The position numbers and the translations under genes were made by a program. The notes under the pieces were generated by a model. It was not told the origin of the DNA. It was given only the letters and a program-made list of their open reading frames with translations, and made no database searches. Below, piece after piece: positions 1-64,000 of a stretch of 64,000 bases of DNA. How positions within the stretch are numbered: position 1 is the first letter of the stretch; the number at the start of each line of letters is the position of its first letter. Origin of the DNA: Fictibacillus enclensis (GTDB taxonomy: Bacteria > Bacillota > Bacilli > Bacillales > Fictibacillaceae); the NCBI RefSeq assembly GCF_001457035.1, contig NZ_KQ758617.1:1178001-1242000 (forward strand). Direction: 5' to 3'.

Positions 1-37
1 CTCATTTGAAGCAGTGAAGGGAACAATGTTGTTTCAC

Positions 38-75
38 AAGGGGAGAAACACTCGTTGTTTCTCCCTTTCTGTTTT
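38..75 (+). terminator. Intrinsic terminator upstream of asd
   Basis: A 13-bp stem (AAGGGGAGAAACA pairing with TGTTTCTCCCTTT) around a short loop is followed by a T-rich tail. It most likely ends the gene to the left of the window (dpaB in B. subtilis order). The first 37 bases hold no readable gene. Confidence 0.75.
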
Positions 76-114
76 AAAGTCAAGTATGGAGAACAAAAAG
101 GAGATAGTGTTAAA

Positions 115-1161
115 ATGACTCAAAAAGGATTTAATGTAGCTGTAGTCGGAGCAACAGGCGCAGTCGGACAACAAATGCTTAAAACACTTGAAGAAAGAAA
201 CTTTCCAATCGCAAAGTTGTCTCTTCTTGCGAGCAGCAGGTCTGCCGGAAGAAGTGTTGAGTATAAAGGGGAGGAAGTTGTCATTCAGGAAGCAACTCCG
301 GACGCATTTGAAGGGGTTGATATTGCCTTGTTCTCTGCGGGTGGATCCATTTCAAAGGAACTTGCCCCGGAAGCGGTAAAACGCGGAGCTGTGGTAATCG
401 ACAACACCAGTGCGTACCGTATGGACGAAAATGTTCCTTTGGTGGTACCTGAAGTAAACGAGGGAGATATTGCCAAACACCAGGGTATTATCGCCAATCC
501 GAACTGCTCAACCATTCAAATGGTCGTTGCACTAAAGCCTCTGCAAGAGAAGTATGGATTGAATAAAGTGATTGTATCCACCTATCAGGCAGTTTCAGGA
601 GCAGGCGCGAAAGCCATCCAGGAGCTTAGAACTCAATCTCAAGCGATTTTGGACGGTGAAGAATTTACACCAGAAATCCTGCCATGTGCCGGTGACAAGA
701 AGCATTATCAGATTGCGTTCAATGCCGTACCGCAAATCGATAAATTCCAGGATAATGGCTATACATTTGAAGAAATGAAAATGATTAATGAGACGAAAAA
801 AATCATGCATATGCCATCACTCGCAGTGGCGGCTACCTGTGTCCGGCTTCCGGTAGAGACGGGCCATTCCGAATCTGTTTATGTGGAGCTTGGAGAAGAT
901 GTTTCTTCTGTCCATGAAATTAAGGAGCTTCTTTCTGCATCTGCCGGCATTACTCTCCAGGATGATCCGGATCATCAAGTCTACCCGATGCCTGCTTACT
1001 GTGTTGGCAAAAATGATGTCTTCGTGGGACGCGTCAGAAAAGACTTGGACCGCGAAAATGGTTTTCATATGTGGATTGTATCCGACAATCTGTTAAAAGG
1101 TGCTGCCTGGAATTCGGTTCAGATTGCAGAAAGCCTCATTAAACTCGGATTGCTGAACTAA
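115..1161 (+). CDS. asd: Aspartate-semialdehyde dehydrogenase
   Basis: Reduces aspartyl phosphate with NADPH to aspartate semialdehyde in the lysine/DAP, threonine and methionine branch. The 348-residue protein has the NADP loop GATGAVG at residues 12-18 and the active-site cysteine in NPNCST (Cys131); a GHSE histidine lies in the C-terminal dimerisation/catalytic half. The ATG at 115 is chosen because it follows a good AAGGAG ribosome site; an upstream in-frame ATG at 55 sits inside the preceding terminator. Asd, DapG and DapA run in the same direction with gaps of 20 to 46 bases, so they form one operon that supplies diaminopimelate for the cell wall and spore dipicolinate. Confidence 0.97.
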
Positions 1162-1181
1162 TTAAAGAAGGTGCTAACTTC

Positions 1182-2426
1182 ATGAAAATAATCATACAAA
1201 AATTTGGCGGCACATCTTTAAAAGATGAAAATGGAAGAGAACTGGCTGCACAGCATGTGAGACGGGCGATAAGTGAAGGATACAAGGTAGTCTGTGTGGT
1301 ATCGGCCATGGGACGTTCGGGCGATCCGTATGCCACCGATACATTGCTTCGGCTACTAGGGGAAAATAATCAGCATGTGGAGAGCAGAGAATATGATCTG
1401 CTTCTTTCCTGTGGAGAGATTATCTCTTCTGTCGTGTTTTCCAACCTTCTGAAATCAAAAGAGATTTCGGCTTCTGCGCTTACAGGTTCACAAGCGGGAT
1501 TCCGGACCAATGATGAGCACAAAAATGCCAGAATTACCGATATGCAGTGTGAACGTCTGCAATCCATGCTTGAAACTTATGATGCGGTGGTTGTTGCAGG
1601 ATTTCAGGGAGAAGCTGCAAACGGTGACGTCACTACGCTCGGCCGTGGCGGCAGCGACACCTCTGCTTCTGCTTTAGGTGCTGCCCTTGACGCTGAATAT
1701 ATTGACATATTTACAGATGTAGAAGGGGTCATGACGGCGGATCCGCGGATTGTAGAGGATGCGCAGCCGCTTTCTGTTGTCACGTATAATGAAATCTGCA
1801 ACATGGCCTATCAGGGAGCAAAAGTGATACACCCGAGAGCAGTTGAGATTGCCATGCAGGCGAAGGTTCCGCTCAGAATCCGGTCCACTTATTCAGAACT
1901 TCCGGGAACACTCGTGACTTCAGCCACGTCCAAGGGCGCAGGAAGAGATGTCCAGGATCATGTCATAACCGGCATTGCCCATGTTCCAAAGGTGACTCAG
2001 ATTAAGGTGTTCGCCAAGGATGCCCAATATGATTTGCACACGAACGTCTTTAAGGCAATGGCGAAAGAGCAGATATCTGTGGACTTTTTTAACATTAGTC
2101 CAAAAGGCGTCGTGTATACGGTAATGGAAAATATGGCCGAGCATGCTGAAAAGGTGCTGCGCGAACACGGCTACTCACCAGAAATCACCAGAAACTGTGC
2201 CAAAGTGTCGGCAGTGGGTGCCGGTATGTCAGGCGTTCCTGGTGTAACCGCAAGGATCGTTGAAGCGCTGGTCAATGAAAACATACAGATACTGCAATCC
2301 GCAGATTCGCATACTACCATTTGGGTGCTTGTCAGACAGGATGATATGGTCAAAGCGGTGAATGCTCTGCACAGAGCTTTTGAGCTGCACAACATCCATT
2401 CAAAAGGCCGGCAGCTGTCAGAATAA
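1182..2426 (+). CDS. dapG: Aspartokinase I, DapG type
   Basis: Phosphorylates aspartate, the first step of the DAP/lysine pathway. The 414-residue protein starts with the amino-acid-kinase signature KFGGTSL (residues 7-13), carries GRGGSDTSA in the middle, and has two ACT regulatory domains in the last 150 residues. Its place between asd and dapA is that of B. subtilis dapG, the diaminopimelate-inhibited isozyme; the inhibition is inferred from that orthology. The ATG follows an AAGAAGGTG ribosome site 20 bases after asd. Confidence 0.96.
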   Translation: MKIIIQKFGGTSLKDENGRELAAQHVRRAISEGYKVVCVVSAMGRSGDPYATDTLLRLLGENNQHVESREYDLLLSCGEIISSVVFSNLLKSKEISASALTGSQAGFRTNDEHKNARITDMQCERLQSMLETYDAVVVAGFQGEAANGDVTTLGRGGSDTSASALGAALDAEYIDIFTDVEGVMTADPRIVEDAQPLSVVTYNEICNMAYQGAKVIHPRAVEIAMQAKVPLRIRSTYSELPGTLVTSATSKGAGRDVQDHVITGIAHVPKVTQIKVFAKDAQYDLHTNVFKAMAKEQISVDFFNISPKGVVYTVMENMAEHAEKVLREHGYSPEITRNCAKVSAVGAGMSGVPGVTARIVEALVNENIQILQSADSHTTIWVLVRQDDMVKAVNALHRAFELHNIHSKGRQLSE

Positions 2427-2472
2427 GTACGAAAAACGGATGTTGATTGCAAGATTTAAGGAGCTGATATTC

Positions 2473-3342
2473 ATGCATTTTGGAAACGTAAGTACTGCCA
2501 TGGTTACACCCTTTGACAGTAAAGGAAACATTGATTTGACCAAAACAACAAAGCTGGTCAATTATTTGATTGAAAACGGCAGTGACAGCCTTGTGGTCGC
2601 AGGGACAACCGGTGAATCTCCAACATTGTCCACAGAAGAAAAACTTGCCCTGTTCCGCCATGTTGTAAAAGTGGTAGACAAGAGAGTGCCGGTAATTGCC
2701 GGTACAGGCAGCAACAACACAAGGGCTTCCATCGATTTAACAAAAAAGGCGGAAGAAACAGGCGTCGACGCGATCATGATCGTTGCTCCGTACTATAATA
2801 AACCGAGCCAGGAAGGAATCCTTGCCCATTTCAAGGCGATTGCAGAAACAACCTCCCTGCCGATCATGGCGTATAATGTTCCCGGCCGTACGGTTGTTCA
2901 TTTTACGGCAGATACAGTGATCGAGCTGTCCAAAATCCCGAATGTCATCGCGATTAAGGATGCAGGAAGTAATCTGGGAGATATGAGCCGGATCATTGAA
3001 GAGACAGAGGATTTTCAACTCTACAGCGGTGATGACGGCATGACACTGCCCGTATTATCCATCGGCGGTACTGGTATAGTATCGGTGGCCTCCCATGTGA
3101 TCGGAAACGAAATGCAACAAATGGTTACAGCCTATAAACAAGGAAGAGTAACAGAAGCAGCAAGACTTCACCGGAAGCTTCTTCCCGTAATGGATGAGCT
3201 GTTCAAGGCACCGAGTCCTGCTCCGGTAAAAACGGCCCTCCAGTTTAAAGGGCTTGATGTTGGCAGTGTGAGACTTCCTTTATTGCCTCTAAACCATCAG
3301 CAGCGGGAATCACTATCTCAAGTTATGAATATTTCATTGTAA
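2473..3342 (+). CDS. dapA: 4-hydroxy-tetrahydrodipicolinate synthase
   Basis: Condenses pyruvate with aspartate semialdehyde. The 289-residue TIM-barrel protein shows GTTGESPTL (44-52), the YNVPGRT tyrosine (Tyr134) and the Schiff-base lysine in IKDAG (Lys162). The start at 2473 is set by AAGGAG about 10 bases upstream; the frame stays open to 2362 inside dapG but that part does not match the family. Last gene of the asd-dapG-dapA operon, closed by a strong terminator. Confidence 0.97.
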   Translation: MHFGNVSTAMVTPFDSKGNIDLTKTTKLVNYLIENGSDSLVVAGTTGESPTLSTEEKLALFRHVVKVVDKRVPVIAGTGSNNTRASIDLTKKAEETGVDAIMIVAPYYNKPSQEGILAHFKAIAETTSLPIMAYNVPGRTVVHFTADTVIELSKIPNVIAIKDAGSNLGDMSRIIEETEDFQLYSGDDGMTLPVLSIGGTGIVSVASHVIGNEMQQMVTAYKQGRVTEAARLHRKLLPVMDELFKAPSPAPVKTALQFKGLDVGSVRLPLLPLNHQQRESLSQVMNISL

Positions 3343-3370
3343 AAAAGCGGCCATCGAGCCGCTTTTTTTT
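3341..3370 (+). terminator. Terminator of the asd-dapG-dapA operon
   Basis: Stem AAAGCGGC / GCCGCTTT around a 6-base loop with a run of eight T, overlapping the end of dapA. Confidence 0.9.
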
Positions 3371-3437
3371 ATAACTCTGCTCGCAAACCTCTAAGTCATC
3401 GAGACAGGAAATGCAAAAAAGAAAAAAACAGTTCTCC

Positions 3438-3467
3438 TTGTATTCGCTTTCGAACATAAGCTATAAT
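3438..3467 (+). promoter_or_regulatory. Probable SigA promoter of rnjB
   Basis: TTGTAT and a perfect TATAAT separated by 18 bases, about 55 bases before the rnjB start. It lies after the dapA terminator, so rnjB has its own promoter. Confidence 0.6.
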
Positions 3468-3524
3468 AAATGCAAGTGACGTGAACGGAGAAATACATAA
3501 CCAACAACTAGGAGGATTATTACA

Positions 3525-5198
3525 TTGACAACAAAACAACAAAATAGCGATAAAGTAAGAGTTTTTGCCCTGGGTGGTATAGGGGAAATCGGCAAAAACA
3601 TGTATGTGGTCGAAGCGGGGGAAGATATCTTTGTCCTGGATGCGGGGCTCATGTTTCCGCAGGAAGAGATGCTGGGCATCGATATTGTGATTCCTGACAT
3701 TACTTACCTTGTGCAGAACAAGGACAGAGTAAAGGGGATCTTTCTAACTCACGCACACGAGGACCATATCGGCGGCCTTCCTTTTATTTTAAAGCAGCTT
3801 CCTGTTCCGGTTTATGGAACGAAGCTCACCCTTGGGCTTGTAGACGCAAAGCTTAAAGAAGCTGGGCTTCAACGGAGCACCAAGACCTTTTTGGTGAATT
3901 CTGATTCCGTCCTTGACTTTGGCGAACATAAAGTCTCTTTTTTTGGAACCAATCACAGTATTCCTGATTCCGTCGGCATTGCCGTTCACACGCCGCAGGG
4001 AGTCATTGTGAATACAGGGGACTTCAAGATTGACCAGTCTCCGATTGATGGTAAGCATACTGAATTTGCCAAAATTTCAGAGCTGAGCCAAAAAGGGGTG
4101 CTTTGTCTTCTCTCCGACAGCACGAATGCTGAAAGACCAGGGATGACAGGGTCGGAAAAATCTGTGGGCTACGAAATTGACAATGTGTTCGAGGAAGCAA
4201 AGGGTCGTGTAATTATTGCTTCATTTGCTTCCAATGTCCATCGAATCCAACAGATTTTCACTGCGGCTGCGAAAACCAACCGAAAGATCGTTATTACCGG
4301 CCGAAGCATGGTGAAGGTCGTGGATATCGCATCAGAGTTAGGTTACCTGAACATTGAGAAAGACAGTATTATCTCCATGGATCAGATAAACAATTACGCC
4401 GAAGACCGGATTGTTATACTTACAACCGGCAGCCAGGGAGAGCAAATGGCAGCTCTTTCACGCATGGCCCATAAAGCCCACAAACAAATTGCGATCAGAC
4501 ATACTGATACTGTAGTCATTGCCGCCACTCCGATCCCGGGGAACGAGCGGTCTGTGGCACGCATTGTGGATCTTCTTATGCGGACGGGAGCAGATGTTGT
4601 TTTCGGACAACGCAAAGTTCACGTTTCCGGTCACGGAAGCCAGGAAGAATTAAAATTGATGCTAAGCTTGATGAAGCCTAAATATTTCATCCCCGTTCAC
4701 GGTGAATATAAAATGCAGAAAGCCCACCAAAACCTGGCACTTCAGGTAGGTGTGGTCCCAGAAAATATATTTATTCTCGAAAAAGGCGAAGTGGTTGAAT
4801 TCACGGATGGATTGGCCAAACGAACAGGAAAAGTACCATCCGGTAATGTTCTGGTTGATGGCCTTGGAGTAGGGGATATTGGCAACATCGTTCTCCGCGA
4901 CCGGAAACTGCTATCCCAGGATGGCATACTCGTCGTTGTCGTTACGATCAGCAAAGCTTCCAACCAGATCATCTCCGGACCGGAAATTATCTCTCGCGGC
5001 TTTGTGTATGTACGCGAAAGCGAAGAGCTTCTTCAGGAAGCCAATTCACTTGTAACGGAGGTCCTCGACCGATGCATGCAGGAAAAAGTAAAAGATTGGT
5101 CTTCCTTAAAATCCAATATGCGTGATTCATTAAGTCAATATTTGTTTGATAAAACACGGCGCCGTCCAATGATTATGCCCATTATTATGGAAATTTAA
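3525..5198 (+). CDS. rnjB: Ribonuclease J2
   Basis: Metallo-beta-lactamase/beta-CASP ribonuclease, partner of RNase J1 in mRNA turnover and 5' maturation. The 557-residue protein has the zinc motif HAHEDH at residues 76-81, a beta-CASP middle and a C-terminal oligomerisation domain. The position between dapA and tepA is that of B. subtilis rnjB (ymfA) rather than rnjA. The start is TTG, 11 bases after AGGAGG. B. subtilis J2 is reported to be much less active than J1; the metal-binding histidines are complete here, so activity cannot be judged from this motif. Confidence 0.93.
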   Translation: MTTKQQNSDKVRVFALGGIGEIGKNMYVVEAGEDIFVLDAGLMFPQEEMLGIDIVIPDITYLVQNKDRVKGIFLTHAHEDHIGGLPFILKQLPVPVYGTKLTLGLVDAKLKEAGLQRSTKTFLVNSDSVLDFGEHKVSFFGTNHSIPDSVGIAVHTPQGVIVNTGDFKIDQSPIDGKHTEFAKISELSQKGVLCLLSDSTNAERPGMTGSEKSVGYEIDNVFEEAKGRVIIASFASNVHRIQQIFTAAAKTNRKIVITGRSMVKVVDIASELGYLNIEKDSIISMDQINNYAEDRIVILTTGSQGEQMAALSRMAHKAHKQIAIRHTDTVVIAATPIPGNERSVARIVDLLMRTGADVVFGQRKVHVSGHGSQEELKLMLSLMKPKYFIPVHGEYKMQKAHQNLALQVGVVPENIFILEKGEVVEFTDGLAKRTGKVPSGNVLVDGLGVGDIGNIVLRDRKLLSQDGILVVVVTISKASNQIISGPEIISRGFVYVRESEELLQEANSLVTEVLDRCMQEKVKDWSSLKSNMRDSLSQYLFDKTRRRPMIMPIIMEI

Positions 5199-5223
5199 GC
5201 CTGCGATACCGCAGGCTTTTTTT
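5197..5223 (+). terminator. Terminator after rnjB
   Basis: AAGCCTGCG / CGCAGGCTT stem with a 4-base loop and seven T, overlapping the rnjB stop. Confidence 0.92.
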
Positions 5224-5291
5224 CGTCCGAATGAAAATAACCCATGCGTTCATACTAAAAGAAAATGGATATCATCCGAGGGGGTTGTTGT

Positions 5292-6047
5292 ATGAACCGC
5301 ATGACGAATGACATAAATGAAGAACAAGAACCAAAGCGAGAAGAAAATAACGAACAAAGCAGTCTGGTTAACAAGCTCCAGGCTCTTGGCCAAACCAACG
5401 TTCCACAAATGGAAGGCTCAAGCATACATTGCCTGACCATTGTTGGCCAAATTGAAGGACATGTCCAACTGCCTCCCAACAACAAGACAACCAAATATGA
5501 ACACCTAATCCCACAGCTGGTGGCAATCGAACAAAACCCGAAAATTGAAGGGCTTCTCATTATTTTGAATACCGTTGGTGGTGATGTGGAAGCAGGACTT
5601 GCGATTTCAGAAATGATTGCCTCCCTCTCAAAGCCTTCCGTCTCTCTTGTACTTGGTGGCGGCCACTCCATTGGTGTGCCGATAGCCGTGAGCGCCGATT
5701 ATTCTTTCATAGCGGAAACCGCAACAATGACCATTCATCCCGTAAGGCTGACCGGACTTGTGATTGGTGTTCCACAGACGTTTGAATATATGGATAAAAT
5801 GCAGGACAGGGTCATCAATTTTGTGACCTCACATTCGGATATCACAGAGGAAAAGTTTAAGGAATTGATGTTTTCCAAAGGCAATTTAACGCGTGACATC
5901 GGGACAAACGTGATAGGAAAGGATGCCGTCAACGACGGACTGATCAACGAAGTTGGTGGCGTGGGTCAGGCCATCTCGAAGCTGAATGAACTAATGGAAC
6001 AAAACCGGAAATCCAAACCCGAGGATGGGTTAGAGGTGATCCAATGA
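5292..6047 (+). CDS. tepA: ClpP-family protease TepA
   Basis: Cytosolic ClpP-like serine protease; in B. subtilis TepA is linked to spore outgrowth and protein translocation. The 251-residue protein keeps the nucleophile in GGHSIG (Ser126) and the active-site histidine in TIHPVRL (His149). The ATG at 5292 has a GAGGGGG site nine bases upstream; an in-frame ATG at 5265 lacks one. The stop overlaps ylzJ by four bases, so the two are translationally coupled. Confidence 0.9.
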
Positions 6048-6277
6048 TATGGTATACACTCATGCCCTTTGAATTGATGTTTCCACAGGACGCAGCAGCA
6101 GAAGAACAAACCCAGCCGATGACCGTTCTTTATAACAACATTCCGATTCTTGTGGAGCAAGTTTCACCGATGGAATATAAAGTAGTCCGCGTCATCAGCA
6201 CAGATCCGGCGCATTTTATGGACGAATCGTGCGGACCCGGGCAGATTCTGTCGATGAACACATTTGTAAACCCATAG
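6044..6277 (+). CDS. ylzJ: YlzJ-like small protein
   Basis: A 77-residue acidic protein of unknown function, recognised by its position between tepA and spoIIIE and by an opening segment ([10 protein letters not shown]) typical of the YlzJ family. Starts inside the tepA stop codon (ATGA overlap). No signal peptide or membrane segment. Confidence 0.8.
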
Positions 6278-6315
6278 AAAACAAGTGTGCCCCTGTGATA
6301 TAATAATGGACAAAG

Positions 6316-6342
6316 AAGCAGCCCTTTAGCGGCTGCTTTAGT
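6316..6342 (+). terminator. Hairpin before spoIIIE
   Basis: AAGCAGCC / GGCTGCTT stem with a weak T-rich tail between ylzJ and spoIIIE. The tail is short, so it may only partly terminate. Confidence 0.55.
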
Positions 6343-6368
6343 TGGTTTAAGGAAAAAGAGGTGAAAGA

Positions 6369-8723
6369 ATGGCAAAACGCAATAAAAAAACATCGAAAAA
6401 GACATCAGCCTGGAAAGAACAGCTGAGCTTTGAGCTCGCTGGCCTTCTTTTGCTTGCTTTAACATTGCTTGCCCTTGCCAAAATGGGGAAAGTCGGGCAG
6501 GCGTTTGTACAGTTTTTAAAATTTTTCAGCGGAGAATGGTACGGTGTACTGCTGATCGGAACCCTTGTTATTGCCATCTATCTGATTTGGAAGCGAAAAT
6601 CACCGCCCGTTTGGGGAAAACGCTTGGCAGGCTTTTATTTATTTTACATATCCATGCTGATTCTCAGTCATCTGAAATTGTTTTCTCTTCTTTCCAAGCA
6701 GGGAAAATGGTCGGATCCTTCCGTCATCCGAAACACCTGGGAGATATATTGGTCTCAGCTGTCGGGAAGTATACCGCAGGGAGATCTTGGCGGAGGCATG
6801 ATTGGAGCAGTGGGTTTTGCAATGTTCCATTTTCTGTTTGGTGTGCAAGGTTCTGCAGTCATCCTGGTTTTTGTTATGATCATTGCCATTATATTAATTA
6901 CCGGAAAGTCATTGTCAGGTGTCATCGCCAAATTGGCCGAAGCAGTCGGCAGCCTTTCTTCAACGGCCTATGAATCGTTTCAAAACAAACGGCAGGAACT
7001 GAAAGAAAACCGAAAAAAGGTACATAGACAAGCGCCCACAAGATCACAAGAGCCGGCTGAAGCCCATCAAGAAACCCGGACAATGGATGAAGAATACGAA
7101 CCCATTATCGAAGACTTCACAAGGAACGTTCATGATGATGAAAGTCCAGCGGTACAACTGAAATTTGGTTCCAAAGGCTTTCACGAAGAACCGGAGACTC
7201 AAACGGAAACCAGCCATGCCCCAACGGAAGATAAGCAGGACGGACTTCCTGCAAGCTTTGAACAGACAGAAGAAGAACATAACGAAAACTATTTGCTCCC
7301 TTCCATGGATTTGCTAGTCAGACCGACTTCCACTGGCCAGCATAAGGAACGGCAATATTCGGCGAGCAAAAGCAACGCAAAAAAACTCGAGAAAACCTTT
7401 GAAAGCTTTGGGGTAAAAGCAAGAGTGCTGAAGGTTCATCTTGGCCCGGCAGTAACGAAATATGAAGTGTATCCCGATGTAGGAGTAAAGGTAAGCAAAA
7501 TCGTCAACCTCGCCGATGATATCGCCCTGGCACTTGCCGCCAAAGATATCCGGATTGAAGCTCCTATTCCCGGCAAATCAGCGGTCGGTATTGAGGTTCC
7601 TAACCAGGAGGTAGCTACGGTTACGCTACGTGAAGTCCTTGAATCCAGTCAATATCAGAAACAAACCTCCAAACTTGCGATTGGGCTCGGAAGGGATATC
7701 TCGGGGGAACCTATTTTTGCCGAACTGTCCAGAATGCCTCACCTTCTGGTAGCCGGGGCAACAGGAAGCGGGAAAAGTGTTTGTATCAATGGCATCATTA
7801 CAAGCATATTGATGAGAGCCAAACCACATGAAGTGAAGATGATGATGATTGACCCGAAAATGGTTGAACTTAACGTGTATAACGGAGTTCCTCATCTCCT
7901 GGCTCCCGTCGTAACAGAGCCGAAAAAGGCAGCTCAGGCCCTGAAACGGGTGGTCAGTGAAATGGAACGCCGTTATGAATTGTTTTCCCACACAGGGACC
8001 CGGAATATTGAGGGGTACAATGAAGGCATACGCAGAGCTAACAATGAACGTGATGCGAAACAGCCGACCCTGCCTTATATTGTCGTGATTGTGGATGAGC
8101 TGGCAGATTTGATGATGGTGGCTTCAGGAGATGTAGAAGATGCCATTATCCGTCTTGCCCAGATGGCACGAGCGGCAGGAATTCATCTGATTATCGCAAC
8201 CCAGCGGCCTTCAGTGGATGTAATTACAGGGATTATTAAAGCCAATATCCCATCCCGGATTGCGTTTAGTGTTTCCTCTCAGACCGACTCGCGTACCATT
8301 CTTGATATGGGCGGCGCAGAAAAACTGCTGGGCCGCGGCGATATGCTCTTTTTCCCTTCAGGAACATCTAAACCTACAAGGGTGCAGGGAGCATTTCTAT
8401 CGGATCAGGAAGTGGAAAAAATTGTGGAATTCGTGATCGGGCAGCAGAAAGCGCAATACCAGAAAGACATGATTCCAACGGAAGAAGCGCAGGTGACGAT
8501 GGAAGTGGAGGATGACTTGTTCCCTGAAGCGGTAAAACTTGTGGTGGACATGCAGACGGCCTCGGTTTCCATGCTCCAGCGGCGATTTCGAATCGGCTAT
8601 TCACGGGCAGCCAGGCTGGTGGATGCCATGGAAGCAAAGGGAGTTATCGGTCCTTATGAGGGCAGCAAGCCAAGAGAAGTGCTGCTTACGTCTCTACCGG
8701 AACAAAACCAGGCATCAAGCTAA
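6369..8723 (+). CDS. spoIIIE: DNA translocase SpoIIIE/FtsK
   Basis: Hexameric septal DNA pump that moves the chromosome into the forespore. The 784-residue protein has four membrane segments within the first 190 residues, an acidic linker (about 210-320), a RecA-like motor with Walker A GATGSGKS (about 464-471) and Walker [13 protein letters not shown] (about 572-583), and a C-terminal winged-helix gamma domain (about 715-775) that reads orientation sequences. Length matches B. subtilis SpoIIIE. The start has AGAGGTG eight bases upstream. Confidence 0.96.
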
Positions 8724-8728
8724 AAAAC

Positions 8729-8758
8729 GGAACCCCAGAACGCGGGGTTCTTTTTTTT
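8729..8758 (+). terminator. Terminator after spoIIIE
   Basis: GAACCCC / GGGGTTC stem with eight T. Confidence 0.9.
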
Positions 8759-8881
8759 AACCTGCCTTTTCTGAATAATGTGTATATTCCCGTTTTAAAA
8801 AAATCTCAAAAAATAGTATTTATTTCTCATGCTAAAAATGATATATTAATGTCGATTATTTTATTTATTTGTCAAAAAAAT

Positions 8882-8910
8882 TTTACACTTGAAAAACACT
8901 ATATTATTAA
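8882..8910 (+). promoter_or_regulatory. Probable promoter of the GntR gene
   Basis: TTTACA and TATTAA at 17-base spacing in an AT-rich stretch about 35 bases before the GntR start. No clear operator palindrome was found by eye. Confidence 0.45.
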
Positions 8911-8943
8911 TGGTTTTGATTGTCTATCGAGGTGAGTAAAAAC

Positions 8944-9669
8944 GTGTCCATTAAGACGGATCATCGTCTGCTGTATTTAAAAGTCATTGAGAAATTGAAA
9001 GCCGACATCGAAAATGGCACTTATGAGGAAGGAGAAAAGCTTCCATCCGAATTTGAGCTGTCAAAGCAGTTGGGCATTAGCAGGGCAACATTACGAGAAG
9101 CGCTGCGCATCCTTGAAGACGAAAATATTCTGATCAGAAAACATGGTGTAGGAACCTTTGTTAGGACCAGAGCCCTATTTTCTTCCGGAATAGAAGAACT
9201 CTTCAGTGTAACTGAAATGATTGAACGGGCAGGCAAAAAGGCTGACACCGTCTTTATTTCGTCGGTGGTGGTCCCTGCTGTGGATGACCTGAAACATCAG
9301 TTTAAACTACCGCCGGACGGCGAAATCAATGTAGTGGAACGAGTGAGAACCGCTGACGGCGAGCCTGTTGTTTACTGCATTGACCAAATGCCGGCAGCGT
9401 TTATGCCTGCCGAATCACAGCATAAGTACCTTTCCATGCTCGAAATGCTTGAAAGAGAAGCCGGCAAGCGTGTTATGTATGCTGTTACAACGATTGAACC
9501 TCTCGGGTTTCATGAACGAATTTCAGAAATCCTGGAATGTCCCGAAGAAGCCTCGCTTCTTGTATTAAAGCAGATGCATTACGACCAGAATGATGAGCCG
9601 GTTTTATATTCCTGCAATTATTTTAGAGCCGATAAATTTAATTTCACAGTAGTCAGAAAACGATTATAG
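8944..9669 (+). CDS. ymfC: GntR/HutC-family transcriptional regulator, YmfC-like
   Basis: DNA-binding repressor with an N-terminal winged helix (about residues 15-75, including [15 protein letters not shown]) and a C-terminal UTRA ligand domain ending in a typical [10 protein letters not shown] element. 241 residues from the GTG at 8944, which has GAGGTGAG eight bases upstream; a TTG in frame at 8920 has no ribosome site. Lying directly before the nucleoside ABC operon in the same direction, it may sense a nucleoside or base and control that operon; this is inference from position. Confidence 0.85.
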
Positions 9670-9760
9670 TAAGTTTATCCTATATTGGGGGTGATGTGCT
9701 ACACCGTTTGCTCAATGTGTTAAGAGTGTTATCCGTATAAAAAATTAGGGGGAAAAACAA

Positions 9761-10831
9761 TTGAAAAAGAGAACCGGGGTTTTATTAAGTCTTGCATTAG
9801 CAGCTGGTACACTGCTTTCTGCCTGTGGGAAAGATGACGGCGGGGGATCAAATGCCGATGGTAAGAAGGATGCATTTAAGGTGGCCATGGTCACCGACAC
9901 TGGCGGTGTAGACGATAAGTCCTTTAACCAATCCGCTTGGGAAGGGCTCCAAAAGTTCGGCAAAGACAACAACATGAAAAAAGGGACAGACTTTAAATAT
10001 CTTCAATCCACGGCTGCTAGTGATTACGCTCCCAACATTAACTCATTAGTTCGCGATAACTACAAGCTTGTATACGGAATCGGATTCCTGATGCAGCAGG
10101 ATATTCAAAAAGTGGCCAAACAACAGCCAAAAGCACAGCTTGCTCTTGTTGACTCTGTTGTACCGGAAAAGAACGTGGCCAGCATCACATTCAAAGAGCA
10201 TGAAGGCTCTTTCCTTGTCGGTCTGATTGCGGGTATGCAGACAAAAACCAACAAAGTCGGATTCGTGGGCGGCGTGGACAGTGAATTGATCAAAAAGTTT
10301 GAAAATGGATTTAAAGCAGGTGTAAAAACAGCGAATCCAAAGGCTGAGATTTTTGTTCAATACGCCGGTGACTTCAACAAAGCAGAAAAAGGGCAAGCCA
10401 TTGCCAACACCTTCTACGGAAAAGGCGCTGATATCATCTATCATGCAGCTGGCGGAACCGGAAAAGGCGTATTTACAGAAGCAAAGAACCGTTCCAAAAA
10501 TGGCAAAAAGGTTTGGGTTATCGGAGTTGACCGTGACCAGCACGAAGAAGGAATGCCAGAAGATGTAACACTGACTTCCATGGTTAAGCGTGTGGACAAG
10601 GCGGTTGAAGAAGTTTCCAAGCAAACGATGGACGGAAAGTTTCCTGGCGGAAAAACAGTTGAATTCGGACTCGATCAAGACGGTGTGGGAATCGCCCCTC
10701 ATAAAGAGAATGTTTCAAAAGACGCTCTTGCCAAAGTCGATGAGTATAAAAAGAAAATACAGGACGGTGACATCACGGTCCCTAAGACAGACAAAGAGTA
10801 TAAGACATTTGAAGCTAACATGAAAAAGTAA
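9761..10831 (+). CDS. nupN: BMP-family nucleoside-binding lipoprotein, NupN-like
   Basis: Extracytoplasmic substrate-binding lipoprotein of a nucleoside ABC importer. A signal peptide with lipobox LLSAC places the lipidated cysteine at Cys22; the rest of the 356 residues is a BMP/Med fold with the opening motif VTDTGGVDDKSFNQS. Starts with TTG after AGGGGG. Followed by an ATPase and two permeases, the layout of B. subtilis nupNOPQ (yufNOPQ, guanosine uptake); there the operon is elsewhere on the chromosome. Substrate is inferred. Confidence 0.88.
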   Translation: MKKRTGVLLSLALAAGTLLSACGKDDGGGSNADGKKDAFKVAMVTDTGGVDDKSFNQSAWEGLQKFGKDNNMKKGTDFKYLQSTAASDYAPNINSLVRDNYKLVYGIGFLMQQDIQKVAKQQPKAQLALVDSVVPEKNVASITFKEHEGSFLVGLIAGMQTKTNKVGFVGGVDSELIKKFENGFKAGVKTANPKAEIFVQYAGDFNKAEKGQAIANTFYGKGADIIYHAAGGTGKGVFTEAKNRSKNGKKVWVIGVDRDQHEEGMPEDVTLTSMVKRVDKAVEEVSKQTMDGKFPGGKTVEFGLDQDGVGIAPHKENVSKDALAKVDEYKKKIQDGDITVPKTDKEYKTFEANMKK

Positions 10832-10842
10832 ATGCTAAAAAG

Positions 10843-10875
10843 TAAAGGCTGGTATTCGTTTACTGGCCTTTATTT
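10843..10875 (+). terminator. Intra-operon terminator after the binding protein gene
   Basis: TAAAGGCTGGTA / TACTGGCCTTTA stem (one G-T pair) with TTATTT tail between the lipoprotein and ATPase genes. Likely lets the binding protein be made in excess over the transporter. Confidence 0.75.
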
Positions 10876-10944
10876 ACGCCATAAAAGGTTAGACTTCTGA
10901 CTCCTAGAGAGACCAAGAATAAAAGTCATTGAGGGGTGAACTCG

Positions 10945-12483
10945 GTGGAATATGTTATTGAAATGAGAAACATACGCAAAGAATTTCCTGGAATTGTTGC
11001 CAACGACAATGTCACATTGCAGGTGAAAAAAGGTGAGATTCATGCGCTTTTGGGCGAAAACGGAGCTGGAAAATCAACCTTGATGAACGTGCTCTTCGGT
11101 TTGTATCAGCCAGAGCAGGGTGAAATTTATGTAAAAGGAAAACCCATTTCCATTACCGATCCGAATATCGCCAACCGGCTTGGAATCGGCATGGTGCATC
11201 AGCACTTTATGCTCGTTGAAAACTTTACTGTAACAGAAAATATTATACTAGGCAAAGAAATCACTACGGGAGGCCGTGTGGATTTGAAAAAGGCTGCCAA
11301 GGAAGTCAAGGCGCTTTCTGACCGTTATGGTTTATCGGTAGATCCAAACGCAAAGATTGAAAATATTTCGGTGGGTATGCAGCAGCGGGTGGAAATTTTG
11401 AAAACGTTGTATCGCGGAGCTGAAATTCTAATCTTTGACGAGCCAACAGCTGTACTCACGCCGCAGGAAATTCATGAATTGATGGAAATCATGAAAAAAC
11501 TCGTGGCCGAAGGGAAATCCATCATCCTTATCACGCATAAGCTTAAAGAAATTATGGAGGCATGCGACAGATGCACCGTCATCAGAAGGGGACGCGGCAT
11601 CGGCACCGTCGATGTGGCAGAGACGAATCCAGATAAGCTTGCGGCTATGATGGTAGGACGCGAAGTCAATTTTAAAGTGGACAAAACGGACGCTTCACCG
11701 AAGCAAACCGTTCTTAAGATCGAGAACCTCGTTGTAGAGGATGCGAGAAAAGTACCGGTTGTCGATGGCCTTAACCTGGAGATTAAAGCGGGTGAAATCC
11801 TCGGTATTGCAGGGGTTGACGGGAATGGTCAGACGGAGCTGTTAGAAGCCATTACAGGCCTAAGAAAAGTTGTCAGGGGAACCGTTGAGCTCAATGGTAA
11901 GAACATTACCAACCATAAGCCAAGAAAGGTTACAGAAGCAGGAGTTGGCCACATCCCGCAGGACCGGCATAAACACGGTCTCGTTCTGGATTTTTCCATT
12001 GGAACAAATATGGTTCTGCAAACGTACTATCAGCAGCCTTTTTCCAAACATAAAATTCTTAAATTTCCGGCGATTTTTGAGAAGGCCAATCAACTCATCA
12101 AAGAGTTTGACGTGCGAACGCCAAGTGAGCACACATTGGCCAGAGCGTTATCGGGAGGCAATCAGCAAAAAGCGATCATTGCCAGGGAAGTGGACAGAAG
12201 CCCCGACTTTTTGATTGCTGCCCAGCCGACCCGGGGCCTTGACGTCGGGGCGATCGAATTTATCCACTCAAAACTCATAGAGGAACGAGATAAAGGAAAA
12301 GCGGTGCTTCTGCTCTCCTTTGAACTTGATGAAGTCATGAATGTCAGTGACCGGATCGCTGTTATTTATGAAGGAAAAATTGTAGCCATCGTTGATCCGG
12401 AGGAAACGACGGAACAAGAGCTCGGACTGCTTATGGCAGGCGGGAAGAAACAAAAAGCAGGTGATCGTAGTGAATCTCATTAA
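10945..12483 (+). CDS. nupO: Nucleoside ABC transporter ATP-binding protein, NupO-like
   Basis: Fused double ATPase of RbsA/MglA type. Domain 1 has Walker A GENGAGKST (about 37-45), signature SVGMQQ and Walker B LIFDEPTAVL. Domain 2 has a divergent Walker A (GVDGNGQTE, no GKS/T), LSGGNQQK and LIAAQPTRGLDVG, as usual in this family. 512 residues from the GTG at 10945, eight bases after GAGGGG; another GTG at 10936 lies too close to that site. Overlaps the next gene by 14 bases. Confidence 0.92.
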   Translation: MEYVIEMRNIRKEFPGIVANDNVTLQVKKGEIHALLGENGAGKSTLMNVLFGLYQPEQGEIYVKGKPISITDPNIANRLGIGMVHQHFMLVENFTVTENIILGKEITTGGRVDLKKAAKEVKALSDRYGLSVDPNAKIENISVGMQQRVEILKTLYRGAEILIFDEPTAVLTPQEIHELMEIMKKLVAEGKSIILITHKLKEIMEACDRCTVIRRGRGIGTVDVAETNPDKLAAMMVGREVNFKVDKTDASPKQTVLKIENLVVEDARKVPVVDGLNLEIKAGEILGIAGVDGNGQTELLEAITGLRKVVRGTVELNGKNITNHKPRKVTEAGVGHIPQDRHKHGLVLDFSIGTNMVLQTYYQQPFSKHKILKFPAIFEKANQLIKEFDVRTPSEHTLARALSGGNQQKAIIAREVDRSPDFLIAAQPTRGLDVGAIEFIHSKLIEERDKGKAVLLLSFELDEVMNVSDRIAVIYEGKIVAIVDPEETTEQELGLLMAGGKKQKAGDRSESH

Positions 12484-13525
12484 AGGCCGTTTATTTCATA
12501 TTCTTGTACCCGTTGTTTCAGTTTTATTGGGGCTTTTGATCGGCGGCATAATCATGCTTGTCAGCAATTACAACCCGATTTCCGCCTATGCGGCGCTGAT
12601 CGACGGAATATTTGGAAATGGCTACAACCTGGGTGAAACCATTCGTGCGGCATCTCCGCTCATTTTATCGGGTCTCGCCGTTGCGTTTGCGTTCAGAACC
12701 GGCCTTTTTAACATCGGGGTTGAAGGGCAACTGCTTGTCGGCTGGCTCGCTTCGGTTTATGTAGGCATTCATTTTGATCTTCCCAAGGTGATTCATCTTC
12801 CTTTTGCCATTTTGGCAGGTGCAGCGGCGGGTGCACTATGGGGAGTCATTCCTGGTTTTTTGAAAGCGAAGTTTAAAGTACATGAAGTTATCACAACGAT
12901 CATGATGAATTATATTGCGCTCTATACAACCAACGGTATCATACGCGCCTACATGCTGGCGCCCGGCGAGCGGACAAAGGACATTAAAGAATCCGCATCC
13001 CTGGCTTCACCGTGGCTGCAGCAGCTTACCGAGTTTTCACGTCTTCACTATGGTATTGTGGTAGCCATTCTGGCTGCTGTTATCATGTGGTTCATTTTAT
13101 GGAAGACCACGACCGGATATGAATTAAGGGCCGTGGGCTTCAACCAGCATGCTTCACAATATGCAGGAATCAATGTGTCCAAGAACATCGTGCTCGCCAT
13201 GGCGATTTCCGGTGCATTTGCAGGTGCGGCAGGAACGATGGAAGGACTTGGAACCTATCAATACATGACCATTAATAATGCGTTTACAGGGGTTGGTTTT
13301 GACGGTATTGCGGTCTCCCTGCTTGGTGCCAATGGCTCTGTCGGAATTATTATTGCTGCCTTGTTGTTTGGAGGGCTAAAGATTGGATCGCTTACCATGC
13401 AATCCGCTGCAGGCGTGCCAACCGAACTCGTAGGAATTGTCATCGCACTTATCATTTTCTTTGTGGCGTCAAGCTACCTGATTCGATGGCTGACCAACCG
13501 ATTTACAAAAGGGGGTAAAATCTGA
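12470..13525 (+). CDS. nupP: Nucleoside ABC transporter permease, NupP-like
   Basis: Membrane permease of the BPD_transp_2 family: 351 residues, eight to ten hydrophobic segments, and conserved RTGLFNIGVEGQLLVG near residues 70-85. The GTG at 12470 preceded by GCAGGTG is chosen; the frame is open further upstream inside the ATPase gene but that part is not hydrophobic. Stop and the next start share one base. Confidence 0.9.
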   Translation: MNLIKGRLFHILVPVVSVLLGLLIGGIIMLVSNYNPISAYAALIDGIFGNGYNLGETIRAASPLILSGLAVAFAFRTGLFNIGVEGQLLVGWLASVYVGIHFDLPKVIHLPFAILAGAAAGALWGVIPGFLKAKFKVHEVITTIMMNYIALYTTNGIIRAYMLAPGERTKDIKESASLASPWLQQLTEFSRLHYGIVVAILAAVIMWFILWKTTTGYELRAVGFNQHASQYAGINVSKNIVLAMAISGAFAGAAGTMEGLGTYQYMTINNAFTGVGFDGIAVSLLGANGSVGIIIAALLFGGLKIGSLTMQSAAGVPTELVGIVIALIIFFVASSYLIRWLTNRFTKGGKI

Positions 13526-14487
13526 TGGATTTCTTTCAAATTCTTGCCCTTATCGTTCCGGCCGCGATCGTATCGGCAGCACCACTTATTCTAACAGCGC
13601 TTGGCGGAGTGCTCAGTGAACGTTCAGGCGTGGTAAACATTGGACTTGAAGGGCTGATGATGTTCGGTGCCTTTATCGGAGCTGTTTTTACCCATTATGG
13701 GGAACAGTGGGGACTTGGCGGTGGTTCTCCATGGATGAGTTTTGTGGTAGCTATTGTCGCCGGAGCGCTTTTTGCTGTTCCGCACGCGGTGGCCAGCATC
13801 TCGCTGAAAGCCGACCAGGTGGTCAGCGGTGTGGCGCTTAACTTTTTGGCCGCTGGACTCTCCATCTTTTTGACAAAGAAGCTGTTTGGAGCTGGCCAGA
13901 CGCCGGATATCCAGGAACGGATCGGAAAAGGTGATGTTCCGGTGCTGTCCAAGATCCCGGTGATCGGAGACCTGTTTTTCTCCAACGCATACTCAACATC
14001 ATTTGTTGCCGTGTTTCTTGCTTTTGTTGTGTGGTATATCATATATAAAACACCGTTCGGGCTTCGCCTCCGGTCTGTCGGGGAGCACCCTATGGCTGCA
14101 GACACCATGGGGATCAACGTGATCAAAACGCGTTACATTTCAGTAATCATGGGGGGAGCCTTTGCAGGACTCGGCGGAGCCATTTATGTGGCTTCCATCG
14201 CCGGGAACTTCACAGGTTCAACCATTTCCGGCCAAGGTTTCATGGCTCTTGCCGCCATGATCTTTGGGAAATGGCATCCGCTGGGTGCTATGGGTGCGGC
14301 TCTCTTTTTCGGTCTTGCCCAAAGCTTGAGTATTACAGGGGAACAAATCCCGCTCCTGAAAGATATCCCTGATGTGTATCTTCTGATTTTGCCTTATGTA
14401 CTGACCATTCTTGCCCTTGCCGGGTTTGTCGGCAGAGCGGATGCACCAAAAGCATCCGGACAGCCTTACGAAAAAGGCAAACGATAA
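13525..14487 (+). CDS. nupQ: Nucleoside ABC transporter permease, NupQ-like
   Basis: Second permease of the importer, 320 residues and almost wholly hydrophobic, with the family motif ERSGVVNIGLEGLMMFGA near residues 32-49. It overlaps the preceding permease by a single base and ends the operon before a terminator. Confidence 0.9.
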   Translation: MDFFQILALIVPAAIVSAAPLILTALGGVLSERSGVVNIGLEGLMMFGAFIGAVFTHYGEQWGLGGGSPWMSFVVAIVAGALFAVPHAVASISLKADQVVSGVALNFLAAGLSIFLTKKLFGAGQTPDIQERIGKGDVPVLSKIPVIGDLFFSNAYSTSFVAVFLAFVVWYIIYKTPFGLRLRSVGEHPMAADTMGINVIKTRYISVIMGGAFAGLGGAIYVASIAGNFTGSTISGQGFMALAAMIFGKWHPLGAMGAALFFGLAQSLSITGEQIPLLKDIPDVYLLILPYVLTILALAGFVGRADAPKASGQPYEKGKR

Positions 14488-14492
14488 GAACC

Positions 14493-14530
14493 AGAGCCTG
14501 TTTCCCCTCGGGGATCAGGCTCTTTATTTC
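14493..14530 (+). terminator. Terminator of the nup operon
   Basis: AGAGCCTG / CAGGCTCT with an internal CCCC/GGGG extension and a T-rich tail. Confidence 0.88.
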
Positions 14531-14616
14531 TTCTACAGGCAGGAAAAGTCATGTTTGCTATGGAAAGTGGGTACACTAGAAAGTATGATTCATATTCATA
14601 AAAGGGAGGAACCGAA

Positions 14617-15897
14617 ATGACACTTGTAGACCATCACGTGGCGGATATGCCCGGAATGACCTTACATACGATCGAAACTACCAAATATAAAACCACTTCT
14701 TTAATCCTGCAAATTAAAAGCCCGATTACAGAAGAAGAAGTAACCAAAAGGGCCTTGCTTCCCTATGTGCTGCAAAGCGGCACAGAACGCTATCCGAGCA
14801 GCAAAGAGCTTCGTGGGGCACTCGATGGTCTTTACGGGGCTACACTCGGGGTGGATCTTTCTAAAAAAGGTGAATACCAGATCATCACCCTGAGAATGGA
14901 TGTGGCGAATGAAAAGTTTTTGAGTGACAACACGCCTTTGCTTGACCGGGCGTTTGAATTGCTTTCCCAGGTTCTTCTGAAGCCGGCCAAACAAGGTGAA
15001 GGGTTCCTGCCCAGGATTGTTCAAAAGGAAAAGCGGTCGTTAAAACAGCAGATTGAATCGATTTATGACGATAAAATGAGGTATGCCAACAAGCGCCTGA
15101 TTGAAGAAATGTTTGATGAGGAACCGTACCGCTTTAATGTGTACGGCAATGAGCAGGAAGTGGATTCGATTACGCCCGAAACACTGTATGACTATTATAT
15201 AAAAGTCATGAAAGAAGATGAAATTCATCTTTATGCGGTCGGTGATGTTTCTAGGAATGCACTGCAGGAATTGGCCAAAAAACATTTTGTGTTTCCGCAA
15301 GACAGAATGGAACCGAAACGAACATCTCCAACAGGCAAGCAAAGGGTGGACGAAGTAAAGGAAGTTTTCGAAGAACAGGAAGTGCAGCAAGGAAAGCTGC
15401 ATATGGGTTATCGAACTTATATTACTTACAGCGATCCGGAATACCTTGCCCTTCAGGTATTCAACGGGGTGTTCGGCGGATTTTCACATTCCAAGCTGTT
15501 TATGAACGTGCGTGAAAAAGAGAGCCTCGCGTATTATGCTGCTTCGCGGTTTGAAAGCCATAAAGGCATCATTTTTGTGATGTCCGGCATTGAGACCAAA
15601 AATTATGAAAAAACCGTGAAGATCATCAATGAACAGCTTGAGGAAATCCGAAACGGCAACATTACCGATGGGGAACTCGAACAGACGAAAGCCATGATCA
15701 GAAACCAAATCCTTGAAACCGTTGATGATTCAACAGGCCTGGTGGAGGTTCTTTATCATGAAGTGGTTTCCCGCCACAAACGAACCATTGAGGAATGGCT
15801 CGAAGGCATCCAGAATGTCACAAAGGAACAAGTCAGGGATGTATCCCAAAAGATTCAGCTCGATACCATTTATTTCTTAAAAGGGAGGGGAGAATGA
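14617..15897 (+). CDS. ymfF: M16 peptidase-like protein YmfF (no zinc motif)
   Basis: 426 residues with the M16 (insulinase/processing peptidase) fold. The region where active members carry HXXEH reads LLPYVLQSGTERYPS, so the zinc site is missing. Its downstream partner YmfH keeps the motif, so the two probably act as a non-catalytic/catalytic pair, as proposed for other two-gene M16B enzymes. Ends in a four-base overlap with ymfH. Start ATG follows GGGAGG. Confidence 0.87.
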   Translation: MTLVDHHVADMPGMTLHTIETTKYKTTSLILQIKSPITEEEVTKRALLPYVLQSGTERYPSSKELRGALDGLYGATLGVDLSKKGEYQIITLRMDVANEKFLSDNTPLLDRAFELLSQVLLKPAKQGEGFLPRIVQKEKRSLKQQIESIYDDKMRYANKRLIEEMFDEEPYRFNVYGNEQEVDSITPETLYDYYIKVMKEDEIHLYAVGDVSRNALQELAKKHFVFPQDRMEPKRTSPTGKQRVDEVKEVFEEQEVQQGKLHMGYRTYITYSDPEYLALQVFNGVFGGFSHSKLFMNVREKESLAYYAASRFESHKGIIFVMSGIETKNYEKTVKIINEQLEEIRNGNITDGELEQTKAMIRNQILETVDDSTGLVEVLYHEVVSRHKRTIEEWLEGIQNVTKEQVRDVSQKIQLDTIYFLKGRGE

Positions 15898-17186
15898 TGG
15901 AACAAATCCATTTTAACCAGCTTAAAGAAACATTGAACCACAAAACACTTCCGAACGGCCTGAAAGTATATATCCTTGAGAAAAAGGATTTTAACAAAAC
16001 TTATGCCACTTTTACGACCCACTATGGTTCAGTGGACAACCACTTTGTCCCGCTTGGGAAAGAGGAAAAAGTGAAAGTTCCGGATGGTATTGCCCATTTT
16101 CTTGAGCATAAGCTTTTTGAGAAGGAACATGGAGACGTTTTTCAGGACTTTAGTAAGCAGGGAGCATCCGCGAACGCGTTTACCACGTTTAACCGTACCG
16201 CCTACTTATTTTCAACGACCGGCGACGTGGAGAAAAACCTGACCACCCTTATTGATTTTGTTCAGGCTCCGTATTTTACAGAAAAAACGGTGGAAAAGGA
16301 AAAAGGCATAATTGGCCAGGAAATCAGGATGTATGATGATAATCCGGACTGGCGCGTGTACTTTGGCCTGATCGCGAATATGTACAAAAATCATCCTGTG
16401 GCTATTGATATCGCAGGAACGGTGGAATCCATTGCGAAAATCACGAAGGATGATCTGTACGAATGCTACAATACCTTTTATCATCCGAGCAACATGCTCC
16501 TCTTTATTGTCGGCCCGATTGATGCAGAAAAAATTATGGGTCTTGTGGAAAAGAACCAGGCGGGCAAGGATTATAATGATCAGCCGCCGATCGAGCGATT
16601 TTTTGATGAGGAACCGGCTGAACCCGCCAACAGAAAAGAAGTGCTCCACATGCCAGTGCAAACGCCAAAGTGCTATATGGGCTATAAGGAGAAGCGCCCG
16701 CAGCGAAGCGGGAAGGACCTTCTTGTCCGTGAATTGTCCATTAACCTTTTATTGGAGATAATGTTTGGCAAAAGCACCAAGAATTACGAGAAGCTGTATG
16801 AAGAAGGCCTGATTGATCCTTCCTTTTCGTTTGATTATACCGAAGAGATGGGATTTGGTTTTTCCATGATCGGCGGGGATACAACCGATCCGGATACGTT
16901 TGCGCAGCGTATTTCCGAAATGGTGAATGAATTCAAACAGAAGACGCTGAATGAAGAAGATCTTGAACGGGCGAGGAAAAAGAAAATTGGTTCGTTTCTG
17001 AGAGCGCTGAATTCTCCTGAATTTATTGCCAACCAGTTTACCCGGTATGAATTTAATGAGATGAACCTTTTTGATGTGATTCCTACTTTTGAGGAACTGA
17101 CCGTCAAACAGCTTCAGGACGCGTTAAACGACCATTTCGAGGAAAGTCAGCTGACCGTTTGCCAGGTAAAGAAGAAACAGTCATAA
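15894..17186 (+). CDS. ymfH: M16 zinc peptidase YmfH
   Basis: 430 residues, M16 family with intact inverted zinc motif HFLEH (residues about 65-69) and the second metal-site glutamate expected roughly 76 residues later. Ribosome site GGGAGGGG; the start is ATG at 15894 (ATGA overlap with ymfF) or the adjacent ATG at 15897. Cytosolic by lack of a signal peptide. Substrate unknown. Confidence 0.9.
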   Translation: MMEQIHFNQLKETLNHKTLPNGLKVYILEKKDFNKTYATFTTHYGSVDNHFVPLGKEEKVKVPDGIAHFLEHKLFEKEHGDVFQDFSKQGASANAFTTFNRTAYLFSTTGDVEKNLTTLIDFVQAPYFTEKTVEKEKGIIGQEIRMYDDNPDWRVYFGLIANMYKNHPVAIDIAGTVESIAKITKDDLYECYNTFYHPSNMLLFIVGPIDAEKIMGLVEKNQAGKDYNDQPPIERFFDEEPAEPANRKEVLHMPVQTPKCYMGYKEKRPQRSGKDLLVRELSINLLLEIMFGKSTKNYEKLYEEGLIDPSFSFDYTEEMGFGFSMIGGDTTDPDTFAQRISEMVNEFKQKTLNEEDLERARKKKIGSFLRALNSPEFIANQFTRYEFNEMNLFDVIPTFEELTVKQLQDALNDHFEESQLTVCQVKKKQS

Positions 17187-17200
17187 TGAAAGTAAAACAA

Positions 17201-17230
17201 ACATCCCTGCGCCGAGCAGGGATGTTTTTT
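17201..17230 (+). terminator. Terminator after ymfH
   Basis: ACATCCCTGC / GCAGGGATGT stem, 5-base loop, TTTTTT tail. Confidence 0.93.
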
Positions 17231-17247
17231 AAGCAGGTGAACTATAA

Positions 17248-17976
17248 ATGTCAAAATGGGTTCTTGTGACCGGGGCGAGCGGCGGAATTGGCTCCAGCAT
17301 TTCCCGCGTACTGGCAGGGGCCGGCTACTCCCTCATTCTTCATTACAATCAGGGGGCAGAGCAGGCAAAACTGCTTGAAAAAGAGCTTGTTGATCGATAC
17401 CAAATCGAAATTTTACTACTGCAAGCAGATTTATCCCTGAAGGAAGGCACAGAAAAACTGCTTTCCTCCCTGTTTGTTCCAGTGGATGCCGTGATCCATA
17501 ATAGTGCCTCCTCTTATTACGGGCTGTTGACAGATATGAAGCAGGAAACGATGGAAAGGATGATCCAGCTTAATTTGACCAGCCCCATTATGATTACGAA
17601 GCATGTGCTGCCGCAAATGGTCAAAAGAGGAAGAGGGAATATCATCGCTGTTTCATCGGTTTGGGGAGCTGCTGGTGCTTCTTGCGAAGTGCTTTATTCC
17701 ACCTTGAAAGGCGGATTGAATACCTTTGTGAAAGCGATGGCGAAAGAAGCCGCCCCAAGCGGTATCCGGGTGAACGGTATTGCGCCAGGAGCTGTGGAAA
17801 CGAAAATGATGAGCGGGTTTTCTGAAGAGGAGCTTCAGGACCTGAACGATGAGATCCCCGCAGGACGGCTCGGAAAACCGGAAGAGATCGCCGAAATTGC
17901 GCTGTTTTTGCTTTCCGATAAATCCTCCTATATCAATGGCCATGTGATTACGGCGAGCGGAGGATGGCATAGTTAA
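17248..17976 (+). CDS. ymfI: Short-chain dehydrogenase YmfI (3-oxoacyl-ACP reductase-like)
   Basis: 242-residue SDR oxidoreductase with Rossmann motif TGASGGIG near the N-terminus and the active-site YSTLK (YxxxK), ending ITASGGWHS. The family resemblance is to FabG but the chromosomal position identifies YmfI; the substrate is not known from sequence. It sits 18 bases after the ymfH terminator and may be read from residual readthrough or its own promoter. Confidence 0.88.
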   Translation: MSKWVLVTGASGGIGSSISRVLAGAGYSLILHYNQGAEQAKLLEKELVDRYQIEILLLQADLSLKEGTEKLLSSLFVPVDAVIHNSASSYYGLLTDMKQETMERMIQLNLTSPIMITKHVLPQMVKRGRGNIIAVSSVWGAAGASCEVLYSTLKGGLNTFVKAMAKEAAPSGIRVNGIAPGAVETKMMSGFSEEELQDLNDEIPAGRLGKPEEIAEIALFLLSDKSSYINGHVITASGGWHS

Positions 17977-18055
17977 AATTTGTCCTAGGGCATGCATAAT
18001 TCACCTTTCTTCTTGAAATATTAAGGGATGTACCATATTTTAAGGAGGAACAAAC

Positions 18056-18307
18056 ATGTCTGTATTAGATAACTTTGGACAATGGAAGAGTTTTCTTTCT
18101 GACCGCCTTGAACATGCTGAAGGGCAAGGCATGGATCAATCAACCGTTTCCAACCTCGCTACAGAGATCGGTGGATACCTTGCATCCCATGTTGACCCTA
18201 AAAATGCTGAGGAAAAAGTTCTTGCTGATCTTTGGAATGTGGCAAGCGACGAGGAAAAACACGCCATCGCCAACATGATGGTGAAAATGGTTCAGAAGGA
18301 TAGCTGA
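18056..18307 (+). CDS. ymfJ: DUF3243 protein YmfJ
   Basis: 83-residue soluble, mostly helical protein of the DUF3243 family, in the ymfI-ymfK position. Good AAGGAGG ribosome site. Function unknown. Confidence 0.85.
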   Translation: MSVLDNFGQWKSFLSDRLEHAEGQGMDQSTVSNLATEIGGYLASHVDPKNAEEKVLADLWNVASDEEKHAIANMMVKMVQKDS

Positions 18308-18311
18308 CTTT

Positions 18312-18345
18312 AAAGGATGTTAAGAATTTTTCTTAACATCCTTTT
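18312..18345 (+). terminator. Terminator after ymfJ
   Basis: AAAGGATGTTAAGAA / TTCTTAACATCCTTT stem with a TTTATTTTTT tail. Confidence 0.92.
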
Positions 18346-18431
18346 ATTTTTTCTTTCATAATAATTTGAAATCAGATATTATTAAGTAATGAAGTGGTAA
18401 TCAATACGGAAAAATGAAAGGGAGCTGAAGA

Positions 18432-19205
18432 ATGGGCGAACAGGAATGGTACCTTGAATATGAAATCAATAAGAATCGTCCTGGGCTCCTTGGTGATATA
18501 TCATCTCTTATGGGAATGCTTGGAATCAATATCGTGACGATCAATGGCGTGGACAATGGAAGACGGGGGCTTCTTCTCTTGGTAGACAAGCAGGAGAAGG
18601 TGGAACGACTTCGCTCAATCCTTCAATCCATGGATAATATTACGGTTACAAAATTCCGGAAGCCAAAGCTGCGCGATATTTTGGCTGTGCGGCATGGACG
18701 ATACATACAACGTGATGCGGACGATAAAAAAACATTCCGGTTTGTCAGGGATGAATTGGGCCTGCTTGTCGATTTTCTGGCCGAGCTTTATAAAGTGGAA
18801 GGCCATAAGCTGATTGGAATCCGGGGTATGCCGCGCGTAGGCAAAACTGAGTCCATTGTTGCTTCGAGTGTTTGTGCGAGCAAGAAATGGGTATTTATAT
18901 CTTCTACGCTTCTTAAACAAACCATGCGTGTTCAGCTGGCTGATGATGAATACAGTACAAACAATGTTTATATTATTGATGGCATTGTATCATCCCGCCG
19001 TTCCAATGAGCGGCACTGGCAGCTTATCCGGGAAATTATGCGCATGCCTACAGCAAAAGTAATTGAGCATCCTGATGTTTTTGTTCAACAGACGGAATAC
19101 AGCATGGGTGATTTTGATTACATCATTGAATTGCGAAACGATCCCAATGAAGCAATCACATACGAAGCAATCGAAACAGATGTAGGATTTTCCGCATTTG
19201 AATGA
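18432..19205 (+). CDS. ymfK: DUF3388 protein YmfK
   Basis: 257 residues. The first 75 look like an ACT-type domain (WYLEYEINKNRPGLLGDISSL and the following strand-helix pattern); the rest contains MPRVGKTES, which resembles a P-loop but departs from the GxxxxGKS/T form by one residue. The family is DUF3388 (YmfK). Function unknown; always found just before rodZ, suggesting a cell-envelope role. Confidence 0.82.
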   Translation: MGEQEWYLEYEINKNRPGLLGDISSLMGMLGINIVTINGVDNGRRGLLLLVDKQEKVERLRSILQSMDNITVTKFRKPKLRDILAVRHGRYIQRDADDKKTFRFVRDELGLLVDFLAELYKVEGHKLIGIRGMPRVGKTESIVASSVCASKKWVFISSTLLKQTMRVQLADDEYSTNNVYIIDGIVSSRRSNERHWQLIREIMRMPTAKVIEHPDVFVQQTEYSMGDFDYIIELRNDPNEAITYEAIETDVGFSAFE

Positions 19206-19230
19206 CTTCAATTAGTGGAAGGTGGTAAAC

Positions 19231-20124
19231 TTGACTGAACTAGGAAATTTTTTGCGAGAGAACAGGGAGGAAAAAGGATTTTCCCTTGAACAGCTCCAAA
19301 CGGAAACTAAAATTCAAAAACGTTACCTGCAGGCGATTGAGGAAGGGCGGTATGAAGTCCTGCCAGGTTCCTTCTATGCCAGAGCGTTTATAAAAAATTA
19401 CAGCGAAACCGTTGGGTTGAATTATGAAGAAGTATTCGAGCGGTTTGAATCTGAAATCCCAAAAGCCGAAAAGGAGCCAACGGAGTTTATTCCACGTTCG
19501 GAACGAAACAAGCAGTCGCTTGATGGCGGAGAATCTGTTTTTAAAACCTGGCTTCCCATAATGCTGGTTTCTGTCGTAATTCTTGCTGTCCTTGTCGGCG
19601 TTTGGGCATATCTTGCCAATCGTGACTCAGGAGCCAACGGCAATTCTAATGGCTCGAATCCCGCGTCTGTAGAGATCAATAATAGCAAAAACGCAGAAAA
19701 AGACAGTGCGGAAAAGGCAAAGGAAGAAAAGAAAGAACCGGAAAAGAAAACACCGGAAAAACCGAAAGAGCAAAAGCAACCTGAAAAGAAAGAAGCGGTT
19801 CTGGTAAAAAAAGGCACTCGGGGAATTACCACTACATACGAACTCAAGGAAGCGGATGCATTCGAGATTGCCTTTAAAATGAACGGACCTGTATATATGG
19901 ATGTAAAAGCAGATTCAAAACAACTGGCAAGCAAGATGTTTAAAAAAGGAGATACCGCCAAGTATGATTTAACCGGTAAAAAAGAGGTTGAACTGAATAT
20001 CGGAGCCGCCAATTTTGCGAAGTTAACGATTAATGGTAAACCGTTCTCCTACCCGATTCCTACCGAAAAACGTGGGATCCACCAGAGAATTGTCATTAAA
20101 AACACGGCTTTCAGCAAACAATAA
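19231..20124 (+). CDS. rodZ: Cell-shape protein RodZ (YmfM)
   Basis: Membrane anchor of the MreB elongasome. About 297 residues: an N-terminal HTH_25 domain (1-75), one membrane segment (about 106-129), a lysine/glutamate/proline-rich spacer (about 145-190) and a C-terminal DUF4115 domain. The TTG at 19231 is preferred because GGAAGGTGG lies five bases upstream; a GTG at 19222 is inside that site. Precedes pgsA as in B. subtilis. Confidence 0.88.
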   Translation: MTELGNFLRENREEKGFSLEQLQTETKIQKRYLQAIEEGRYEVLPGSFYARAFIKNYSETVGLNYEEVFERFESEIPKAEKEPTEFIPRSERNKQSLDGGESVFKTWLPIMLVSVVILAVLVGVWAYLANRDSGANGNSNGSNPASVEINNSKNAEKDSAEKAKEEKKEPEKKTPEKPKEQKQPEKKEAVLVKKGTRGITTTYELKEADAFEIAFKMNGPVYMDVKADSKQLASKMFKKGDTAKYDLTGKKEVELNIGAANFAKLTINGKPFSYPIPTEKRGIHQRIVIKNTAFSKQ

Positions 20125-20171
20125 TCTACAGGTAACGCCGTGTACGCGCTGTCAAAATTGGAGGAAAGAAA

Positions 20172-20750
20172 ATGAATTTGCCAAATAAAATTACTATTTC
20201 ACGTATTTTTTTAATCCCAGTCTTCATGATTGTGCTACTAACCGGTTTCGAATGGGGGACTGTCACATGGATGGGCGTGGGTCTACCGGTCACTCATTTG
20301 GTGGCTGCTCTGATCTTTATTGTTGCCTCCTGTACCGATTGGGTGGACGGCTACTACGCCCGCAAGCTCGGCCTGGTGACCAATTTCGGAAAATTTTTGG
20401 ATCCTCTGGCGGATAAATTGCTCGTAACTGCTGCGTTTGTGGCGCTTGTCCAGCTTGGTTACGCACCGGCCTGGATGGTCATCATTATCCTCAGCCGTGA
20501 ATTCGCCGTCACCGGCATCCGTCTTGTGGCAGCGGCAGAAGGGGCAGTCATCGCAGCAAGCCAGATGGGGAAACTGAAGACATGGATCCAGATTATTGCC
20601 ATATCTGCCTTGCTATTGCACAATATTCCGTTTGCATGGATCGGGATACCTTTTGCCCAAATCAGCATGTGGGCTGCTACACTGATTACCCTTTATTCAG
20701 GGTGGGAATATTTTATTCAAAACAAAGAAGTTATGCTAAAATCAAAATAA
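20172..20750 (+). CDS. pgsA: Phosphatidylglycerophosphate synthase
   Basis: CDP-diacylglycerol--glycerol-3-phosphate 3-phosphatidyltransferase, first committed step to phosphatidylglycerol. The 192-residue membrane protein carries the CDP-alcohol phosphotransferase signature D-x2-D-G-x2-A-R-x8-G-x3-D-x3-D (DWVDGYYAR then [10 protein letters not shown]) and four to five hydrophobic segments. Confidence 0.95.
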
Positions 20751-20758
20751 CAGCATGA

Positions 20759-20790
20759 ACAGGAGAACCATATCATTCTCCTGTTTTTTT
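20759..20790 (+). terminator. Terminator after pgsA
   Basis: ACAGGAGAA / TTCTCCTGT stem with seven T. Confidence 0.9.
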
Positions 20791-20835
20791 ATTAGACCGA
20801 AAGTTTATACCACATTAATACGGGGGAATACGCGA

Positions 20836-22077
20836 ATGAATGCAGAAATTATTGCTGTCGGAAGCGAGCTTCTTTTAGGACAGATCGCAAACACCAATGC
20901 CCAATTTATTTCATCGGAACTGGCTGAGGCCGGAATCAATGTTTTTTACCATTCCGTAGTGGGTGATAATCCGGGACGTTTGGAAACGGTCATCCAGAAC
21001 GCTCAGACGAGGTCCAATCTGATCATTTTCACCGGAGGTCTCGGACCGACAAAAGATGATTTAACCAAAGAAACCATTGCCGCGGTTTTGGGAAAACAAC
21101 TGGTGTATGATGTGGAAGCAATGGAAGGAATCGAGCTCTATTACAAGAGAACAGGAAGAACGATGACCGAAAATAACAGAAAACAGGCGCTTGTGCTTGA
21201 AGGGGCAGATGTGCTGCCCAACAAAAACGGAATGGCGCCGGGCATGGCCCTTGAAGCGGGTGGAATAACGTATATGCTTCTTCCGGGACCGCCAAAGGAA
21301 ATGCGCCCGATGTTCAGGAATTTCGGTATCACCTATCTCACCGCCAAGCTTCCCGGCGTGGAACCGATCGTATCGAGAGTCCTCCGTTTTTTTGGCATTG
21401 GTGAGTCGCTCCTAGAAGCCACACTGCAGGACATTATCGATGAGCAGACCAACCCGACCGTAGCGCCGCTCGCCGGCAGTCATGAAGTCACCCTGAGACT
21501 GTCTGCCAAATTCAAAGATATACATATGGCAAATATTCAGCTGGACCTGCTTGAAGAACGCATTAACGAGCGGGTTGGTGAATTTTTGTACGGATATGGT
21601 GAAACAAGTCTGACAGAAACAACAGCAGAATATTTAAAAAGCAGCAACCTGACCGTTTCTTCTGCCGAGAGCCTTACTGGCGGTTGGTTCGGGCAGCAGT
21701 TGACCGAGCTGCCCGGCAGTTCAGCATTCTACAAAGGTTCTGTGGTTTGCTACAGCAATGAGATGAAAGAAAAGCTGCTTGATGTCAGCCCGGACGTTCT
21801 CGCATCCCATGGAGCTGTAAGTCCTGACACGGCTAAACAAATGGCGGACAACGTCCGAAAGCTGACTGGTTCGGATATCGGCATCAGTTTTACCGGGGTG
21901 GCAGGACCGGATAAAAGTGAAGGCAAGGAGCCGGGAACCGTTTTTATCGGTTTGTCGGACAAGAACGGAACAGAGGTATTTTCGCTCAGCCTCTCCGGGT
22001 CACGGGCAAGCATAAGAGAGCGGTCGGTAAAGCACGGATTGTTCTTTTTGTTGACAAAGGTCAAGAAAGGTCAATGA
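20836..22077 (+). CDS. cinA: Competence/damage-inducible protein CinA
   Basis: 413 residues in two domains: an N-terminal MoCF-like (COG1058) domain with VGSELLLGQ and [11 protein letters not shown], and a C-terminal nicotinamide-mononucleotide amidase-type domain with SAESLTGGW and GVAGPD. Known CinA proteins salvage pyridine nucleotides and are co-transcribed with recA in several Gram-positives. The start at 20836 matches the family N-terminus; the open frame extends upstream through the pgsA terminator. Confidence 0.92.
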
Positions 22078-22082
22078 AAAAT

Positions 22083-22096
22083 CGAATAAATGTTCG
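22083..22096 (+). promoter_or_regulatory. LexA (DinR) SOS box of recA
   Basis: CGAATAAATGTTCG is a near-perfect 14-bp palindrome of the Bacillus SOS type (consensus CGAACnnnnGTTCG) and lies just upstream of the recA -35 element. Confidence 0.75.
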
Positions 22097-22104
22097 CAAA
22101 AAGA

Positions 22105-22133
22105 TTGGCAAATGAGCAAAAAAGAAGTAAAAT
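22105..22133 (+). promoter_or_regulatory. SigA promoter of recA
   Basis: TTGGCA and TAAAAT with 17-base spacing, nine bases downstream of the SOS box. Confidence 0.7.
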
Positions 22134-22200
22134 AGAACTATAGGAAATGACATCATTTTGTACTTACATGTGCAATGATATAAATTTGAGGAGTGATTAC

Positions 22201-23253
22201 ATGAGCGACCGCAAAGCGGCACTTGACATGGCCTTGCGCCAGATCGAAAAGCAATTCGGAAAAGGTTCCATCATGAAACTTGGCGAGCAGGCTGAACAGA
22301 GAGTCTCCACCATCTCGAGCGGATCTTTGGCGCTTGATATCGCGCTTGGTGTAGGCGGATATCCACGGGGAAGAATCATTGAAGTTTACGGACCTGAATC
22401 TTCCGGTAAAACAACCGTTGCGCTTCATGCGATAGCTGAAGTCCAGAAAAACGGCGGACAAGCTGCTTTTATTGATGCGGAGCATGCCCTTGACCCGGTG
22501 TATGCCCAAAAACTTGGCGTAAACATCGATGAGCTTCTGCTGTCACAGCCGGATACAGGCGAACAGGCGCTTGAAATTGCTGAAGCCCTAGTCCGAAGCG
22601 GCGCAGTGGATATTCTGATCATTGACTCTGTTGCGGCTCTTGTGCCAAAAGCAGAGATTGAAGGCGAAATGGGAGATTCCCATGTGGGTCTTCAGGCAAG
22701 ATTGATGTCCCAGGCTTTGCGTAAGCTTTCCGGAGCAATCAGCAAATCCAAAACCATCGCGGTGTTTATCAACCAGATTCGTGAAAAAGTGGGCGTTATG
22801 TTCGGAAACCCTGAAACCACTCCGGGTGGACGCGCGCTTAAGTTTTATTCTTCTGTCCGTCTTGAAGTCCGCCGTGCGGAAACCCTCAAGCAGGGAACCG
22901 ATATGGTAGGGAATAAAACAAGAATCAAAGTGGTTAAAAACAAGGTTGCACCTCCGTTTAAACAGGCAGAGGTGGACATTATGTACGGCGAAGGGATTTC
23001 AAGAGAAGGGGAAATCCTTGATATTGGTTCCGATATTGACGTGGTTCAAAAGAGCGGCGCCTGGTACTCCTTTGATGGAGACCGTCTCGGCCAGGGCAGA
23101 GAGAACTCCAAGCAATTCTTAAAGGAAAATGAAGAAGTGGCGGAAGAAATCATCACCCAAATCAGAAGCTATTATCAATTGGGTGGGGAAGTCAACACCG
23201 TTGATGCTGCTGCCCGGCCGGAAGAAGAAGAGGAATTTGAGCTAACCGAATAG
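22201..23253 (+). CDS. recA: Recombinase RecA
   Basis: Strand-exchange ATPase and SOS co-protease. 350 residues with Walker A GPESSGKT (64-71), Walker [11 protein letters not shown], and an acidic C-terminal tail. The start at 22201 follows GAGGAGTG. Regulated by the SOS box and promoter immediately upstream; ends in a strong terminator. Confidence 0.98.
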
Positions 23254-23259
23254 CACCCG

Positions 23260-23292
23260 AAGGCCGTACATCCCGAATGTACGGCCTTTTTT
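23260..23292 (+). terminator. Terminator after recA
   Basis: AAGGCCGTACAT / ATGTACGGCCTT stem, 5-base loop, T run. Confidence 0.94.
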
Positions 23293-23392
23293 GCAGTATG
23301 TTAAAAACCGTCGTGTGCAGATTTGAAGATTGGAAGGAATTAAAACTTGCCAATTTCATAAGGAAGATTTATTATAGGTGATTTGACATCTC

Positions 23393-23421
23393 TTGACATA
23401 ACGGGCTGTAGTTTATAAAAT
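23393..23421 (+). promoter_or_regulatory. SigA promoter of rny
   Basis: Consensus TTGACA and TAAAAT with 17-base spacing, about 140 bases before rny. The recA-rny interval is short; B. subtilis pbpX is not present between them. Confidence 0.7.
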
Positions 23422-23561
23422 GGAGATATACTTTGATTTCACTCGAAATTAAATGATATGAGCTTAAAATTGAGAATGGCATGACTAGTGCACAACACTT
23501 TGTTACACGAATGATGCTTATGACCCAGTACAAAAAGTAGATAGCAAGAGGAGGTGGAAAC

Positions 23562-25130
23562 ATGGAAACAACATTTATTGTCTTCATCTCCAGTTTGCTT
23601 GTCTCAGCAGGTGTCGGTGCAGTTGTCGGATATCTTGTTAGGAAAAAGATCGCCGAAGCGAAAATTTCGAGCGCTGAAAATGCTGCAGCCCAAATCGTCG
23701 AAGATGCAAAACGAGACGGTGAAGCCAGCAAGAAGGAAGCGCTGCTTGAAGCAAAAGATGAAATCCATAAGCTCAGAACAGAAGCAGAGCGCGAAATTCG
23801 AGATCGCAGAAATGAGCTTCAAAGACAAGAACAACGATTGGTTCAAAAAGAAGAGATTCTGGACAGAAAAAGTGAGACTCTTGATAAAAAAGAGGAATCA
23901 TTGGAAAAACGCGAGGAGTCTCTCACCAAAAAACAACGACAAATTGAAGAGATTGAAAGCAAAGTGGAGGAGCTGCTCAGAGAGCAGCAAAAAGAATTGG
24001 AACGCATATCCGGCTTTACACGTGAAGAAGCAAAGCTGATCATCATGGGAGAAGTGGAAAACGAAGTTTCACACGAAATGGCTATGATGGTGAAAGATAT
24101 GGAAAACCGTGCCAAGGAAGAAGGAGACAAGAAAGCGAAAGAAATTCTTTCTCTGGCGATCCAACGCTGTGCGGCTGACCACGTTGCTGAAACGACGGTT
24201 TCCGTCGTTAACCTGCCAAATGATGAGATGAAGGGACGGATCATCGGGCGTGAAGGGCGAAACATCCGAACACTGGAAACGCTCACAGGTATTGATTTGA
24301 TCATCGATGATACACCTGAAGCGGTCATTCTTTCAGGATTCGACCCGATCCGTCGGGAAATTGCCCGTCTGGCGCTTGATAAGCTTGTCCAGGATGGAAG
24401 GATTCACCCGGCGCGCATTGAAGAAATGGTGGAGAAATCCCGCCGTGAAGTGGATGAATACATCCGTGAAGTCGGTGAACAGACTACATTTGAAATAGGT
24501 GTTCATGGCCTTCACCCTGACTTGATAAAGATTTTAGGCCGATTGAAATATCGTACAAGCTATGGTCAGAACGTGTTGAAGCATTCAACGGAAGTGGCCT
24601 ATCTTACCGGGCTGATGGCTGCAGAAATTGGAGAAGATGTTCATTTGGCACGCCGTGCAGGCTTGCTTCATGACATCGGAAAAGCCATTGACCATGAAGT
24701 GGAAGGCAGCCACGTGGATATCGGCGTGGAATTGGCGACAAAGTACAAAGAACATCCAGTGGTGATCAATTCAATTGCATCCCACCATGGTGATACAGAA
24801 CCAACGTCCATCATTGCGACGCTTGTAGCCGCAGCTGATGCATTATCGGCAGCAAGGCCGGGCGCACGCCGTGAAACGCTTGAAACGTACATTCGCCGTT
24901 TGGAAAAACTCGAAGAGATCTCCGAATCCTTCGACGGCGTGGAAAAATCTTTCGCCATTCAGGCAGGAAGAGAAATCCGAATCATGGTTAAACCTGATTT
25001 AATCGATGATGTGGCTTCTTACCGTCTGGCACGCGATATTACGAAAAAAATTGAAAATGAACTGGATTATCCGGGACATATTAAAGTTACAGTCATTCGG
25101 GAAACAAGAGCAGTTGAGTACGCAAAATAA
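23562..25130 (+). CDS. rny: Ribonuclease Y
   Basis: Membrane-anchored endoribonuclease that initiates decay of most mRNAs. 522 residues: an N-terminal membrane segment (about 4-24), a long charged coiled coil (about 30-200), a KH domain with [12 protein letters not shown] (about 225-235) and an HD domain with [12 protein letters not shown] (His-Asp near residue 370). Start ATG follows GAGGAGGTGG. Confidence 0.96.
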
Positions 25131-25159
25131 AGTGGTGAAAACCACTTTATTTTGTTTTT
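25123..25159 (+). terminator. Terminator after rny
   Basis: AAAATAAAGTGGT / ACCACTTTATTTT stem with GAAA loop, overlapping the rny stop. Confidence 0.92.
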
Positions 25160-25190
25160 ATGCAGAGGTTGAATGAAAAAGGAGAGCCTG

Positions 25191-25985
25191 ATGAAGATTT
25201 TATTCATAGGGGATGTTGTAGGGGCCCCGGGAAGAAAGATGATCGATATGTACCTGCCGAAGCTGAAACGTAAGTACCAGCCGCTTGTCACCATTGTAAA
25301 TGGTGAAAACGCGGCCCATGGCAGAGGAATTACCGGCAAAATCGTAAAAGGAATATTTGAAGCGGGAGCCCAGGCGATTACCCTTGGCAACCATGCGTGG
25401 GACAATAAAGAGATCTTTGAAATTATTGATACGACTCCCCAGCTTGTCCGTCCGGCCAACTTTCCGGAGGGGACACCGGGCAGTGGTTCCGCAATTTTAA
25501 AGATGAACCAGCTTGAGGTTGGTATTATCAATCTGCAGGGAAGAACCTTCCTGCCACCCCTCGATTGCCCGTTTGAAAAAGCCGAAGAGCTGATCCGCGA
25601 TATGCGCAAACGGACGCCTATTATCTTTGTGGACTTCCATGCAGAGGCAACCAGTGAAAAACAAGCAATGGGATGGTTTTTGGATGGCAAGGTGACGGCG
25701 GTTGTCGGAACCCACACACACGTTCAAACTGCCGATCAGCGGATCTTGCCGGAAGGAACGGCTTATTTGACCGATGTCGGCATGACCGGCCCCTATGACG
25801 GAATCCTTGGTATGGACCGGGAAGCGGTGATAAAAAAGTTTGTTACCAGTTTACCGGTAAGGTTTGAAGTATCTTCCGGACGGGAACAGTTAAGTGGCGT
25901 AATAATAGAGTGTGATCCTGCAACTGGAAAAGCCAAAAGTATCAAGACGATTCTTATTAACGATGACCACCCGTTTTTTGAATAA
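25191..25985 (+). CDS. ymdB: Phosphodiesterase YmdB
   Basis: 264-residue metallophosphoesterase; the B. subtilis protein is a cyclic-nucleotide phosphodiesterase that affects biofilm and motility choice. Metal ligands are visible in FIGDVVG, NGENAAHG, GNHAWDN, DFHAEATSEK and GTHTHVQT. The ATG at 25191 has AAAGGAGAG eight bases upstream; the in-frame ATG at 25173 lies before that site. Confidence 0.93.
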   Translation: MKILFIGDVVGAPGRKMIDMYLPKLKRKYQPLVTIVNGENAAHGRGITGKIVKGIFEAGAQAITLGNHAWDNKEIFEIIDTTPQLVRPANFPEGTPGSGSAILKMNQLEVGIINLQGRTFLPPLDCPFEKAEELIRDMRKRTPIIFVDFHAEATSEKQAMGWFLDGKVTAVVGTHTHVQTADQRILPEGTAYLTDVGMTGPYDGILGMDREAVIKKFVTSLPVRFEVSSGREQLSGVIIECDPATGKAKSIKTILINDDHPFFE

Positions 25986-26050
25986 GAGGCGAATCGTCAT
26001 GCCGTATATACACGCTCAGGCTTATTGATCTGAATGAAACTTTTCCGTCT

Positions 26051-26080
26051 GCAGGAATACGGGCTCTTACCAATGAATAT
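26051..26080 (+). promoter_or_regulatory. SigH promoter of spoVS
   Basis: GCAGGAATA (consensus RnAGGAwww) and AATGAATAT (consensus RnnGAATww) with a 12-base gap, about 40 bases before spoVS. Both elements match fully. SigH control of spoVS is known in B. subtilis. Confidence 0.8.
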
Positions 26081-26119
26081 AGTAGAATTGGTATCAGATC
26101 TCTAAGGAGGTACAAATTA

Positions 26120-26380
26120 ATGGAAATATTAAAAGTTTCAGCAAAATCCAACCCTAATTCTGTAGCTGGTGCGCTTGCCGGAGTCCTTCGTGAACGTGGA
26201 GGGGCTGAAATACAGGCAATTGGGGCAGGTGCATTAAACCAAGCCGTTAAGGCAGTAGCCATTGCACGAGGATTTGTAGCACCCAGCGGAGTCGACCTCA
26301 TTTGTATTCCTGCTTTTACGGAAATTCTGATCGATGGAGAGGAACGGACTGCGATCAAGTTGATCGTGGAACCTCGATAA
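26120..26380 (+). CDS. spoVS: Stage V sporulation protein S
   Basis: 86-residue Alba-like small protein needed for progression of sporulation. Near-invariant family sequence is visible throughout (opening MEILKVSAKSNPNSVAGALA). Ribosome site AAGGAGG. Confidence 0.97.
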   Translation: MEILKVSAKSNPNSVAGALAGVLRERGGAEIQAIGAGALNQAVKAVAIARGFVAPSGVDLICIPAFTEILIDGEERTAIKLIVEPR

Positions 26381-26398
26381 TTGAAAAAACCATGGACT

Positions 26399-26436
26399 GG
26401 CCTGTTTTCATGAATTCATGTGAACAGGCCTTTTTC
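26399..26436 (+). terminator. Terminator after spoVS
   Basis: GGCCTGTT / AACAGGCC stem enclosing an inner CATGAATTCATG palindrome, followed by five T. Confidence 0.92.
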
Positions 26437-26469
26437 ACGGAAGGGTCCTGGATTTATTTCCAAGAATAC

Positions 26470-26512
26470 TTGCTTTTTTGCGAATATAGAGCTAGAATTG
26501 TAAGCGTTTAGT
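26470..26512 (+). promoter_or_regulatory. korAB promoter with overlapping CcpA cre site
   Basis: TTGCTT (26470-26475) and TAGAAT (26493-26498) at 17-base spacing form the promoter. Immediately downstream, TGTAAGCGTTTAGT (26499-26512) matches the cre consensus TGWAARCGYTWNCW at 13 of 14 positions and covers the expected transcription start, a repressing position for CcpA. Confidence 0.62.
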
Positions 26513-26669
26513 ACATATTTAAACACACAAACTGATACCCATCTCAAGAATCAGCGCGCTTATTTTCGACAGGAAAAGAGCGTATTTTTATACATTGAGA
26601 TTTATTTTTATTTCTCCAATGAAGCTGTGGATGAGTATACGGATGAAAAGAATAGAAGGGGTGGAGTAC

Positions 26670-28406
26670 ATGATTGATCAACTTTCCTGGAAAGTTGGCG
26701 GACAGCAAGGGGAAGGAATCGACAGTACCGGTGAAATTTTTGCCATGGCCTTAAACCGGCTTGGATACTATCTCTACAGCTACCGGCACTTTTCTTCTCG
26801 AATTAAAGGCGGCCATACGAATAATAAAATCCGCGTCAGCACAAAGCAAACCAGATCGATTTCCGATGATCTGGATATTCTTGTCGCATTTGACCAGGAA
26901 ACGATCGATGTTAATATACATGAAATGCGGGACGGCGGTGTCGTCATCGGTGATGCTAAATTCAATCCGGTCGTACCAGAAGGATCAAAGGTCAGGCTTT
27001 TTTCCGTGCCGTTTACGGAGATTGCCAATGAGCTCGGAACATCGCTCATGAAAAACATGGTAGCCATCGGGGCAACCAGTGCGGTTCTTGATCTTCCCGC
27101 TGAAGCTTATACCGAAGTAGTGGAAGAAATCTTTTTACGAAAAGGCGCTAAAGTCGTTGAAAAGAACATGGAAGCCATCCGAAGGGGTGCGGTTTACTTT
27201 ATGGAGGCAGCCGGCGGACCTCTTGCAGGCTTCCAGTTGAACAAGGCGGATGGTCAAAAACGGATGTTTATGATTGGCAATGATGCGATCGCTCTTGGTT
27301 TTGTGGCAGGTGGCGTGCGTTTCATGTCTGCTTATCCGATTACACCGGCGTCTGAAATTATGGAATACCTGATTAAAAAGCTTCCCCAGTTTGGCGGAAC
27401 TGTTATTCAGACAGAGGATGAGATTGCGGCAGCCACAATGGCAATCGGCGCGAACTATGCCGGTGTTCGTACAGTTACTTCTTCTGCAGGGCCGGGCTTG
27501 TCCCTCATGATGGAATCTATCGGTCTTGCCGGCATGACCGAAACGCCGCTCGTAATCGTCGATACGCAGCGCGGAGGCCCGAGTACAGGACTACCTACCA
27601 AACAGGAACAGTCCGACTTGATGGCTATGATTTACGGTACTCATGGTGAAATTCCAAAGGTCGTTATGGCGCCAAGCACCGCAGAGGAAGCCTTTTATGA
27701 TGCAGTGGAAGCACTAAATATTGCCGAAGAATATCAATGTCCTGTTATTCTTTTGACCGATCTTCAGCTTTCACTCGGCAAGCAGTCCGTTGAACCGCTT
27801 GACTTTGGAAAAGTGGAAATTCGCCGCGGCGCACTGGACCTGAACGCTGAGCTTCCGGAAGTGGAAGGCGGTTATTTCAAACGATATGAAGTAACAGAAT
27901 CAGGCGTCTCGCCGCGTGTCATCCCTGGGATGAAAAACGGTATTCATCACGTAACCGGGGTAGAGCACGATGAGACGGGCAAGCCTTCCGAGGTGGCAGC
28001 CAACCGCCTGAAGCAAATGGATAAACGCTTGAGAAAGCTTAAGAATTTAACATTCAATACACCAGTCGTTAAATACACGCCGAACGAGGAAGCCGACCTG
28101 CTGCTCGTTGGTTTTAATTCCACCCGGGGTGTGATTGAAGAAATCATTCCTCGTCTGGAAGCAGAAGGACTTAAGGTGAACCATGCACACCTTCGTCTGA
28201 TTCATCCGTTCCCGCTTAAAGAAATGAAAGAATTGGTGGATTCAGCGAAAAAAGTAGCTGTTATCGAAAATAACGCAACAGGTCAGCTTGCCAACATTCT
28301 CAAGATGAACCTTGGATCACACGAAAAGATTGAAAGCATCTTGAAATATGATGGTAATCCTTTCCTTCCATCGGAAGTTTTCAATAAATGCAAGGAGCTG
28401 GTTTAA
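26670..28406 (+). CDS. korA: 2-oxoacid:ferredoxin oxidoreductase, alpha subunit
   Basis: Oxidises a 2-oxoacid (probably 2-oxoglutarate) to its acyl-CoA with ferredoxin as acceptor. 578 residues with the gamma domain at the N-terminus (GGQQGEGIDSTG, about 1-190) fused to the alpha/pyrimidine-binding domain (SAYPITPASEIMEYL, about 210 onward), the usual Bacillaceae arrangement. The ATG at 26670 has GAAGGGGTGG upstream. Directly abuts korB. Substrate choice is inferred. Confidence 0.88.
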   Translation: MIDQLSWKVGGQQGEGIDSTGEIFAMALNRLGYYLYSYRHFSSRIKGGHTNNKIRVSTKQTRSISDDLDILVAFDQETIDVNIHEMRDGGVVIGDAKFNPVVPEGSKVRLFSVPFTEIANELGTSLMKNMVAIGATSAVLDLPAEAYTEVVEEIFLRKGAKVVEKNMEAIRRGAVYFMEAAGGPLAGFQLNKADGQKRMFMIGNDAIALGFVAGGVRFMSAYPITPASEIMEYLIKKLPQFGGTVIQTEDEIAAATMAIGANYAGVRTVTSSAGPGLSLMMESIGLAGMTETPLVIVDTQRGGPSTGLPTKQEQSDLMAMIYGTHGEIPKVVMAPSTAEEAFYDAVEALNIAEEYQCPVILLTDLQLSLGKQSVEPLDFGKVEIRRGALDLNAELPEVEGGYFKRYEVTESGVSPRVIPGMKNGIHHVTGVEHDETGKPSEVAANRLKQMDKRLRKLKNLTFNTPVVKYTPNEEADLLLVGFNSTRGVIEEIIPRLEAEGLKVNHAHLRLIHPFPLKEMKELVDSAKKVAVIENNATGQLANILKMNLGSHEKIESILKYDGNPFLPSEVFNKCKELV

Positions 28407-29273
28407 GTGGCGACGTTTAAAGAATTCAGAAACTCAGTAAAACCGAATTGGTGTCCCGGCTGCGGAGATTTCTCCGTTCAGGCATCCATACAGCGGGCAG
28501 CAGCCAACGTCGGTCTTGAGCCGGATGATCTCGCTGTCATTTCCGGCATCGGCTGTTCCGGACGTATTTCCGGTTATATCAAATCCTATGGCTTCCATGG
28601 CATCCATGGACGCGTGCTGCCGATTGCTCAGGGCGTTAAAATGGCAAACCGTGACCTGACCGTTATTGCTTCCGGTGGTGACGGCGATGGATTTGCCATC
28701 GGTATGGGCCATACCGTTCATGCCATCCGCCGAAACATTGATGTCACGTACATCGTTATGGACAATCAAATTTACGGATTAACCAAAGGGCAAACGTCTC
28801 CGCGATCTGCTGAAGGCTTTAAGACGAAAAGTACACCAGAGGGTTCTGTGGAATCAGCCATCGGAATCATGGAGCTTGCCCTTACCGCAGGCGCCACTTT
28901 TGTTGCACAGAGCTTTTCCAGTGATTTAAAAGAATTGACTGCGATTATTCAAAAAGGTATCGAGCACAAAGGGTTCTCCCTGATTAATGTATTCTCGCCT
29001 TGTGTGACATACAATAAAGTGAACACGTATGACTGGTTTAAAGAGCACTTAATCAGTCTTGATACGATCGAAGGATATGATTCTTCCAACCGTATGCAGG
29101 CCATGCAAACCTTAATGGAGCATGACGGACTGGTCAAGGGAATCATCTATCAAAACACACAGAAGCCATCCTACCAGGAATTGGCTCACGGCTACAGCCA
29201 AGACGCACTCGCTCATGCTGACCTCAAAATGGATGAGCAGAAATTCAATGAGTTGCTCGCGGAATTTATGTAA
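28407..29273 (+). CDS. korB: 2-oxoacid:ferredoxin oxidoreductase, beta subunit
   Basis: 288-residue thiamine-pyrophosphate subunit with cysteine motif WCPGCGDFS (cluster/TPP region), GIGCSGR, the TPP site GGDGDGFAIG, and NQIYGLTKGQTSPRS. GTG start right after the korA stop with AAGGAG upstream, so the subunits are made together. Confidence 0.9.
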   Translation: MATFKEFRNSVKPNWCPGCGDFSVQASIQRAAANVGLEPDDLAVISGIGCSGRISGYIKSYGFHGIHGRVLPIAQGVKMANRDLTVIASGGDGDGFAIGMGHTVHAIRRNIDVTYIVMDNQIYGLTKGQTSPRSAEGFKTKSTPEGSVESAIGIMELALTAGATFVAQSFSSDLKELTAIIQKGIEHKGFSLINVFSPCVTYNKVNTYDWFKEHLISLDTIEGYDSSNRMQAMQTLMEHDGLVKGIIYQNTQKPSYQELAHGYSQDALAHADLKMDEQKFNELLAEFM

Positions 29274-29280
29274 AAAAAGA

Positions 29281-29318
29281 AAAGGCATCCTGAACCATGT
29301 TCAGGATGCCTTTTTTTG
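29281..29318. terminator. Bidirectional terminator between korB and the MFS gene
   Basis: AAAGGCATCCTGAA / TTCAGGATGCCTTT stem flanked by A and T runs, so it can end both convergent transcripts; it includes the last codons of the MFS gene. Confidence 0.92.
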
Positions 29319-30500
29319 CTGTGAAAGCGCCAGACGGAGCTTTTTGTTTCTTGCGATGGAAACCATGTTGATCAAGAGAAAGATCATCGTAATGTAAAAG
29401 ATGTCTTTAATATTATAGGTGGCTGCAATAAAGGTGCCGAGCAGCGGGCCCAGCAGATTTCCGAGAAAGCGTGCCGATGAACTGAGACCGAATGCTGTCG
29501 CCTGAAGATGAGCGGGAGCGAGTTTTTTTACAAGTACATTTAACGAAGGAATCATCCCACCGATAAAGAGGCCGAGCAGAAACCTTCCCGCAAGAAGCAC
29601 CTTGACGTTGGTGGCCAGGACTTGCGGCAGAAAAGCGAGGGCGGCCATGATCAGGGAGAAAATGAGCACCTTTCGCTGGCCGATTTTATCACCGATCCTT
29701 CCCAGTATGGGTGAACCAATGAGGTTGGCGATCCCGGTTACCGCACTGATCAAACCAACAATCAGGGTTAGATGCTGGCCGTGATAAATCGTTCTCGTGT
29801 AAAGTGTGATGATCGGCTGAATGCTCATCATGGCGAGCTGAGTAATGGCAGCCGCAATAAAAACAGGAAAAAGCGGTCGCAATGCTTTGTATTCCTTTTT
29901 CTTTTTCTGCTTTTGACCCTTTTTCGTTTTCACCGTTACATCTTCATGAATGAGAAACAGGACGACCAGGCCGGCGATCAAAGTGAGCCCGCCCGTTACG
30001 AAAAAGACGCCTTCAAAGCCGAACGCTTCCGATAAAAAGCCACCGATTAAAGGACCGACAAGGGTTCCGACGATCTGGCCCGTTTGCAGGGTGCCCAGTG
30101 ATTTGCCGGCGTGCTCATCAGGCGTAACGGAGGCTTGAAGGGAGATGCTCATGGAAATAAAGCCCGAAAACAAACCGTTGATCAGGCGCAGAATCAAAAG
30201 CTGGCCCGGCCCGGTGGCAAAGCCCATCAATGCAGTAATAGCTCCCATTCCGATCGCAGAGCGGATGAGCATGGCTTTACGTCCGTAGCGGTCGGCAAGC
30301 GAGCCCCAGAGCGGCTGAAACAAGAAAGAGGTAATAAATTGGGCTGAAAAAATCCAGCCGGTCCAATGCTCCACCTGCTGGAGGTTATGAACGCCAAGCT
30401 TTTCGATATAAAGGGGTAAGAAGGGGATGATCAGACTCATGCCGGCCGCAATGAGAAAATTGGCCGGCCAGAGGATCCATAGGGAGCGTTTCCAGTACAT
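29301..30500 (-). CDS. MFS drug-efflux-type transporter
   Basis: 399-residue major facilitator with twelve predicted membrane segments and the motif-A region WGSLADRYGRKAML after segment 2, of the DHA1 multidrug antiporter group. A lysine-rich loop (about 195-215) separates the two halves. Faces korAB. Substrate cannot be told from sequence. Confidence 0.85.
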   Translation of the reverse strand: MYWKRSLWILWPANFLIAAGMSLIIPFLPLYIEKLGVHNLQQVEHWTGWIFSAQFITSFLFQPLWGSLADRYGRKAMLIRSAIGMGAITALMGFATGPGQLLILRLINGLFSGFISMSISLQASVTPDEHAGKSLGTLQTGQIVGTLVGPLIGGFLSEAFGFEGVFFVTGGLTLIAGLVVLFLIHEDVTVKTKKGQKQKKKKEYKALRPLFPVFIAAAITQLAMMSIQPIITLYTRTIYHGQHLTLIVGLISAVTGIANLIGSPILGRIGDKIGQRKVLIFSLIMAALAFLPQVLATNVKVLLAGRFLLGLFIGGMIPSLNVLVKKLAPAHLQATAFGLSSSARFLGNLLGPLLGTFIAATYNIKDIFYITMIFLLINMVSIARNKKLRLALSQQKKAS

Positions 30501-30688
30501 AAAACCATCATCTCTTTCGTTTGCAAAGTATCTGATTCTATTTTACTCTTATTTATTAATAAAGTGAAATATAAGTATGGTTAAATACAAGTGCATTACC
30601 ATGGCAAACATTCCTTTTGAGCGGGAAGTCTGTTATAATATTAAAGTTATGAAAGAAACGGCCCCAGAACGTTTAGGGAGGAATTGCA

Positions 30689-32206
30689 GTGAATCAACCA
30701 GGATCAACACCTGCGAAAGATAAAGAAAAAACGACGAAGGATTATGCCAGCTATTTTCAGACAACCTATCAGCCTCCGTCATTGAAGGACGCGAAGAAAC
30801 GCGGAAAAGAACAAATTAACATCGTAAAAGATTTTGCCGTCGATGAAGACTTGAAAAAAATCGGTGCCGGCAAAAAATTCTATATCAGAACATACGGCTG
30901 CCAGATGAATGAACATGACACCGAGGTCATGGCCGGCATCCTGTCAGATATGAGTTATGAAGCAACAACAGACATGAAGGAAGCTGACTTGATTTTGCTG
31001 AACACCTGTGCCATCCGGGAAAATGCGGAAAACAAAGTGTTTGGTGAACTGGGCCACTTAAAACCGATGAAGGTTGAAAATCCCGATCTTTTAATCGGAG
31101 TGTGCGGCTGCATGTCCCAGGAAGAATCAGTCGTGAACAAGCTTCTTAAAACGTATGATCAGGTGGACATGATATTCGGTACCCATAACATCCACAGACT
31201 GCCTCAAATTGTAAAAGAAGCCTACTTTTCCAAAGAGCGTGTCGTGGAAGTGTGGTCCAAAGAGGGAGATATCGTAGAGAACCTCCCGCGTGTGCGCAAA
31301 GGCAACATTCAGGGATGGGTCAACATCATGTACGGCTGTGACAAGTTCTGTACGTACTGCATCGTTCCGTATACCCGAGGAAAGGAACGAAGCCGCCGTC
31401 CGGAGGATATTATCGAGGAAGTAAGGCACCTGGCCCGGAACGGCTATCAGGAAGTCACACTGCTCGGGCAGAACGTCAATGCGTATGGTAAAGACTTTGA
31501 GGACATAGAATACGGCCTCGGCGATCTTATGGATGAAATCCGTAAAATCGATATCCCGAGAGTCCGGTTTACTACCAGTCATCCCCGTGACTTTGATGAC
31601 CATCTGATCGAAGTGCTCGCCAAGGGAGGAAACCTTGTAGAACATATTCACCTGCCAGTCCAGCACGGGAACAGTGATATATTAAAGCTCATGGCCAGAA
31701 AATACACCCGTGAACATTTCCTTGAGCTGGCGGGCAAAATCAAGAATGCGATCCCGAATGCTTCATTTACGACAGACATTATTGTCGGGTTTCCAAACGA
31801 AACTGAAGAACAGTTTCAGGACACCTTATCTCTTGTAAAAGAAGTGGAATTTGACGCAGCCTATTCGTTCATCTACTCACCAAGGGAGGGGACACCTGCA
31901 GCGAAGATGAAGGATAATGTGCCGCATGAAGTGAAAAAGGACAGACTGCAGCGTTTGAATGCCGTCCTGAATGAAATTTCCCTCCGCAAAAACCAGGCTT
32001 ATCTTGACACGGTGGTCGAGGTACTCGTTGAAGGGGAAAGCAAGAAGAATCCGGAAGTCCTGTCCGGTCATACGGCCTCCAATAAAGTAGTAAACTTCAG
32101 AGGGCCGAAGCATTTGATTGGAAAGATTGTTAAAGTCCATATTACGGATGCAAAAACATGGACATTAAGCGGTGATCTAGCAGACGAAAAGGCGGGAGTG
32201 GTTTAA
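30689..32206 (+). CDS. miaB: tRNA-2-methylthio-N6-dimethylallyladenosine synthase
   Basis: Radical-SAM methylthiotransferase acting on A37 of tRNA. 505 residues: UPF0004 domain with three cluster cysteines ([24 protein letters not shown]), radical-SAM CxxxCxxC in [10 protein letters not shown], and a C-terminal TRAM domain. GTG start after AGGGAGG. An extended -10 element (TGTTATAAT at 30632-30640) lies about 50 bases upstream. Confidence 0.96.
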
Positions 32207-32208
32207 GG

Positions 32209-32640
32209 ATGAGCTATACAAAAAGTGATATTTTAGACAAAGCAAAAGAATTGGCGGAAATGATTGCTCAAACCGAAGAAGTGGATTTTTTCAAAAGGGC
32301 GGAACAGCAAATTAATGAAAACAGCAATGTATCTACATTGGTTGCCCGGATAAAACAATTACAAAAAGAAGCCGTCAATCTTCAGCATTATGGCAAGCAT
32401 GAAGCACATAAAGAAATGGAAGCCAAGATTGACTCCCTTATGGCAGAAATGGACAGCATTCCGGTTGTTCAGGAATTCAAGCAGTCACAAGCGGATGTGA
32501 ATGACATATTACAGATGGTGTCTCATACGATTTCCAATACAGTTACCGACGAGATCATCGAATCGACCGGCGGAGACCAGTTAAAAGGAACCACCGGATC
32601 AGCTGAAAGCTGCGCAAGCGGCAGCTGCGGATGCCATTAA
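32209..32640 (+). CDS. ricA: RicA family regulator (YmcA)
   Basis: 143-residue helical protein of the Com_YlbF family; with RicF and RicT it forms the Ric complex that controls mRNA processing by RNase Y and, through it, biofilm, competence and sporulation. The C-terminus ends in a cysteine cluster (SCASGSCGCH), consistent with the iron-sulfur cluster known for the complex. Two bases after miaB, so co-transcribed. Confidence 0.9.
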   Translation: MSYTKSDILDKAKELAEMIAQTEEVDFFKRAEQQINENSNVSTLVARIKQLQKEAVNLQHYGKHEAHKEMEAKIDSLMAEMDSIPVVQEFKQSQADVNDILQMVSHTISNTVTDEIIESTGGDQLKGTTGSAESCASGSCGCH

Positions 32641-32645
32641 AGCGC

Positions 32646-32684
32646 AAGACCAGGAGAATCTGACATTCTCTTGGTCTTTTTTTT
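32646..32684 (+). terminator. Terminator after ricA
   Basis: AAGACCAGGAGAAT / ATTCTCTTGGTCTT stem with eight T. Confidence 0.92.
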
Positions 32685-32858
32685 ATGCTTTTTTAAATTT
32701 CACGTACCGTATTATTAATATAAAAATTTTAAAAAACAGGTCACCATCTGGGCATCTTACATAAACTGTATTAACGGATTCATAAAAAAATAGTTAGCAC
32801 ACTAGTCATTCGCCCTGCATAGGATGAAATGAAGATTGGAAGAGGAGGGGTTAAGTCT

Positions 32859-33431
32859 ATGGCGAACATAGATCAAGATCTGAATTACAGAGAGATAATC
32901 TGCAAAGCTGTATGCGGCAAGGGACGGAAATTCTCTCAGTCAACACATACGATCACTCCGAGTCATAAACCGACGAGCATTCTGGGAAGCTGGATCATCA
33001 ATCATACCTTTAAAGCTACCAGGTCGGCGGATGACAGCGTGACAGTGGAAGGCAGATATGATGTAAACATTTGGTATTCATACAACAATAACACGAAAAC
33101 GGAAGTATGCACGGAAACCGTGGGCTATAAGGATGAAATTATTCTGAGTACAAAAGATGAACATGCCACGGGCAAGGACCTTGATGTTTCTGCACGCTGC
33201 ATTCAGGCCCCGAACACGCTCGAATGCACCATTTCACCGAACGGCAGCCGTATGGTCATTCAGTGTGAACGGGAATTTGTGTGTGATGTGATTGGCGAAA
33301 CGAAGGTATGTGTTTATGTAAACTCCGATGCCAAGCCAGATGAGTGGGAAGATAAGGATTGGGATTACGGGCTCGACGATGAGGATGTTGAAGATATCGA
33401 CCAGTTCTTCATGGGCGAACTGGAGGAATAA
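32859..33431 (+). CDS. cotE: Spore outer-coat morphogenetic protein CotE
   Basis: 190-residue coat assembly protein with the conserved opening YREIICKAVCGKGRKFS and a very acidic C-terminal tail (about 165-190) that recruits other coat proteins. The ATG at 32859 follows AGAGGAGGGG; in-frame codons to 32829 are upstream of that site. The 218-base gap before it should hold SigE/SigK promoters; CATAAACT at 32760-32767 is a possible -10 but I could not pair it with a convincing -35. Confidence 0.93.
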   Translation: MANIDQDLNYREIICKAVCGKGRKFSQSTHTITPSHKPTSILGSWIINHTFKATRSADDSVTVEGRYDVNIWYSYNNNTKTEVCTETVGYKDEIILSTKDEHATGKDLDVSARCIQAPNTLECTISPNGSRMVIQCEREFVCDVIGETKVCVYVNSDAKPDEWEDKDWDYGLDDEDVEDIDQFFMGELEE

Positions 33432-33470
33432 AAGCACAAGGAAGAAGGGGCCTTCTTCCTTGCTTTTTTA
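33431..33470 (+). terminator. Terminator after cotE
   Basis: AAGCACAAGGAAGAAGG pairs with CCTTCTTCCTTGCTT (one bulge), followed by T6. Confidence 0.88.
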
Positions 33471-33492
33471 TTGTGGGAAAGGATTTGTTTTC

Positions 33493-33523
33493 TTGAGTCT
33501 TCGCAATCGTACTATGCTATAAT
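33493..33523 (+). promoter_or_regulatory. Probable mutS promoter
   Basis: TTGAGT and an extended -10 (TGCTATAAT) separated by 19 bases, about 40 bases before mutS. Confidence 0.5.
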
Positions 33524-33561
33524 GAACTATTGTAAAAAGTACTTAGAAGTTAGGTGAAAGC

Positions 33562-36141
33562 ATGGCCCAATATACTCCCATGATGCAGCAGTATTTAAAA
33601 ATCAAATCGTCGCACCGGGACGCTTTTTTATTTTTCAGGCTCGGTGATTTTTATGAAATGTTCTTTGAGGATGCGGTGAAGGCATCTCAGTTCCTTGAAA
33701 TTACACTGACAAGCAGAGACGGCGGAACGTCCGACCGCATTCCAATGTGCGGCGTGCCCCACCATTCTGCCGCCAACTATATTAAACAGCTCGTGGAAGC
33801 AGGCCATAAAGTGGCCATCTGCGAGCAGGTGGAAGACCCGAAAGAAGCAAAAGGAGTCGTGAAACGGGAAGTGATCCAAATCATTACACCGGGAACGGTC
33901 ATGGATCACAACCTTCTCAAAGAAACGGAAAATAATTTTATCGCCGCGGTTGCCTGCGGCGAGGAAGAATACAGCATTGTGTTGAATGACTTGTCCACCG
34001 GTGAACTGAAAGGCTATCAGTTCAGGGGAGACTCCACTATGCTGCTTCAGGAGGTACAAGCCCTTCATGCACGGGAAGTTATATCGTCGGCTCCGGTTTA
34101 TGAAGAGATTGCCGAACCACTCCGGCTTCGTTATCAGATCACAAGCTCCATTCAGGATGAGGGGGAAGTACCCGATCCCTTTGCGCATTTACTCGGGGAA
34201 AATGAAAGTCCGCTTCTGAAGGAAGCATGCGGACGTTTGTTTCACTATTTGCTGCACACCCAAAAACGGGCATTGGATCATATTCAGCCGGTCAGTGTTC
34301 AGCATCTTAATGAATACATGAAGCTAGACAGCTTCTCGAAACGAAACCTGGAGCTGGTGGAAACGAACAGGGCAAAAGGCAAGAAAGGTTCTTTGTTATG
34401 GCTTCTTGACCGTACAGTAACAGGGATGGGAAGCCGAAGACTGAAACAATGGATTGAACAGCCTCTGCTTATACCAGAACGGATCAAACAGCGGCTTGGG
34501 GTAGTGGAAGAACTGATGCAGGAATTTTTCGTCCGGCAGGAGCTTCGCGACCAGCTAAAAAAAGTGTATGACCTGGAGCGGCTGGCAGGAAAAGTGTCGT
34601 TCGGGAACATTACAGCACGCGACCTGATTCAATTAAAGCATACGCTTGGAAGCGTGCCGGGAATCAAACAGAGTCTTTCACAGCTGAAAAATCCATACAG
34701 CCTCGAGATTTCATATAAGATGGATTTGCACGAAGATTTATTTGACTATCTTGAGCGTTCGCTGCATGACGATCCCCCTCTCTCTATCAAAGAAGGAGGA
34801 ATCATTAAAGATGGTTACCATGAAGAACTGGATACATATCGGGATGCCAGTGTGAACGGAAAAGCATGGATTGCTTCCCTTGAACAAAGAGAACGAAATG
34901 AAACGGGAATCAAATCTCTAAAGATCGGCTACAACCGGATCTTTGGATATTTTATAGAAATTACCCGGTCCAACCTTTCGCTGATCCCGGAAGGCCGCTA
35001 TGAGCGAAAGCAGACGCTTGCCAATGCTGAGCGGTTTGTTACACCGGATCTTAAAGAAAAAGAGCGTCTTATTCTTGAAGCTGAGGAAAAGATGGTTGCG
35101 CTCGAATATGATTTGTTTTTACAGGTAAGAGAACACGTAAAAGGCTATATCCAGTCCCTTCAGGAGCTGGCCAAACAGCTTAGTGAAATTGACGTCCTTC
35201 AGGCGTTTGCCACAGTCAGTGAGGAGCAGCGCTATGTGAAGCCGGTTATTTCAGATTCCAACCACGTGGAAATCATCAACGGCCGCCATCCGGTGGTGGA
35301 AAAGGTGATGGACGCCCAAGAGTACGTGCCCAATGATATCAGTTTAAACTCCGATCGGTCCATGCTGCTGATAACAGGACCGAACATGGCCGGGAAAAGC
35401 ACGTACATGAGACAGCTGGCATTGACCGCCATCATGATGCAGATCGGCTGCTTCGTACCAGCCGATCAGGCAGAGCTCCCGCTTTTCGACCAAATTTTCA
35501 CCCGGATTGGAGCGGCGGATGACCTGGTAGGCGGACAAAGTACATTTATGGTGGAAATGCTTGAAACGCGGTACGCCTTGAAAAAAGCAACGAGAGAAAG
35601 CCTCATTCTGCTGGATGAAATCGGAAGAGGAACATCTACCTATGACGGAATGGCCCTGGCACAGTCCATCGTTGAATACATTCATCACCATATCGGAGCC
35701 AAGACGCTGTTTTCCACCCATTATCATGAATTGACCGTACTGGAATCCGAACTTGATTCATTGAAAAACGTGTATGTGTCAGCGATTGAGGAGCAAGGGA
35801 AATTGGTGTTCCTTCATAAAGTTATCGATGGCCAAGCCGACAAAAGCTTTGGTATTCATGTCGCGCAGCTGGCAGAATTGCCAACAGGCGTCATCGAACG
35901 GGCGAAAGAAATTTTGCTGGATTTCGAATCCTTCGACCATTCTCCTAAAAAAGCAGTAAAAGAGATTGATAAGGTAGCGGAAGAGGACACCCAGCTAAGC
36001 CTGTTTGCTGAAGAACCCCATTCCGGCAAAAAGAGGGAAACTTCAGTGGTGGAGCAAGAGTTGAAATCTCTTAATCTCTTGGAGATGACACCTCTCGATG
36101 CAATGAATGCGTTGTTTAACCTGCAAAAGAAAGTAAAATAA
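33562..36141 (+). CDS. mutS: DNA mismatch repair protein MutS
   Basis: Mismatch-recognition ATPase. 859 residues, with the mismatch-reading FYEMF element near the N-terminus (about 31-35), clamp and lever regions, and the ABC-type ATPase with Walker [10 protein letters not shown] (about 604-612) and Walker [13 protein letters not shown]. The C-terminus has a QLSLF beta-clamp-type motif. Followed after 13 bases by mutL. Confidence 0.97.
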
Positions 36142-36154
36142 AGGAGACGATCAA

Positions 36155-38077
36155 GTGGGAAAAATTATCCAACTGGACGATCACCTATCCAATAAAATTG
36201 CGGCGGGTGAGGTCGTTGAGCGTCCTGCATCAGTCGTGAAGGAACTTGTGGAAAATTCAATCGATGCACACTCTACCCGCATTGAAATCGAACTGGAAGA
36301 GGGAGGACTCTCTCTCATTCGGATCATTGACAATGGGGACGGCATTGAACCCGAGGACTGCAAGCTTGCCTTCAGCCGGCACGCCACGAGTAAAATAAAA
36401 GAAGAGCAGGACCTGTTTCAGATCCGCACAATGGGCTTTCGTGGAGAAGCGTTGCCCTCCATCGCTTCTGTTTCCCATATGGAAATGAGTACAGGAACAG
36501 GAAATGGACCGGGGACAACACTGGTGCTGGTAAATGGAGAGGTTCAGTCTCTTTCTTCCACTAACGCGAGAAAAGGAACTGACATTACCGTCCGCCATTT
36601 ATTTTATAATACACCGGCCAGACTGAAGCACATGAAGACGATCAATACAGAGCTTGGAAACATTTCAGATGTGATCAACCGGCTGGCGATGGGCCATCCG
36701 GAAGTCTCATTCCGACTGCGCCATAATGGACGCGATATATTAAACACGAATGGCAACGGGAATGTGTTAAATGTCATCGCAGCCGTTTACGGAATGAACG
36801 TTGCCAGAAACATGGTCCCGGTGTCCGCCAAATCCCTGGACTATGAAATCAATGGTTATATTGCAAAACCGGAAATAACAAGAGCTTCAAGAAATTATGT
36901 TTCCTTGTTCATGAACGGCCGATATATTAAAAATTACCATGTCCAGCGTGCCATCCAGCAGGCGTATCATACACTCTTGCCGATTGGCAGGCATCCGGTT
37001 GTTTCTCTGTCCATCACAATGGACCCGTCCATTATTGATGTAAACGTTCATCCTTCCAAGCTGGAAGCCAGGTTGAGCAAAGAACCGGAGCTCACCGGTC
37101 TCATTGAAGAAGAAGTGAGAAACGTACTCCGGTCCCTCAGGCTGATTCCCGAACCGGTGAGGATTGAACAGAAACCGCAAAAGGATTACTCAGAACAAGG
37201 ATCCTTTTCGTTCGAACACCGGTTATCTTCTCCGGAGAACACGAACACCATCACTGAAGAAGCAGATGCTCCAAAAAAGGCTCAAGTATGGAACGGAACT
37301 GCAAAGCTGCAGGAAGAACCAGCAGGTTTCAGCCCGGTCCAGCCGGCCACAATCCCGGCATTCGACTCCATTTCTAAGGTGGAAAAGGCTTCAGAAGCAG
37401 ACATCCTTGAAGAACCATTTATACAGGAAGAAGCACCCTCATTTGAACCGGAACCAGTGGTAAAGCCAAAGGAACAACCGGAGGAAAAGATTGAAAAAAT
37501 CCCTGTCATGTATCCGATCGGGCAAATGCATGGAACCTATATCATTGCTCAGAATGAAGAAGGCATGTATCTTATCGACCAGCATGCGGCACAGGAACGG
37601 ATCAAATATGAATTTTTCAGAGAAAAAGTAGGACAGGTCGCATCAGAGCTGCAGGAGCTGATGATCCCGCTAACCTTTCAGTTTACAAGCAAAGAAGCGC
37701 TGACGATTAATGACAACCTTGAAGCTCTTGAGCAGGTGGGTGTTTTTCTTGAACCCTTCGGATCGGGTACATTCATTGTTAAAGCTCACCCTCAATGGTT
37801 TCCTTCAGGCTATGAACAGGAAAGCATTGAAGACCTTATCGGTCAGGTATTAAAAGATAAAAAGGCGGATATTAAAAAATTACGTGAAAAAGCAGCGATT
37901 ATGATGTCGTGCAAAGGCTCCATTAAAGCCAATCATCATCTGCGCAATGATGAAATATTCTCGCTGCTTGAGACACTCCGAAAGAGTGAAGATCCTTATA
38001 CATGTCCACATGGCCGGCCAATCATCGTGCACTTTTCAACCTATGAAATGGAAAAGATGTTTAAGCGCGTCATGTAA
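36155..38077 (+). CDS. mutL: DNA mismatch repair endonuclease MutL
   Basis: 640 residues: GHKL ATPase with [15 protein letters not shown] and GFRGEAL, a proline/glutamate-rich linker (about 340-440), and a C-terminal endonuclease domain with [12 protein letters not shown], the DQHA(X)2E(X)4E nicking motif of non-methyl-directed MutL proteins. This supports nicking-type repair without MutH. GTG start after AAGGAGA. Confidence 0.96.
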
Positions 38078-38081
38078 TCCC

Positions 38082-38119
38082 AAAAACCGGTGCTTCATTT
38101 ATAAAGGCACCGGTTTTTT
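38082..38119 (+). terminator. Terminator after mutL
   Basis: AAAACCGGTGC / GCACCGGTTTT stem with T6. Confidence 0.92.
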
Positions 38120-38200
38120 ACCCTTTTGGTTTTTTGTGAGTTTTCGTATATGATAGGAAGAAACAGAGTTAAAATCAATTGATGATTGATAGGAGTTTTT

Positions 38201-39166
38201 ATGAAAGAACGATTGATTGTAATTGTCGGTCCCACGGCGGTCGGTAAAACAAAAACCGGAATAGAACTGGCTAAAGCGTTGAACGGTGAGGTGATCAGCG
38301 GGGATTCCATGCAGATCTACAGGGGCATGGACATCGGGACGGCGAAAATTTCAAAAGATGAGATGGAAGGTATTCCGCATCACCTGATTGATATAAAAGA
38401 TCCATGTGATTCTTTTTCTGCGGCAGAATTCCAGGATCGGGCTAAAACCTGTATTACGGATATCAACAAGCGCGGTAAATTGCCCATTATTGTCGGGGGC
38501 ACCGGGTTGTATATCCGTTCGGTCACCCATAAATATATGTTTTCAACCGCATCCGGCGATGAACATTACCGCGAAAAGCTTGAGGATCTGCATTCAGAAA
38601 AAGGCGCGGACTGGCTATACGCCATTTTGCAGGAAAAAGATCCGGAGAGTGCAACTCGCATCCATCCAAACAATGTGAGAAGGGTAATCCGTGCGCTTGA
38701 AATCTATCATGTAACAGGAAAAACGATGACAGAGACCCTCAAGGAGCAGGAACAATCTCAAGAGAGTCCTTACGATTTACGCTTAATCGGACTTTCGATG
38801 GAACGCAGCCTGTTGTATAAACGAATCAATGAACGTGTGGATCAAATGATGTCCCAGGGACTCTTGGCAGAAGCGGAGCGTTTATATCGAGAAGGGGTCC
38901 GGGACTGCCAATCGGTTCAGGCAATCGGCTATAAAGAGATCTATGAATATCTTGATGGGCGTATGACGTTAGAAGAAGCTGTCGAACTTCTGAAGCGGAA
39001 TTCTAGACGATATGCCAAGCGCCAGTACACCTGGTTCAGAAATCAAATGGATGTTCAATGGTTTGATATGTCCGCTTTAAACTTTTACGAGAAATTTAAT
39101 GAAATCAGATTATTTGTAGAAGGAAAAGAAAAGAACTTGTCGAATGACTATTCTAATGGCAAATGA
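38201..39166 (+). CDS. miaA: tRNA dimethylallyltransferase
   Basis: Prenylates A37 of tRNAs reading UNN codons, the step before MiaB. 321 residues with the P-loop [28 protein letters not shown] and [10 protein letters not shown]. The ATG at 38201 has TAGGAG eight bases upstream. The gene ends 13 bases before the hfq start. Confidence 0.96.
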
Positions 39167-39179
39167 GGAGGACGTATAC

Positions 39180-39407
39180 ATGAAGCAAGCGATCAATATC
39201 CAGGATCAGTATTTGAACCAATTACGACGAGAAAATATCTATGTGACTGTATATTTACTAAATGGTTTTCAACTTAAAGGGCTGGTGAAAGGGTTCGATA
39301 ACTTTACGGTCATCCTGGAATCAGAAGGAAAACAACACTTAATATACAAACATGCCATCTCAACTTTCACACCTCATCGTCCGGTGGAGCTGCCGGCTGA
39401 AAATTGA
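39180..39407 (+). CDS. hfq: RNA chaperone Hfq
   Basis: 75-residue Sm-like RNA-binding ring protein with Sm1 ([19 protein letters not shown]) and Sm2 (YKHAIST). The ATG at 39180 follows GAGGAGG; in-frame codons upstream overlap miaA and are not part of the family. Confidence 0.97.
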
Positions 39408-39430
39408 TACATAGGTACGTTGGGAACTGA

Positions 39431-39468
39431 AAAAAAAACCTTGCTGAACGTTCAGCAAGGTTTTTTTA
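39431..39468. terminator. Bidirectional terminator between hfq and the recombinase-like gene
   Basis: AAACCTTGCTGAA / TTCAGCAAGGTTT perfect stem between A8 and T7 runs. Confidence 0.93.
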
Positions 39469-40443
39469 TGTTGGTATGGCCTGAAGATAATCATAGTATC
39501 TGCGGAGGCTTAGGGGAGATTTGAATCCGTATTTGGTTTTCATGATTTCAAAATCAAGTCCTGCCTTTACATCATTCAGAATGCACGTTCTCCTCAGATG
39601 CTGCGCCGATATCCCCTTGCGCAAACCGGATCTTTGGATTTCAAGCCGGATCATTTTTTGTACCGCAATCTGGGTGAGCGGTTTTGGGGAACGTGTTTTG
39701 TATACCCAGCGGTAGGTTCCCCGCTGATAGTCAAAAGCGGCCAGGAAGTGGTCGTTGGAATACCATGCCGGACGAACGGCCTGTGGAATGGTCTCATAAT
39801 AAGAATAAAGCAACATCTGGTCATTTTTCTCTAATGGTATGTCTCGGGTAAGGCTCGTTTCTGACGGAACATGAACATACCCTTTTGTGAAGTTGATATG
39901 TTTCATTCTGAGTGATGTGAGCTCATGCAGGGTTAATCCATAGTAGGCAAGCAACGTAATAATCGACTGGTTGCGGTCGATCAGCATGTGACGGTATTTT
40001 TGCTGATTTTCCGTTAAGCCCTCATACGAACGCACGGTTTCAAACAGCCGCTGGAGCTCTTCCTTTGTGATAAAGTCCTCTTCCGTAAAAAAAGGATCAT
40101 CCTTAGGACCGATTTGAACGCCGTTTACCGGATTGAAAGAAAGGTTCCCTAAAGCGATCTGAAACTGGACGAGCTGCTTGAGCACTGTCAATACACGCTG
40201 AAGAGTGCGAAGCGAATAGTGGCGCTCGTTCATTAAAAAATCAAAATACAATTGAAAGTCTCTGGTTTGCAGTGACTGAAAGGCTGAAAAGCTGTCCTCT
40301 TTTTTGACGACACGCATCCATGCCAAAAAGTCATTCATATCATAAAAATATCGCCTGATGGTACTTTCCTGTCTGCCTTTCTTCTCCAATGCTTCTAAAT
40401 AAACAGCCGAATAGTTCGGCAAGGAATCGATAAGCGGGAACAT
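39466..40443 (-). CDS. Degenerate tyrosine recombinase-like protein (Xer family)
   Basis: 325 residues with an N-terminal SAM-like core-binding domain (about 5-105) and a C-terminal integrase fold. The usual R-K-H-R-H-Y catalytic set is largely missing: the GLRxxEL arginine is threonine (GLTLHEL), the HxLRH motif reads QHLRR (first His to Gln, last His to Arg), and the LGH histidine is phenylalanine (YGFKS). One Arg and the C-terminal Tyr (RRYYDYL) remain. The frame is intact, so it is not simple decay; a DNA-binding role is possible. No element ends or att sites were seen beside it. Confidence 0.8.
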   Translation of the reverse strand: MFPLIDSLPNYSAVYLEALEKKGRQESTIRRYFYDMNDFLAWMRVVKKEDSFSAFQSLQTRDFQLYFDFLMNERHYSLRTLQRVLTVLKQLVQFQIALGNLSFNPVNGVQIGPKDDPFFTEEDFITKEELQRLFETVRSYEGLTENQQKYRHMLIDRNQSIITLLAYYGLTLHELTSLRMKHINFTKGYVHVPSETSLTRDIPLEKNDQMLLYSYYETIPQAVRPAWYSNDHFLAAFDYQRGTYRWVYKTRSPKPLTQIAVQKMIRLEIQRSGLRKGISAQHLRRTCILNDVKAGLDFEIMKTKYGFKSPLSLRRYYDYLQAIPT

Positions 40444-40572
40444 AGCAACCTCCGTATGGCGTTTTTTTCATTATACCAATACTTACCTCCAAGGGCACAT
40501 ATTAACAAAATGAATATTTGCGTGTGGAAGATTGAACACTAACCCTAACAATGAAAAAGAGAGGGTTATTCC

Positions 40573-41148
40573 ATGCGAAACTATTTGCTAGTCATTGGAG
40601 CGGTGATCATGATTTCGGGCTGTTCAGAACAAGAACTGGATCTGGACCAAGATAAAAACTACAAGGCACCAACGAAGGTCAACATGAAGAAATTGCCGAA
40701 CTCCCAAAATGATGCTCCCAATGTGAATGAAAAAAACTATGAGGCGAAAAATGCGAAGGAAATTCATGATCTGGCAGTAACCGTGCCAGGGGTAAAACAG
40801 GCAGATGTCATTGTGAGCGGCATTTATACACTCGTGGGAATTACGCCCGAGAAACAACTTTCTCAGGAACAAAAGGATCGGCTGCGGCTGAAGGTCTACC
40901 AGAGCATCAAGGGAAATGAGCACGGAAAGAATGCTGCGATTACAGCTGATCCCGCACTTATTAAGGAAATGAGGGGGATTCAGCGCAAAATTGATGATGG
41001 CGATACGCTGAATACGGATGATGTATACAATAGGCTGGGGATTTTAATCGGCAAAATTATCCCGCCGTCCAATCAGGCAAAGAAAAACGAACAAAAAGAT
41101 ATGGACCGGATGAAGCGCAACAATCAGGGGAGGCAAGTGTACGAATAA
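40573..41148 (+). CDS. YhcN/YlaJ-family sporulation lipoprotein
   Basis: 191 residues with a short signal peptide and lipobox ISGC (Cys17), then the YhcN/YlaJ domain (AKEIHDLAVTVPGVKQADVIV). Members of this family are found in forespore or spore inner membrane and affect germination or outgrowth. Ribosome site AGAGAGGG. Monocistronic. Confidence 0.82.
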   Translation: MRNYLLVIGAVIMISGCSEQELDLDQDKNYKAPTKVNMKKLPNSQNDAPNVNEKNYEAKNAKEIHDLAVTVPGVKQADVIVSGIYTLVGITPEKQLSQEQKDRLRLKVYQSIKGNEHGKNAAITADPALIKEMRGIQRKIDDGDTLNTDDVYNRLGILIGKIIPPSNQAKKNEQKDMDRMKRNNQGRQVYE

Positions 41149-41178
41149 AACTATTTCCCGGAGAAGCGCAGAAAATGA

Positions 41179-41250
41179 CAAAAACCCCTAAACTTTTTCA
41201 TAAAAGTTTGAGGGGTTTTTGTCAATTATTGAAAAAGTTTAGGGATTTTT
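41179..41250. terminator. Three-armed convergent terminator
   Basis: Arms AAACCCCTAAACTTTTT (41181-41198), AAAAGTTTGAGGGGTTTTT (41203-41221) and GAAAAAGTTTAGGGATTTTT (41231-41250): the first can pair with either of the other two. It ends the lipoprotein gene on the plus strand and the YitT gene on the minus strand. Confidence 0.75.
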
Positions 41251-41253
41251 CGA

Positions 41254-41865
41254 TTAAAGAGAAGCTTCGACCGGAATATTATTTTCGTCCGATTTAGCCC
41301 CCTGCTGCGGTTTGAACTTACCGGCAAGGAAACTTGCAATCGTTATAGTGATCACGGAATAGAGTGCGTTCACCATTCCGACCATCAATGAGGCGGACAA
41401 AACAATAAGAAAATCGGTAATGAACAGTGTCTTTCCGCGATTGATGGAAAGATGCTGATCCATATAAACGGCCAAAATGTGGATGCCTCCAAGAGAAGCT
41501 CCGTTATTGAGGACGAGCACCACTCCGCTTCCAATGATCAATCCAGCTGCAACAGCAATAAATATCGGATGGACACCATTTGTCGGAGCAATCTTCAAAA
41601 AGCCGCTGAGGATGGAAATCAGAGAGATGCAAAGCAATGTGTAAACAGAAAACAATATTCCCAATCTTTTTACCGATAAAATAAAGAAGGGAAGGTTAAT
41701 CATAAAAAACCAAACGCCCCAGGAAATCCCCGTTGAAAAGGTTAATAAAGTAGAGATGCCAGCTGTGCCCCCAAACGTGAGATGGGAAATGGTCAGCAGC
41801 TTTGTCCCGAAAGCGGTTAAAAACAATCCGGTAATCACTAGTAAAGCCTTTTTGATAAAATACAT
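41254..41865 (-). CDS. YitT-family membrane protein
   Basis: About 203 residues with five to six membrane segments and the YitT_membrane signature GGTAGISTLL and NNGASLGGIHILAVY. The start ATG at 41865 lies nine bases from AAAGGA; the ATG at 41871 is too close. It lacks the C-terminal DUF2179 domain present in longer YitT proteins. Function unknown. Confidence 0.8.
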   Translation of the reverse strand: MYFIKKALLVITGLFLTAFGTKLLTISHLTFGGTAGISTLLTFSTGISWGVWFFMINLPFFILSVKRLGILFSVYTLLCISLISILSGFLKIAPTNGVHPIFIAVAAGLIIGSGVVLVLNNGASLGGIHILAVYMDQHLSINRGKTLFITDFLIVLSASLMVGMVNALYSVITITIASFLAGKFKPQQGAKSDENNIPVEASL

Positions 41866-42177
41866 TTTCATCGTTCCTTTATTCGCAACTAACTTCAACA
41901 ATAAGATAGCTAGAAATATTAGTCAATACATTATTTCGTTTAAATATACATTGAAATTTCAGAAAATACTGTTTATCTGAACATTTATAGCGTGCTTGTT
42001 GTATAAAAATACGAAATTATTTATAAAGATTAAGGGATTCCGAGTTGTTCTCCAAGCCCGTATAATTGCCACTCTCAAGAATACATTAGAATGAGGGCAG
42101 GAAAAGATAGGCATTTGTCACCCATAAACAATGTCATGCGTATATTAATTCTAGACAGCTAAAGAGAGGTGAATCTC

Positions 42178-43131
42178 TTGCATGATTCCATGACATTTAA
42201 AAAGAAGACCCAGATCAACATTATCCTGAATCAGAATACAGAAAGAGAGAAAGTGGAAGACGCGCCTGTTTCTGCACCAAAGGAAGGGCGGCAGCTTGAA
42301 AAGCATCTTCCGTTAAAAAAAATGGAACAGGAAATGTCGTCGTTGGTTGGCATGGAGGAACTGAAGAATTTCATTAAGGAAATCTATGCGTGGCTTTATG
42401 TGAATAAATGCAGAGAAAATCAAGGGCTGAAGGTTGAAAAACAAGTGCTTCACATGATGTTTAAGGGAAATCCGGGAACAGGAAAGACGACGGTAGCCCG
42501 TTTGCTTGGAAACCTGTTTCTGGAAATGAATGTTCTTTCAAAGGGGCATCTGATTGAAGTGGAGCGTGCCGATCTAGTCGGAGAATATATCGGTCATACC
42601 GCCCAGAAAACAAGAGATCTGCTAAAAAAGGCGATGGGCGGGATTTTGTTTATTGATGAAGCCTATTCGCTCGCCCGCGGCGGCGAAAAGGATTTTGGGA
42701 AAGAAGCGATTGATACCCTTGTAAAGGCGATGGAAGACCAGCAGCATGATTTTATTCTGATTCTTGCCGGTTATTCGGGAGAGATGGACCGATTCCTGAA
42801 ACTAAATCCAGGTTTGCCGTCACGATTTCCAATCATGGTCACGTTTCCCGATTACTCGGTTGATGAACTCATGGAAATCTCCCGGAAAATGGTTGCCGAA
42901 CGGCAGTATATCATGGCCAAAGATTCGGAGTGGAAGCTGCGGCAGCACCTGCAGCGCGTGTGTGCGGCCGGTGAAAAGTCCTTTTCAAATGGAAGGTACA
43001 TCCGCAACATTATTGAAAAAGCGGTGAGAAAACAATCGGTCCGGTTGTTAAAAGAGGAACGGACGGACAAAAAATCATTGATGACACTCATGGCAGATGA
43101 CCTGCATCTGGAAGAGAAACAAGGAATTTGA
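42178..43131 (+). CDS. spoVK: Stage V sporulation protein K (AAA+ ATPase)
   Basis: CbxX/CfqX-type AAA+ ATPase, mother-cell sporulation protein. About 317 residues with Walker A GNPGTGKTT (about 101-109), Walker B ILFIDEAYSL and downstream arginine finger region PSRFP. The TTG at 42178 is preferred because GAGAGGTG lies six bases upstream; a GTG at 42169 is inside that site. Precedes hflX as in B. subtilis. Confidence 0.92.
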   Translation: MHDSMTFKKKTQINIILNQNTEREKVEDAPVSAPKEGRQLEKHLPLKKMEQEMSSLVGMEELKNFIKEIYAWLYVNKCRENQGLKVEKQVLHMMFKGNPGTGKTTVARLLGNLFLEMNVLSKGHLIEVERADLVGEYIGHTAQKTRDLLKKAMGGILFIDEAYSLARGGEKDFGKEAIDTLVKAMEDQQHDFILILAGYSGEMDRFLKLNPGLPSRFPIMVTFPDYSVDELMEISRKMVAERQYIMAKDSEWKLRQHLQRVCAAGEKSFSNGRYIRNIIEKAVRKQSVRLLKEERTDKKSLMTLMADDLHLEEKQGI

Positions 43132-43172
43132 TATGATGAACGTATCATAAAAAACGAAAGCAGGTCGATTTT

Positions 43173-44411
43173 TTGGAAGATACTACGCATTCTCAACAAG
43201 AGAAAGCCATCCTCGTTGGCTGCCAGCTGCCAGGGCAAACCGACGAGCGATTTTTTTATTCCATGGAAGAGCTGGAGTCCTTGACCAAAACAGCTCAGGG
43301 ACAAGCTGTGGCCACGGTTACCCAAAAAAGGGATAGATACGACGCGTCCACCTTCATCGGGAAAGGGAAGATTGAAGAGATTGTAGCTCTTGAAGAAGAG
43401 CTGGAGGCCGATCTTATTATTTTCAATGATGAGCTTACACCAGCGCAAAACCGGAATTTGTCCCGTTACTTTGAAGCACGGATCATTGACCGCACACAGC
43501 TGATCCTCGACATTTTCGCCACCCGTGCACGCTCCAGGGAAGGTAAGCTGCAGGTCGAACTGGCCCAGCTGCAATACATCCTGCCAAGGCTGGCCGGTAT
43601 TGGTGCGTCTTTGTCGCGCCTTGGGGGCGGTATCGGCACCAGAGGTCCCGGGGAAACCAAGCTTGAACAGGACAGGAGGCATATCCGCACGAAGATTACC
43701 GATATTAAACGACAGCTGGAAGATATCGTTCACCACCGGGAACGGTACAGAGAAAGGCGGAAGGAAAACCAGGCCATACAAGCAGCTCTGGTCGGCTATA
43801 CTAACGCGGGTAAATCCACGCTGTTCAACGGATTGACGCGGGCAGACAGCTATGAAGAAAACCTACTGTTTGCCACTCTTGATCCATTAACGAGAAAAAT
43901 GCATCTTCCTTCGGGATTGCAGGTGCTTGTCACCGACACCGTAGGATTCATTCAGGACTTGCCCACTTCGCTGATTGCTGCGTTTCGTTCGACACTTGAA
44001 GAAGTAAGAGAAGCGGATGTGCTCATCCATGTTATCGACGGTTCGAGCGAAGACCGCGGACAGCATGAAGAAACGGTGCTCTCAATCTTAAAGGAATTGG
44101 GAGCCGCATCCATTCCCATGGTGACTGTATTTAATAAGAAGGATCAATTTAATGAGGGCTTTATTCCGGCTGCTGCAACATCCATATCCATCTCTGCCTT
44201 TGAGACGGAGGATGTGCAGCGCTTAAAAGAAGTCATCGAAACAGAAATGAAAAAGCAAATGGATTACTATCATATTTTTGTTCCGGCTTCAGAAGGCAAA
44301 ACGCTGTCCATGCTGAAAACAACGACCATATTAATGGAGCAAAAGTTTGAAGAAGAAAATCAAGCGTATGAATGTAAAGGCTATGCCTTGCCATCCACGA
44401 AATTACAATAA
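43173..44411 (+). CDS. hflX: Ribosome-associated GTPase HflX
   Basis: Splits stalled or hibernating ribosomes. 412 residues: N-terminal HflX domain, glycine-rich linker [19 protein letters not shown], and G domain with GYTNAGKST (about 208-216), DTVGF and NKKD. TTG start after AGCAGG. Followed by ynbB after 12 bases. Confidence 0.94.
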
Positions 44412-44423
44412 AAGGAGCACCAC

Positions 44424-45689
44424 ATGTTTTCACAGTTCCAAAACGGAGAAAGATTACAAAGCTTAACAAGAGCCACAGAAGAAAAAATTTGCGATCAGCA
44501 CGAGAAGATTCAGCAGACCGCCGAATTCAATCAGTTAAAAGTGTTAAAAAGCTTCAGAGAACAAAAGGTGAGTGATTTTCATTTCACTCCCTCCACCGGG
44601 TATGGATATGACGATGCCGGCCGGGATACGCTCGAAAAGGTGTATGCCCAGGTATTCGGAGGCGAAGCAGCGCTCGTACGGCCGCAGATCATCTCGGGCA
44701 CTCACGCCATTTCCCTGTCCTTATTCGGTGTTTTGCTGCCGGGGGACGAGCTTCTCTATATCACCGGAAAGCCGTATGACACACTTGAAGAAATTGTGGG
44801 GATCCGCGGAAAAGGGACAGGTTCATTAAAAGAGTATGGTATTACCTACCAGCATACCGAGCTGACTCCATCGGGACGTCCGGATTTTGAAGTGATTCGA
44901 AATGCTATTCATGGCAAAACGCGCATGATAGGTATCCAGCGATCAAAAGGATATGCGGATCGGCCATCTTTTACAATTGAAGAAATCCGAGAGATGATTT
45001 CATTCGTAAAAAAAATCAAGCCCGATGTAGTGGTGTTCGTGGATAATTGCTATGGAGAGTTTGTGGAAGAAAAGGAGCCGTGCGAAGTTGGAGCGGATCT
45101 CATTGCGGGTTCACTGATCAAGAACCCGGGCGGCGGGCTTGCCAAGACGGGCGGATACATAGCAGGAAAGAAAGAACTGGTGGAACGGTGTTCATACCGG
45201 CTCACGTCACCAGGAATAGGAGCGGAAGCAGGCGCTTCTTTATACAGCCTGCTTGAAATGTACCAAGGGTTCTTTTTGGCACCACACGTTACCGCACAGG
45301 CGTTAAAAGGAGCAGTCTTTACAGCAGCTCTTCTTGAAAGTCTCGGAATGGAGACCAATCCGGCATGGAATTCAAAGCGTACCGACTTGATTCAGTCTGT
45401 TAAATTTAATGATGAAAAACGAATGGTGGCGTTTTGCCAGGCGATTCAGCTTGTCTCACCGGTCAATGCCCATGCCGTTCCTTATCCCGGATATATGCCC
45501 GGCTATGAACATGATGTAATCATGGCCGCAGGAACCTTTATCCAAGGAGCGAGCATTGAACTCACGGCTGATGGACCGATCCGTCCGCCATACATCGCCT
45601 ATGTTCAGGGTGGCCTTACTTATGAGCATGTCAAAATCGCCATTTTGACGGCTATCGACCAATTAATGGAACAAAATCTGCTCCATTAA
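44424..45689 (+). CDS. ynbB: PLP-dependent enzyme YnbB (aluminium-resistance/Met gamma-lyase-like family)
   Basis: 421-residue fold-type I pyridoxal-phosphate protein. The motif SLIKNPGGGLAKTGGYIAG carries the likely Schiff-base lysine; DNCYGEF precedes it. Belongs to the family annotated as aluminium resistance or methionine gamma-lyase-like; the true reaction is unknown. Conserved neighbour of hflX and glnR. Confidence 0.9.
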   Translation: MFSQFQNGERLQSLTRATEEKICDQHEKIQQTAEFNQLKVLKSFREQKVSDFHFTPSTGYGYDDAGRDTLEKVYAQVFGGEAALVRPQIISGTHAISLSLFGVLLPGDELLYITGKPYDTLEEIVGIRGKGTGSLKEYGITYQHTELTPSGRPDFEVIRNAIHGKTRMIGIQRSKGYADRPSFTIEEIREMISFVKKIKPDVVVFVDNCYGEFVEEKEPCEVGADLIAGSLIKNPGGGLAKTGGYIAGKKELVERCSYRLTSPGIGAEAGASLYSLLEMYQGFFLAPHVTAQALKGAVFTAALLESLGMETNPAWNSKRTDLIQSVKFNDEKRMVAFCQAIQLVSPVNAHAVPYPGYMPGYEHDVIMAAGTFIQGASIELTADGPIRPPYIAYVQGGLTYEHVKIAILTAIDQLMEQNLLH

Positions 45690-45719
45690 ACGAATATAAA
45701 ATATTTTTTGATAATTTTA

Positions 45720-45736
45720 TGTTATTTCTTCTCACA
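45720..45736 (+). promoter_or_regulatory. Upstream GlnR operator
   Basis: TGTTATTTCTTCTCACA fits TGTNAN7TNACA and lies 28 bp upstream of the second operator, the two-site layout of B. subtilis glnRA. Confidence 0.75.
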
Positions 45737-45741
45737 TAGTA

Positions 45742-45770
45742 TTGACATGTTAGGTTATGTAACATAAGAT
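45742..45770 (+). promoter_or_regulatory. glnRA promoter with embedded GlnR operator
   Basis: TTGACA (45742-45747) and TAAGAT (45765-45770) at 17 bases. The spacer is exactly TGTTAGGTTATGTAACA (45748-45764), a full match to TGTNAN7TNACA, so bound GlnR must block RNA polymerase. Confidence 0.88.
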
Positions 45771-45796
45771 AAAAGTAGTTGGAAGGAGGGCTTACG

Positions 45797-46192
45797 ATGA
45801 TGAATGATGATACACGACGGAATCAACCTTTATTTCCGATCAGTATTGTTATGAAGCTAACTGAATTATCTGCCCGGCAAATTCGATATTATGAAGAACA
45901 TGAACTGATTAACCCGGCTCGAACAGACGGCAACCGGAGAATGTTCTCTTTCAACGATGTGGATAAATTGCTGGAAATCAAGTCTCTGATTGAACAAGGC
46001 GTCAATCTTGCAGGGATCAAGCGTGTGTTTGAGCTGAACCAGCAAGCGGTTAGCCTTTTGAAAAATGAGGTTAAGAACGAGCAAGTGTCTGACGCTGCCA
46101 TACACCGCCGATTAAAGCGTGATTTGTTGCATGCGGGCAGACTAGGGAAGACGTCCTTGATCCAGGGGGAACTATCCCGCTTTTTCCACTAA
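45797..46192 (+). CDS. glnR: Glutamine synthetase repressor GlnR
   Basis: MerR-family repressor of nitrogen genes; binds DNA when feedback-inhibited glutamine synthetase contacts its C-terminus. 131 residues with winged helix including ARQIRYYEEHELINPARTDGN (written here as its start and end) and an amphipathic C-terminal tail GELSRFFH. The ATG at 45797 follows GGAAGGAGGG by six to seven bases. Confidence 0.95.
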   Translation: MMNDDTRRNQPLFPISIVMKLTELSARQIRYYEEHELINPARTDGNRRMFSFNDVDKLLEIKSLIEQGVNLAGIKRVFELNQQAVSLLKNEVKNEQVSDAAIHRRLKRDLLHAGRLGKTSLIQGELSRFFH

Positions 46193-46237
46193 TCTTACCA
46201 ACGAATGCTGTATTCAATTTCTAAGGAGGAGTAACAA

Positions 46238-47572
46238 TTGGCTAAATTTACAAGAGAAGACATCATGCAAATTGCAAAAGATGAAAATGTACGTTTCATT
46301 CGCCTTCAGTTTACCGATCTTTTGGGCGTAATCAAAAACGTAGAAATTCCTATCGGACAATTGGAAAAGGCATTGGATAATAAGATGATGTTTGACGGTT
46401 CTTCTATCGAAGGATTTGTGCGCATCGAGGAATCCGATATGCTACTTTACCCTGATTTAGACACATGGGTTGTATTCCCTTGGACTTCTGAAAAAGGAAA
46501 AGTAGCCCGTCTGATCTGTGATATCTACAATCCGGATGGCACACCATTTGCCGGCGACCCTCGCGGAATTTTGAAACGCGTACTGAATGAAATGGAAGAT
46601 TTGGGCTTCACGGACTTCAACATTGGACCTGAACCGGAATTTTTCCTCTTTAAAAATGATGAAAAAGGCGAGCCAACTCTTGAGCTTAACGACAAGGGCG
46701 GATATTTTGACCTTGCGCCGACGGATCTTGGCGAAAACTGCCGCCGTGACATCGTTCTCGAGCTGGAAGATATGGGCTTTGAAATCGAAGCATCTCACCA
46801 TGAAGTAGCTCCTGGACAGCATGAAATTGACTTTAAATATGCGGATGCTATAACAACTTGTGATAACATCCAAACATTTAAGCTTGTAGTTAAAACCATC
46901 GCCCGTAAGCATGGACTTCACGCTACCTTTATGGCGAAGCCGCTGTTTGGTGTGAACGGTTCAGGAATGCACGCCAACATGTCATTATTTAAAGACGGCG
47001 AGAACTCATTCTACAACGCGTCCACTGAAACTGGACTTAGCGAAACAGCGATGCAGTTCCTTGCTGGAATCCTGAAGCATGCTCAAGACTTTACTGCTGT
47101 AACCAACCCGACTGTAAACTCCTACAAGCGTTTGGTTCCGGGCTATGAAGCTCCTTGTTATGTTGCATGGTCCATGCAAAACCGCAGCCCGCTGATCCGT
47201 ATCCCGGCTTCCCGCGGACTGAGCACTCGTGTTGAAGTTCGTAGTGTTGACCCTACAGCAAACCCATATCTTGCTATGGCGGTATTGCTGGCATCCGGTC
47301 TTGACGGAATCAAGAACCAATTGCAAACTCCAGAACCAATTGACCGCAACATTTATGTTATGGATAAAGATGAGCGTGAAGCAGAAGGAATCAAAGATCT
47401 TCCTGCAACGCTTAAAGAAGCGCTCGACCGCTTGAAGAAGAGCGAAGTGCTGATTAAAGCGCTTGGCGAGCATGCGGCTGAACACTTTGTGGAAGCAAAA
47501 GAAATTGAGTGGGATATGTTCCGTACACAAGTTCACCCTTGGGAACGCGAACAATACATGAGCATGTATTAA
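46238..47572 (+). CDS. glnA: Type I glutamine synthetase (GSI-alpha)
   Basis: 444 residues, ATP-dependent ligation of ammonia to glutamate. Conserved blocks [27 protein letters not shown] and NRSPLIRIP are present; there is no adenylylation Tyr loop of the GSI-beta type, so control is by feedback inhibition and GlnR. TTG start 6 bases after AAGGAGGAG. Last gene of the conserved block. Confidence 0.97.
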
Positions 47573-47578
47573 GATATA

Positions 47579-47613
47579 AACCCCTTGACACCATTGGTGT
47601 TAAGGGGTTTTTG
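47579..47613 (+). terminator. Terminator of glnRA and left limit of the island
   Basis: AACCCCTTGACACC / GGTGTTAAGGGGTT stem with T5. Beyond it the sequence turns AT-rich and gene order stops matching B. subtilis. Confidence 0.93.
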
Positions 47614-47700
47614 CTTTTTGGTCATATAGGTTGATTTCATTTTTAAATAATGCAGGACCAAAAATGGACCGAAAAATTATTACTTTAAGACATTTTTCAT

Positions 47701-48000
47701 TTATTCTTCATATTTAACCATAGTATCAGTTTCTATCTTCTTGGAGATATGGGCATAAACATCCGATGTAACTTCAATGCTGCCATGACCTAAACGCTCC
47801 TGAACATACTTCATATCAGCTCCTGCTTCCAAAAGCAAAACAGCATGTGTATGACGTAATGAATGGATTGGCACTTTGGGAAGATGGGCGCGCTTCAAAA
47901 TTCGTTCAAAGGCGTTGAATAATGTTAATTTTGGAATAATATTTCCATCATTCCTAACTGTTTTATCATGTTGTTTTCGATACGCTATATGTTTCAAAAG
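47701..48000 (-). pseudogene. Truncated phage-type tyrosine integrase (C-terminal part)
   Basis: About 95 residues of an integrase catalytic domain: HSLRHTHA, LGHGSIEVTSDVYAH with the catalytic His, Arg and Tyr. The first 270 or so residues are missing; family-like sequence stops near 48000, although the frame stays open to 48087 with unrelated low-complexity residues. It faces glnA, where an island integrase next to its attachment site would be expected. Two short GGACC copies at 47655 and 47666 lie just past the stop. The rest was probably lost when the resolvase element arrived. Confidence 0.8.
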
Positions 48001-48068
48001 GTACAACCTTATGAGACTGTATTTAAGTACTGAATAAACCTGTGTTTGTATAGTATCAAAAGGTATAA
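47991..48068 (+). repeat. Paired 16-bp motifs, possible resolvase res site
   Basis: GTTTCAAAAGGTACAA (47991-48006) and GTATCAAAAGGTATAA (48053-48068) match at 14 of 16 positions and sit 62 bp apart, just upstream of a serine recombinase gene. Spaced motifs before a resolvase gene are typical of res sites, but dimer binding is not shown. Confidence 0.4.
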
Positions 48069-48159
48069 TGATTATGAAACGTATCAAAATAAGGATTAAC
48101 CTTTTGGAACACCCTGTTATATACTTGACTCACAAGCTAATAGTAAGGAGTTAATGAAA

Positions 48160-48758
48160 ATGACAAGAGAATTTGCATATGTACGTGTGTCAAGTAAGGA
48201 ACAAATGAACAACGACAATTAGACGCAATAAGAGAGTTAGGAATTGACGAAGGCTACATATTTACAGACAAGCAAAGCGGTAAGGGCTTTGGTAGACCTG
48301 ACTATCAATTAATGAAGCGTATGCTTAAAATAGGTAATGTCCTATACATTATGTCAATTGACCGTTTAGGACGTGACTACACTGGCATATTCAACGAATG
48401 GAACGATATAACTAAGAATATCAAAGCAGATATAGTTGTATTGGATATGCCATTATTAGACACTCGTAAGTATGCTGACAAAATGGGAACGTTTGTAAGT
48501 GACTTAGTACTACAAGTCCTATCGTTTGTTGCTGATAAAGAACGTGAAAATATTAAGAAGCGACAAGCACAAGGAATTGCTTCCGCTAAAGCACAAGGTA
48601 AACATCTAGGAAGACCTAAAGCGTCTATTACAGTTGAATTTGAGAATGCCTACAAACAATGGAAAGCAGGAGAAATAACAGGTGTTCAAGCAATGGAACA
48701 AGCAGGAATGACTAAAGCTACCTTCTACCGCAAGGTTAAAGAATATGAGGCAAGTTAA
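48160..48758 (+). pseudogene. Frameshifted serine recombinase (resolvase) 1
   Basis: Read through one missing base, this is a 199-residue resolvase/invertase: AYVRVSSKEQ with the catalytic serine, then after the shift QRQLDAIRELG, SIDRLGRDY, KERENIKKRQAQGI and a C-terminal HTH (GITGVQAMEQAGMTKATFYRK). The break is at about 48203-48207, where CAAATG would read CAAAATG; the first frame stops at 48220. ATG at 48160 has TAAGGAG nine bases upstream. Ends in a terminator shared in sequence with resolvase 2. Confidence 0.85.
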
Positions 48759-48807
48759 AGAGACTCCCAAACCAAGGAGTCTCTTTTCTTTTAGTGAGTA
48801 TATGGGG
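48758..48807 (+). terminator. Terminator of resolvase 1, copy 1 of a 46-bp repeat
   Basis: AGACTCC / GGAGTCT hairpin with TTTTCTTTT. From 48762 to 48807 it is nearly identical to 51404-51450 after resolvase 2, including the trailing GAGTATATGGGG. Confidence 0.8.
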
Positions 48808-48985
48808 AAGGTATTTCCTACATTCTCATGGGGTTCATAAGTGGGAGAAGAGCTTCATCTACACATCACAGAATTCTACAGTTTCCGAGTCAAAGCTTAC
48901 ACTTCACCAACCTCCTATAATAAAGTTCATATAATTGTCTTGGTAAGAGGTTTTCAGGTGGTAAGTTAATATTCACCTAACCCCC

Positions 48986-50707
48986 TCAACTTTGCCACCA
49001 TTCTAGTATTTTCGGTATTAAAGGAAATTCAAAAGCTTGCTCCTTAGTCATTTCTAATGCAACTTTTTCTCCAGTATTTACTTTGTTGCGGTCTGGTATT
49101 TGAGATATTTCACCGAAATTATCGTGTGATAGTTCGTTTACATCTATTTTTTAAGAACTTTTGCAAGAACATCTTTTGGATAAAGATTTTCAATAGTTCT
49201 AAATTCTCTTAGTAAGATACAATTTACATCAGCTTTTTGACATGCTTCTTCGTACTGTACTTTTGATTTTTTAACACTTCCACCTGCTTGTTCGCTTTTT
49301 ACTAAATCACTGTCAATGACAACAATGCTCTTTTCATGAATTTTTTTTATATCTCTTGGATCGATGACAAATAAATTTTCACCTCCAAGAGGAATGATAA
49401 GAACTCCTTCTCTTTCAATATCTATTCCAACCTTATTTAGAAGAATAGATAATACCTTGACCTCAGTTTGCCCTTCTACAAAGATTATTCCGTTGGCTGT
49501 TAAAGATAAAGGAAGGTATGCTCCAAGTGCATGAAATGCTTCTTCCTTCCTTTCAAATTCTATAGGGCGACCCTTGACCATTATGTTCTAAGAGGTATAA
49601 TTTATCGTTACCTTTTACTTTTTGCATTATAAAAGGCGAGTGGGTAGACAGTATTACTTTTACATTAAACTCCTTTGTTAACTTCTTAAGTAAGGATACG
49701 ATTTTCATTTGTAATTTTGGATGTAGACCATTTTCAGGCTCGTCTATAAAAACGATAAATGAATCGGAAAAATTCCCAATGAGTCTAGATATGATGTATA
49801 AAACATTAGTTATTCCAGCACCACTTCTGCTTAATGGATGATAGTGTGTGTTTTGGCTTTTTGACCATGTAATAAATAAGTCCTCATTAATAACTTTATC
49901 TACAGGCGTTCCTATTTCTATCTGCTCAAGATCAGGAAATAAGACTTTACAATATTCAATGAATTTTTGGTAATCTCCCTTTCTTCTTCGTTCTTCCTTA
50001 TTTATTTCTTTATAAAACTCCACTAACTCCGATGTCACTTGCTCAGATGTCTCTATTCCATCCAAGCTTATATTGAATATCCTGTCTCTTGTACTGCTAA
50101 AGATAAAAAGAGAGTCTAATCTTCTTTCAATTTTCGATAATATATTTGTTAACTCCTTATACAATAATTCAACAAAGAAAGAAGTATCACCAGACCTCTC
50201 TAATTTGAAAAAATTGATGCAAAAAGAAGTGAATTCATCTTTGTCTGTCCAATCATGAAGATAATGACCATTGGGAGGGGATAAAGGGACATCAACAAAA
50301 ATACTTACGGTCTTCAAGAACTCTCTTAAGGATTCTTCATTAATAATAACACCGGTTATTTCAATCTGTGCTTTTAAAGAACCTCTGTTATAAATTCGAT
50401 AGATATTGTCACATTGTTCCTCTGTTAAGCCAAATTCCCATCTGACAATCTGATCTTCATGTGATTCACCCTGTACATCATTAAAATGGACACTTCCTTT
50501 CAGCGAGCCAAGTTTATAGTGAAAATCGGATTTAACCAGTTTCCTATTGTGAAGAACAACTGAACTCAAATAGCTAGAAATTAGAAAAGAAGTTTTGCCT
50601 GAATCATTTGTACCTGAAAGCACAGTTAAATCCCCTAATTCTATGTGTAATGGTGGACGATCTCCGATAGATCTATAATTTTTGACAGTCATGCTTTTGA
50701 TATCCAT
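48986..50707 (-). pseudogene. OLD-family ATPase-TOPRIM nuclease broken by two frameshifts
   Basis: An overcoming-lysogenization-defect type nuclease of about 570 residues. Frame 1 (50707 to about 49570) has an ABC-like ATPase: Walker A SGTNDSGKTSF, signature LSRSGAGITN and Walker B VFIDEPENGLHP. An extra G near 49571 shifts to frame 2, the TOPRIM domain (IFVEGQTEVKVL with the acidic Glu, then VIDSDLV). A missing A in the run at about 49147-49152 shifts to frame 3, which ends at 48986 (KILEWWQS). ATG at 50707 with AAGGAAA. No UvrD-like helicase (GajB) lies beside it, so a class 1 stand-alone type rather than Gabija. Confidence 0.82.
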
Positions 50708-50851
50708 TGTTTCCTTCTACTAACACTCTCTTTTCCATAATCATACAAAAAAACACTTGATTCAACAAATCTTGTTTACTGTATTGTTCAAATTCACTTC
50801 ATTTACATAACATAGTGCAATAAATACCTGATGAATAGTGAGGAAATAACA

Positions 50852-51401
50852 ATGAAATATGGATATGCAAGAGTATCAACAATCGTACAAGATTTAGAGG
50901 TTCAAATTCAAGCATTACAAGCAGAAGGTTACGAGGTTATATACAAAGAGAGGTTCACAGGTACTAAAACAGATAGACCAGAGTTTAACAAGGGGCTTGA
51001 GACATTGCAAGAAGGGGACACGTTAGTTGTAACAAAACTAGATAGAATTGCTAGGTCAGCAGTCGAAGGTATTCAAACAGTTAAGGCGCTATTTGCAAGA
51101 GGAGTAAAGGTTCACATCCTCAATATGGGACTAGTAGAAAACACCCCAACAGGCAGACTGATTTTCAATATACTCAGTTCATTCGCAGAGTTTGAACGAG
51201 ACATGATTGTTGAACGAACTCAAGAAGGCAAAGCATTGGCAAAGCAACGTGATGATTTCAGAGAAGGTAGACCAAGAAAACACTCTAAGCAATATAGAAT
51301 TGCTTAAGACTCATACATACAAAGAAGTTGAAGCAATGACTGGCATAAAGAAGCGAACACTGATTAACAGAAAGAATGAAATAGTAGCAAAGCAGATATA
51401 A
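50852..51401 (+). pseudogene. Frameshifted serine recombinase (resolvase) 2
   Basis: Tn3-type resolvase of about 183 residues: YGYARVST with catalytic serine, [28 protein letters not shown]. The first frame stops at 51307 just after GRPRKHSK; the expected C-terminal HTH (THTYKEVEAMTGIKKRTLINRK) continues in the next frame to 51401, so one base is lost or gained at about 51270-51290. The N-terminal catalytic domain is complete. Differs clearly in protein sequence from resolvase 1. Confidence 0.85.
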
Positions 51402-51450
51402 GTGACTCCCGAACCAAGGAGTCTCTTTTCTTTATGTTGAGTATATGGGG
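51402..51450 (+). terminator. Terminator of resolvase 2, copy 2 of the 46-bp repeat
   Basis: GACTCC / GGAGTC hairpin with TTTTCTTT, followed by GAGTATATGGGG as after resolvase 1. Confidence 0.8.
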
Positions 51451-51566
51451 GGATTTTCCACACTTTAATACCCCATTTTATTATAATATAGGTATAGTTG
51501 GTTATCTCACACACCATGGATTTGCAGCATTCCCGATAAACTTCATTATAGAATTGAGGAGACTAA

Positions 51567-52466
51567 ATGAATCATGATAGAGATTTATTAATGAAAGCCT
51601 ATGAAATGTGGTCAGGCTTTAAAGAAGAAGTATTATACAAAAACAGGTTCATTATCAACCACGAGGTTCTCGATTACATAAAAAAAATGGCGCAAATTTG
51701 CAGAAAGACGATTGAAAAGGATACCATTCTTTATAGAGCCAGACAGTTTTCTGGTGATGAATATTTTCTTTATTACCTACATAACCCAGATAAAACTACT
51801 GAAAAAGGTCTTGTTACATCTGCTTATAAGGCGAGGCTTAATAAAAACCAACAAACGGGATTCTGGGGGTTTAACGGAGAGGAATCTTTTGTACCGCCAA
51901 GTAACAACTTAATTGGTGATGGCAGAGCAAACCCAAGCTTTATTAAGTACCTTTATACTGCAGAAGAACCATATACAGCACTCGTTGAAGTGAGACCATA
52001 TCTAGGTAGTAAAGTGAGTGTTGCTGAAATTAGAGTAAATGAACCGTTGGTTGTTGCGGATTTCTCGTATGACTCGCATGATTCATATAAGAAACTAGAC
52101 AGTTTTGAAAAGAATCTTATGTTTATGATAATGGAAGACTTTTCAAAACCCTCTGATTCTGATAAAAGAAGCTACATTCCTACTCAATACGTTTCTGAGT
52201 TTATAAAGTCATTAGGGGTTGAGGGGATAAAATTTAACAGTTCCCTTTATCGTAGGGGAAGAAACATTACAATTTTTAATTATGAAAAGTGCCAACCAAT
52301 AGGGTCAAAACTTTATGAAATTGAAGATATTTGCTTTGAAGCTAAAGGGTTTGCTCCTTCCAATCAAAAAGCTTTATTACATCATAAACTTGAACCTTAT
52401 AAAATGAAACAGTTTGAACACTTTATTAAACAACTTGAATCAATGAAGCAAAATGATGAAAATTGA
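51567..52466 (+). CDS. RES-domain protein
   Basis: 299 residues. A helical N-terminal part (1-55) precedes a RES domain: LYRARQF, an RANP segment, the ALVEVRP segment, and YIPTQYVSEFIKSLGVEGI with FNSSLYRRGRN. RES proteins characterised so far are NAD+-degrading or ADP-ribosylating toxins, normally paired with an Xre antitoxin encoded next to them. No Xre-like gene is adjacent here. Good GAGGAG ribosome site, intact frame. Could be an orphan toxin, a defence effector or a housekeeping RES variant; NAD activity is inference. Confidence 0.78.
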   Translation: MNHDRDLLMKAYEMWSGFKEEVLYKNRFIINHEVLDYIKKMAQICRKTIEKDTILYRARQFSGDEYFLYYLHNPDKTTEKGLVTSAYKARLNKNQQTGFWGFNGEESFVPPSNNLIGDGRANPSFIKYLYTAEEPYTALVEVRPYLGSKVSVAEIRVNEPLVVADFSYDSHDSYKKLDSFEKNLMFMIMEDFSKPSDSDKRSYIPTQYVSEFIKSLGVEGIKFNSSLYRRGRNITIFNYEKCQPIGSKLYEIEDICFEAKGFAPSNQKALLHHKLEPYKMKQFEHFIKQLESMKQNDEN

Positions 52467-53009
52467 ATGTTACTCTGAACTGTAGAATTTTCATTTAACT
52501 ATATCCTAGACTACTTTACAGTTTTTAATCACTGAAATGAAGCTTTATCACGAGAAGTGGTTAGTGCTAGTTGAATATAAGTAATACATGATTACATCAT
52601 GGTTTTCAGCCTCCGTATCAGCTATGTTCCTAACAACAGAAGCTGTTATCGCTGACAAGCCAGAAGAAAACGCTGGCGGCGCTGGCATGCCTGACATGGG
52701 TGGCATGATGTAATAAAGTGATCATAAACCTTGACCTTTTCTGGACAAAGTATCGATTAAAACATTCGTAAATGAATTTATGAGCATCGGGGTGCTGCAT
52801 TAAAATCTACGTTTTGCATTACTTTTCTCTTGCAGGTTTGGTAAATAAAGTGTTCTCTTAATGCAAGTTAACATTGGGAGCAGCATTAGAAATTAAAACA
52901 AACAACATAAAGGCATAAGCGATTGGATACCGTTAACTATAATTGTACTTACCCAGTTTAACATTTGATTCCATTATACACCGTTATAAAGATAAATATT
53001 GGTGTTTAA
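52467..53009. other. Intergenic stretch with a groEL remnant
   Basis: 543 bases between the RES gene and the DUF262 gene. The only recognisable content is the groEL 3' tail at 52609-52713. The rest is AT-rich, with no open frame, RNA or clear repeat that I can see. Confidence 0.6.
52609..52713 (+). pseudogene. groEL: Displaced 3' end of groEL
   Basis: Thirty-four codons plus stop encode the exact C-terminal signature of the Hsp60 chaperonin: [20 protein letters not shown] then a glycine/methionine tail GMPDMGGMM. No other part of groEL is in the window. Codon content looks like a core gene, not like its neighbours. It has no start and cannot be functional. Probably a scar carried from a previous insertion at the end of groEL. 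Confidence 0.9.
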
Positions 53010-54430
53010 ATGGCTAAAATTGAAAACTATAAATATACTATTGAAGAAGCTTTTAGGGAATGTTTTTTCATAATTCCAGATTATCAACGTGAATATGTTT
53101 GGACGGATAAAGAAGTTCATCAACTTCTTGAAGATATAAATATCGATATGGATTCTTCTTCTGCTAGGGAATATTTTATTGGTACTGTTCTGGTTTCTCC
53201 AATAAAAACTAAGAACCACTATGAAATAATAGATGGACAACAGCGTCTTACAACATTTTTCCTGCTGCTTTGTGCATTGAAAAATCTTTTTGAAAATGAA
53301 CCACAAGAACAAGCAGTAAGCGGGTTGGTTTCCACAAGCTACACCAATAGTGAGGGTGATACTATATCAAGCTTGAAGTTAGAACCCGGTTACGAAAATG
53401 CAAGTGAAGTTATGAAGAAGCTTGTAGAGCTTAACGCTGACCCCGAAGCAACCAGAGTGGCCATTCAAACAGCTGGAATAAAATCATTTGGATCTCTGGA
53501 AAAATTATTAAATGCATATGACACCATATATCGATATCTAAAAGATAACTATGTTAATAAGGCAAAGTTAAAGAAATATTGGGGTTACCTTGCTAACAAT
53601 GTTATATTTATACAAATTTCAACTGATGTAAGTAGTGCTCTTAAAATTTTCAAAACCATTAATGAACGCGGTGTCGGACTAAATCCTATGGATCTCCTTA
53701 AAAATCTTTTATTTACTCATATACAATCAGATGAATTTACCAAATTAAAAGATGAATGGAAAAAAATCAGCAATCCTTTGGAGCAACATAAAGAAAAACC
53801 GCTCCGTTTTCTTCGTTATTTTCTTATGGCTAATTATAAAATCCAGAACGATAGACGTGATTCTATTGTAAGGGAGATTTATGATTGGTTCATGAGCAAG
53901 AAAAATGCTGAACTTTGTGATTATGACAAAAAACCATTTGAGTTTGTACGAAAAATAAACCGAAATGTCGAGCGGTTTATAGATTATTCAATTGGAAAGG
54001 GCAACGATGGTTTACCTAACATACACATGGATATTTAAGAAGGCTTTGTGGTGGAGCCTTCAGTTTGCATTATGTTTTACTTCTAGCAGCAAGCAATCTA
54101 CCAAAAACACTATTTGATCACTTTGTCATACAGCTTGAAAGCTTTTTGTTTTACTACATTTTTACGAAGTCACCAACTAAGGAACTTGAAAGAAACTTCT
54201 CACTTTGGGCCGATGAACTTCGTCAAATAGCTAAAGAAGTTAATGAAGATGAACAGGTCAAAAAGTTTAATATCTTTTTGCAAGAACGATTTGTAAAAAG
54301 TATGACAATAAAAGAAGATGAATTAACCGACTACCTCAAAAGATATACGTTCAATTCTATGCAACAATATCGAACGCGCTGCATGCTAGCTAAATTAACT
54401 CAATATGTGGACAGCTTTCTCCTAAGATGA
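53010..54430 (+). pseudogene. DUF262 (GmrSD-like) protein, frameshifted and truncated
   Basis: N-terminal ParB-like nuclease/NTPase domain of GmrSD type: IIPDYQREYVW, FIGTVLV and IIDGQQRLTTFFLLL (about residues 22-95), then the helical DUF262 body including FKTINERGVGLNPMDLLKN. The frame ends at 54038; one T added in the TTT run at about 54033-54036 restores LRRLCGGAFSLHYVLLLAAS in the next frame, which ends at 54430. The C-terminal DUF1524 HNH domain expected after TQYVD is absent. Known relatives restrict phages with modified cytosines; this copy is very likely inactive. Confidence 0.8.
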
Positions 54431-54605
54431 CAATGATTAAGGAAATAAACATTAAAGAAATGAAAGAAGAATCGGTTAAAAGTATTTATAAAGAGAAAAC
54501 AACGACTCATATTACTATAATTCTTTGTATCCACGTTTGAACCCTCCCATAAAATTTAAGCGAGTTGTAATACTTTCGCGGCCGGAAAAGGACAAGCGAC
54601 CTTTT

Positions 54606-54836
54606 TTATATTTTCTTCAATAAATCCCTCAATTGATATTGTTTCCGAAAGTTTTCATAATCTCCGTCTTCTCTTCCGTATTTTTTACATTCAGAACCCA
54701 TCCGTACATTTTTATCACAGAAAGGACATGTTCCAAAAAATTGATGAAGAATGTATCTGGGATCTTTACGGGAAAACAAAATGAATGGATAGATTTTACC
54801 ATTTCTTTCTTTTTGAATGTAATTTTCTGAATCCAT
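54606..54836 (-). CDS. Small zinc-ribbon-like protein, unknown
   Basis: 76 residues with CPFC and a third cysteine 11 residues later (SECKKYG), a partial zinc-knuckle pattern. Perfect AGGAGG seven bases before the ATG argues it is a real gene. No membrane segment. Not recognised. Confidence 0.6.
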   Translation of the reverse strand: MDSENYIQKERNGKIYPFILFSRKDPRYILHQFFGTCPFCDKNVRMGSECKKYGREDGDYENFRKQYQLRDLLKKI

Positions 54837-54949
54837 ACAGTTTCCTCCTAATAATCGAATGCTTAATATATTTTCCAGTAATATAAAATATTCCTGCTAT
54901 TTTATCTTATGAATTTATTTTCACCTACTACCTTATAATTCTTCTACGA

Positions 54950-55087
54950 TTGATCAGAGAGGAACGGACAGGATACTACGATAATATCAAATCCATTAAA
55001 AGAGGCGGTGAAAAGTTTAGGGAAGCTGCTGAATCTGCCGGGAAAACATATGAAGAAGTCACACTTAAACAGAAAGGGGTTAGTTAA
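54950..55087 (+). pseudogene. C-terminal remnant of an unknown gene
   Basis: Forty-five open codons (from LIREERTGYYDN to KQKGVS, stop at 55085) with coding-like, charged sequence and no start or ribosome site. The stop is directly followed by the ATG of the next broken gene, as in an operon. Not recognised. Confidence 0.4.
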
Positions 55088-55488
55088 ATGAATGTAGAAG
55101 AGTATATGTAGAAGAGTATAATAGAAACGCGATTGCTTCACGGGTTGGTAGATTCTACAGACCCTATGTACTGCACCAAATGTGGGAGTTAGCGAGGAAT
55201 TAGACAACACCGATCTATGTCCTGGCTGTGGTGGAGTTGACGAAAACTAGAGATGGCAAAGAGGGTAAAGCAACACTGGGAGATATTCATAATATTTACG
55301 AGTTTGTCATGACAGCGAATTCCAGTGACGAACAGAAGGACATCAGGTTGGGGGAGCTGCGTGAGCTCATGGAGCATGAGTACCGAATCCCAGCGCCGAG
55401 GGAAAAAAGATTTGAGCAATGGGCAGAAAAGAATCGTTCTGCCCATGCTCTTTATCGAAAGATTATCATTTCAAAAAAATGTGTCTAA
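55088..55488 (+). pseudogene. Unknown gene broken by a tandem duplication and a stop
   Basis: Starts MNVEEY at 55088. A perfect 14-bp tandem duplication (TGTAGAAGAGTATA at 55093-55106 and 55107-55120) shifts the frame; removing one copy restores NRNAIASRVGRFYRPYVLHQ and on to ARN, then a TAG at 55201, then TTPIYVLAVVELTKTRDG through to 55488. About 128 residues if repaired. Family not recognised. Confidence 0.55.
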
Positions 55489-55508
55489 ACAATAGGGGAG
55501 GATTTAAA

Positions 55509-55802
55509 ATGCAAGAGGTAAATAATGAAACAAACAAGGTCAAATGTATATTGTCTATGCCACCAAGAAAAATTGCTGGAGAAATGATAGATATAGGAGA
55601 ATCCTTAGTTTCTGTAGTTCCTCGTCAAGGAGAATTGATCGGGTTGAAAAATCGGGTAAATGGTGTTAGAGATTGGAGAGTACAACAGGTCGTGCATTAT
55701 TTACAAGAAGAATTTGATTATCACATTGTCGGTCTTGTTGTGACTCCTGCGAAAGAGGACGAGTTTTGGTCTGTCAATGGTACCGGAGCGCAGCGAGGAT
55801 AA
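55509..55802 (+). CDS. Hypothetical protein, 97 residues
   Basis: ATG at 55509 eight to nine bases after GGGGAGG. Soluble, mixed alpha/beta pattern, with VRDWRVQQVVHYLQEEFDYH in the middle. It follows the broken gene closely and may have been in one operon with it. Not recognised. Confidence 0.6.
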   Translation: MQEVNNETNKVKCILSMPPRKIAGEMIDIGESLVSVVPRQGELIGLKNRVNGVRDWRVQQVVHYLQEEFDYHIVGLVVTPAKEDEFWSVNGTGAQRG

Positions 55803-55991
55803 GAAATTGACAGATGAACTTGTCCTTAGCCTTTATTGCACTTCAAAACCACGTTTTGAAGCCGAGCCCAGTGGCGGCGAACGTAATCTTTTGGATTTGA
55901 TTTTAATCTCACTAGGTAGGCTTTCGAATTAGACGGGACTGAAGGTTTTACAGAAGAAGCTAAAAACGAATAAACTTGGGCAAGATTAATC
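55803..55991. other. Degenerate interval
   Basis: 189 bases with stops in all frames; short coding-like pieces only. Looks like decayed coding DNA. Confidence 0.4.
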
Positions 55992-56171
55992 ATGAACAAG
56001 CGTCTGGTGGGGAATATTCAGGAGCAATATGAAGAAGTAGAAGGACCGGTCATAGGCTTAAATTTTTCTCCCTTTATCAATAATGCCCTTCCCCAATATC
56101 TGAGCTCGGAAGAATGGGAACATATAAAAGCTCAAATGAAAGAGGAAAATCAAAAAGGAACAGGGGAATAA
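55992..56171 (+). CDS. Small hypothetical protein or gene tail
   Basis: 59 residues (MNKRLVGNIQEQYEEVEGPV onward), acidic, ending KGTGE. No good ribosome site and an in-frame stop upstream, so it may be the end of a decayed gene. The next gene starts three bases after its stop, which suggests coupled translation. Confidence 0.45.
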   Translation: MNKRLVGNIQEQYEEVEGPVIGLNFSPFINNALPQYLSSEEWEHIKAQMKEENQKGTGE

Positions 56172-56174
56172 TAA

Positions 56175-56531
56175 ATGACATTAAGAGCAGAACATCCAGA
56201 CTTATATCAAGCGGTAGATTCTCTACATGAAGCATACGTGGAATATAGTAGGACAATAGATAAATTAGACGATATAGGCGTTCAAATCACATCTTTTGAG
56301 GGAGTAGTTGAACATATTGAAAAGGGAATAACTTCCCTTTTACCAAATGGAGCACCGTGGTTTGAGGAATATATTGAGAATTTTTCGACTGATGATCTAT
56401 TTACAATCGAAAAACTTGCCATGGAAGATAAAATAGAAAGTGTTGGTGCATCCAGTGATGGAGTTAAGGTAATATTACAAAACAAAGAAGTTGCGATTCA
56501 CAGACCATTGGAGATAATTAACGAGGCATAA
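56175..56531 (+). CDS. Hypothetical protein, 118 residues
   Basis: Acidic, largely helical soluble protein (opening MTLRAEHPDLYQAVDSLHEA). Starts three bases after the preceding small frame, with CAGGGGAA as ribosome site. Followed by a terminator. Shape and position are those of an immunity-type or element-encoded small protein, but there is no family evidence. Confidence 0.6.
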   Translation: MTLRAEHPDLYQAVDSLHEAYVEYSRTIDKLDDIGVQITSFEGVVEHIEKGITSLLPNGAPWFEEYIENFSTDDLFTIEKLAMEDKIESVGASSDGVKVILQNKEVAIHRPLEIINEA

Positions 56532-56537
56532 AAAAAG

Positions 56538-56567
56538 AGCAGTCGGTCTAAGCGCCGGCTGCTTTTT
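56538..56567. terminator. Terminator between convergent small genes
   Basis: AGCAGTCGG / CCGGCTGCT stem (G-T pair) flanked by A6 and T5, serving both strands. Confidence 0.85.
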
Positions 56568-56739
56568 ATTGTAGCGTAGTTTGAATGAGATAAACAATAA
56601 CATGGTAAAGAACGTAGAAGCCGAGGATAGTTTTAAGCCAGCTTCTCTTTTTGGGTTTCAGTTTCCTTTTCTCGGCCTGTCGTTTCGCGCTTTTGTCCAT
56701 AACATCCATTAACATCATGTCTGTAATTAGTCCCATCAT
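56566..56739 (-). CDS. Small membrane protein, 57 residues
   Basis: Starts at tandem ATG codons (56739/56736) five bases after AAGGAG. The first half is very basic (KSAKRQAEKRKLKPKKRS), the second half is one hydrophobic segment (TILGFYVLYHVIVYLI). Single-pass, N-in orientation expected by the positive-inside rule. Not recognised. Confidence 0.55.
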   Translation of the reverse strand: MMGLITDMMLMDVMDKSAKRQAEKRKLKPKKRSWLKTILGFYVLYHVIVYLIQTTLQ

Positions 56740-56759
56740 TCCCACTCCTTTTTATAAGA

Positions 56760-57003
56760 TTCGTTTCCAATTCCTCCAGGGAACCGGAGAATGAAACAGC
56801 ATTGATTTTCCAACCTTCACCCGGAATATCTCTCCATTCAATCCAATCCTTCGACCCGTATGTATGTGGTGATCGTGTTGTTCTTTTGGTCGGCTTGCGG
56901 GATCTGCTCAACGTTTTGGTCGAAGAATTTTCCAAAAGAATGGAAGCCTAGAATCTTCTCCCGTTTGAATGAATCAGAGTACACGTTTTCCATGAATCCT
57001 TTT
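56760..57003 (-). pseudogene. Frameshifted unknown gene
   Basis: Two overlapping frames read as one protein: MENVYSDSFKREKILGFHSF from 56993 to a stop at 56838, then DWIEWRDIPGEGWKINAVSF in the next frame toward 56760. Joining them at about 56845 gives a continuous sequence, so a single-base change is likely. Not recognised. Lies just upstream of the 57-residue membrane protein. Confidence 0.4.
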
Positions 57004-57106
57004 GGCAAGTATTTTTAGAATACACTGTTTAATTCGTCAGTCTTAGTCACATTTCCTTGGCAGATGACTTTTTGGCGGGATTTCCTCGTTTTCTGTATCT
57101 GAAAAC

Positions 57107-57360
57107 ATGGGCAATACGTCCCTGGCTCTTCGGAATCTGTTGGAACCGGTGAAGGAGCAGTATGATTATATTCTAATCGACATGCCTCCATAACTCGGGG
57201 AGCACATGGTCAATTCGATTTCCATGGCAGATTATGTCGTTATCCTGGCAGAAGGATCTAAATGGGCCTATGAAGCAATTGACAGATTCTTAGACACGTT
57301 GGTCTATGCAAAGCAAAATGTGAATCCAAAGCTCGAAGTATCCGGGAATCTACGCACTCT
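57107..57360 (+). pseudogene. ParA/Soj-family ATPase remnant
   Basis: About 85 codons of a plasmid- or ICE-type ParA: LLEPVKEQYDYILIDMPP, a TAA at 57191 where the family has serine, then LGEHMVNSISMADYVVILAE and a further 45 residues to KLEVSGNLRTL. The Walker A N-terminus is missing and the 3' end runs into the DUF3920-like gene. Evidence that a replicating or conjugative element once lay here. Confidence 0.75.
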
Positions 57361-57397
57361 GAACGATGCTTGGCGCTCCGATTCCGGCGAGCTTACT

Positions 57398-57955
57398 TTA
57401 TGCGTCAACGATTTCTTTAATCCAAGGGTATAAATCATAGGGTTGGTTGAAGGAGATGTTTGTTAAGCCAAATATATCTAATACCGTTCTCATATGTTTT
57501 TGCATTTGATTACGTTGGAATCGGAAAGCATCTTTTTCGGATGGAAGGGAAAGGTAGGCTTCTATATTGTCATCCAAGGAAGAAAGTTCTTCTTCATCCT
57601 GGAAACGATTGTTCTCGTTTTGCCATGCATGACGCAACTCATGGTATATATTAGCGATTAAAGGGATTATGTCCCTAGGGTCTGAGATGATATTGTCATA
57701 GTGAAACAAGAAAATTTTAATTTCCTTTTTATCTGGTAAAGTAATTCCGGCAGTAACTGTTTCTCCATTTAATATTTGTTGCAATTCCTCTGAATTGAGA
57801 TCCGGGTTCCTTTTTTGTTCAGATTGCAGTTTTTTTGGAGTGTCATAGAAAAAAAGCGCATAATCAAGATTTTTGTACTCATCCTCCAGTAAGGAAATAC
57901 ATCGTTTTATTTTCGCTGCTAGTTCCTTATTTAAATTACGTAATTTGATACTCAA
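57398..57955 (-). CDS. DUF3920-like protein with HELRH motif
   Basis: 185 residues with IYHELRHAWQNEN, close to the HExxH zinc-protease pattern, preceded by a charged helical region. I take it as DUF3920, a Bacillus family of unknown function. The TTG at 57955 is preferred, five bases after GGGGGAG; the ATG at 57979 lies before that site. Possible third metal ligand is the Glu in NIEAYLSL. Protease activity is inference. Confidence 0.65.
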   Translation of the reverse strand: MSIKLRNLNKELAAKIKRCISLLEDEYKNLDYALFFYDTPKKLQSEQKRNPDLNSEELQQILNGETVTAGITLPDKKEIKIFLFHYDNIISDPRDIIPLIANIYHELRHAWQNENNRFQDEEELSSLDDNIEAYLSLPSEKDAFRFQRNQMQKHMRTVLDIFGLTNISFNQPYDLYPWIKEIVDA

Positions 57956-58067
57956 TTTGTCTCCCCCATTAATTAACATAATCGTAGTTTTCTTCGTTAT
58001 CTATAAATTTCTTCTGTATTTGGAGGACGTTTTTAGTTCCTCCACCTCTTGATCTGTAAGCTTCTTC

Positions 58068-58229
58068 TTACCAGTAAGATGATTTTTCTTTATCCGTAAA
58101 TTCCTTAGCCATATTTGCTTTTTCCTCAGTCATGTCCGAATCAAAAACTGAGCCGAAGGTGATCCCTTTAACAAAGGATTTCGCAGCCTCCTTAGCAACA
58201 CTTGGTTTCTTTGCTTTGTCGTTAGCCAT
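58068..58229 (-). CDS. Small hypothetical protein, 53 residues
   Basis: ATG at 58229 with AGGGAGGGAG seven bases upstream. Lysine-rich, soluble (MANDKAKKPSVAKEAAKSFV onward). The frame is open upstream of the ribosome site, which I do not count. Not recognised. Confidence 0.6.
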   Translation of the reverse strand: MANDKAKKPSVAKEAAKSFVKGITFGSVFDSDMTEEKANMAKEFTDKEKSSYW

Positions 58230-58280
58230 TTTGCTCCCTCCCTTATATGATTTACGAAATAAACGATCCTCAGTTTCCAT

Positions 58281-58662
58281 ATTTCGATATATATTGGTGT
58301 TTTCCCTTTAATTTTACCTACTAGTTAACATAAAGGCAGTGCTCGGAAGCAAGCCAGCAAATAAAACCCTGAATTTTGCCAAATGAGCCGGAATTCAAGG
58401 TTTTTGCTTGTTGGGAATGGAGGGAAAACATGTTTTTTTGGAAGAATTCCGATTTTCTATTTTCGTGGTTCCTCTCCATTTCTCTATCTGAGTGGCGATT
58501 TGACAAACAGGTGTCCTGTTTCAAGATATATCCGGATTAAGATACCGGCAAATGATAAATACAATTGTAATATATAAGTGTCGGAAGCATAAGTGTAACT
58601 GCAACCAAAAGTTTTAATAAGAAGAGAAATGAGTACTGTTTAGTGAAATATGCGGGCACCCA
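58281..58662. other. Intergenic stretch with one hairpin
   Basis: About 380 bases without a supported gene. At 58363-58405 a hairpin (AAACC-TGAATT pairing with AATTCA-GGTTT) with A and T flanks could end transcripts on either strand. Nothing else seen. Confidence 0.5.
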
Positions 58663-58739
58663 AGACATGTTCGATTTATCCCTTGACGAAGTCGGGGGAT
58701 AAATCAGGACATGTCGGATAAATCCATCCGGATTTATCC
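58663..58739. repeat. Palindromic 52-bp repeat, copy 1, with adjoining 26-bp palindrome
   Basis: The 52-bp core (58663-58714) begins GACATGTTCGATTTATCCC and ends GGGATAAATCAGGACATGTC, an imperfect inverted repeat. It is followed by CGGATAAATCC - ATCC - GGATTTATCCG (58714-58739), a perfect 11-bp palindrome. The core recurs at 59520-59571 with one mismatch. Confidence 0.85.
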
Positions 58740-58751
58740 GAGCCGGCACGT

Positions 58752-58786
58752 TTAACGGAGGGTAACCTAAAGCTACCCTCCGTTAA
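58752..58786. terminator. Hairpin at left end of the GC-rich cassette
   Basis: TTAACGGAGGGTA / TACCCTCCGTTAA perfect 13-bp stem with a 9-base loop, just past the stop of the minus-strand 46-residue gene. Confidence 0.8.
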
Positions 58787-58801
58787 GACGTATCTTTTAC
58801 T

Positions 58802-58942
58802 TTAAGGCCTGGCCAGGGGTCTTGAGTACTTCTTCTTCTTGTCCTGGCTCTCCTGAATCTTCTTCTGGGTCTTCTTGCTGACCGTGATCTTCATCTTGCT
58901 ACCGACGTCGTTCGGCTTCGGCTTGCCGTCCTTCTTACCCAT
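58802..58942 (-). CDS. Small basic protein of the GC-rich cassette
   Basis: 46 residues, 15 of them lysine (MGKKDGKPKPNDVGSKMKIT onward, ending SRPLARP). ATG follows CGGAGG. Codon choice favours G/C in third positions (ACC, GTC, ATC, AAG), unlike every neighbouring island gene. Reminiscent of short basic proteins of actinobacterial phages, but I cannot confirm that without a search. Confidence 0.55.
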   Translation of the reverse strand: MGKKDGKPKPNDVGSKMKITVSKKTQKKIQESQDKKKKYSRPLARP

Positions 58943-58991
58943 GTGAACCTCCGGTTGGTGTCTTCGGGGGCTTTCCCTGCTGACATGAACT

Positions 58992-59019
58992 ACTCTATCA
59001 TGCTCGTAGGGTCTGTCAA
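58992..59019 (-). promoter_or_regulatory. Promoter of the small basic protein gene
   Basis: On the minus strand TTGACA (59019-59014) and TAGAGT (58997-58992) with a 16-base spacer, about 50 bases before the start at 58942. Confidence 0.5.
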
Positions 59020-59118
59020 AGCTAAATTGGTGTGGCTGAATCACACCTGAAACCGGTGGTGTTGGTTCGGTTCCCGGGGTAGTATTTAGAGAGTAAGACA
59101 ACAAAACAGGGAGAAGAC

Positions 59119-59360
59119 ATGGTTCTGGCAATGTCCATCGTTCTCGGGCTCCTCGGAGCCGTAGGGTATTTCCTGGTCGTTGGGGAGTCGAATACTCCCG
59201 CTGACCGGAAGAAGAAACTCGGTCTGTGGCTCAATCTGGTTGCACAGATTCCGTGGGTGGTCTTCAACCTGACCACGGTAGCGTGGGGACTGTTCCCGGT
59301 CAACGTCATCACCGTCATTAGCAGTATCCGGGGACTGCGTCTGCTGCGTATATTGAGTAA
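59119..59360 (+). CDS. Membrane protein of the GC-rich cassette
   Basis: Two membrane segments: AMSIVLGLLGAVGYFLVVG (about 4-22) and a second at about 46-75 (PWVVFNLTTVAWGLFPVNVI). GC-rich codons and divergent from the 46-residue gene. The open frame runs on to 59625 through a strong hairpin and one of the 52-bp repeats; I stop the call at the hairpin because the later part has no coding character and the natural stop may have been lost at a junction. Start ATG after GGGAGAAG. Confidence 0.5.
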
Positions 59361-59414
59361 TACGACAAAGGAAAGCCTTCCGCCAACAAGGGTGGAGGGC
59401 TTTCCTTTGTCGTA
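59361..59414. terminator. Hairpin at right end of the GC-rich cassette
   Basis: TACGACAAAGGAAAGCC / GGCTTTCCTTTGTCGTA perfect 17-bp stem with a 20-base loop. No long T run; resembles terminators of GC-rich phages. Confidence 0.75.
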
Positions 59415-59519
59415 TGTTAGGCGAGCGAAAATAATGCAGTCGCATCCTTTTTTTTCTTATAGTAATCTCTTGTATGTAAGTGTGCAGAAGAGTGGAGGGA
59501 CGGTTGCACCTCGACGGCC

Positions 59520-59571
59520 GACATGTTCGATTTATCCCTTGATGAAGTCGGGGGATAAATCAGGACATGTC
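59520..59571. repeat. Palindromic 52-bp repeat, copy 2
   Basis: Same orientation as copy 1 at 58663 and identical at 51 of 52 positions. The following palindrome is degraded here (TCCGGATAAG, then TTATCGGGATTTATC to about 59610). Confidence 0.85.
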
Positions 59572-59809
59572 ATAATTTATCCGGATAAGTCTTTATCGGG
59601 ATTTATCGTGAAGCAGGGCACCTAGTAATAATTCTTGGTGGTATGTTTCTTATTTTTACTAACTACCAGGTTAAGCTAATTTATATTGGAGAATTGGACT
59701 GGTCAGTTAGACTACTAGAACATCGCGAGAACAGGGACTTTTGTTTCTTTTTTCTCCTACTTTTATCTGATATCGTTAATAAAAAGGTATAATCCAAAGG
59801 AGGATTAAA

Positions 59810-60187
59810 ATGGAAACAGAGAGAGCGCGAAAGAAAGGGAAGAAGATTAGCCTCATCCTTTTAAGCCTGTTCTTAGTTGGGCTAATTGCTGTAATCATTT
59901 TTAATTTTTCACGTCCCACTGGGGATGAATTGGTGAATAAGTTTGAGGCTGCAGTAAATCAAGGAGATATTGGTTCGTTAAAAGACATTGTAGAGAGCAA
60001 GGATGGTGTTACGATTACAAAGGACAACCTAAAGCAGTTAACGGTTTATGCAAAAGATGAACCTGATTATTTAAAAGTACAGGTGTTTTTAATGAAAGCG
60101 CAAACAGCAATTGAGGAAAAAGACGAAGAGGCTAAATCGCGAAATCCACTCTTTGAAAGGGCCACTAAAGGAGAACCTTTGGATTAA
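59810..60187 (+). CDS. Membrane-anchored protein, TcaA/YvbJ N-terminal-like
   Basis: 125 residues: a basic start (ERARKKGKK), one membrane segment (about 14-34), then an extracytoplasmic helical part (DELVNKFEAAVNQGDIGSLK) that resembles the first repeat of TcaA/YvbJ wall-associated proteins. Those proteins are much longer, so this is either a short relative or a truncated copy. Strong AAAGGAGG site. Confidence 0.6.
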   Translation: METERARKKGKKISLILLSLFLVGLIAVIIFNFSRPTGDELVNKFEAAVNQGDIGSLKDIVESKDGVTITKDNLKQLTVYAKDEPDYLKVQVFLMKAQTAIEEKDEEAKSRNPLFERATKGEPLD

Positions 60188-60250
60188 TCGACCTGAAATT
60201 TAACAATAAGTGATTATACTGTTTGTTATTTGTCTATTCAGCGTATATTT

Positions 60251-60880
60251 TCATAAAAAGTTTCTTTGATAATAATAACATTTTCTTCTTAGAGGACAGT
60301 TGAGGCATTTTGGAACTGGGGAACAAACTTCCCTACCGAAATCTAACAAAGCAAAGTTATACCGTCTGAAATTTTTTTTTGGCGTTATTTGTTCAGCGAA
60401 ATTAAAAAATCCTTTGTCTGTATATAATCTTGAGCTTTTTTCAAATCCAAAAAATCTGGTATACACCCTAATTACATTACCATCTATGATTGTGTCTCTC
60501 ATATTAAGGTGCATAGATCTAATGGCAGCTGCAGTGTAATTTCCCACGCCTTTAATTTCTAAAAAGTGAGCCTTTTCATTAAGGATTTTCTTTTTTTGTA
60601 ATGTCCAGGCGATTTGTTCAATTATTTTTTCTCTTTCAGGTAGACCAAGATTTTTAAAGGTATTTGGATTTTCAACATTTAAATAGCTTTCTGGAGTGGG
60701 ATATAATTTAGTGAATTTAATAAATTCTTTTTCAACGACATTGGCTCTTGTTCTTTGCAACATAATTTCAGCTACCATAACATGCCATAAATTTTTAGTA
60801 GTCCTCCAAGTAAACTCATAAATGTTTTCTTTACTCCATTCTAAAATCTTTCTCCTAAAGTATTCAATATTTTGGTTCAC
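60251..60880 (-). CDS. HhH-GPD mismatch glycosylase, MIG/TDG type
   Basis: 209 residues of the MutY/EndoIII superfamily without the C-terminal NUDIX-like domain of MutY. Conserved Glu38 (AEIMLQRT), helix-hairpin-helix GVGNYTAAA (111-119) and catalytic Asp133 (IIDGNVIRV). The hairpin carries tyrosine (Tyr115) where MutY has Ser and EndoIII has Lys; that tyrosine marks the thymine-DNA glycosylase Mig of Methanothermobacter. Iron-sulfur cysteines 186, 192, 195 and 201 are spaced C-X5-C-X2-C-X5-C, one shorter than usual. GTG start after AGGAGGGG. Divergent from a C5 methyltransferase, so it probably repairs T:G mismatches made by 5-methylcytosine deamination. Confidence 0.82.
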   Translation of the reverse strand: MNQNIEYFRRKILEWSKENIYEFTWRTTKNLWHVMVAEIMLQRTRANVVEKEFIKFTKLYPTPESYLNVENPNTFKNLGLPEREKIIEQIAWTLQKKKILNEKAHFLEIKGVGNYTAAAIRSMHLNMRDTIIDGNVIRVYTRFFGFEKSSRLYTDKGFFNFAEQITPKKNFRRYNFALLDFGREVCSPVPKCLNCPLRRKCYYYQRNFL

Positions 60881-60983
60881 ATTCTCCCCTCCTTGTAATT
60901 ATTTCCTCCTCAATATTCTGGTTTAGAAAAAACTTTATTAAAACATTTTTATCGAAAAATATTTATATAGCACTAAGTTTATA

Positions 60984-61012
60984 TTACAATATTCCTACAA
61001 GAAATATATGTA
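60984..61012 (+). promoter_or_regulatory. Possible methyltransferase promoter
   Basis: TTACAA and TATGTA at 17 bases in the 198-base AT-rich divergent region. Weak match; several other AT-rich hexamers exist. Confidence 0.3.
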
Positions 61013-61078
61013 AAAATAATTTCACCTTTAAATGCAGTAATAAAGACGGAATTTTTTTATTAATAAAGGAGTTATACC

Positions 61079-62683
61079 ATGCAAGTAGTTGATTTTTTCT
61101 GTGGAGCAGGCGGCTTTTCTGAAGGATTTGAACAAGCTGGCTTCAAAGTTGTTAAAGCGTTTGATATTTGGGAACCAGCTATTAGAACACACAATATGAA
61201 CCATTCCTCCTCTGGTAAAGTTGTAGCCGAAAATAGAAATGTCCTTGAAATAGCAGCACTGCCAGATGAAGAGTTTCATAAAGTTGTACCGGATAGCGAA
61301 GTTATCATAGGGTCTCCTCCTTGTGTAGCATTTTCAAGCTCCAATAAATCGGGTAAAGCAGATAAGACTCTTGGAATCCAATTGTTAAAAGCGTTTTTTA
61401 AAATAGTTGCGCGAAAAAAATTCAAGAAAAATAGTTTATTGAAGTATTGGGTAATGGAGAATGTATCAAACGTCCAATATTATGTTGAAAAAGAGTATAC
61501 AATGGAAGACTTAGGAATCACTACACTAGGAGATAAAAAGTTAAAAGTAATTCACGAAAACTCTAAAGTTTACGAGTTGCAATATTATGGAGTTCCTTCT
61601 AATAGAAAAAGGTTTATATGTGGTGAATTTCCTGATTTTAATAAGACTTTAAGTAAAGGTATACCCCTTAAGAAGGTTCTAGAGTCGTTAGGAACACCTT
61701 ATGAATATTTAAATTCAAATATCGTTGATCCAAATTATTTACTAGAACTGAAGGGATTAGAAGTTACTGATCATCATTACAAAAAGCTTCTTGCTGATTT
61801 TGAATGGAAGAAGGCAGAAATTCGAAAAAGAGATAAAGGCTACATGGGAAAAATGTCTTTTCCTGAAGATATTTCTAAACCAGCAAGAACAATAATGGCT
61901 ACTATGTCCCATTCATCAAGAGAAGCTATGATTTTTTCAGATAAGCAAGGGGAATATAGATCCCCTACCATTAGAGAAGTTGCGACAATTATGTCGTTTC
62001 CCATAGATTATCGATTTTATGGAGAATCAGATTCTATAAAATATAAGTTAGTTGGTAATGCAGTACCCCCTAAATTTGCAAACACAATTGCTCAAGCAAT
62101 AATGCGTGATGTTAAACAAAATTATGTACCTCCAGCTTATAGGAAAAAAGTATTTTCAAGTGATTCAAATTTTACAAATTTAAACTTCAGAAAATTTTCG
62201 GTTAAAGAAGAAAAACAAAAACCTTACTCAACGAAATTTAAATATCATGTTCCATATTTGATAATTAACAGTTTTAGAGTGGAGTTATCGAATAAATTTA
62301 ATCAAAATAAGGACAAAGTCAGCTGGAATGTAGTCATCCATAGGGGTCAGGGTAAAAACGCAGAAAAATATGAAAATATACCATTAACAAAAAATCATTT
62401 TATGAATGTTGAAATCAATAAAATGGAGACATTTATCAGTACTCATGTAAAGACAATTAGCTCTATAGATAACCTGCAACAAAATTATTGTCTACCTTCT
62501 AATCAACGAGCAAATTTGATTGGGCCGGAAGAATTATTACAAGCAGTAAGAGAATTTATTGATGAACATTTTAATAACGAGAGCAAAATAGTTGTAGAAA
62601 ATATGACTAGAGAAATCCCTCTAAAAATTGCTGCATCTTTTTACATTTTATTCAACATCATAGGGAGGTTAAAAAATGATTGA
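61079..62683 (+). CDS. C5-cytosine DNA methyltransferase with C-terminal extension
   Basis: 534 residues. All main motifs are present: I DFFCGAGG (5-12), IV GSPPC with catalytic Cys82, VI ENV (127-129), VIII Q168 and GVPSNRKR, IX ARTIMATM (269-276), X GNAVPP (326-331). The target-recognition region (about 181-265) is short. Residues 350-534 form an extension outside the methyltransferase core (contains HVPYLIINSFRVEL and WNVVIHRGQGKNAEKYE); its fold is not known to me. AAAGGAG before the ATG. Overlaps the next gene by eight bases. Confidence 0.93.
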   Translation: MQVVDFFCGAGGFSEGFEQAGFKVVKAFDIWEPAIRTHNMNHSSSGKVVAENRNVLEIAALPDEEFHKVVPDSEVIIGSPPCVAFSSSNKSGKADKTLGIQLLKAFFKIVARKKFKKNSLLKYWVMENVSNVQYYVEKEYTMEDLGITTLGDKKLKVIHENSKVYELQYYGVPSNRKRFICGEFPDFNKTLSKGIPLKKVLESLGTPYEYLNSNIVDPNYLLELKGLEVTDHHYKKLLADFEWKKAEIRKRDKGYMGKMSFPEDISKPARTIMATMSHSSREAMIFSDKQGEYRSPTIREVATIMSFPIDYRFYGESDSIKYKLVGNAVPPKFANTIAQAIMRDVKQNYVPPAYRKKVFSSDSNFTNLNFRKFSVKEEKQKPYSTKFKYHVPYLIINSFRVELSNKFNQNKDKVSWNVVIHRGQGKNAEKYENIPLTKNHFMNVEINKMETFISTHVKTISSIDNLQQNYCLPSNQRANLIGPEELLQAVREFIDEHFNNESKIVVENMTREIPLKIAASFYILFNIIGRLKND

Positions 62684-64000
62684 AACAATACTAAAGGAAA
62701 AGTTAAGGATAGAAAAACTAAAGGAAATAAAAAAAACTGAAACACCAATAATGACTGGCGTCCGTATTCCTTACAAAGGTGAAGATAAAGAGTTTGATGT
62801 ATATAGAATTCCTTTAAGATACCTTGTTTATAATCCTTACAATGGTAGAATTGGTACAAAAGTTAGAACGTTCGAAGTAAACTCTCACAAATTAAATCCG
62901 GAAGATGAAGAAGATGTTAAAATAATTGAAAAATATTTGTGGGATTCAAAAATCGATAGAAATAAAAAGACTATGGAAAGTCTAATTAAATATAAACAAA
63001 AAGAATATGGAATTGTTTCAAGAAACGGATATATTATTGATGGTAATAGAAGAGCATCTCTTCTAAATGAAATTTTCAGAAAAAGAAATACTAAATATAA
63101 AAATCACGACGTGAGTCATTGTGAATTTTTTAATGCCATAATATTGGATGACGATGCTGACAAGAAGGAAATCTTACGTCTTGAAACAACTTATCAAATG
63201 GGAATGGATGAAAAATTAGACTATAATGCTACAGAGAAATATTTAAAGTGTAAGCAATTATTAGATGAGGGATATACTACTAAAGATATCGCTGAAATGA
63301 TGGATGAAAAAGAAAGTACAATAAAAAAGAACTTAGAAATATTAAAGTTAATGGATGAATACCTCGAATACTATGATTATAAAGATATGTACTCTATGTT
63401 AGAAAAAAGAGAAGGGCAATTTGTAGATTTAAGTAGATTTGTTAAAAGCTATGAAGAAAAATCGGGTAATGCCCATACAAACTGGGACCCAGATTTAACA
63501 GATATAACGGAAATGGTAAGTATTTGCTTTGATTACATTAGAGCACAGTACGAAGGAAAAGAATTTAGAAACATTGCTCAAAATTCTAGAAGCTCGATTC
63601 CGAAAGGTTTTTTTGCAAATAAAACTATCTGGGAAGATTTTAAGAAAAAGCATGAAAACTTTATTGATGAAATTGAGGAAGAACCAGTTACAGCATATAC
63701 AGACACTAAGGACGGCAGTAAGGATATTAGTACTATATTAGCGGAAAGAGATGATGTATGGACTAATCGTGTCATTAATAAACTTACAGAAAATATGAAT
63801 AAATCGAAAAGAAGACTTGAAGATACCCAGGCTGCTGACAAACCGGCAGTCTTGTTAAAAAATGCCATTGATGCTATCGAACTAATCGATACCAACCAAG
63901 AGACTTTTTATACTAGTGAAGTAATAAACCTTGTAAATCAAATAAATAGTATCTGTTGGGATTATAAAAAAATTATCCAAAAGGAATTGAGGAAAAATGG
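62676..64000 (+). CDS. ParB/Srx-like DNA-binding protein (cut by window end)
   Basis: At least 441 residues, no stop before the window ends. Residues 53-59 read NPYNGRI and 122-126 DGNRR, the ParB/sulfiredoxin-type nuclease or NTP-binding core; a helix-turn-helix follows (about 199-226, TTKDIAEMMDEKESTIKKNL). The rest is long, charged and helical. GGGAGG seven bases upstream; starts inside the methyltransferase gene, so translation is coupled. Not a partition gene by context (no ParA beside it); probably a component of the modification system. Confidence 0.75.
   Translation, partial: MIETILKEKLRIEKLKEIKKTETPIMTGVRIPYKGEDKEFDVYRIPLRYLVYNPYNGRIGTKVRTFEVNSHKLNPEDEEDVKIIEKYLWDSKIDRNKKTMESLIKYKQKEYGIVSRNGYIIDGNRRASLLNEIFRKRNTKYKNHDVSHCEFFNAIILDDDADKKEILRLETTYQMGMDEKLDYNATEKYLKCKQLLDEGYTTKDIAEMMDEKESTIKKNLEILKLMDEYLEYYDYKDMYSMLEKREGQFVDLSRFVKSYEEKSGNAHTNWDPDLTDITEMVSICFDYIRAQYEGKEFRNIAQNSRSSIPKGFFANKTIWEDFKKKHENFIDEIEEEPVTAYTDTKDGSKDISTILAERDDVWTNRVINKLTENMNKSKRRLEDTQAADKPAVLLKNAIDAIELIDTNQETFYTSEVINLVNQINSICWDYKKIIQKELRKN

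What the first reader, a model, noticed from the sequence alone, without database searches (positions are those of the whole stretch)
60251..64000. Candidate DNA-modification system: T:G glycosylase, C5 methyltransferase and ParB/Srx protein
A MIG-type glycosylase is divergent from a C5 methyltransferase, which overlaps a large ParB/Srx-HTH gene by eight bases. All three frames are intact while most of the island around them is broken, which suggests they are kept by selection. A thymine glycosylase beside a C5 methyltransferase is known from the Methanothermobacter plasmid R-M system, but a coupled ParB/Srx protein in place of a restriction enzyme is not a standard R-M layout I know. An effector is expected beyond the window.
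Basis: partly seen in the sequence, partly recalled or inferred. Interest (0 to 1): 0.8.

Follow-up and report, generated by a model that had tools for sequence, protein, structure and literature searches.

The report
Methylation-linked defence operon with ParB-like protein
These genes look like part of a widespread, apparently unnamed bacterial defence system that marks its own DNA by cytosine methylation and probably attacks other DNA with a ParB-like protein, a DNA motor and a nuclease, here together with an enzyme that repairs the damage such methylation causes.

Summary
Observation confirmed: MIG-type glycosylase (60251-60880, -), C5 methyltransferase (61079-62683, +) and ParB-like gene (62676, ending 4 bases past the window), all intact. 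The operon continues with an SNF2 ATPase and a wHTH/NOV_C PD-(D/E)XK nuclease gene (overlaps 8, 8, 29 bases). MTase-ParB-SNF2-effector is a recurring unit: of 45 non-redundant full-context ParB-anchored loci, 44 have the MTase, 45 SNF2, 40 a NOV-family effector, and 4 of the other 5 a MutH-type nuclease; one Pedobacter copy has TIR instead of NOV_C. The predicted ParB fold matches Spo0J/Noc/KorB. The glycosylase has MIG-type, not MutY-type, residues, shares the operon's low GC and sits beside the genome's only detected C5 MTase; no Vsr was detected there. Relatives carry Vsr (17 of 45), or neither; MIG only here. Best reading: an ATP-driven restriction-modification-like system with exchangeable effectors, MIG replacing Vsr. 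I found no description of it in the profile libraries and papers searched. No activity is tested.

The parts
60251..60880 (-). MIG-type HhH-GPD glycosylase, 209 aa, predicted T:G (deaminated 5mC) repair companion
   Evidence: PF00730 1.5e-6; best solved relative 1kea, a G-T mismatch repair enzyme, 1.7e-26; F27, E42, R47, A50, Y126, D144 as in Mig, F at the L187 position
60881..61078 (.). 198-bp divergent intergenic region with ribosome-binding sites for both genes
   Evidence: sequence read; promoter-like matches in the 7.4-kb stretch are no more frequent than in shuffles
61079..62683 (+). C5 cytosine methyltransferase, 534 aa, with a conserved C-terminal tail (about residues 350-534) of unknown role
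   Evidence: PF00145 3.6e-36; alignment of 19 relatives; tail profile hits 41 ORFs of the loci, three of them copies of the window's own
62676..64000 (+). ParB-like protein, 442 aa (gene ends at window-equivalent 64004 = G000:C1:1242004)
63997..64000 (+). start of the SNF2-family ATPase gene, 652 aa (window-equivalent 63997-65955 = G000:C1:1241997-1243955). The effector gene follows wholly outside the window: G000:C1:1243927-1244841, 304 aa, wHTH-like N-terminal part plus NOV_C nuclease domain

Best explanation
Five genes act as a restriction-modification-like defence system with its own mutation-repair enzyme. The C5 methyltransferase marks a host sequence. The ParB-like protein (ParB N-domain plus HTH) binds DNA and, using a nucleotide as Spo0J/Noc/KorB do, clamps on or slides; with the SNF2 ATPase as motor it delivers the effector (wHTH adaptor plus PD-(D/E)XK nuclease) to DNA that lacks the mark, which is cut. 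The MIG-type glycosylase removes thymine from T:G mismatches left when the methylated cytosine deaminates, the job that Vsr would do in many relatives. Shown here: gene content, overlaps, conservation, predicted folds, MIG-type residues, effector-domain swaps. Inferred: every catalytic step, that lack of methylation is the trigger, nucleotide use by ParB, and the order of action.
For: Operon anatomy: overlaps of 8, 8 and 29 bases; a 16-nt inverted repeat beginning 2 nt past the effector gene; all five genes at 27-32% GC against 36.5-38% for the next three genes and 43% for the window. Conservation: 45 non-redundant full-context loci: MTase 44, SNF2 45, NOV-family effector 40; the five without it are L006, L064, L068, L069 (MutH-type gene) and L007. 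Nuclease: PF13020 in 20 of 21 aligned effectors; PD-(D/E)XK-like motif in 69 of 74 (misses: the TIR copy and 4 short or cut ORFs); fold match. Effector swap: L021 keeps the N-terminal domain (2.6e-28) but has TIR_2 (1.3e-12). ParB fold. Repair role: MIG residues go with a C5 MTase neighbour, 12 of 14 against 0 of 32 MutY-type (Fisher 2.3e-9; 6 of the 14 were hand-picked plasmid loci); in the genomes alone, 7 of 8, window included. One relative is a single MTase-glycosylase ORF (L134). The genome has one detected C5 MTase and no detected Vsr. The PADLOC model that the glycosylase matches is an R-M one, type II nicking endonuclease, 1.1e-26.
Confidence: 0.66

Rival explanations
1. The ParB-SNF2-effector trio is a defence device of its own (abortive infection or anti-plasmid) that travels with modification genes but does not read the C5 mark; the MTase is a separate self-marking or addiction module.
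For: ParB-SNF2 pairs occur with type III R-M genes in Lactococcus and Enterococcus plasmids and without an annotated MTase; one effector has TIR, a domain common in abortive effectors (recalled); 10 of 45 loci have another REase-like gene.
Against: In the family of the window the MTase is present in 44 of 45 loci, and here it is part of the same string of overlapping genes.
Confidence: 0.2
2. An ordinary type II-like R-M system: MTase plus NOV_C endonuclease, with ParB and SNF2 as accessory or regulatory genes.
For: MTase and a PD-(D/E)XK nuclease domain are both present; a repair gene beside a C5 MTase is known from type II R-M (pFV1 has mig near an NgoPII-family system).
Against: SNF2 is present in 45 of 45 loci (ParB is present by design of the search). 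The effector type changes (NOV_C, MutH, TIR) while ParB and SNF2 stay, which fits ParB-SNF2 as the core.
Confidence: 0.14
3. The glycosylase is an antiviral effector that attacks modified bases in phage DNA, as reported for Brig1, rather than a repair enzyme.
For: DNA glycosylases with antiviral roles are in print (PMC11078745, search listing and start of abstract only); the gene lies among defence genes.
Against: MIG-type residues track C5 MTase neighbours (12 of 14 against 0 of 32); the best solved relative is a G-T mismatch repair enzyme; other members of the operon family have Vsr (17 of 45).
Confidence: 0.08

Closest known systems
Mig.MthI and the pFV1 R-M locus of Methanothermobacter (L129)
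   Same: MIG-type glycosylase near a C5 MTase; 1kea is the best solved match
   Different: pFV1 has an NgoPII-family REase and no ParB, SNF2 or NOV_C gene is annotated in the stretch fetched (its hypothetical proteins were not scanned); the window protein has F for L187
Vsr-linked C5 R-M systems
   Same: a T:G repair gene travels with a C5 MTase; 17 of 45 loci of this operon family carry Vsr
   Different: a glycosylase instead of a mismatch nickase; none of the other 84 ParB-anchored loci shows a MIG-like ORF in the flanks held
DISARM and other MTase plus SNF2-type systems (composition recalled)
   Same: C5 MTase plus SNF2-like ATPase; partial DrmMII and DrmD profile matches
   Different: no DrmB or DrmC match in the rows shown; ParB and NOV_C genes instead
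SNF2-DUF3883 fusions in R-M operons (Ava_2192 context)
   Same: SNF2 helicase linked to DUF3883 (= NOV_C), called a novel REase domain (PMC3710099, passages)
   Different: separate genes here, plus ParB and C5 MTase; the paper's operon has a HEPN-AAA protein
ParB-family clamps Spo0J, Noc, KorB
   Same: predicted fold of about residues 40-322
   Different: PF02195 not hit, no ParA-like gene seen in the operon, extra C-terminal helical part, operon with MTase and nuclease
ParB-SNF2 with type III R-M (Lactococcus and Enterococcus plasmids; L007, L173)
   Same: ParB-helicase pair beside modification genes
   Different: 25% identity to the window ParB (L007); site-specific DNA methyltransferase and type III endonuclease annotated; no NOV-family gene in L007
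TmtA and PDC-S36 (PADLOC)
   Same: share the NOV_C-type stretch with the effector (6.2e-11 and 1.9e-6)
   Different: the TmtA match covers only the last 117 of 1538 profile positions; whole-protein architecture differs

Membership tests
MIG-type T:G glycosylase | HhH-GPD fold, single domain without a MutY C-terminal domain | tested here: met
   PF00730 1.5e-6, 209 aa
MIG-type T:G glycosylase | A50 in place of MutY V45 | tested here: met
   residue roles from PMC2714593 abstract and passages
MIG-type T:G glycosylase | L187 in place of MutY Q182 | tested here: inconclusive
   not Q, but F rather than L
MIG-type T:G glycosylase | excises T opposite G | not testable with these tools
   needs an enzyme assay
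MutY | V45 and Q182, C-terminal domain, place in the MutY clade | tested here: not met
   A and F; 209 aa; outside the MutY clade, support 100/99
C5 cytosine methyltransferase | PF00145 with PC, ENV and GNxV motifs | tested here: met
ParB (Spo0J/Noc/KorB) | ParB N-domain plus HTH fold | tested here: met
   on a predicted model:
ParB (Spo0J/Noc/KorB) | PF02195 sequence family | tested here: not met
   no PF02195 among families matched by 24 members at E 0.05; PF02195 search of the own genome finds two other loci only
ParB (Spo0J/Noc/KorB) | CTP binding and clamp closure | not testable with these tools
   DGNRR is invariant in 24 members; binding not shown
Type II R-M | MTase plus REase of one specificity | tested here: inconclusive
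   a nuclease domain is present, specificity unknown; no REx gene in the window's locus
DISARM | DrmA, DrmB, DrmC set (recalled) | tested here: not met
   no DrmB or DrmC match in the rows shown for 8 proteins, best 25 of 46 shown for the MTase; a DrmA match of 2e-4 only, to the SNF2 protein's helicase region

The most novel reading that the evidence does not exclude
A distinct class of restriction system in which a ParB-type nucleotide-gated clamp, not a type I/III specificity or Res subunit, surveys DNA for the methyl mark and hands it to an SNF2 motor and an exchangeable effector (NOV_C nuclease, MutH nuclease or TIR), found by record title in Bacillota, Bacteroidota, Chloroflexota, Pseudomonadota and Patescibacteria, with Vsr and MIG as interchangeable repair companions.
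Probability: 0.42. Interest if true: 0.82.

Novelty: new variant of a known kind. Interest (0 to 1): 0.62.

Why it matters
If right, a clamp of the chromosome-segregation type has been recruited to tell self from foreign DNA, which would tie ParB biochemistry to restriction and give a testable model for how methylation is sensed at a distance. The effector swaps would make it a modular defence platform. The exchange of Vsr for a glycosylase would show that the mutational cost of 5-methylcytosine draws in a repair partner by two unrelated routes, inside one operon family.

Tried and rejected
Glycosylase as a stray MutY: rejected. The genome has a separate MutY-type gene at G000:C4:28261 with L, Q, V, Y, Q at the test positions, and the window gene differs.

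A conserved glycosylase-MTase-ParB trio: rejected, 1 of 45. None of the other 84 ParB-anchored loci shows a MIG-like ORF, but 33 of the 85 have short flanks, where one could be missed.

MTase tail as a hidden relative of the REx nuclease: no similarity by hhalign.

ParB by sequence alone: single-protein scans of viral contigs found no relative for ParB or the glycosylase. The ParB profile against PDB gave 0.26 at best, an unrelated chain; the effector profile gave nothing at E 1. For the effector, Foldseek gave no match better than 0.05; the nuclease assignment rests on PF13020, the motif and VIA-align. A profile comparison with one of the genome's own ParBs was not significant (probability 0.8%).

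Empty site in relatives: matches to the right flank are scattered over several places in same-genus genomes; no clean junction was obtained. Rfam: no match at gathering score in 9 kb. PHROGs: matches only for the SNF2 protein, the two best being DNA helicases. Promoter and terminator scans: not above shuffles.

Literature searches whose listings showed no description of the operon: (two returned no paper).

Count limits: the 14 MIG-type rows include 6 plasmid loci picked by hand from 75 records. Of the 47 places I read 42 with context: MIG-type 7 of 8 (window included; L135 is the miss), MutY-type 0 of 32, Nth-type 0 of 2. The five not read are G083, G206, G247, G192, G082. In the other count, 33 of 85 loci with short flanks were dropped before the 52, and merging at 90% ParB identity gave 45.
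Full report
Observation. The three frames are present and intact at the stated coordinates: glycosylase 60251-60880 (-), C5 MTase 61079-62683 (+), ParB-like from 62676 (+). The window is G000:C1:1178001-1242000 of a 4.5-Mb genome. The stretch to the right was fetched (window position = L002 position + 56000).

Gene order. After ParB (L002 6676-8004) come an SNF2-family ATPase (7997-9955, 652 aa) and a 304-aa protein (9927-10841) with NOV_C; then, after 427 bp, an AspBHI-family methyl-directed REase (11269-12531), an McrB-like gene (12626-15643) and an McrC-like gene (15612-16682). The overlaps MTase/ParB, ParB/SNF2 and SNF2/effector are 8, 8 and 29 bases. A 16-nt inverted repeat begins 2 nt past the effector gene (10843-10881). 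GC is 0.31 for MIG and 0.32, 0.30, 0.30, 0.27 for the four operon genes, against 0.38, 0.365, 0.37 for AspBHI-like, McrB and McrC and 0.43 for the window. I read this as one acquired cassette of five genes, MIG included, followed by separate genes.

Conservation. A profile of four ParB proteins found 68 loci in genome contigs and 13 in viral contigs, by record title in Bacillota, Bacteroidota, Chloroflexota, Pseudomonadota, Patescibacteria and others. With L002, L005, L006 and L007 that makes 85 loci. The search was anchored on ParB, so the other genes were not selected for. Within 6 kb of ParB in all 85: MTase 79, SNF2 81, NOV family 74, MutH-type 6, REx 39, Vsr 26, AspBHI-like 3, MIG 1. In the 52 loci with at least 4 kb on the left and 5.5 kb on the right: MTase 51, SNF2 52, NOV 47, MutH-type 5, Vsr 19, REx 16, AspBHI-like 3, MIG 1. 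Merged at 90% ParB identity to 45: MTase 44, SNF2 45, NOV 40, MutH-type 5, Vsr 17, REx 10, AspBHI-like 3, MIG 1; one locus (L038) has both NOV-family and MutH-type genes. The five full-context loci without a NOV-family gene are L006, L064, L068 and L069, which have a MutH-type gene (PF02976 in the three scanned: L006, L064, L068), and L007, which lies beside annotated type III R-M genes. Streptococcus phage Javan191 carries the unit with a REase-like gene. The gene is patchy: among 60 relatives only the window's own genome has it, and 6 of 398 genomes sampled across the phylum do, the own one included, three of them at 31% identity or less.

SNF2. The profile of 14 members matches CHD1L, ISWI, Snf2 and an archaeal Snf2/Rad54 helicase among others (best 1.1e-22), so an ATP-driven DNA motor is likely.

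MTase. It has the C5 motifs. Of 36 full-context loci without REx, 30 have an MTase of 530 aa or more (the other 6 include L007, which has none), against 0 of 16 with REx. The tail of the long form is conserved and shows no similarity to REx.

Glycosylase. The best PDB match is 1kea, a G-T mismatch repair enzyme, 1.7e-26, ahead of MutY chains (1.1e-23 and weaker). NCBIfam's closest model is mutY, at 126 bits against a cut-off of 286.5. PMC2714593 (abstract and passages) names V45 and Q182 as MutY determinants and A50 and L187 in Mig.MthI, discusses F27, R47 and Y126, and notes that Tyr is also present in a Bacillus MutY, so Y126 does not tell the two apart. The window protein has F27, R47, A50 and Y126, with F at 187; the genome's own MutY-type protein has L, Q, V, Y, Q. 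Of 48 glycosylases examined, 14 have A at 50 and neither Q nor E at 187; 12 of these have a C5 MTase within about 1.6 kb, overlapping, or in the same ORF (L127 and L135 do not), against 0 of 32 MutY-type and 0 of 2 Nth-type. Six of the 14 were hand-picked plasmid loci; within the genome search alone it is 7 of 8, window included. L134 holds both domains in one 593-aa ORF (PF00145 and PF00730). The tree separates MutY (100/99) from the rest; the MIG-type rows do not form one clade, and the window row is long. The genome has one PF00145 match and no Vsr match.

Mechanism. The simplest reading is a modification-guided, ATP-driven attack system: the MTase marks self, ParB and SNF2 survey and move on DNA, the effector cuts (or, in the TIR form, may kill the cell), and MIG limits the mutational cost of the mark. 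That lack of the mark is the trigger is inferred from the near-constant MTase and is the weakest step: ParB-SNF2 pairs exist beside type III genes and without an annotated MTase (that gene table is incomplete).

Relation to what is known. In PADLOC 2.0.0 and NCBIfam 20.0 the ParB-like protein has no useful match (best 0.006 in PADLOC, none in NCBIfam); the effector matches only the end of TmtA (6.2e-11) and PDC-S36 (1.9e-6) in PADLOC and nothing in NCBIfam; the SNF2 protein matches other helicases far below their NCBIfam cut-offs. PMC3710099 (passages) calls DUF3883 a novel REase domain fused to SNF2 in R-M operons, so the nuclease assignment itself is not new. The passages I saw of PMC10853773, PMC12839542, PMC8011034, PMC10609329, PMC10952713, PMC4260502, PMC3459991 and PMC6098607 do not describe this unit. 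Eight searches listed no paper that I recognised as describing it; most subscription papers are not held, and REBASE was not searched. I therefore call it a new variant of R-M-type systems, with the bolder reading in the section on the most novel reading.

A side puzzle. AspBHI-like genes lie next to this operon in 3 of 45 loci (L002, L014, L016). With McrB-like and McrC-like genes next door too, the host's own 5mC should lie in a context that these enzymes ignore, which would limit the MTase's possible site.

Noticed in passing
L002:11269-16682 (window-equivalent 67269-72682): An AspBHI-family 5mC-directed REase gene and McrB-like and McrC-like genes lie intact beside the genome's only detected C5 MTase; AspBHI-like genes also follow this operon in L014 and L016.
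   Followed up: partly
L021:13226-14278 (Pedobacter planticolens): Effector with the usual N-terminal domain but a TIR domain in place of the NOV_C nuclease.
   Followed up: partly
L134:305-2086 (G191): Single ORF of 593 aa joining a C5 methyltransferase and a MIG-type glycosylase.
   Followed up: partly
L125 and L126 (haloarchaeal plasmids): MIG-type glycosylase near a C5 MTase whose gene overlaps an ATP-binding protein gene; possibly another system with MIG.
   Followed up: no
L174 (Enterococcus faecalis plasmid pQZ076-2): ParB-like and helicase pair preceded by a large protein annotated as sigma factor-like HTH, with no annotated methyltransferase in the stretch.
   Followed up: no
window 59810-60187 and L002:18190-18774: A short TcaA-like ORF on the left and a type I restriction R-subunit fragment on the right lie near the cassette.
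   Followed up: partly
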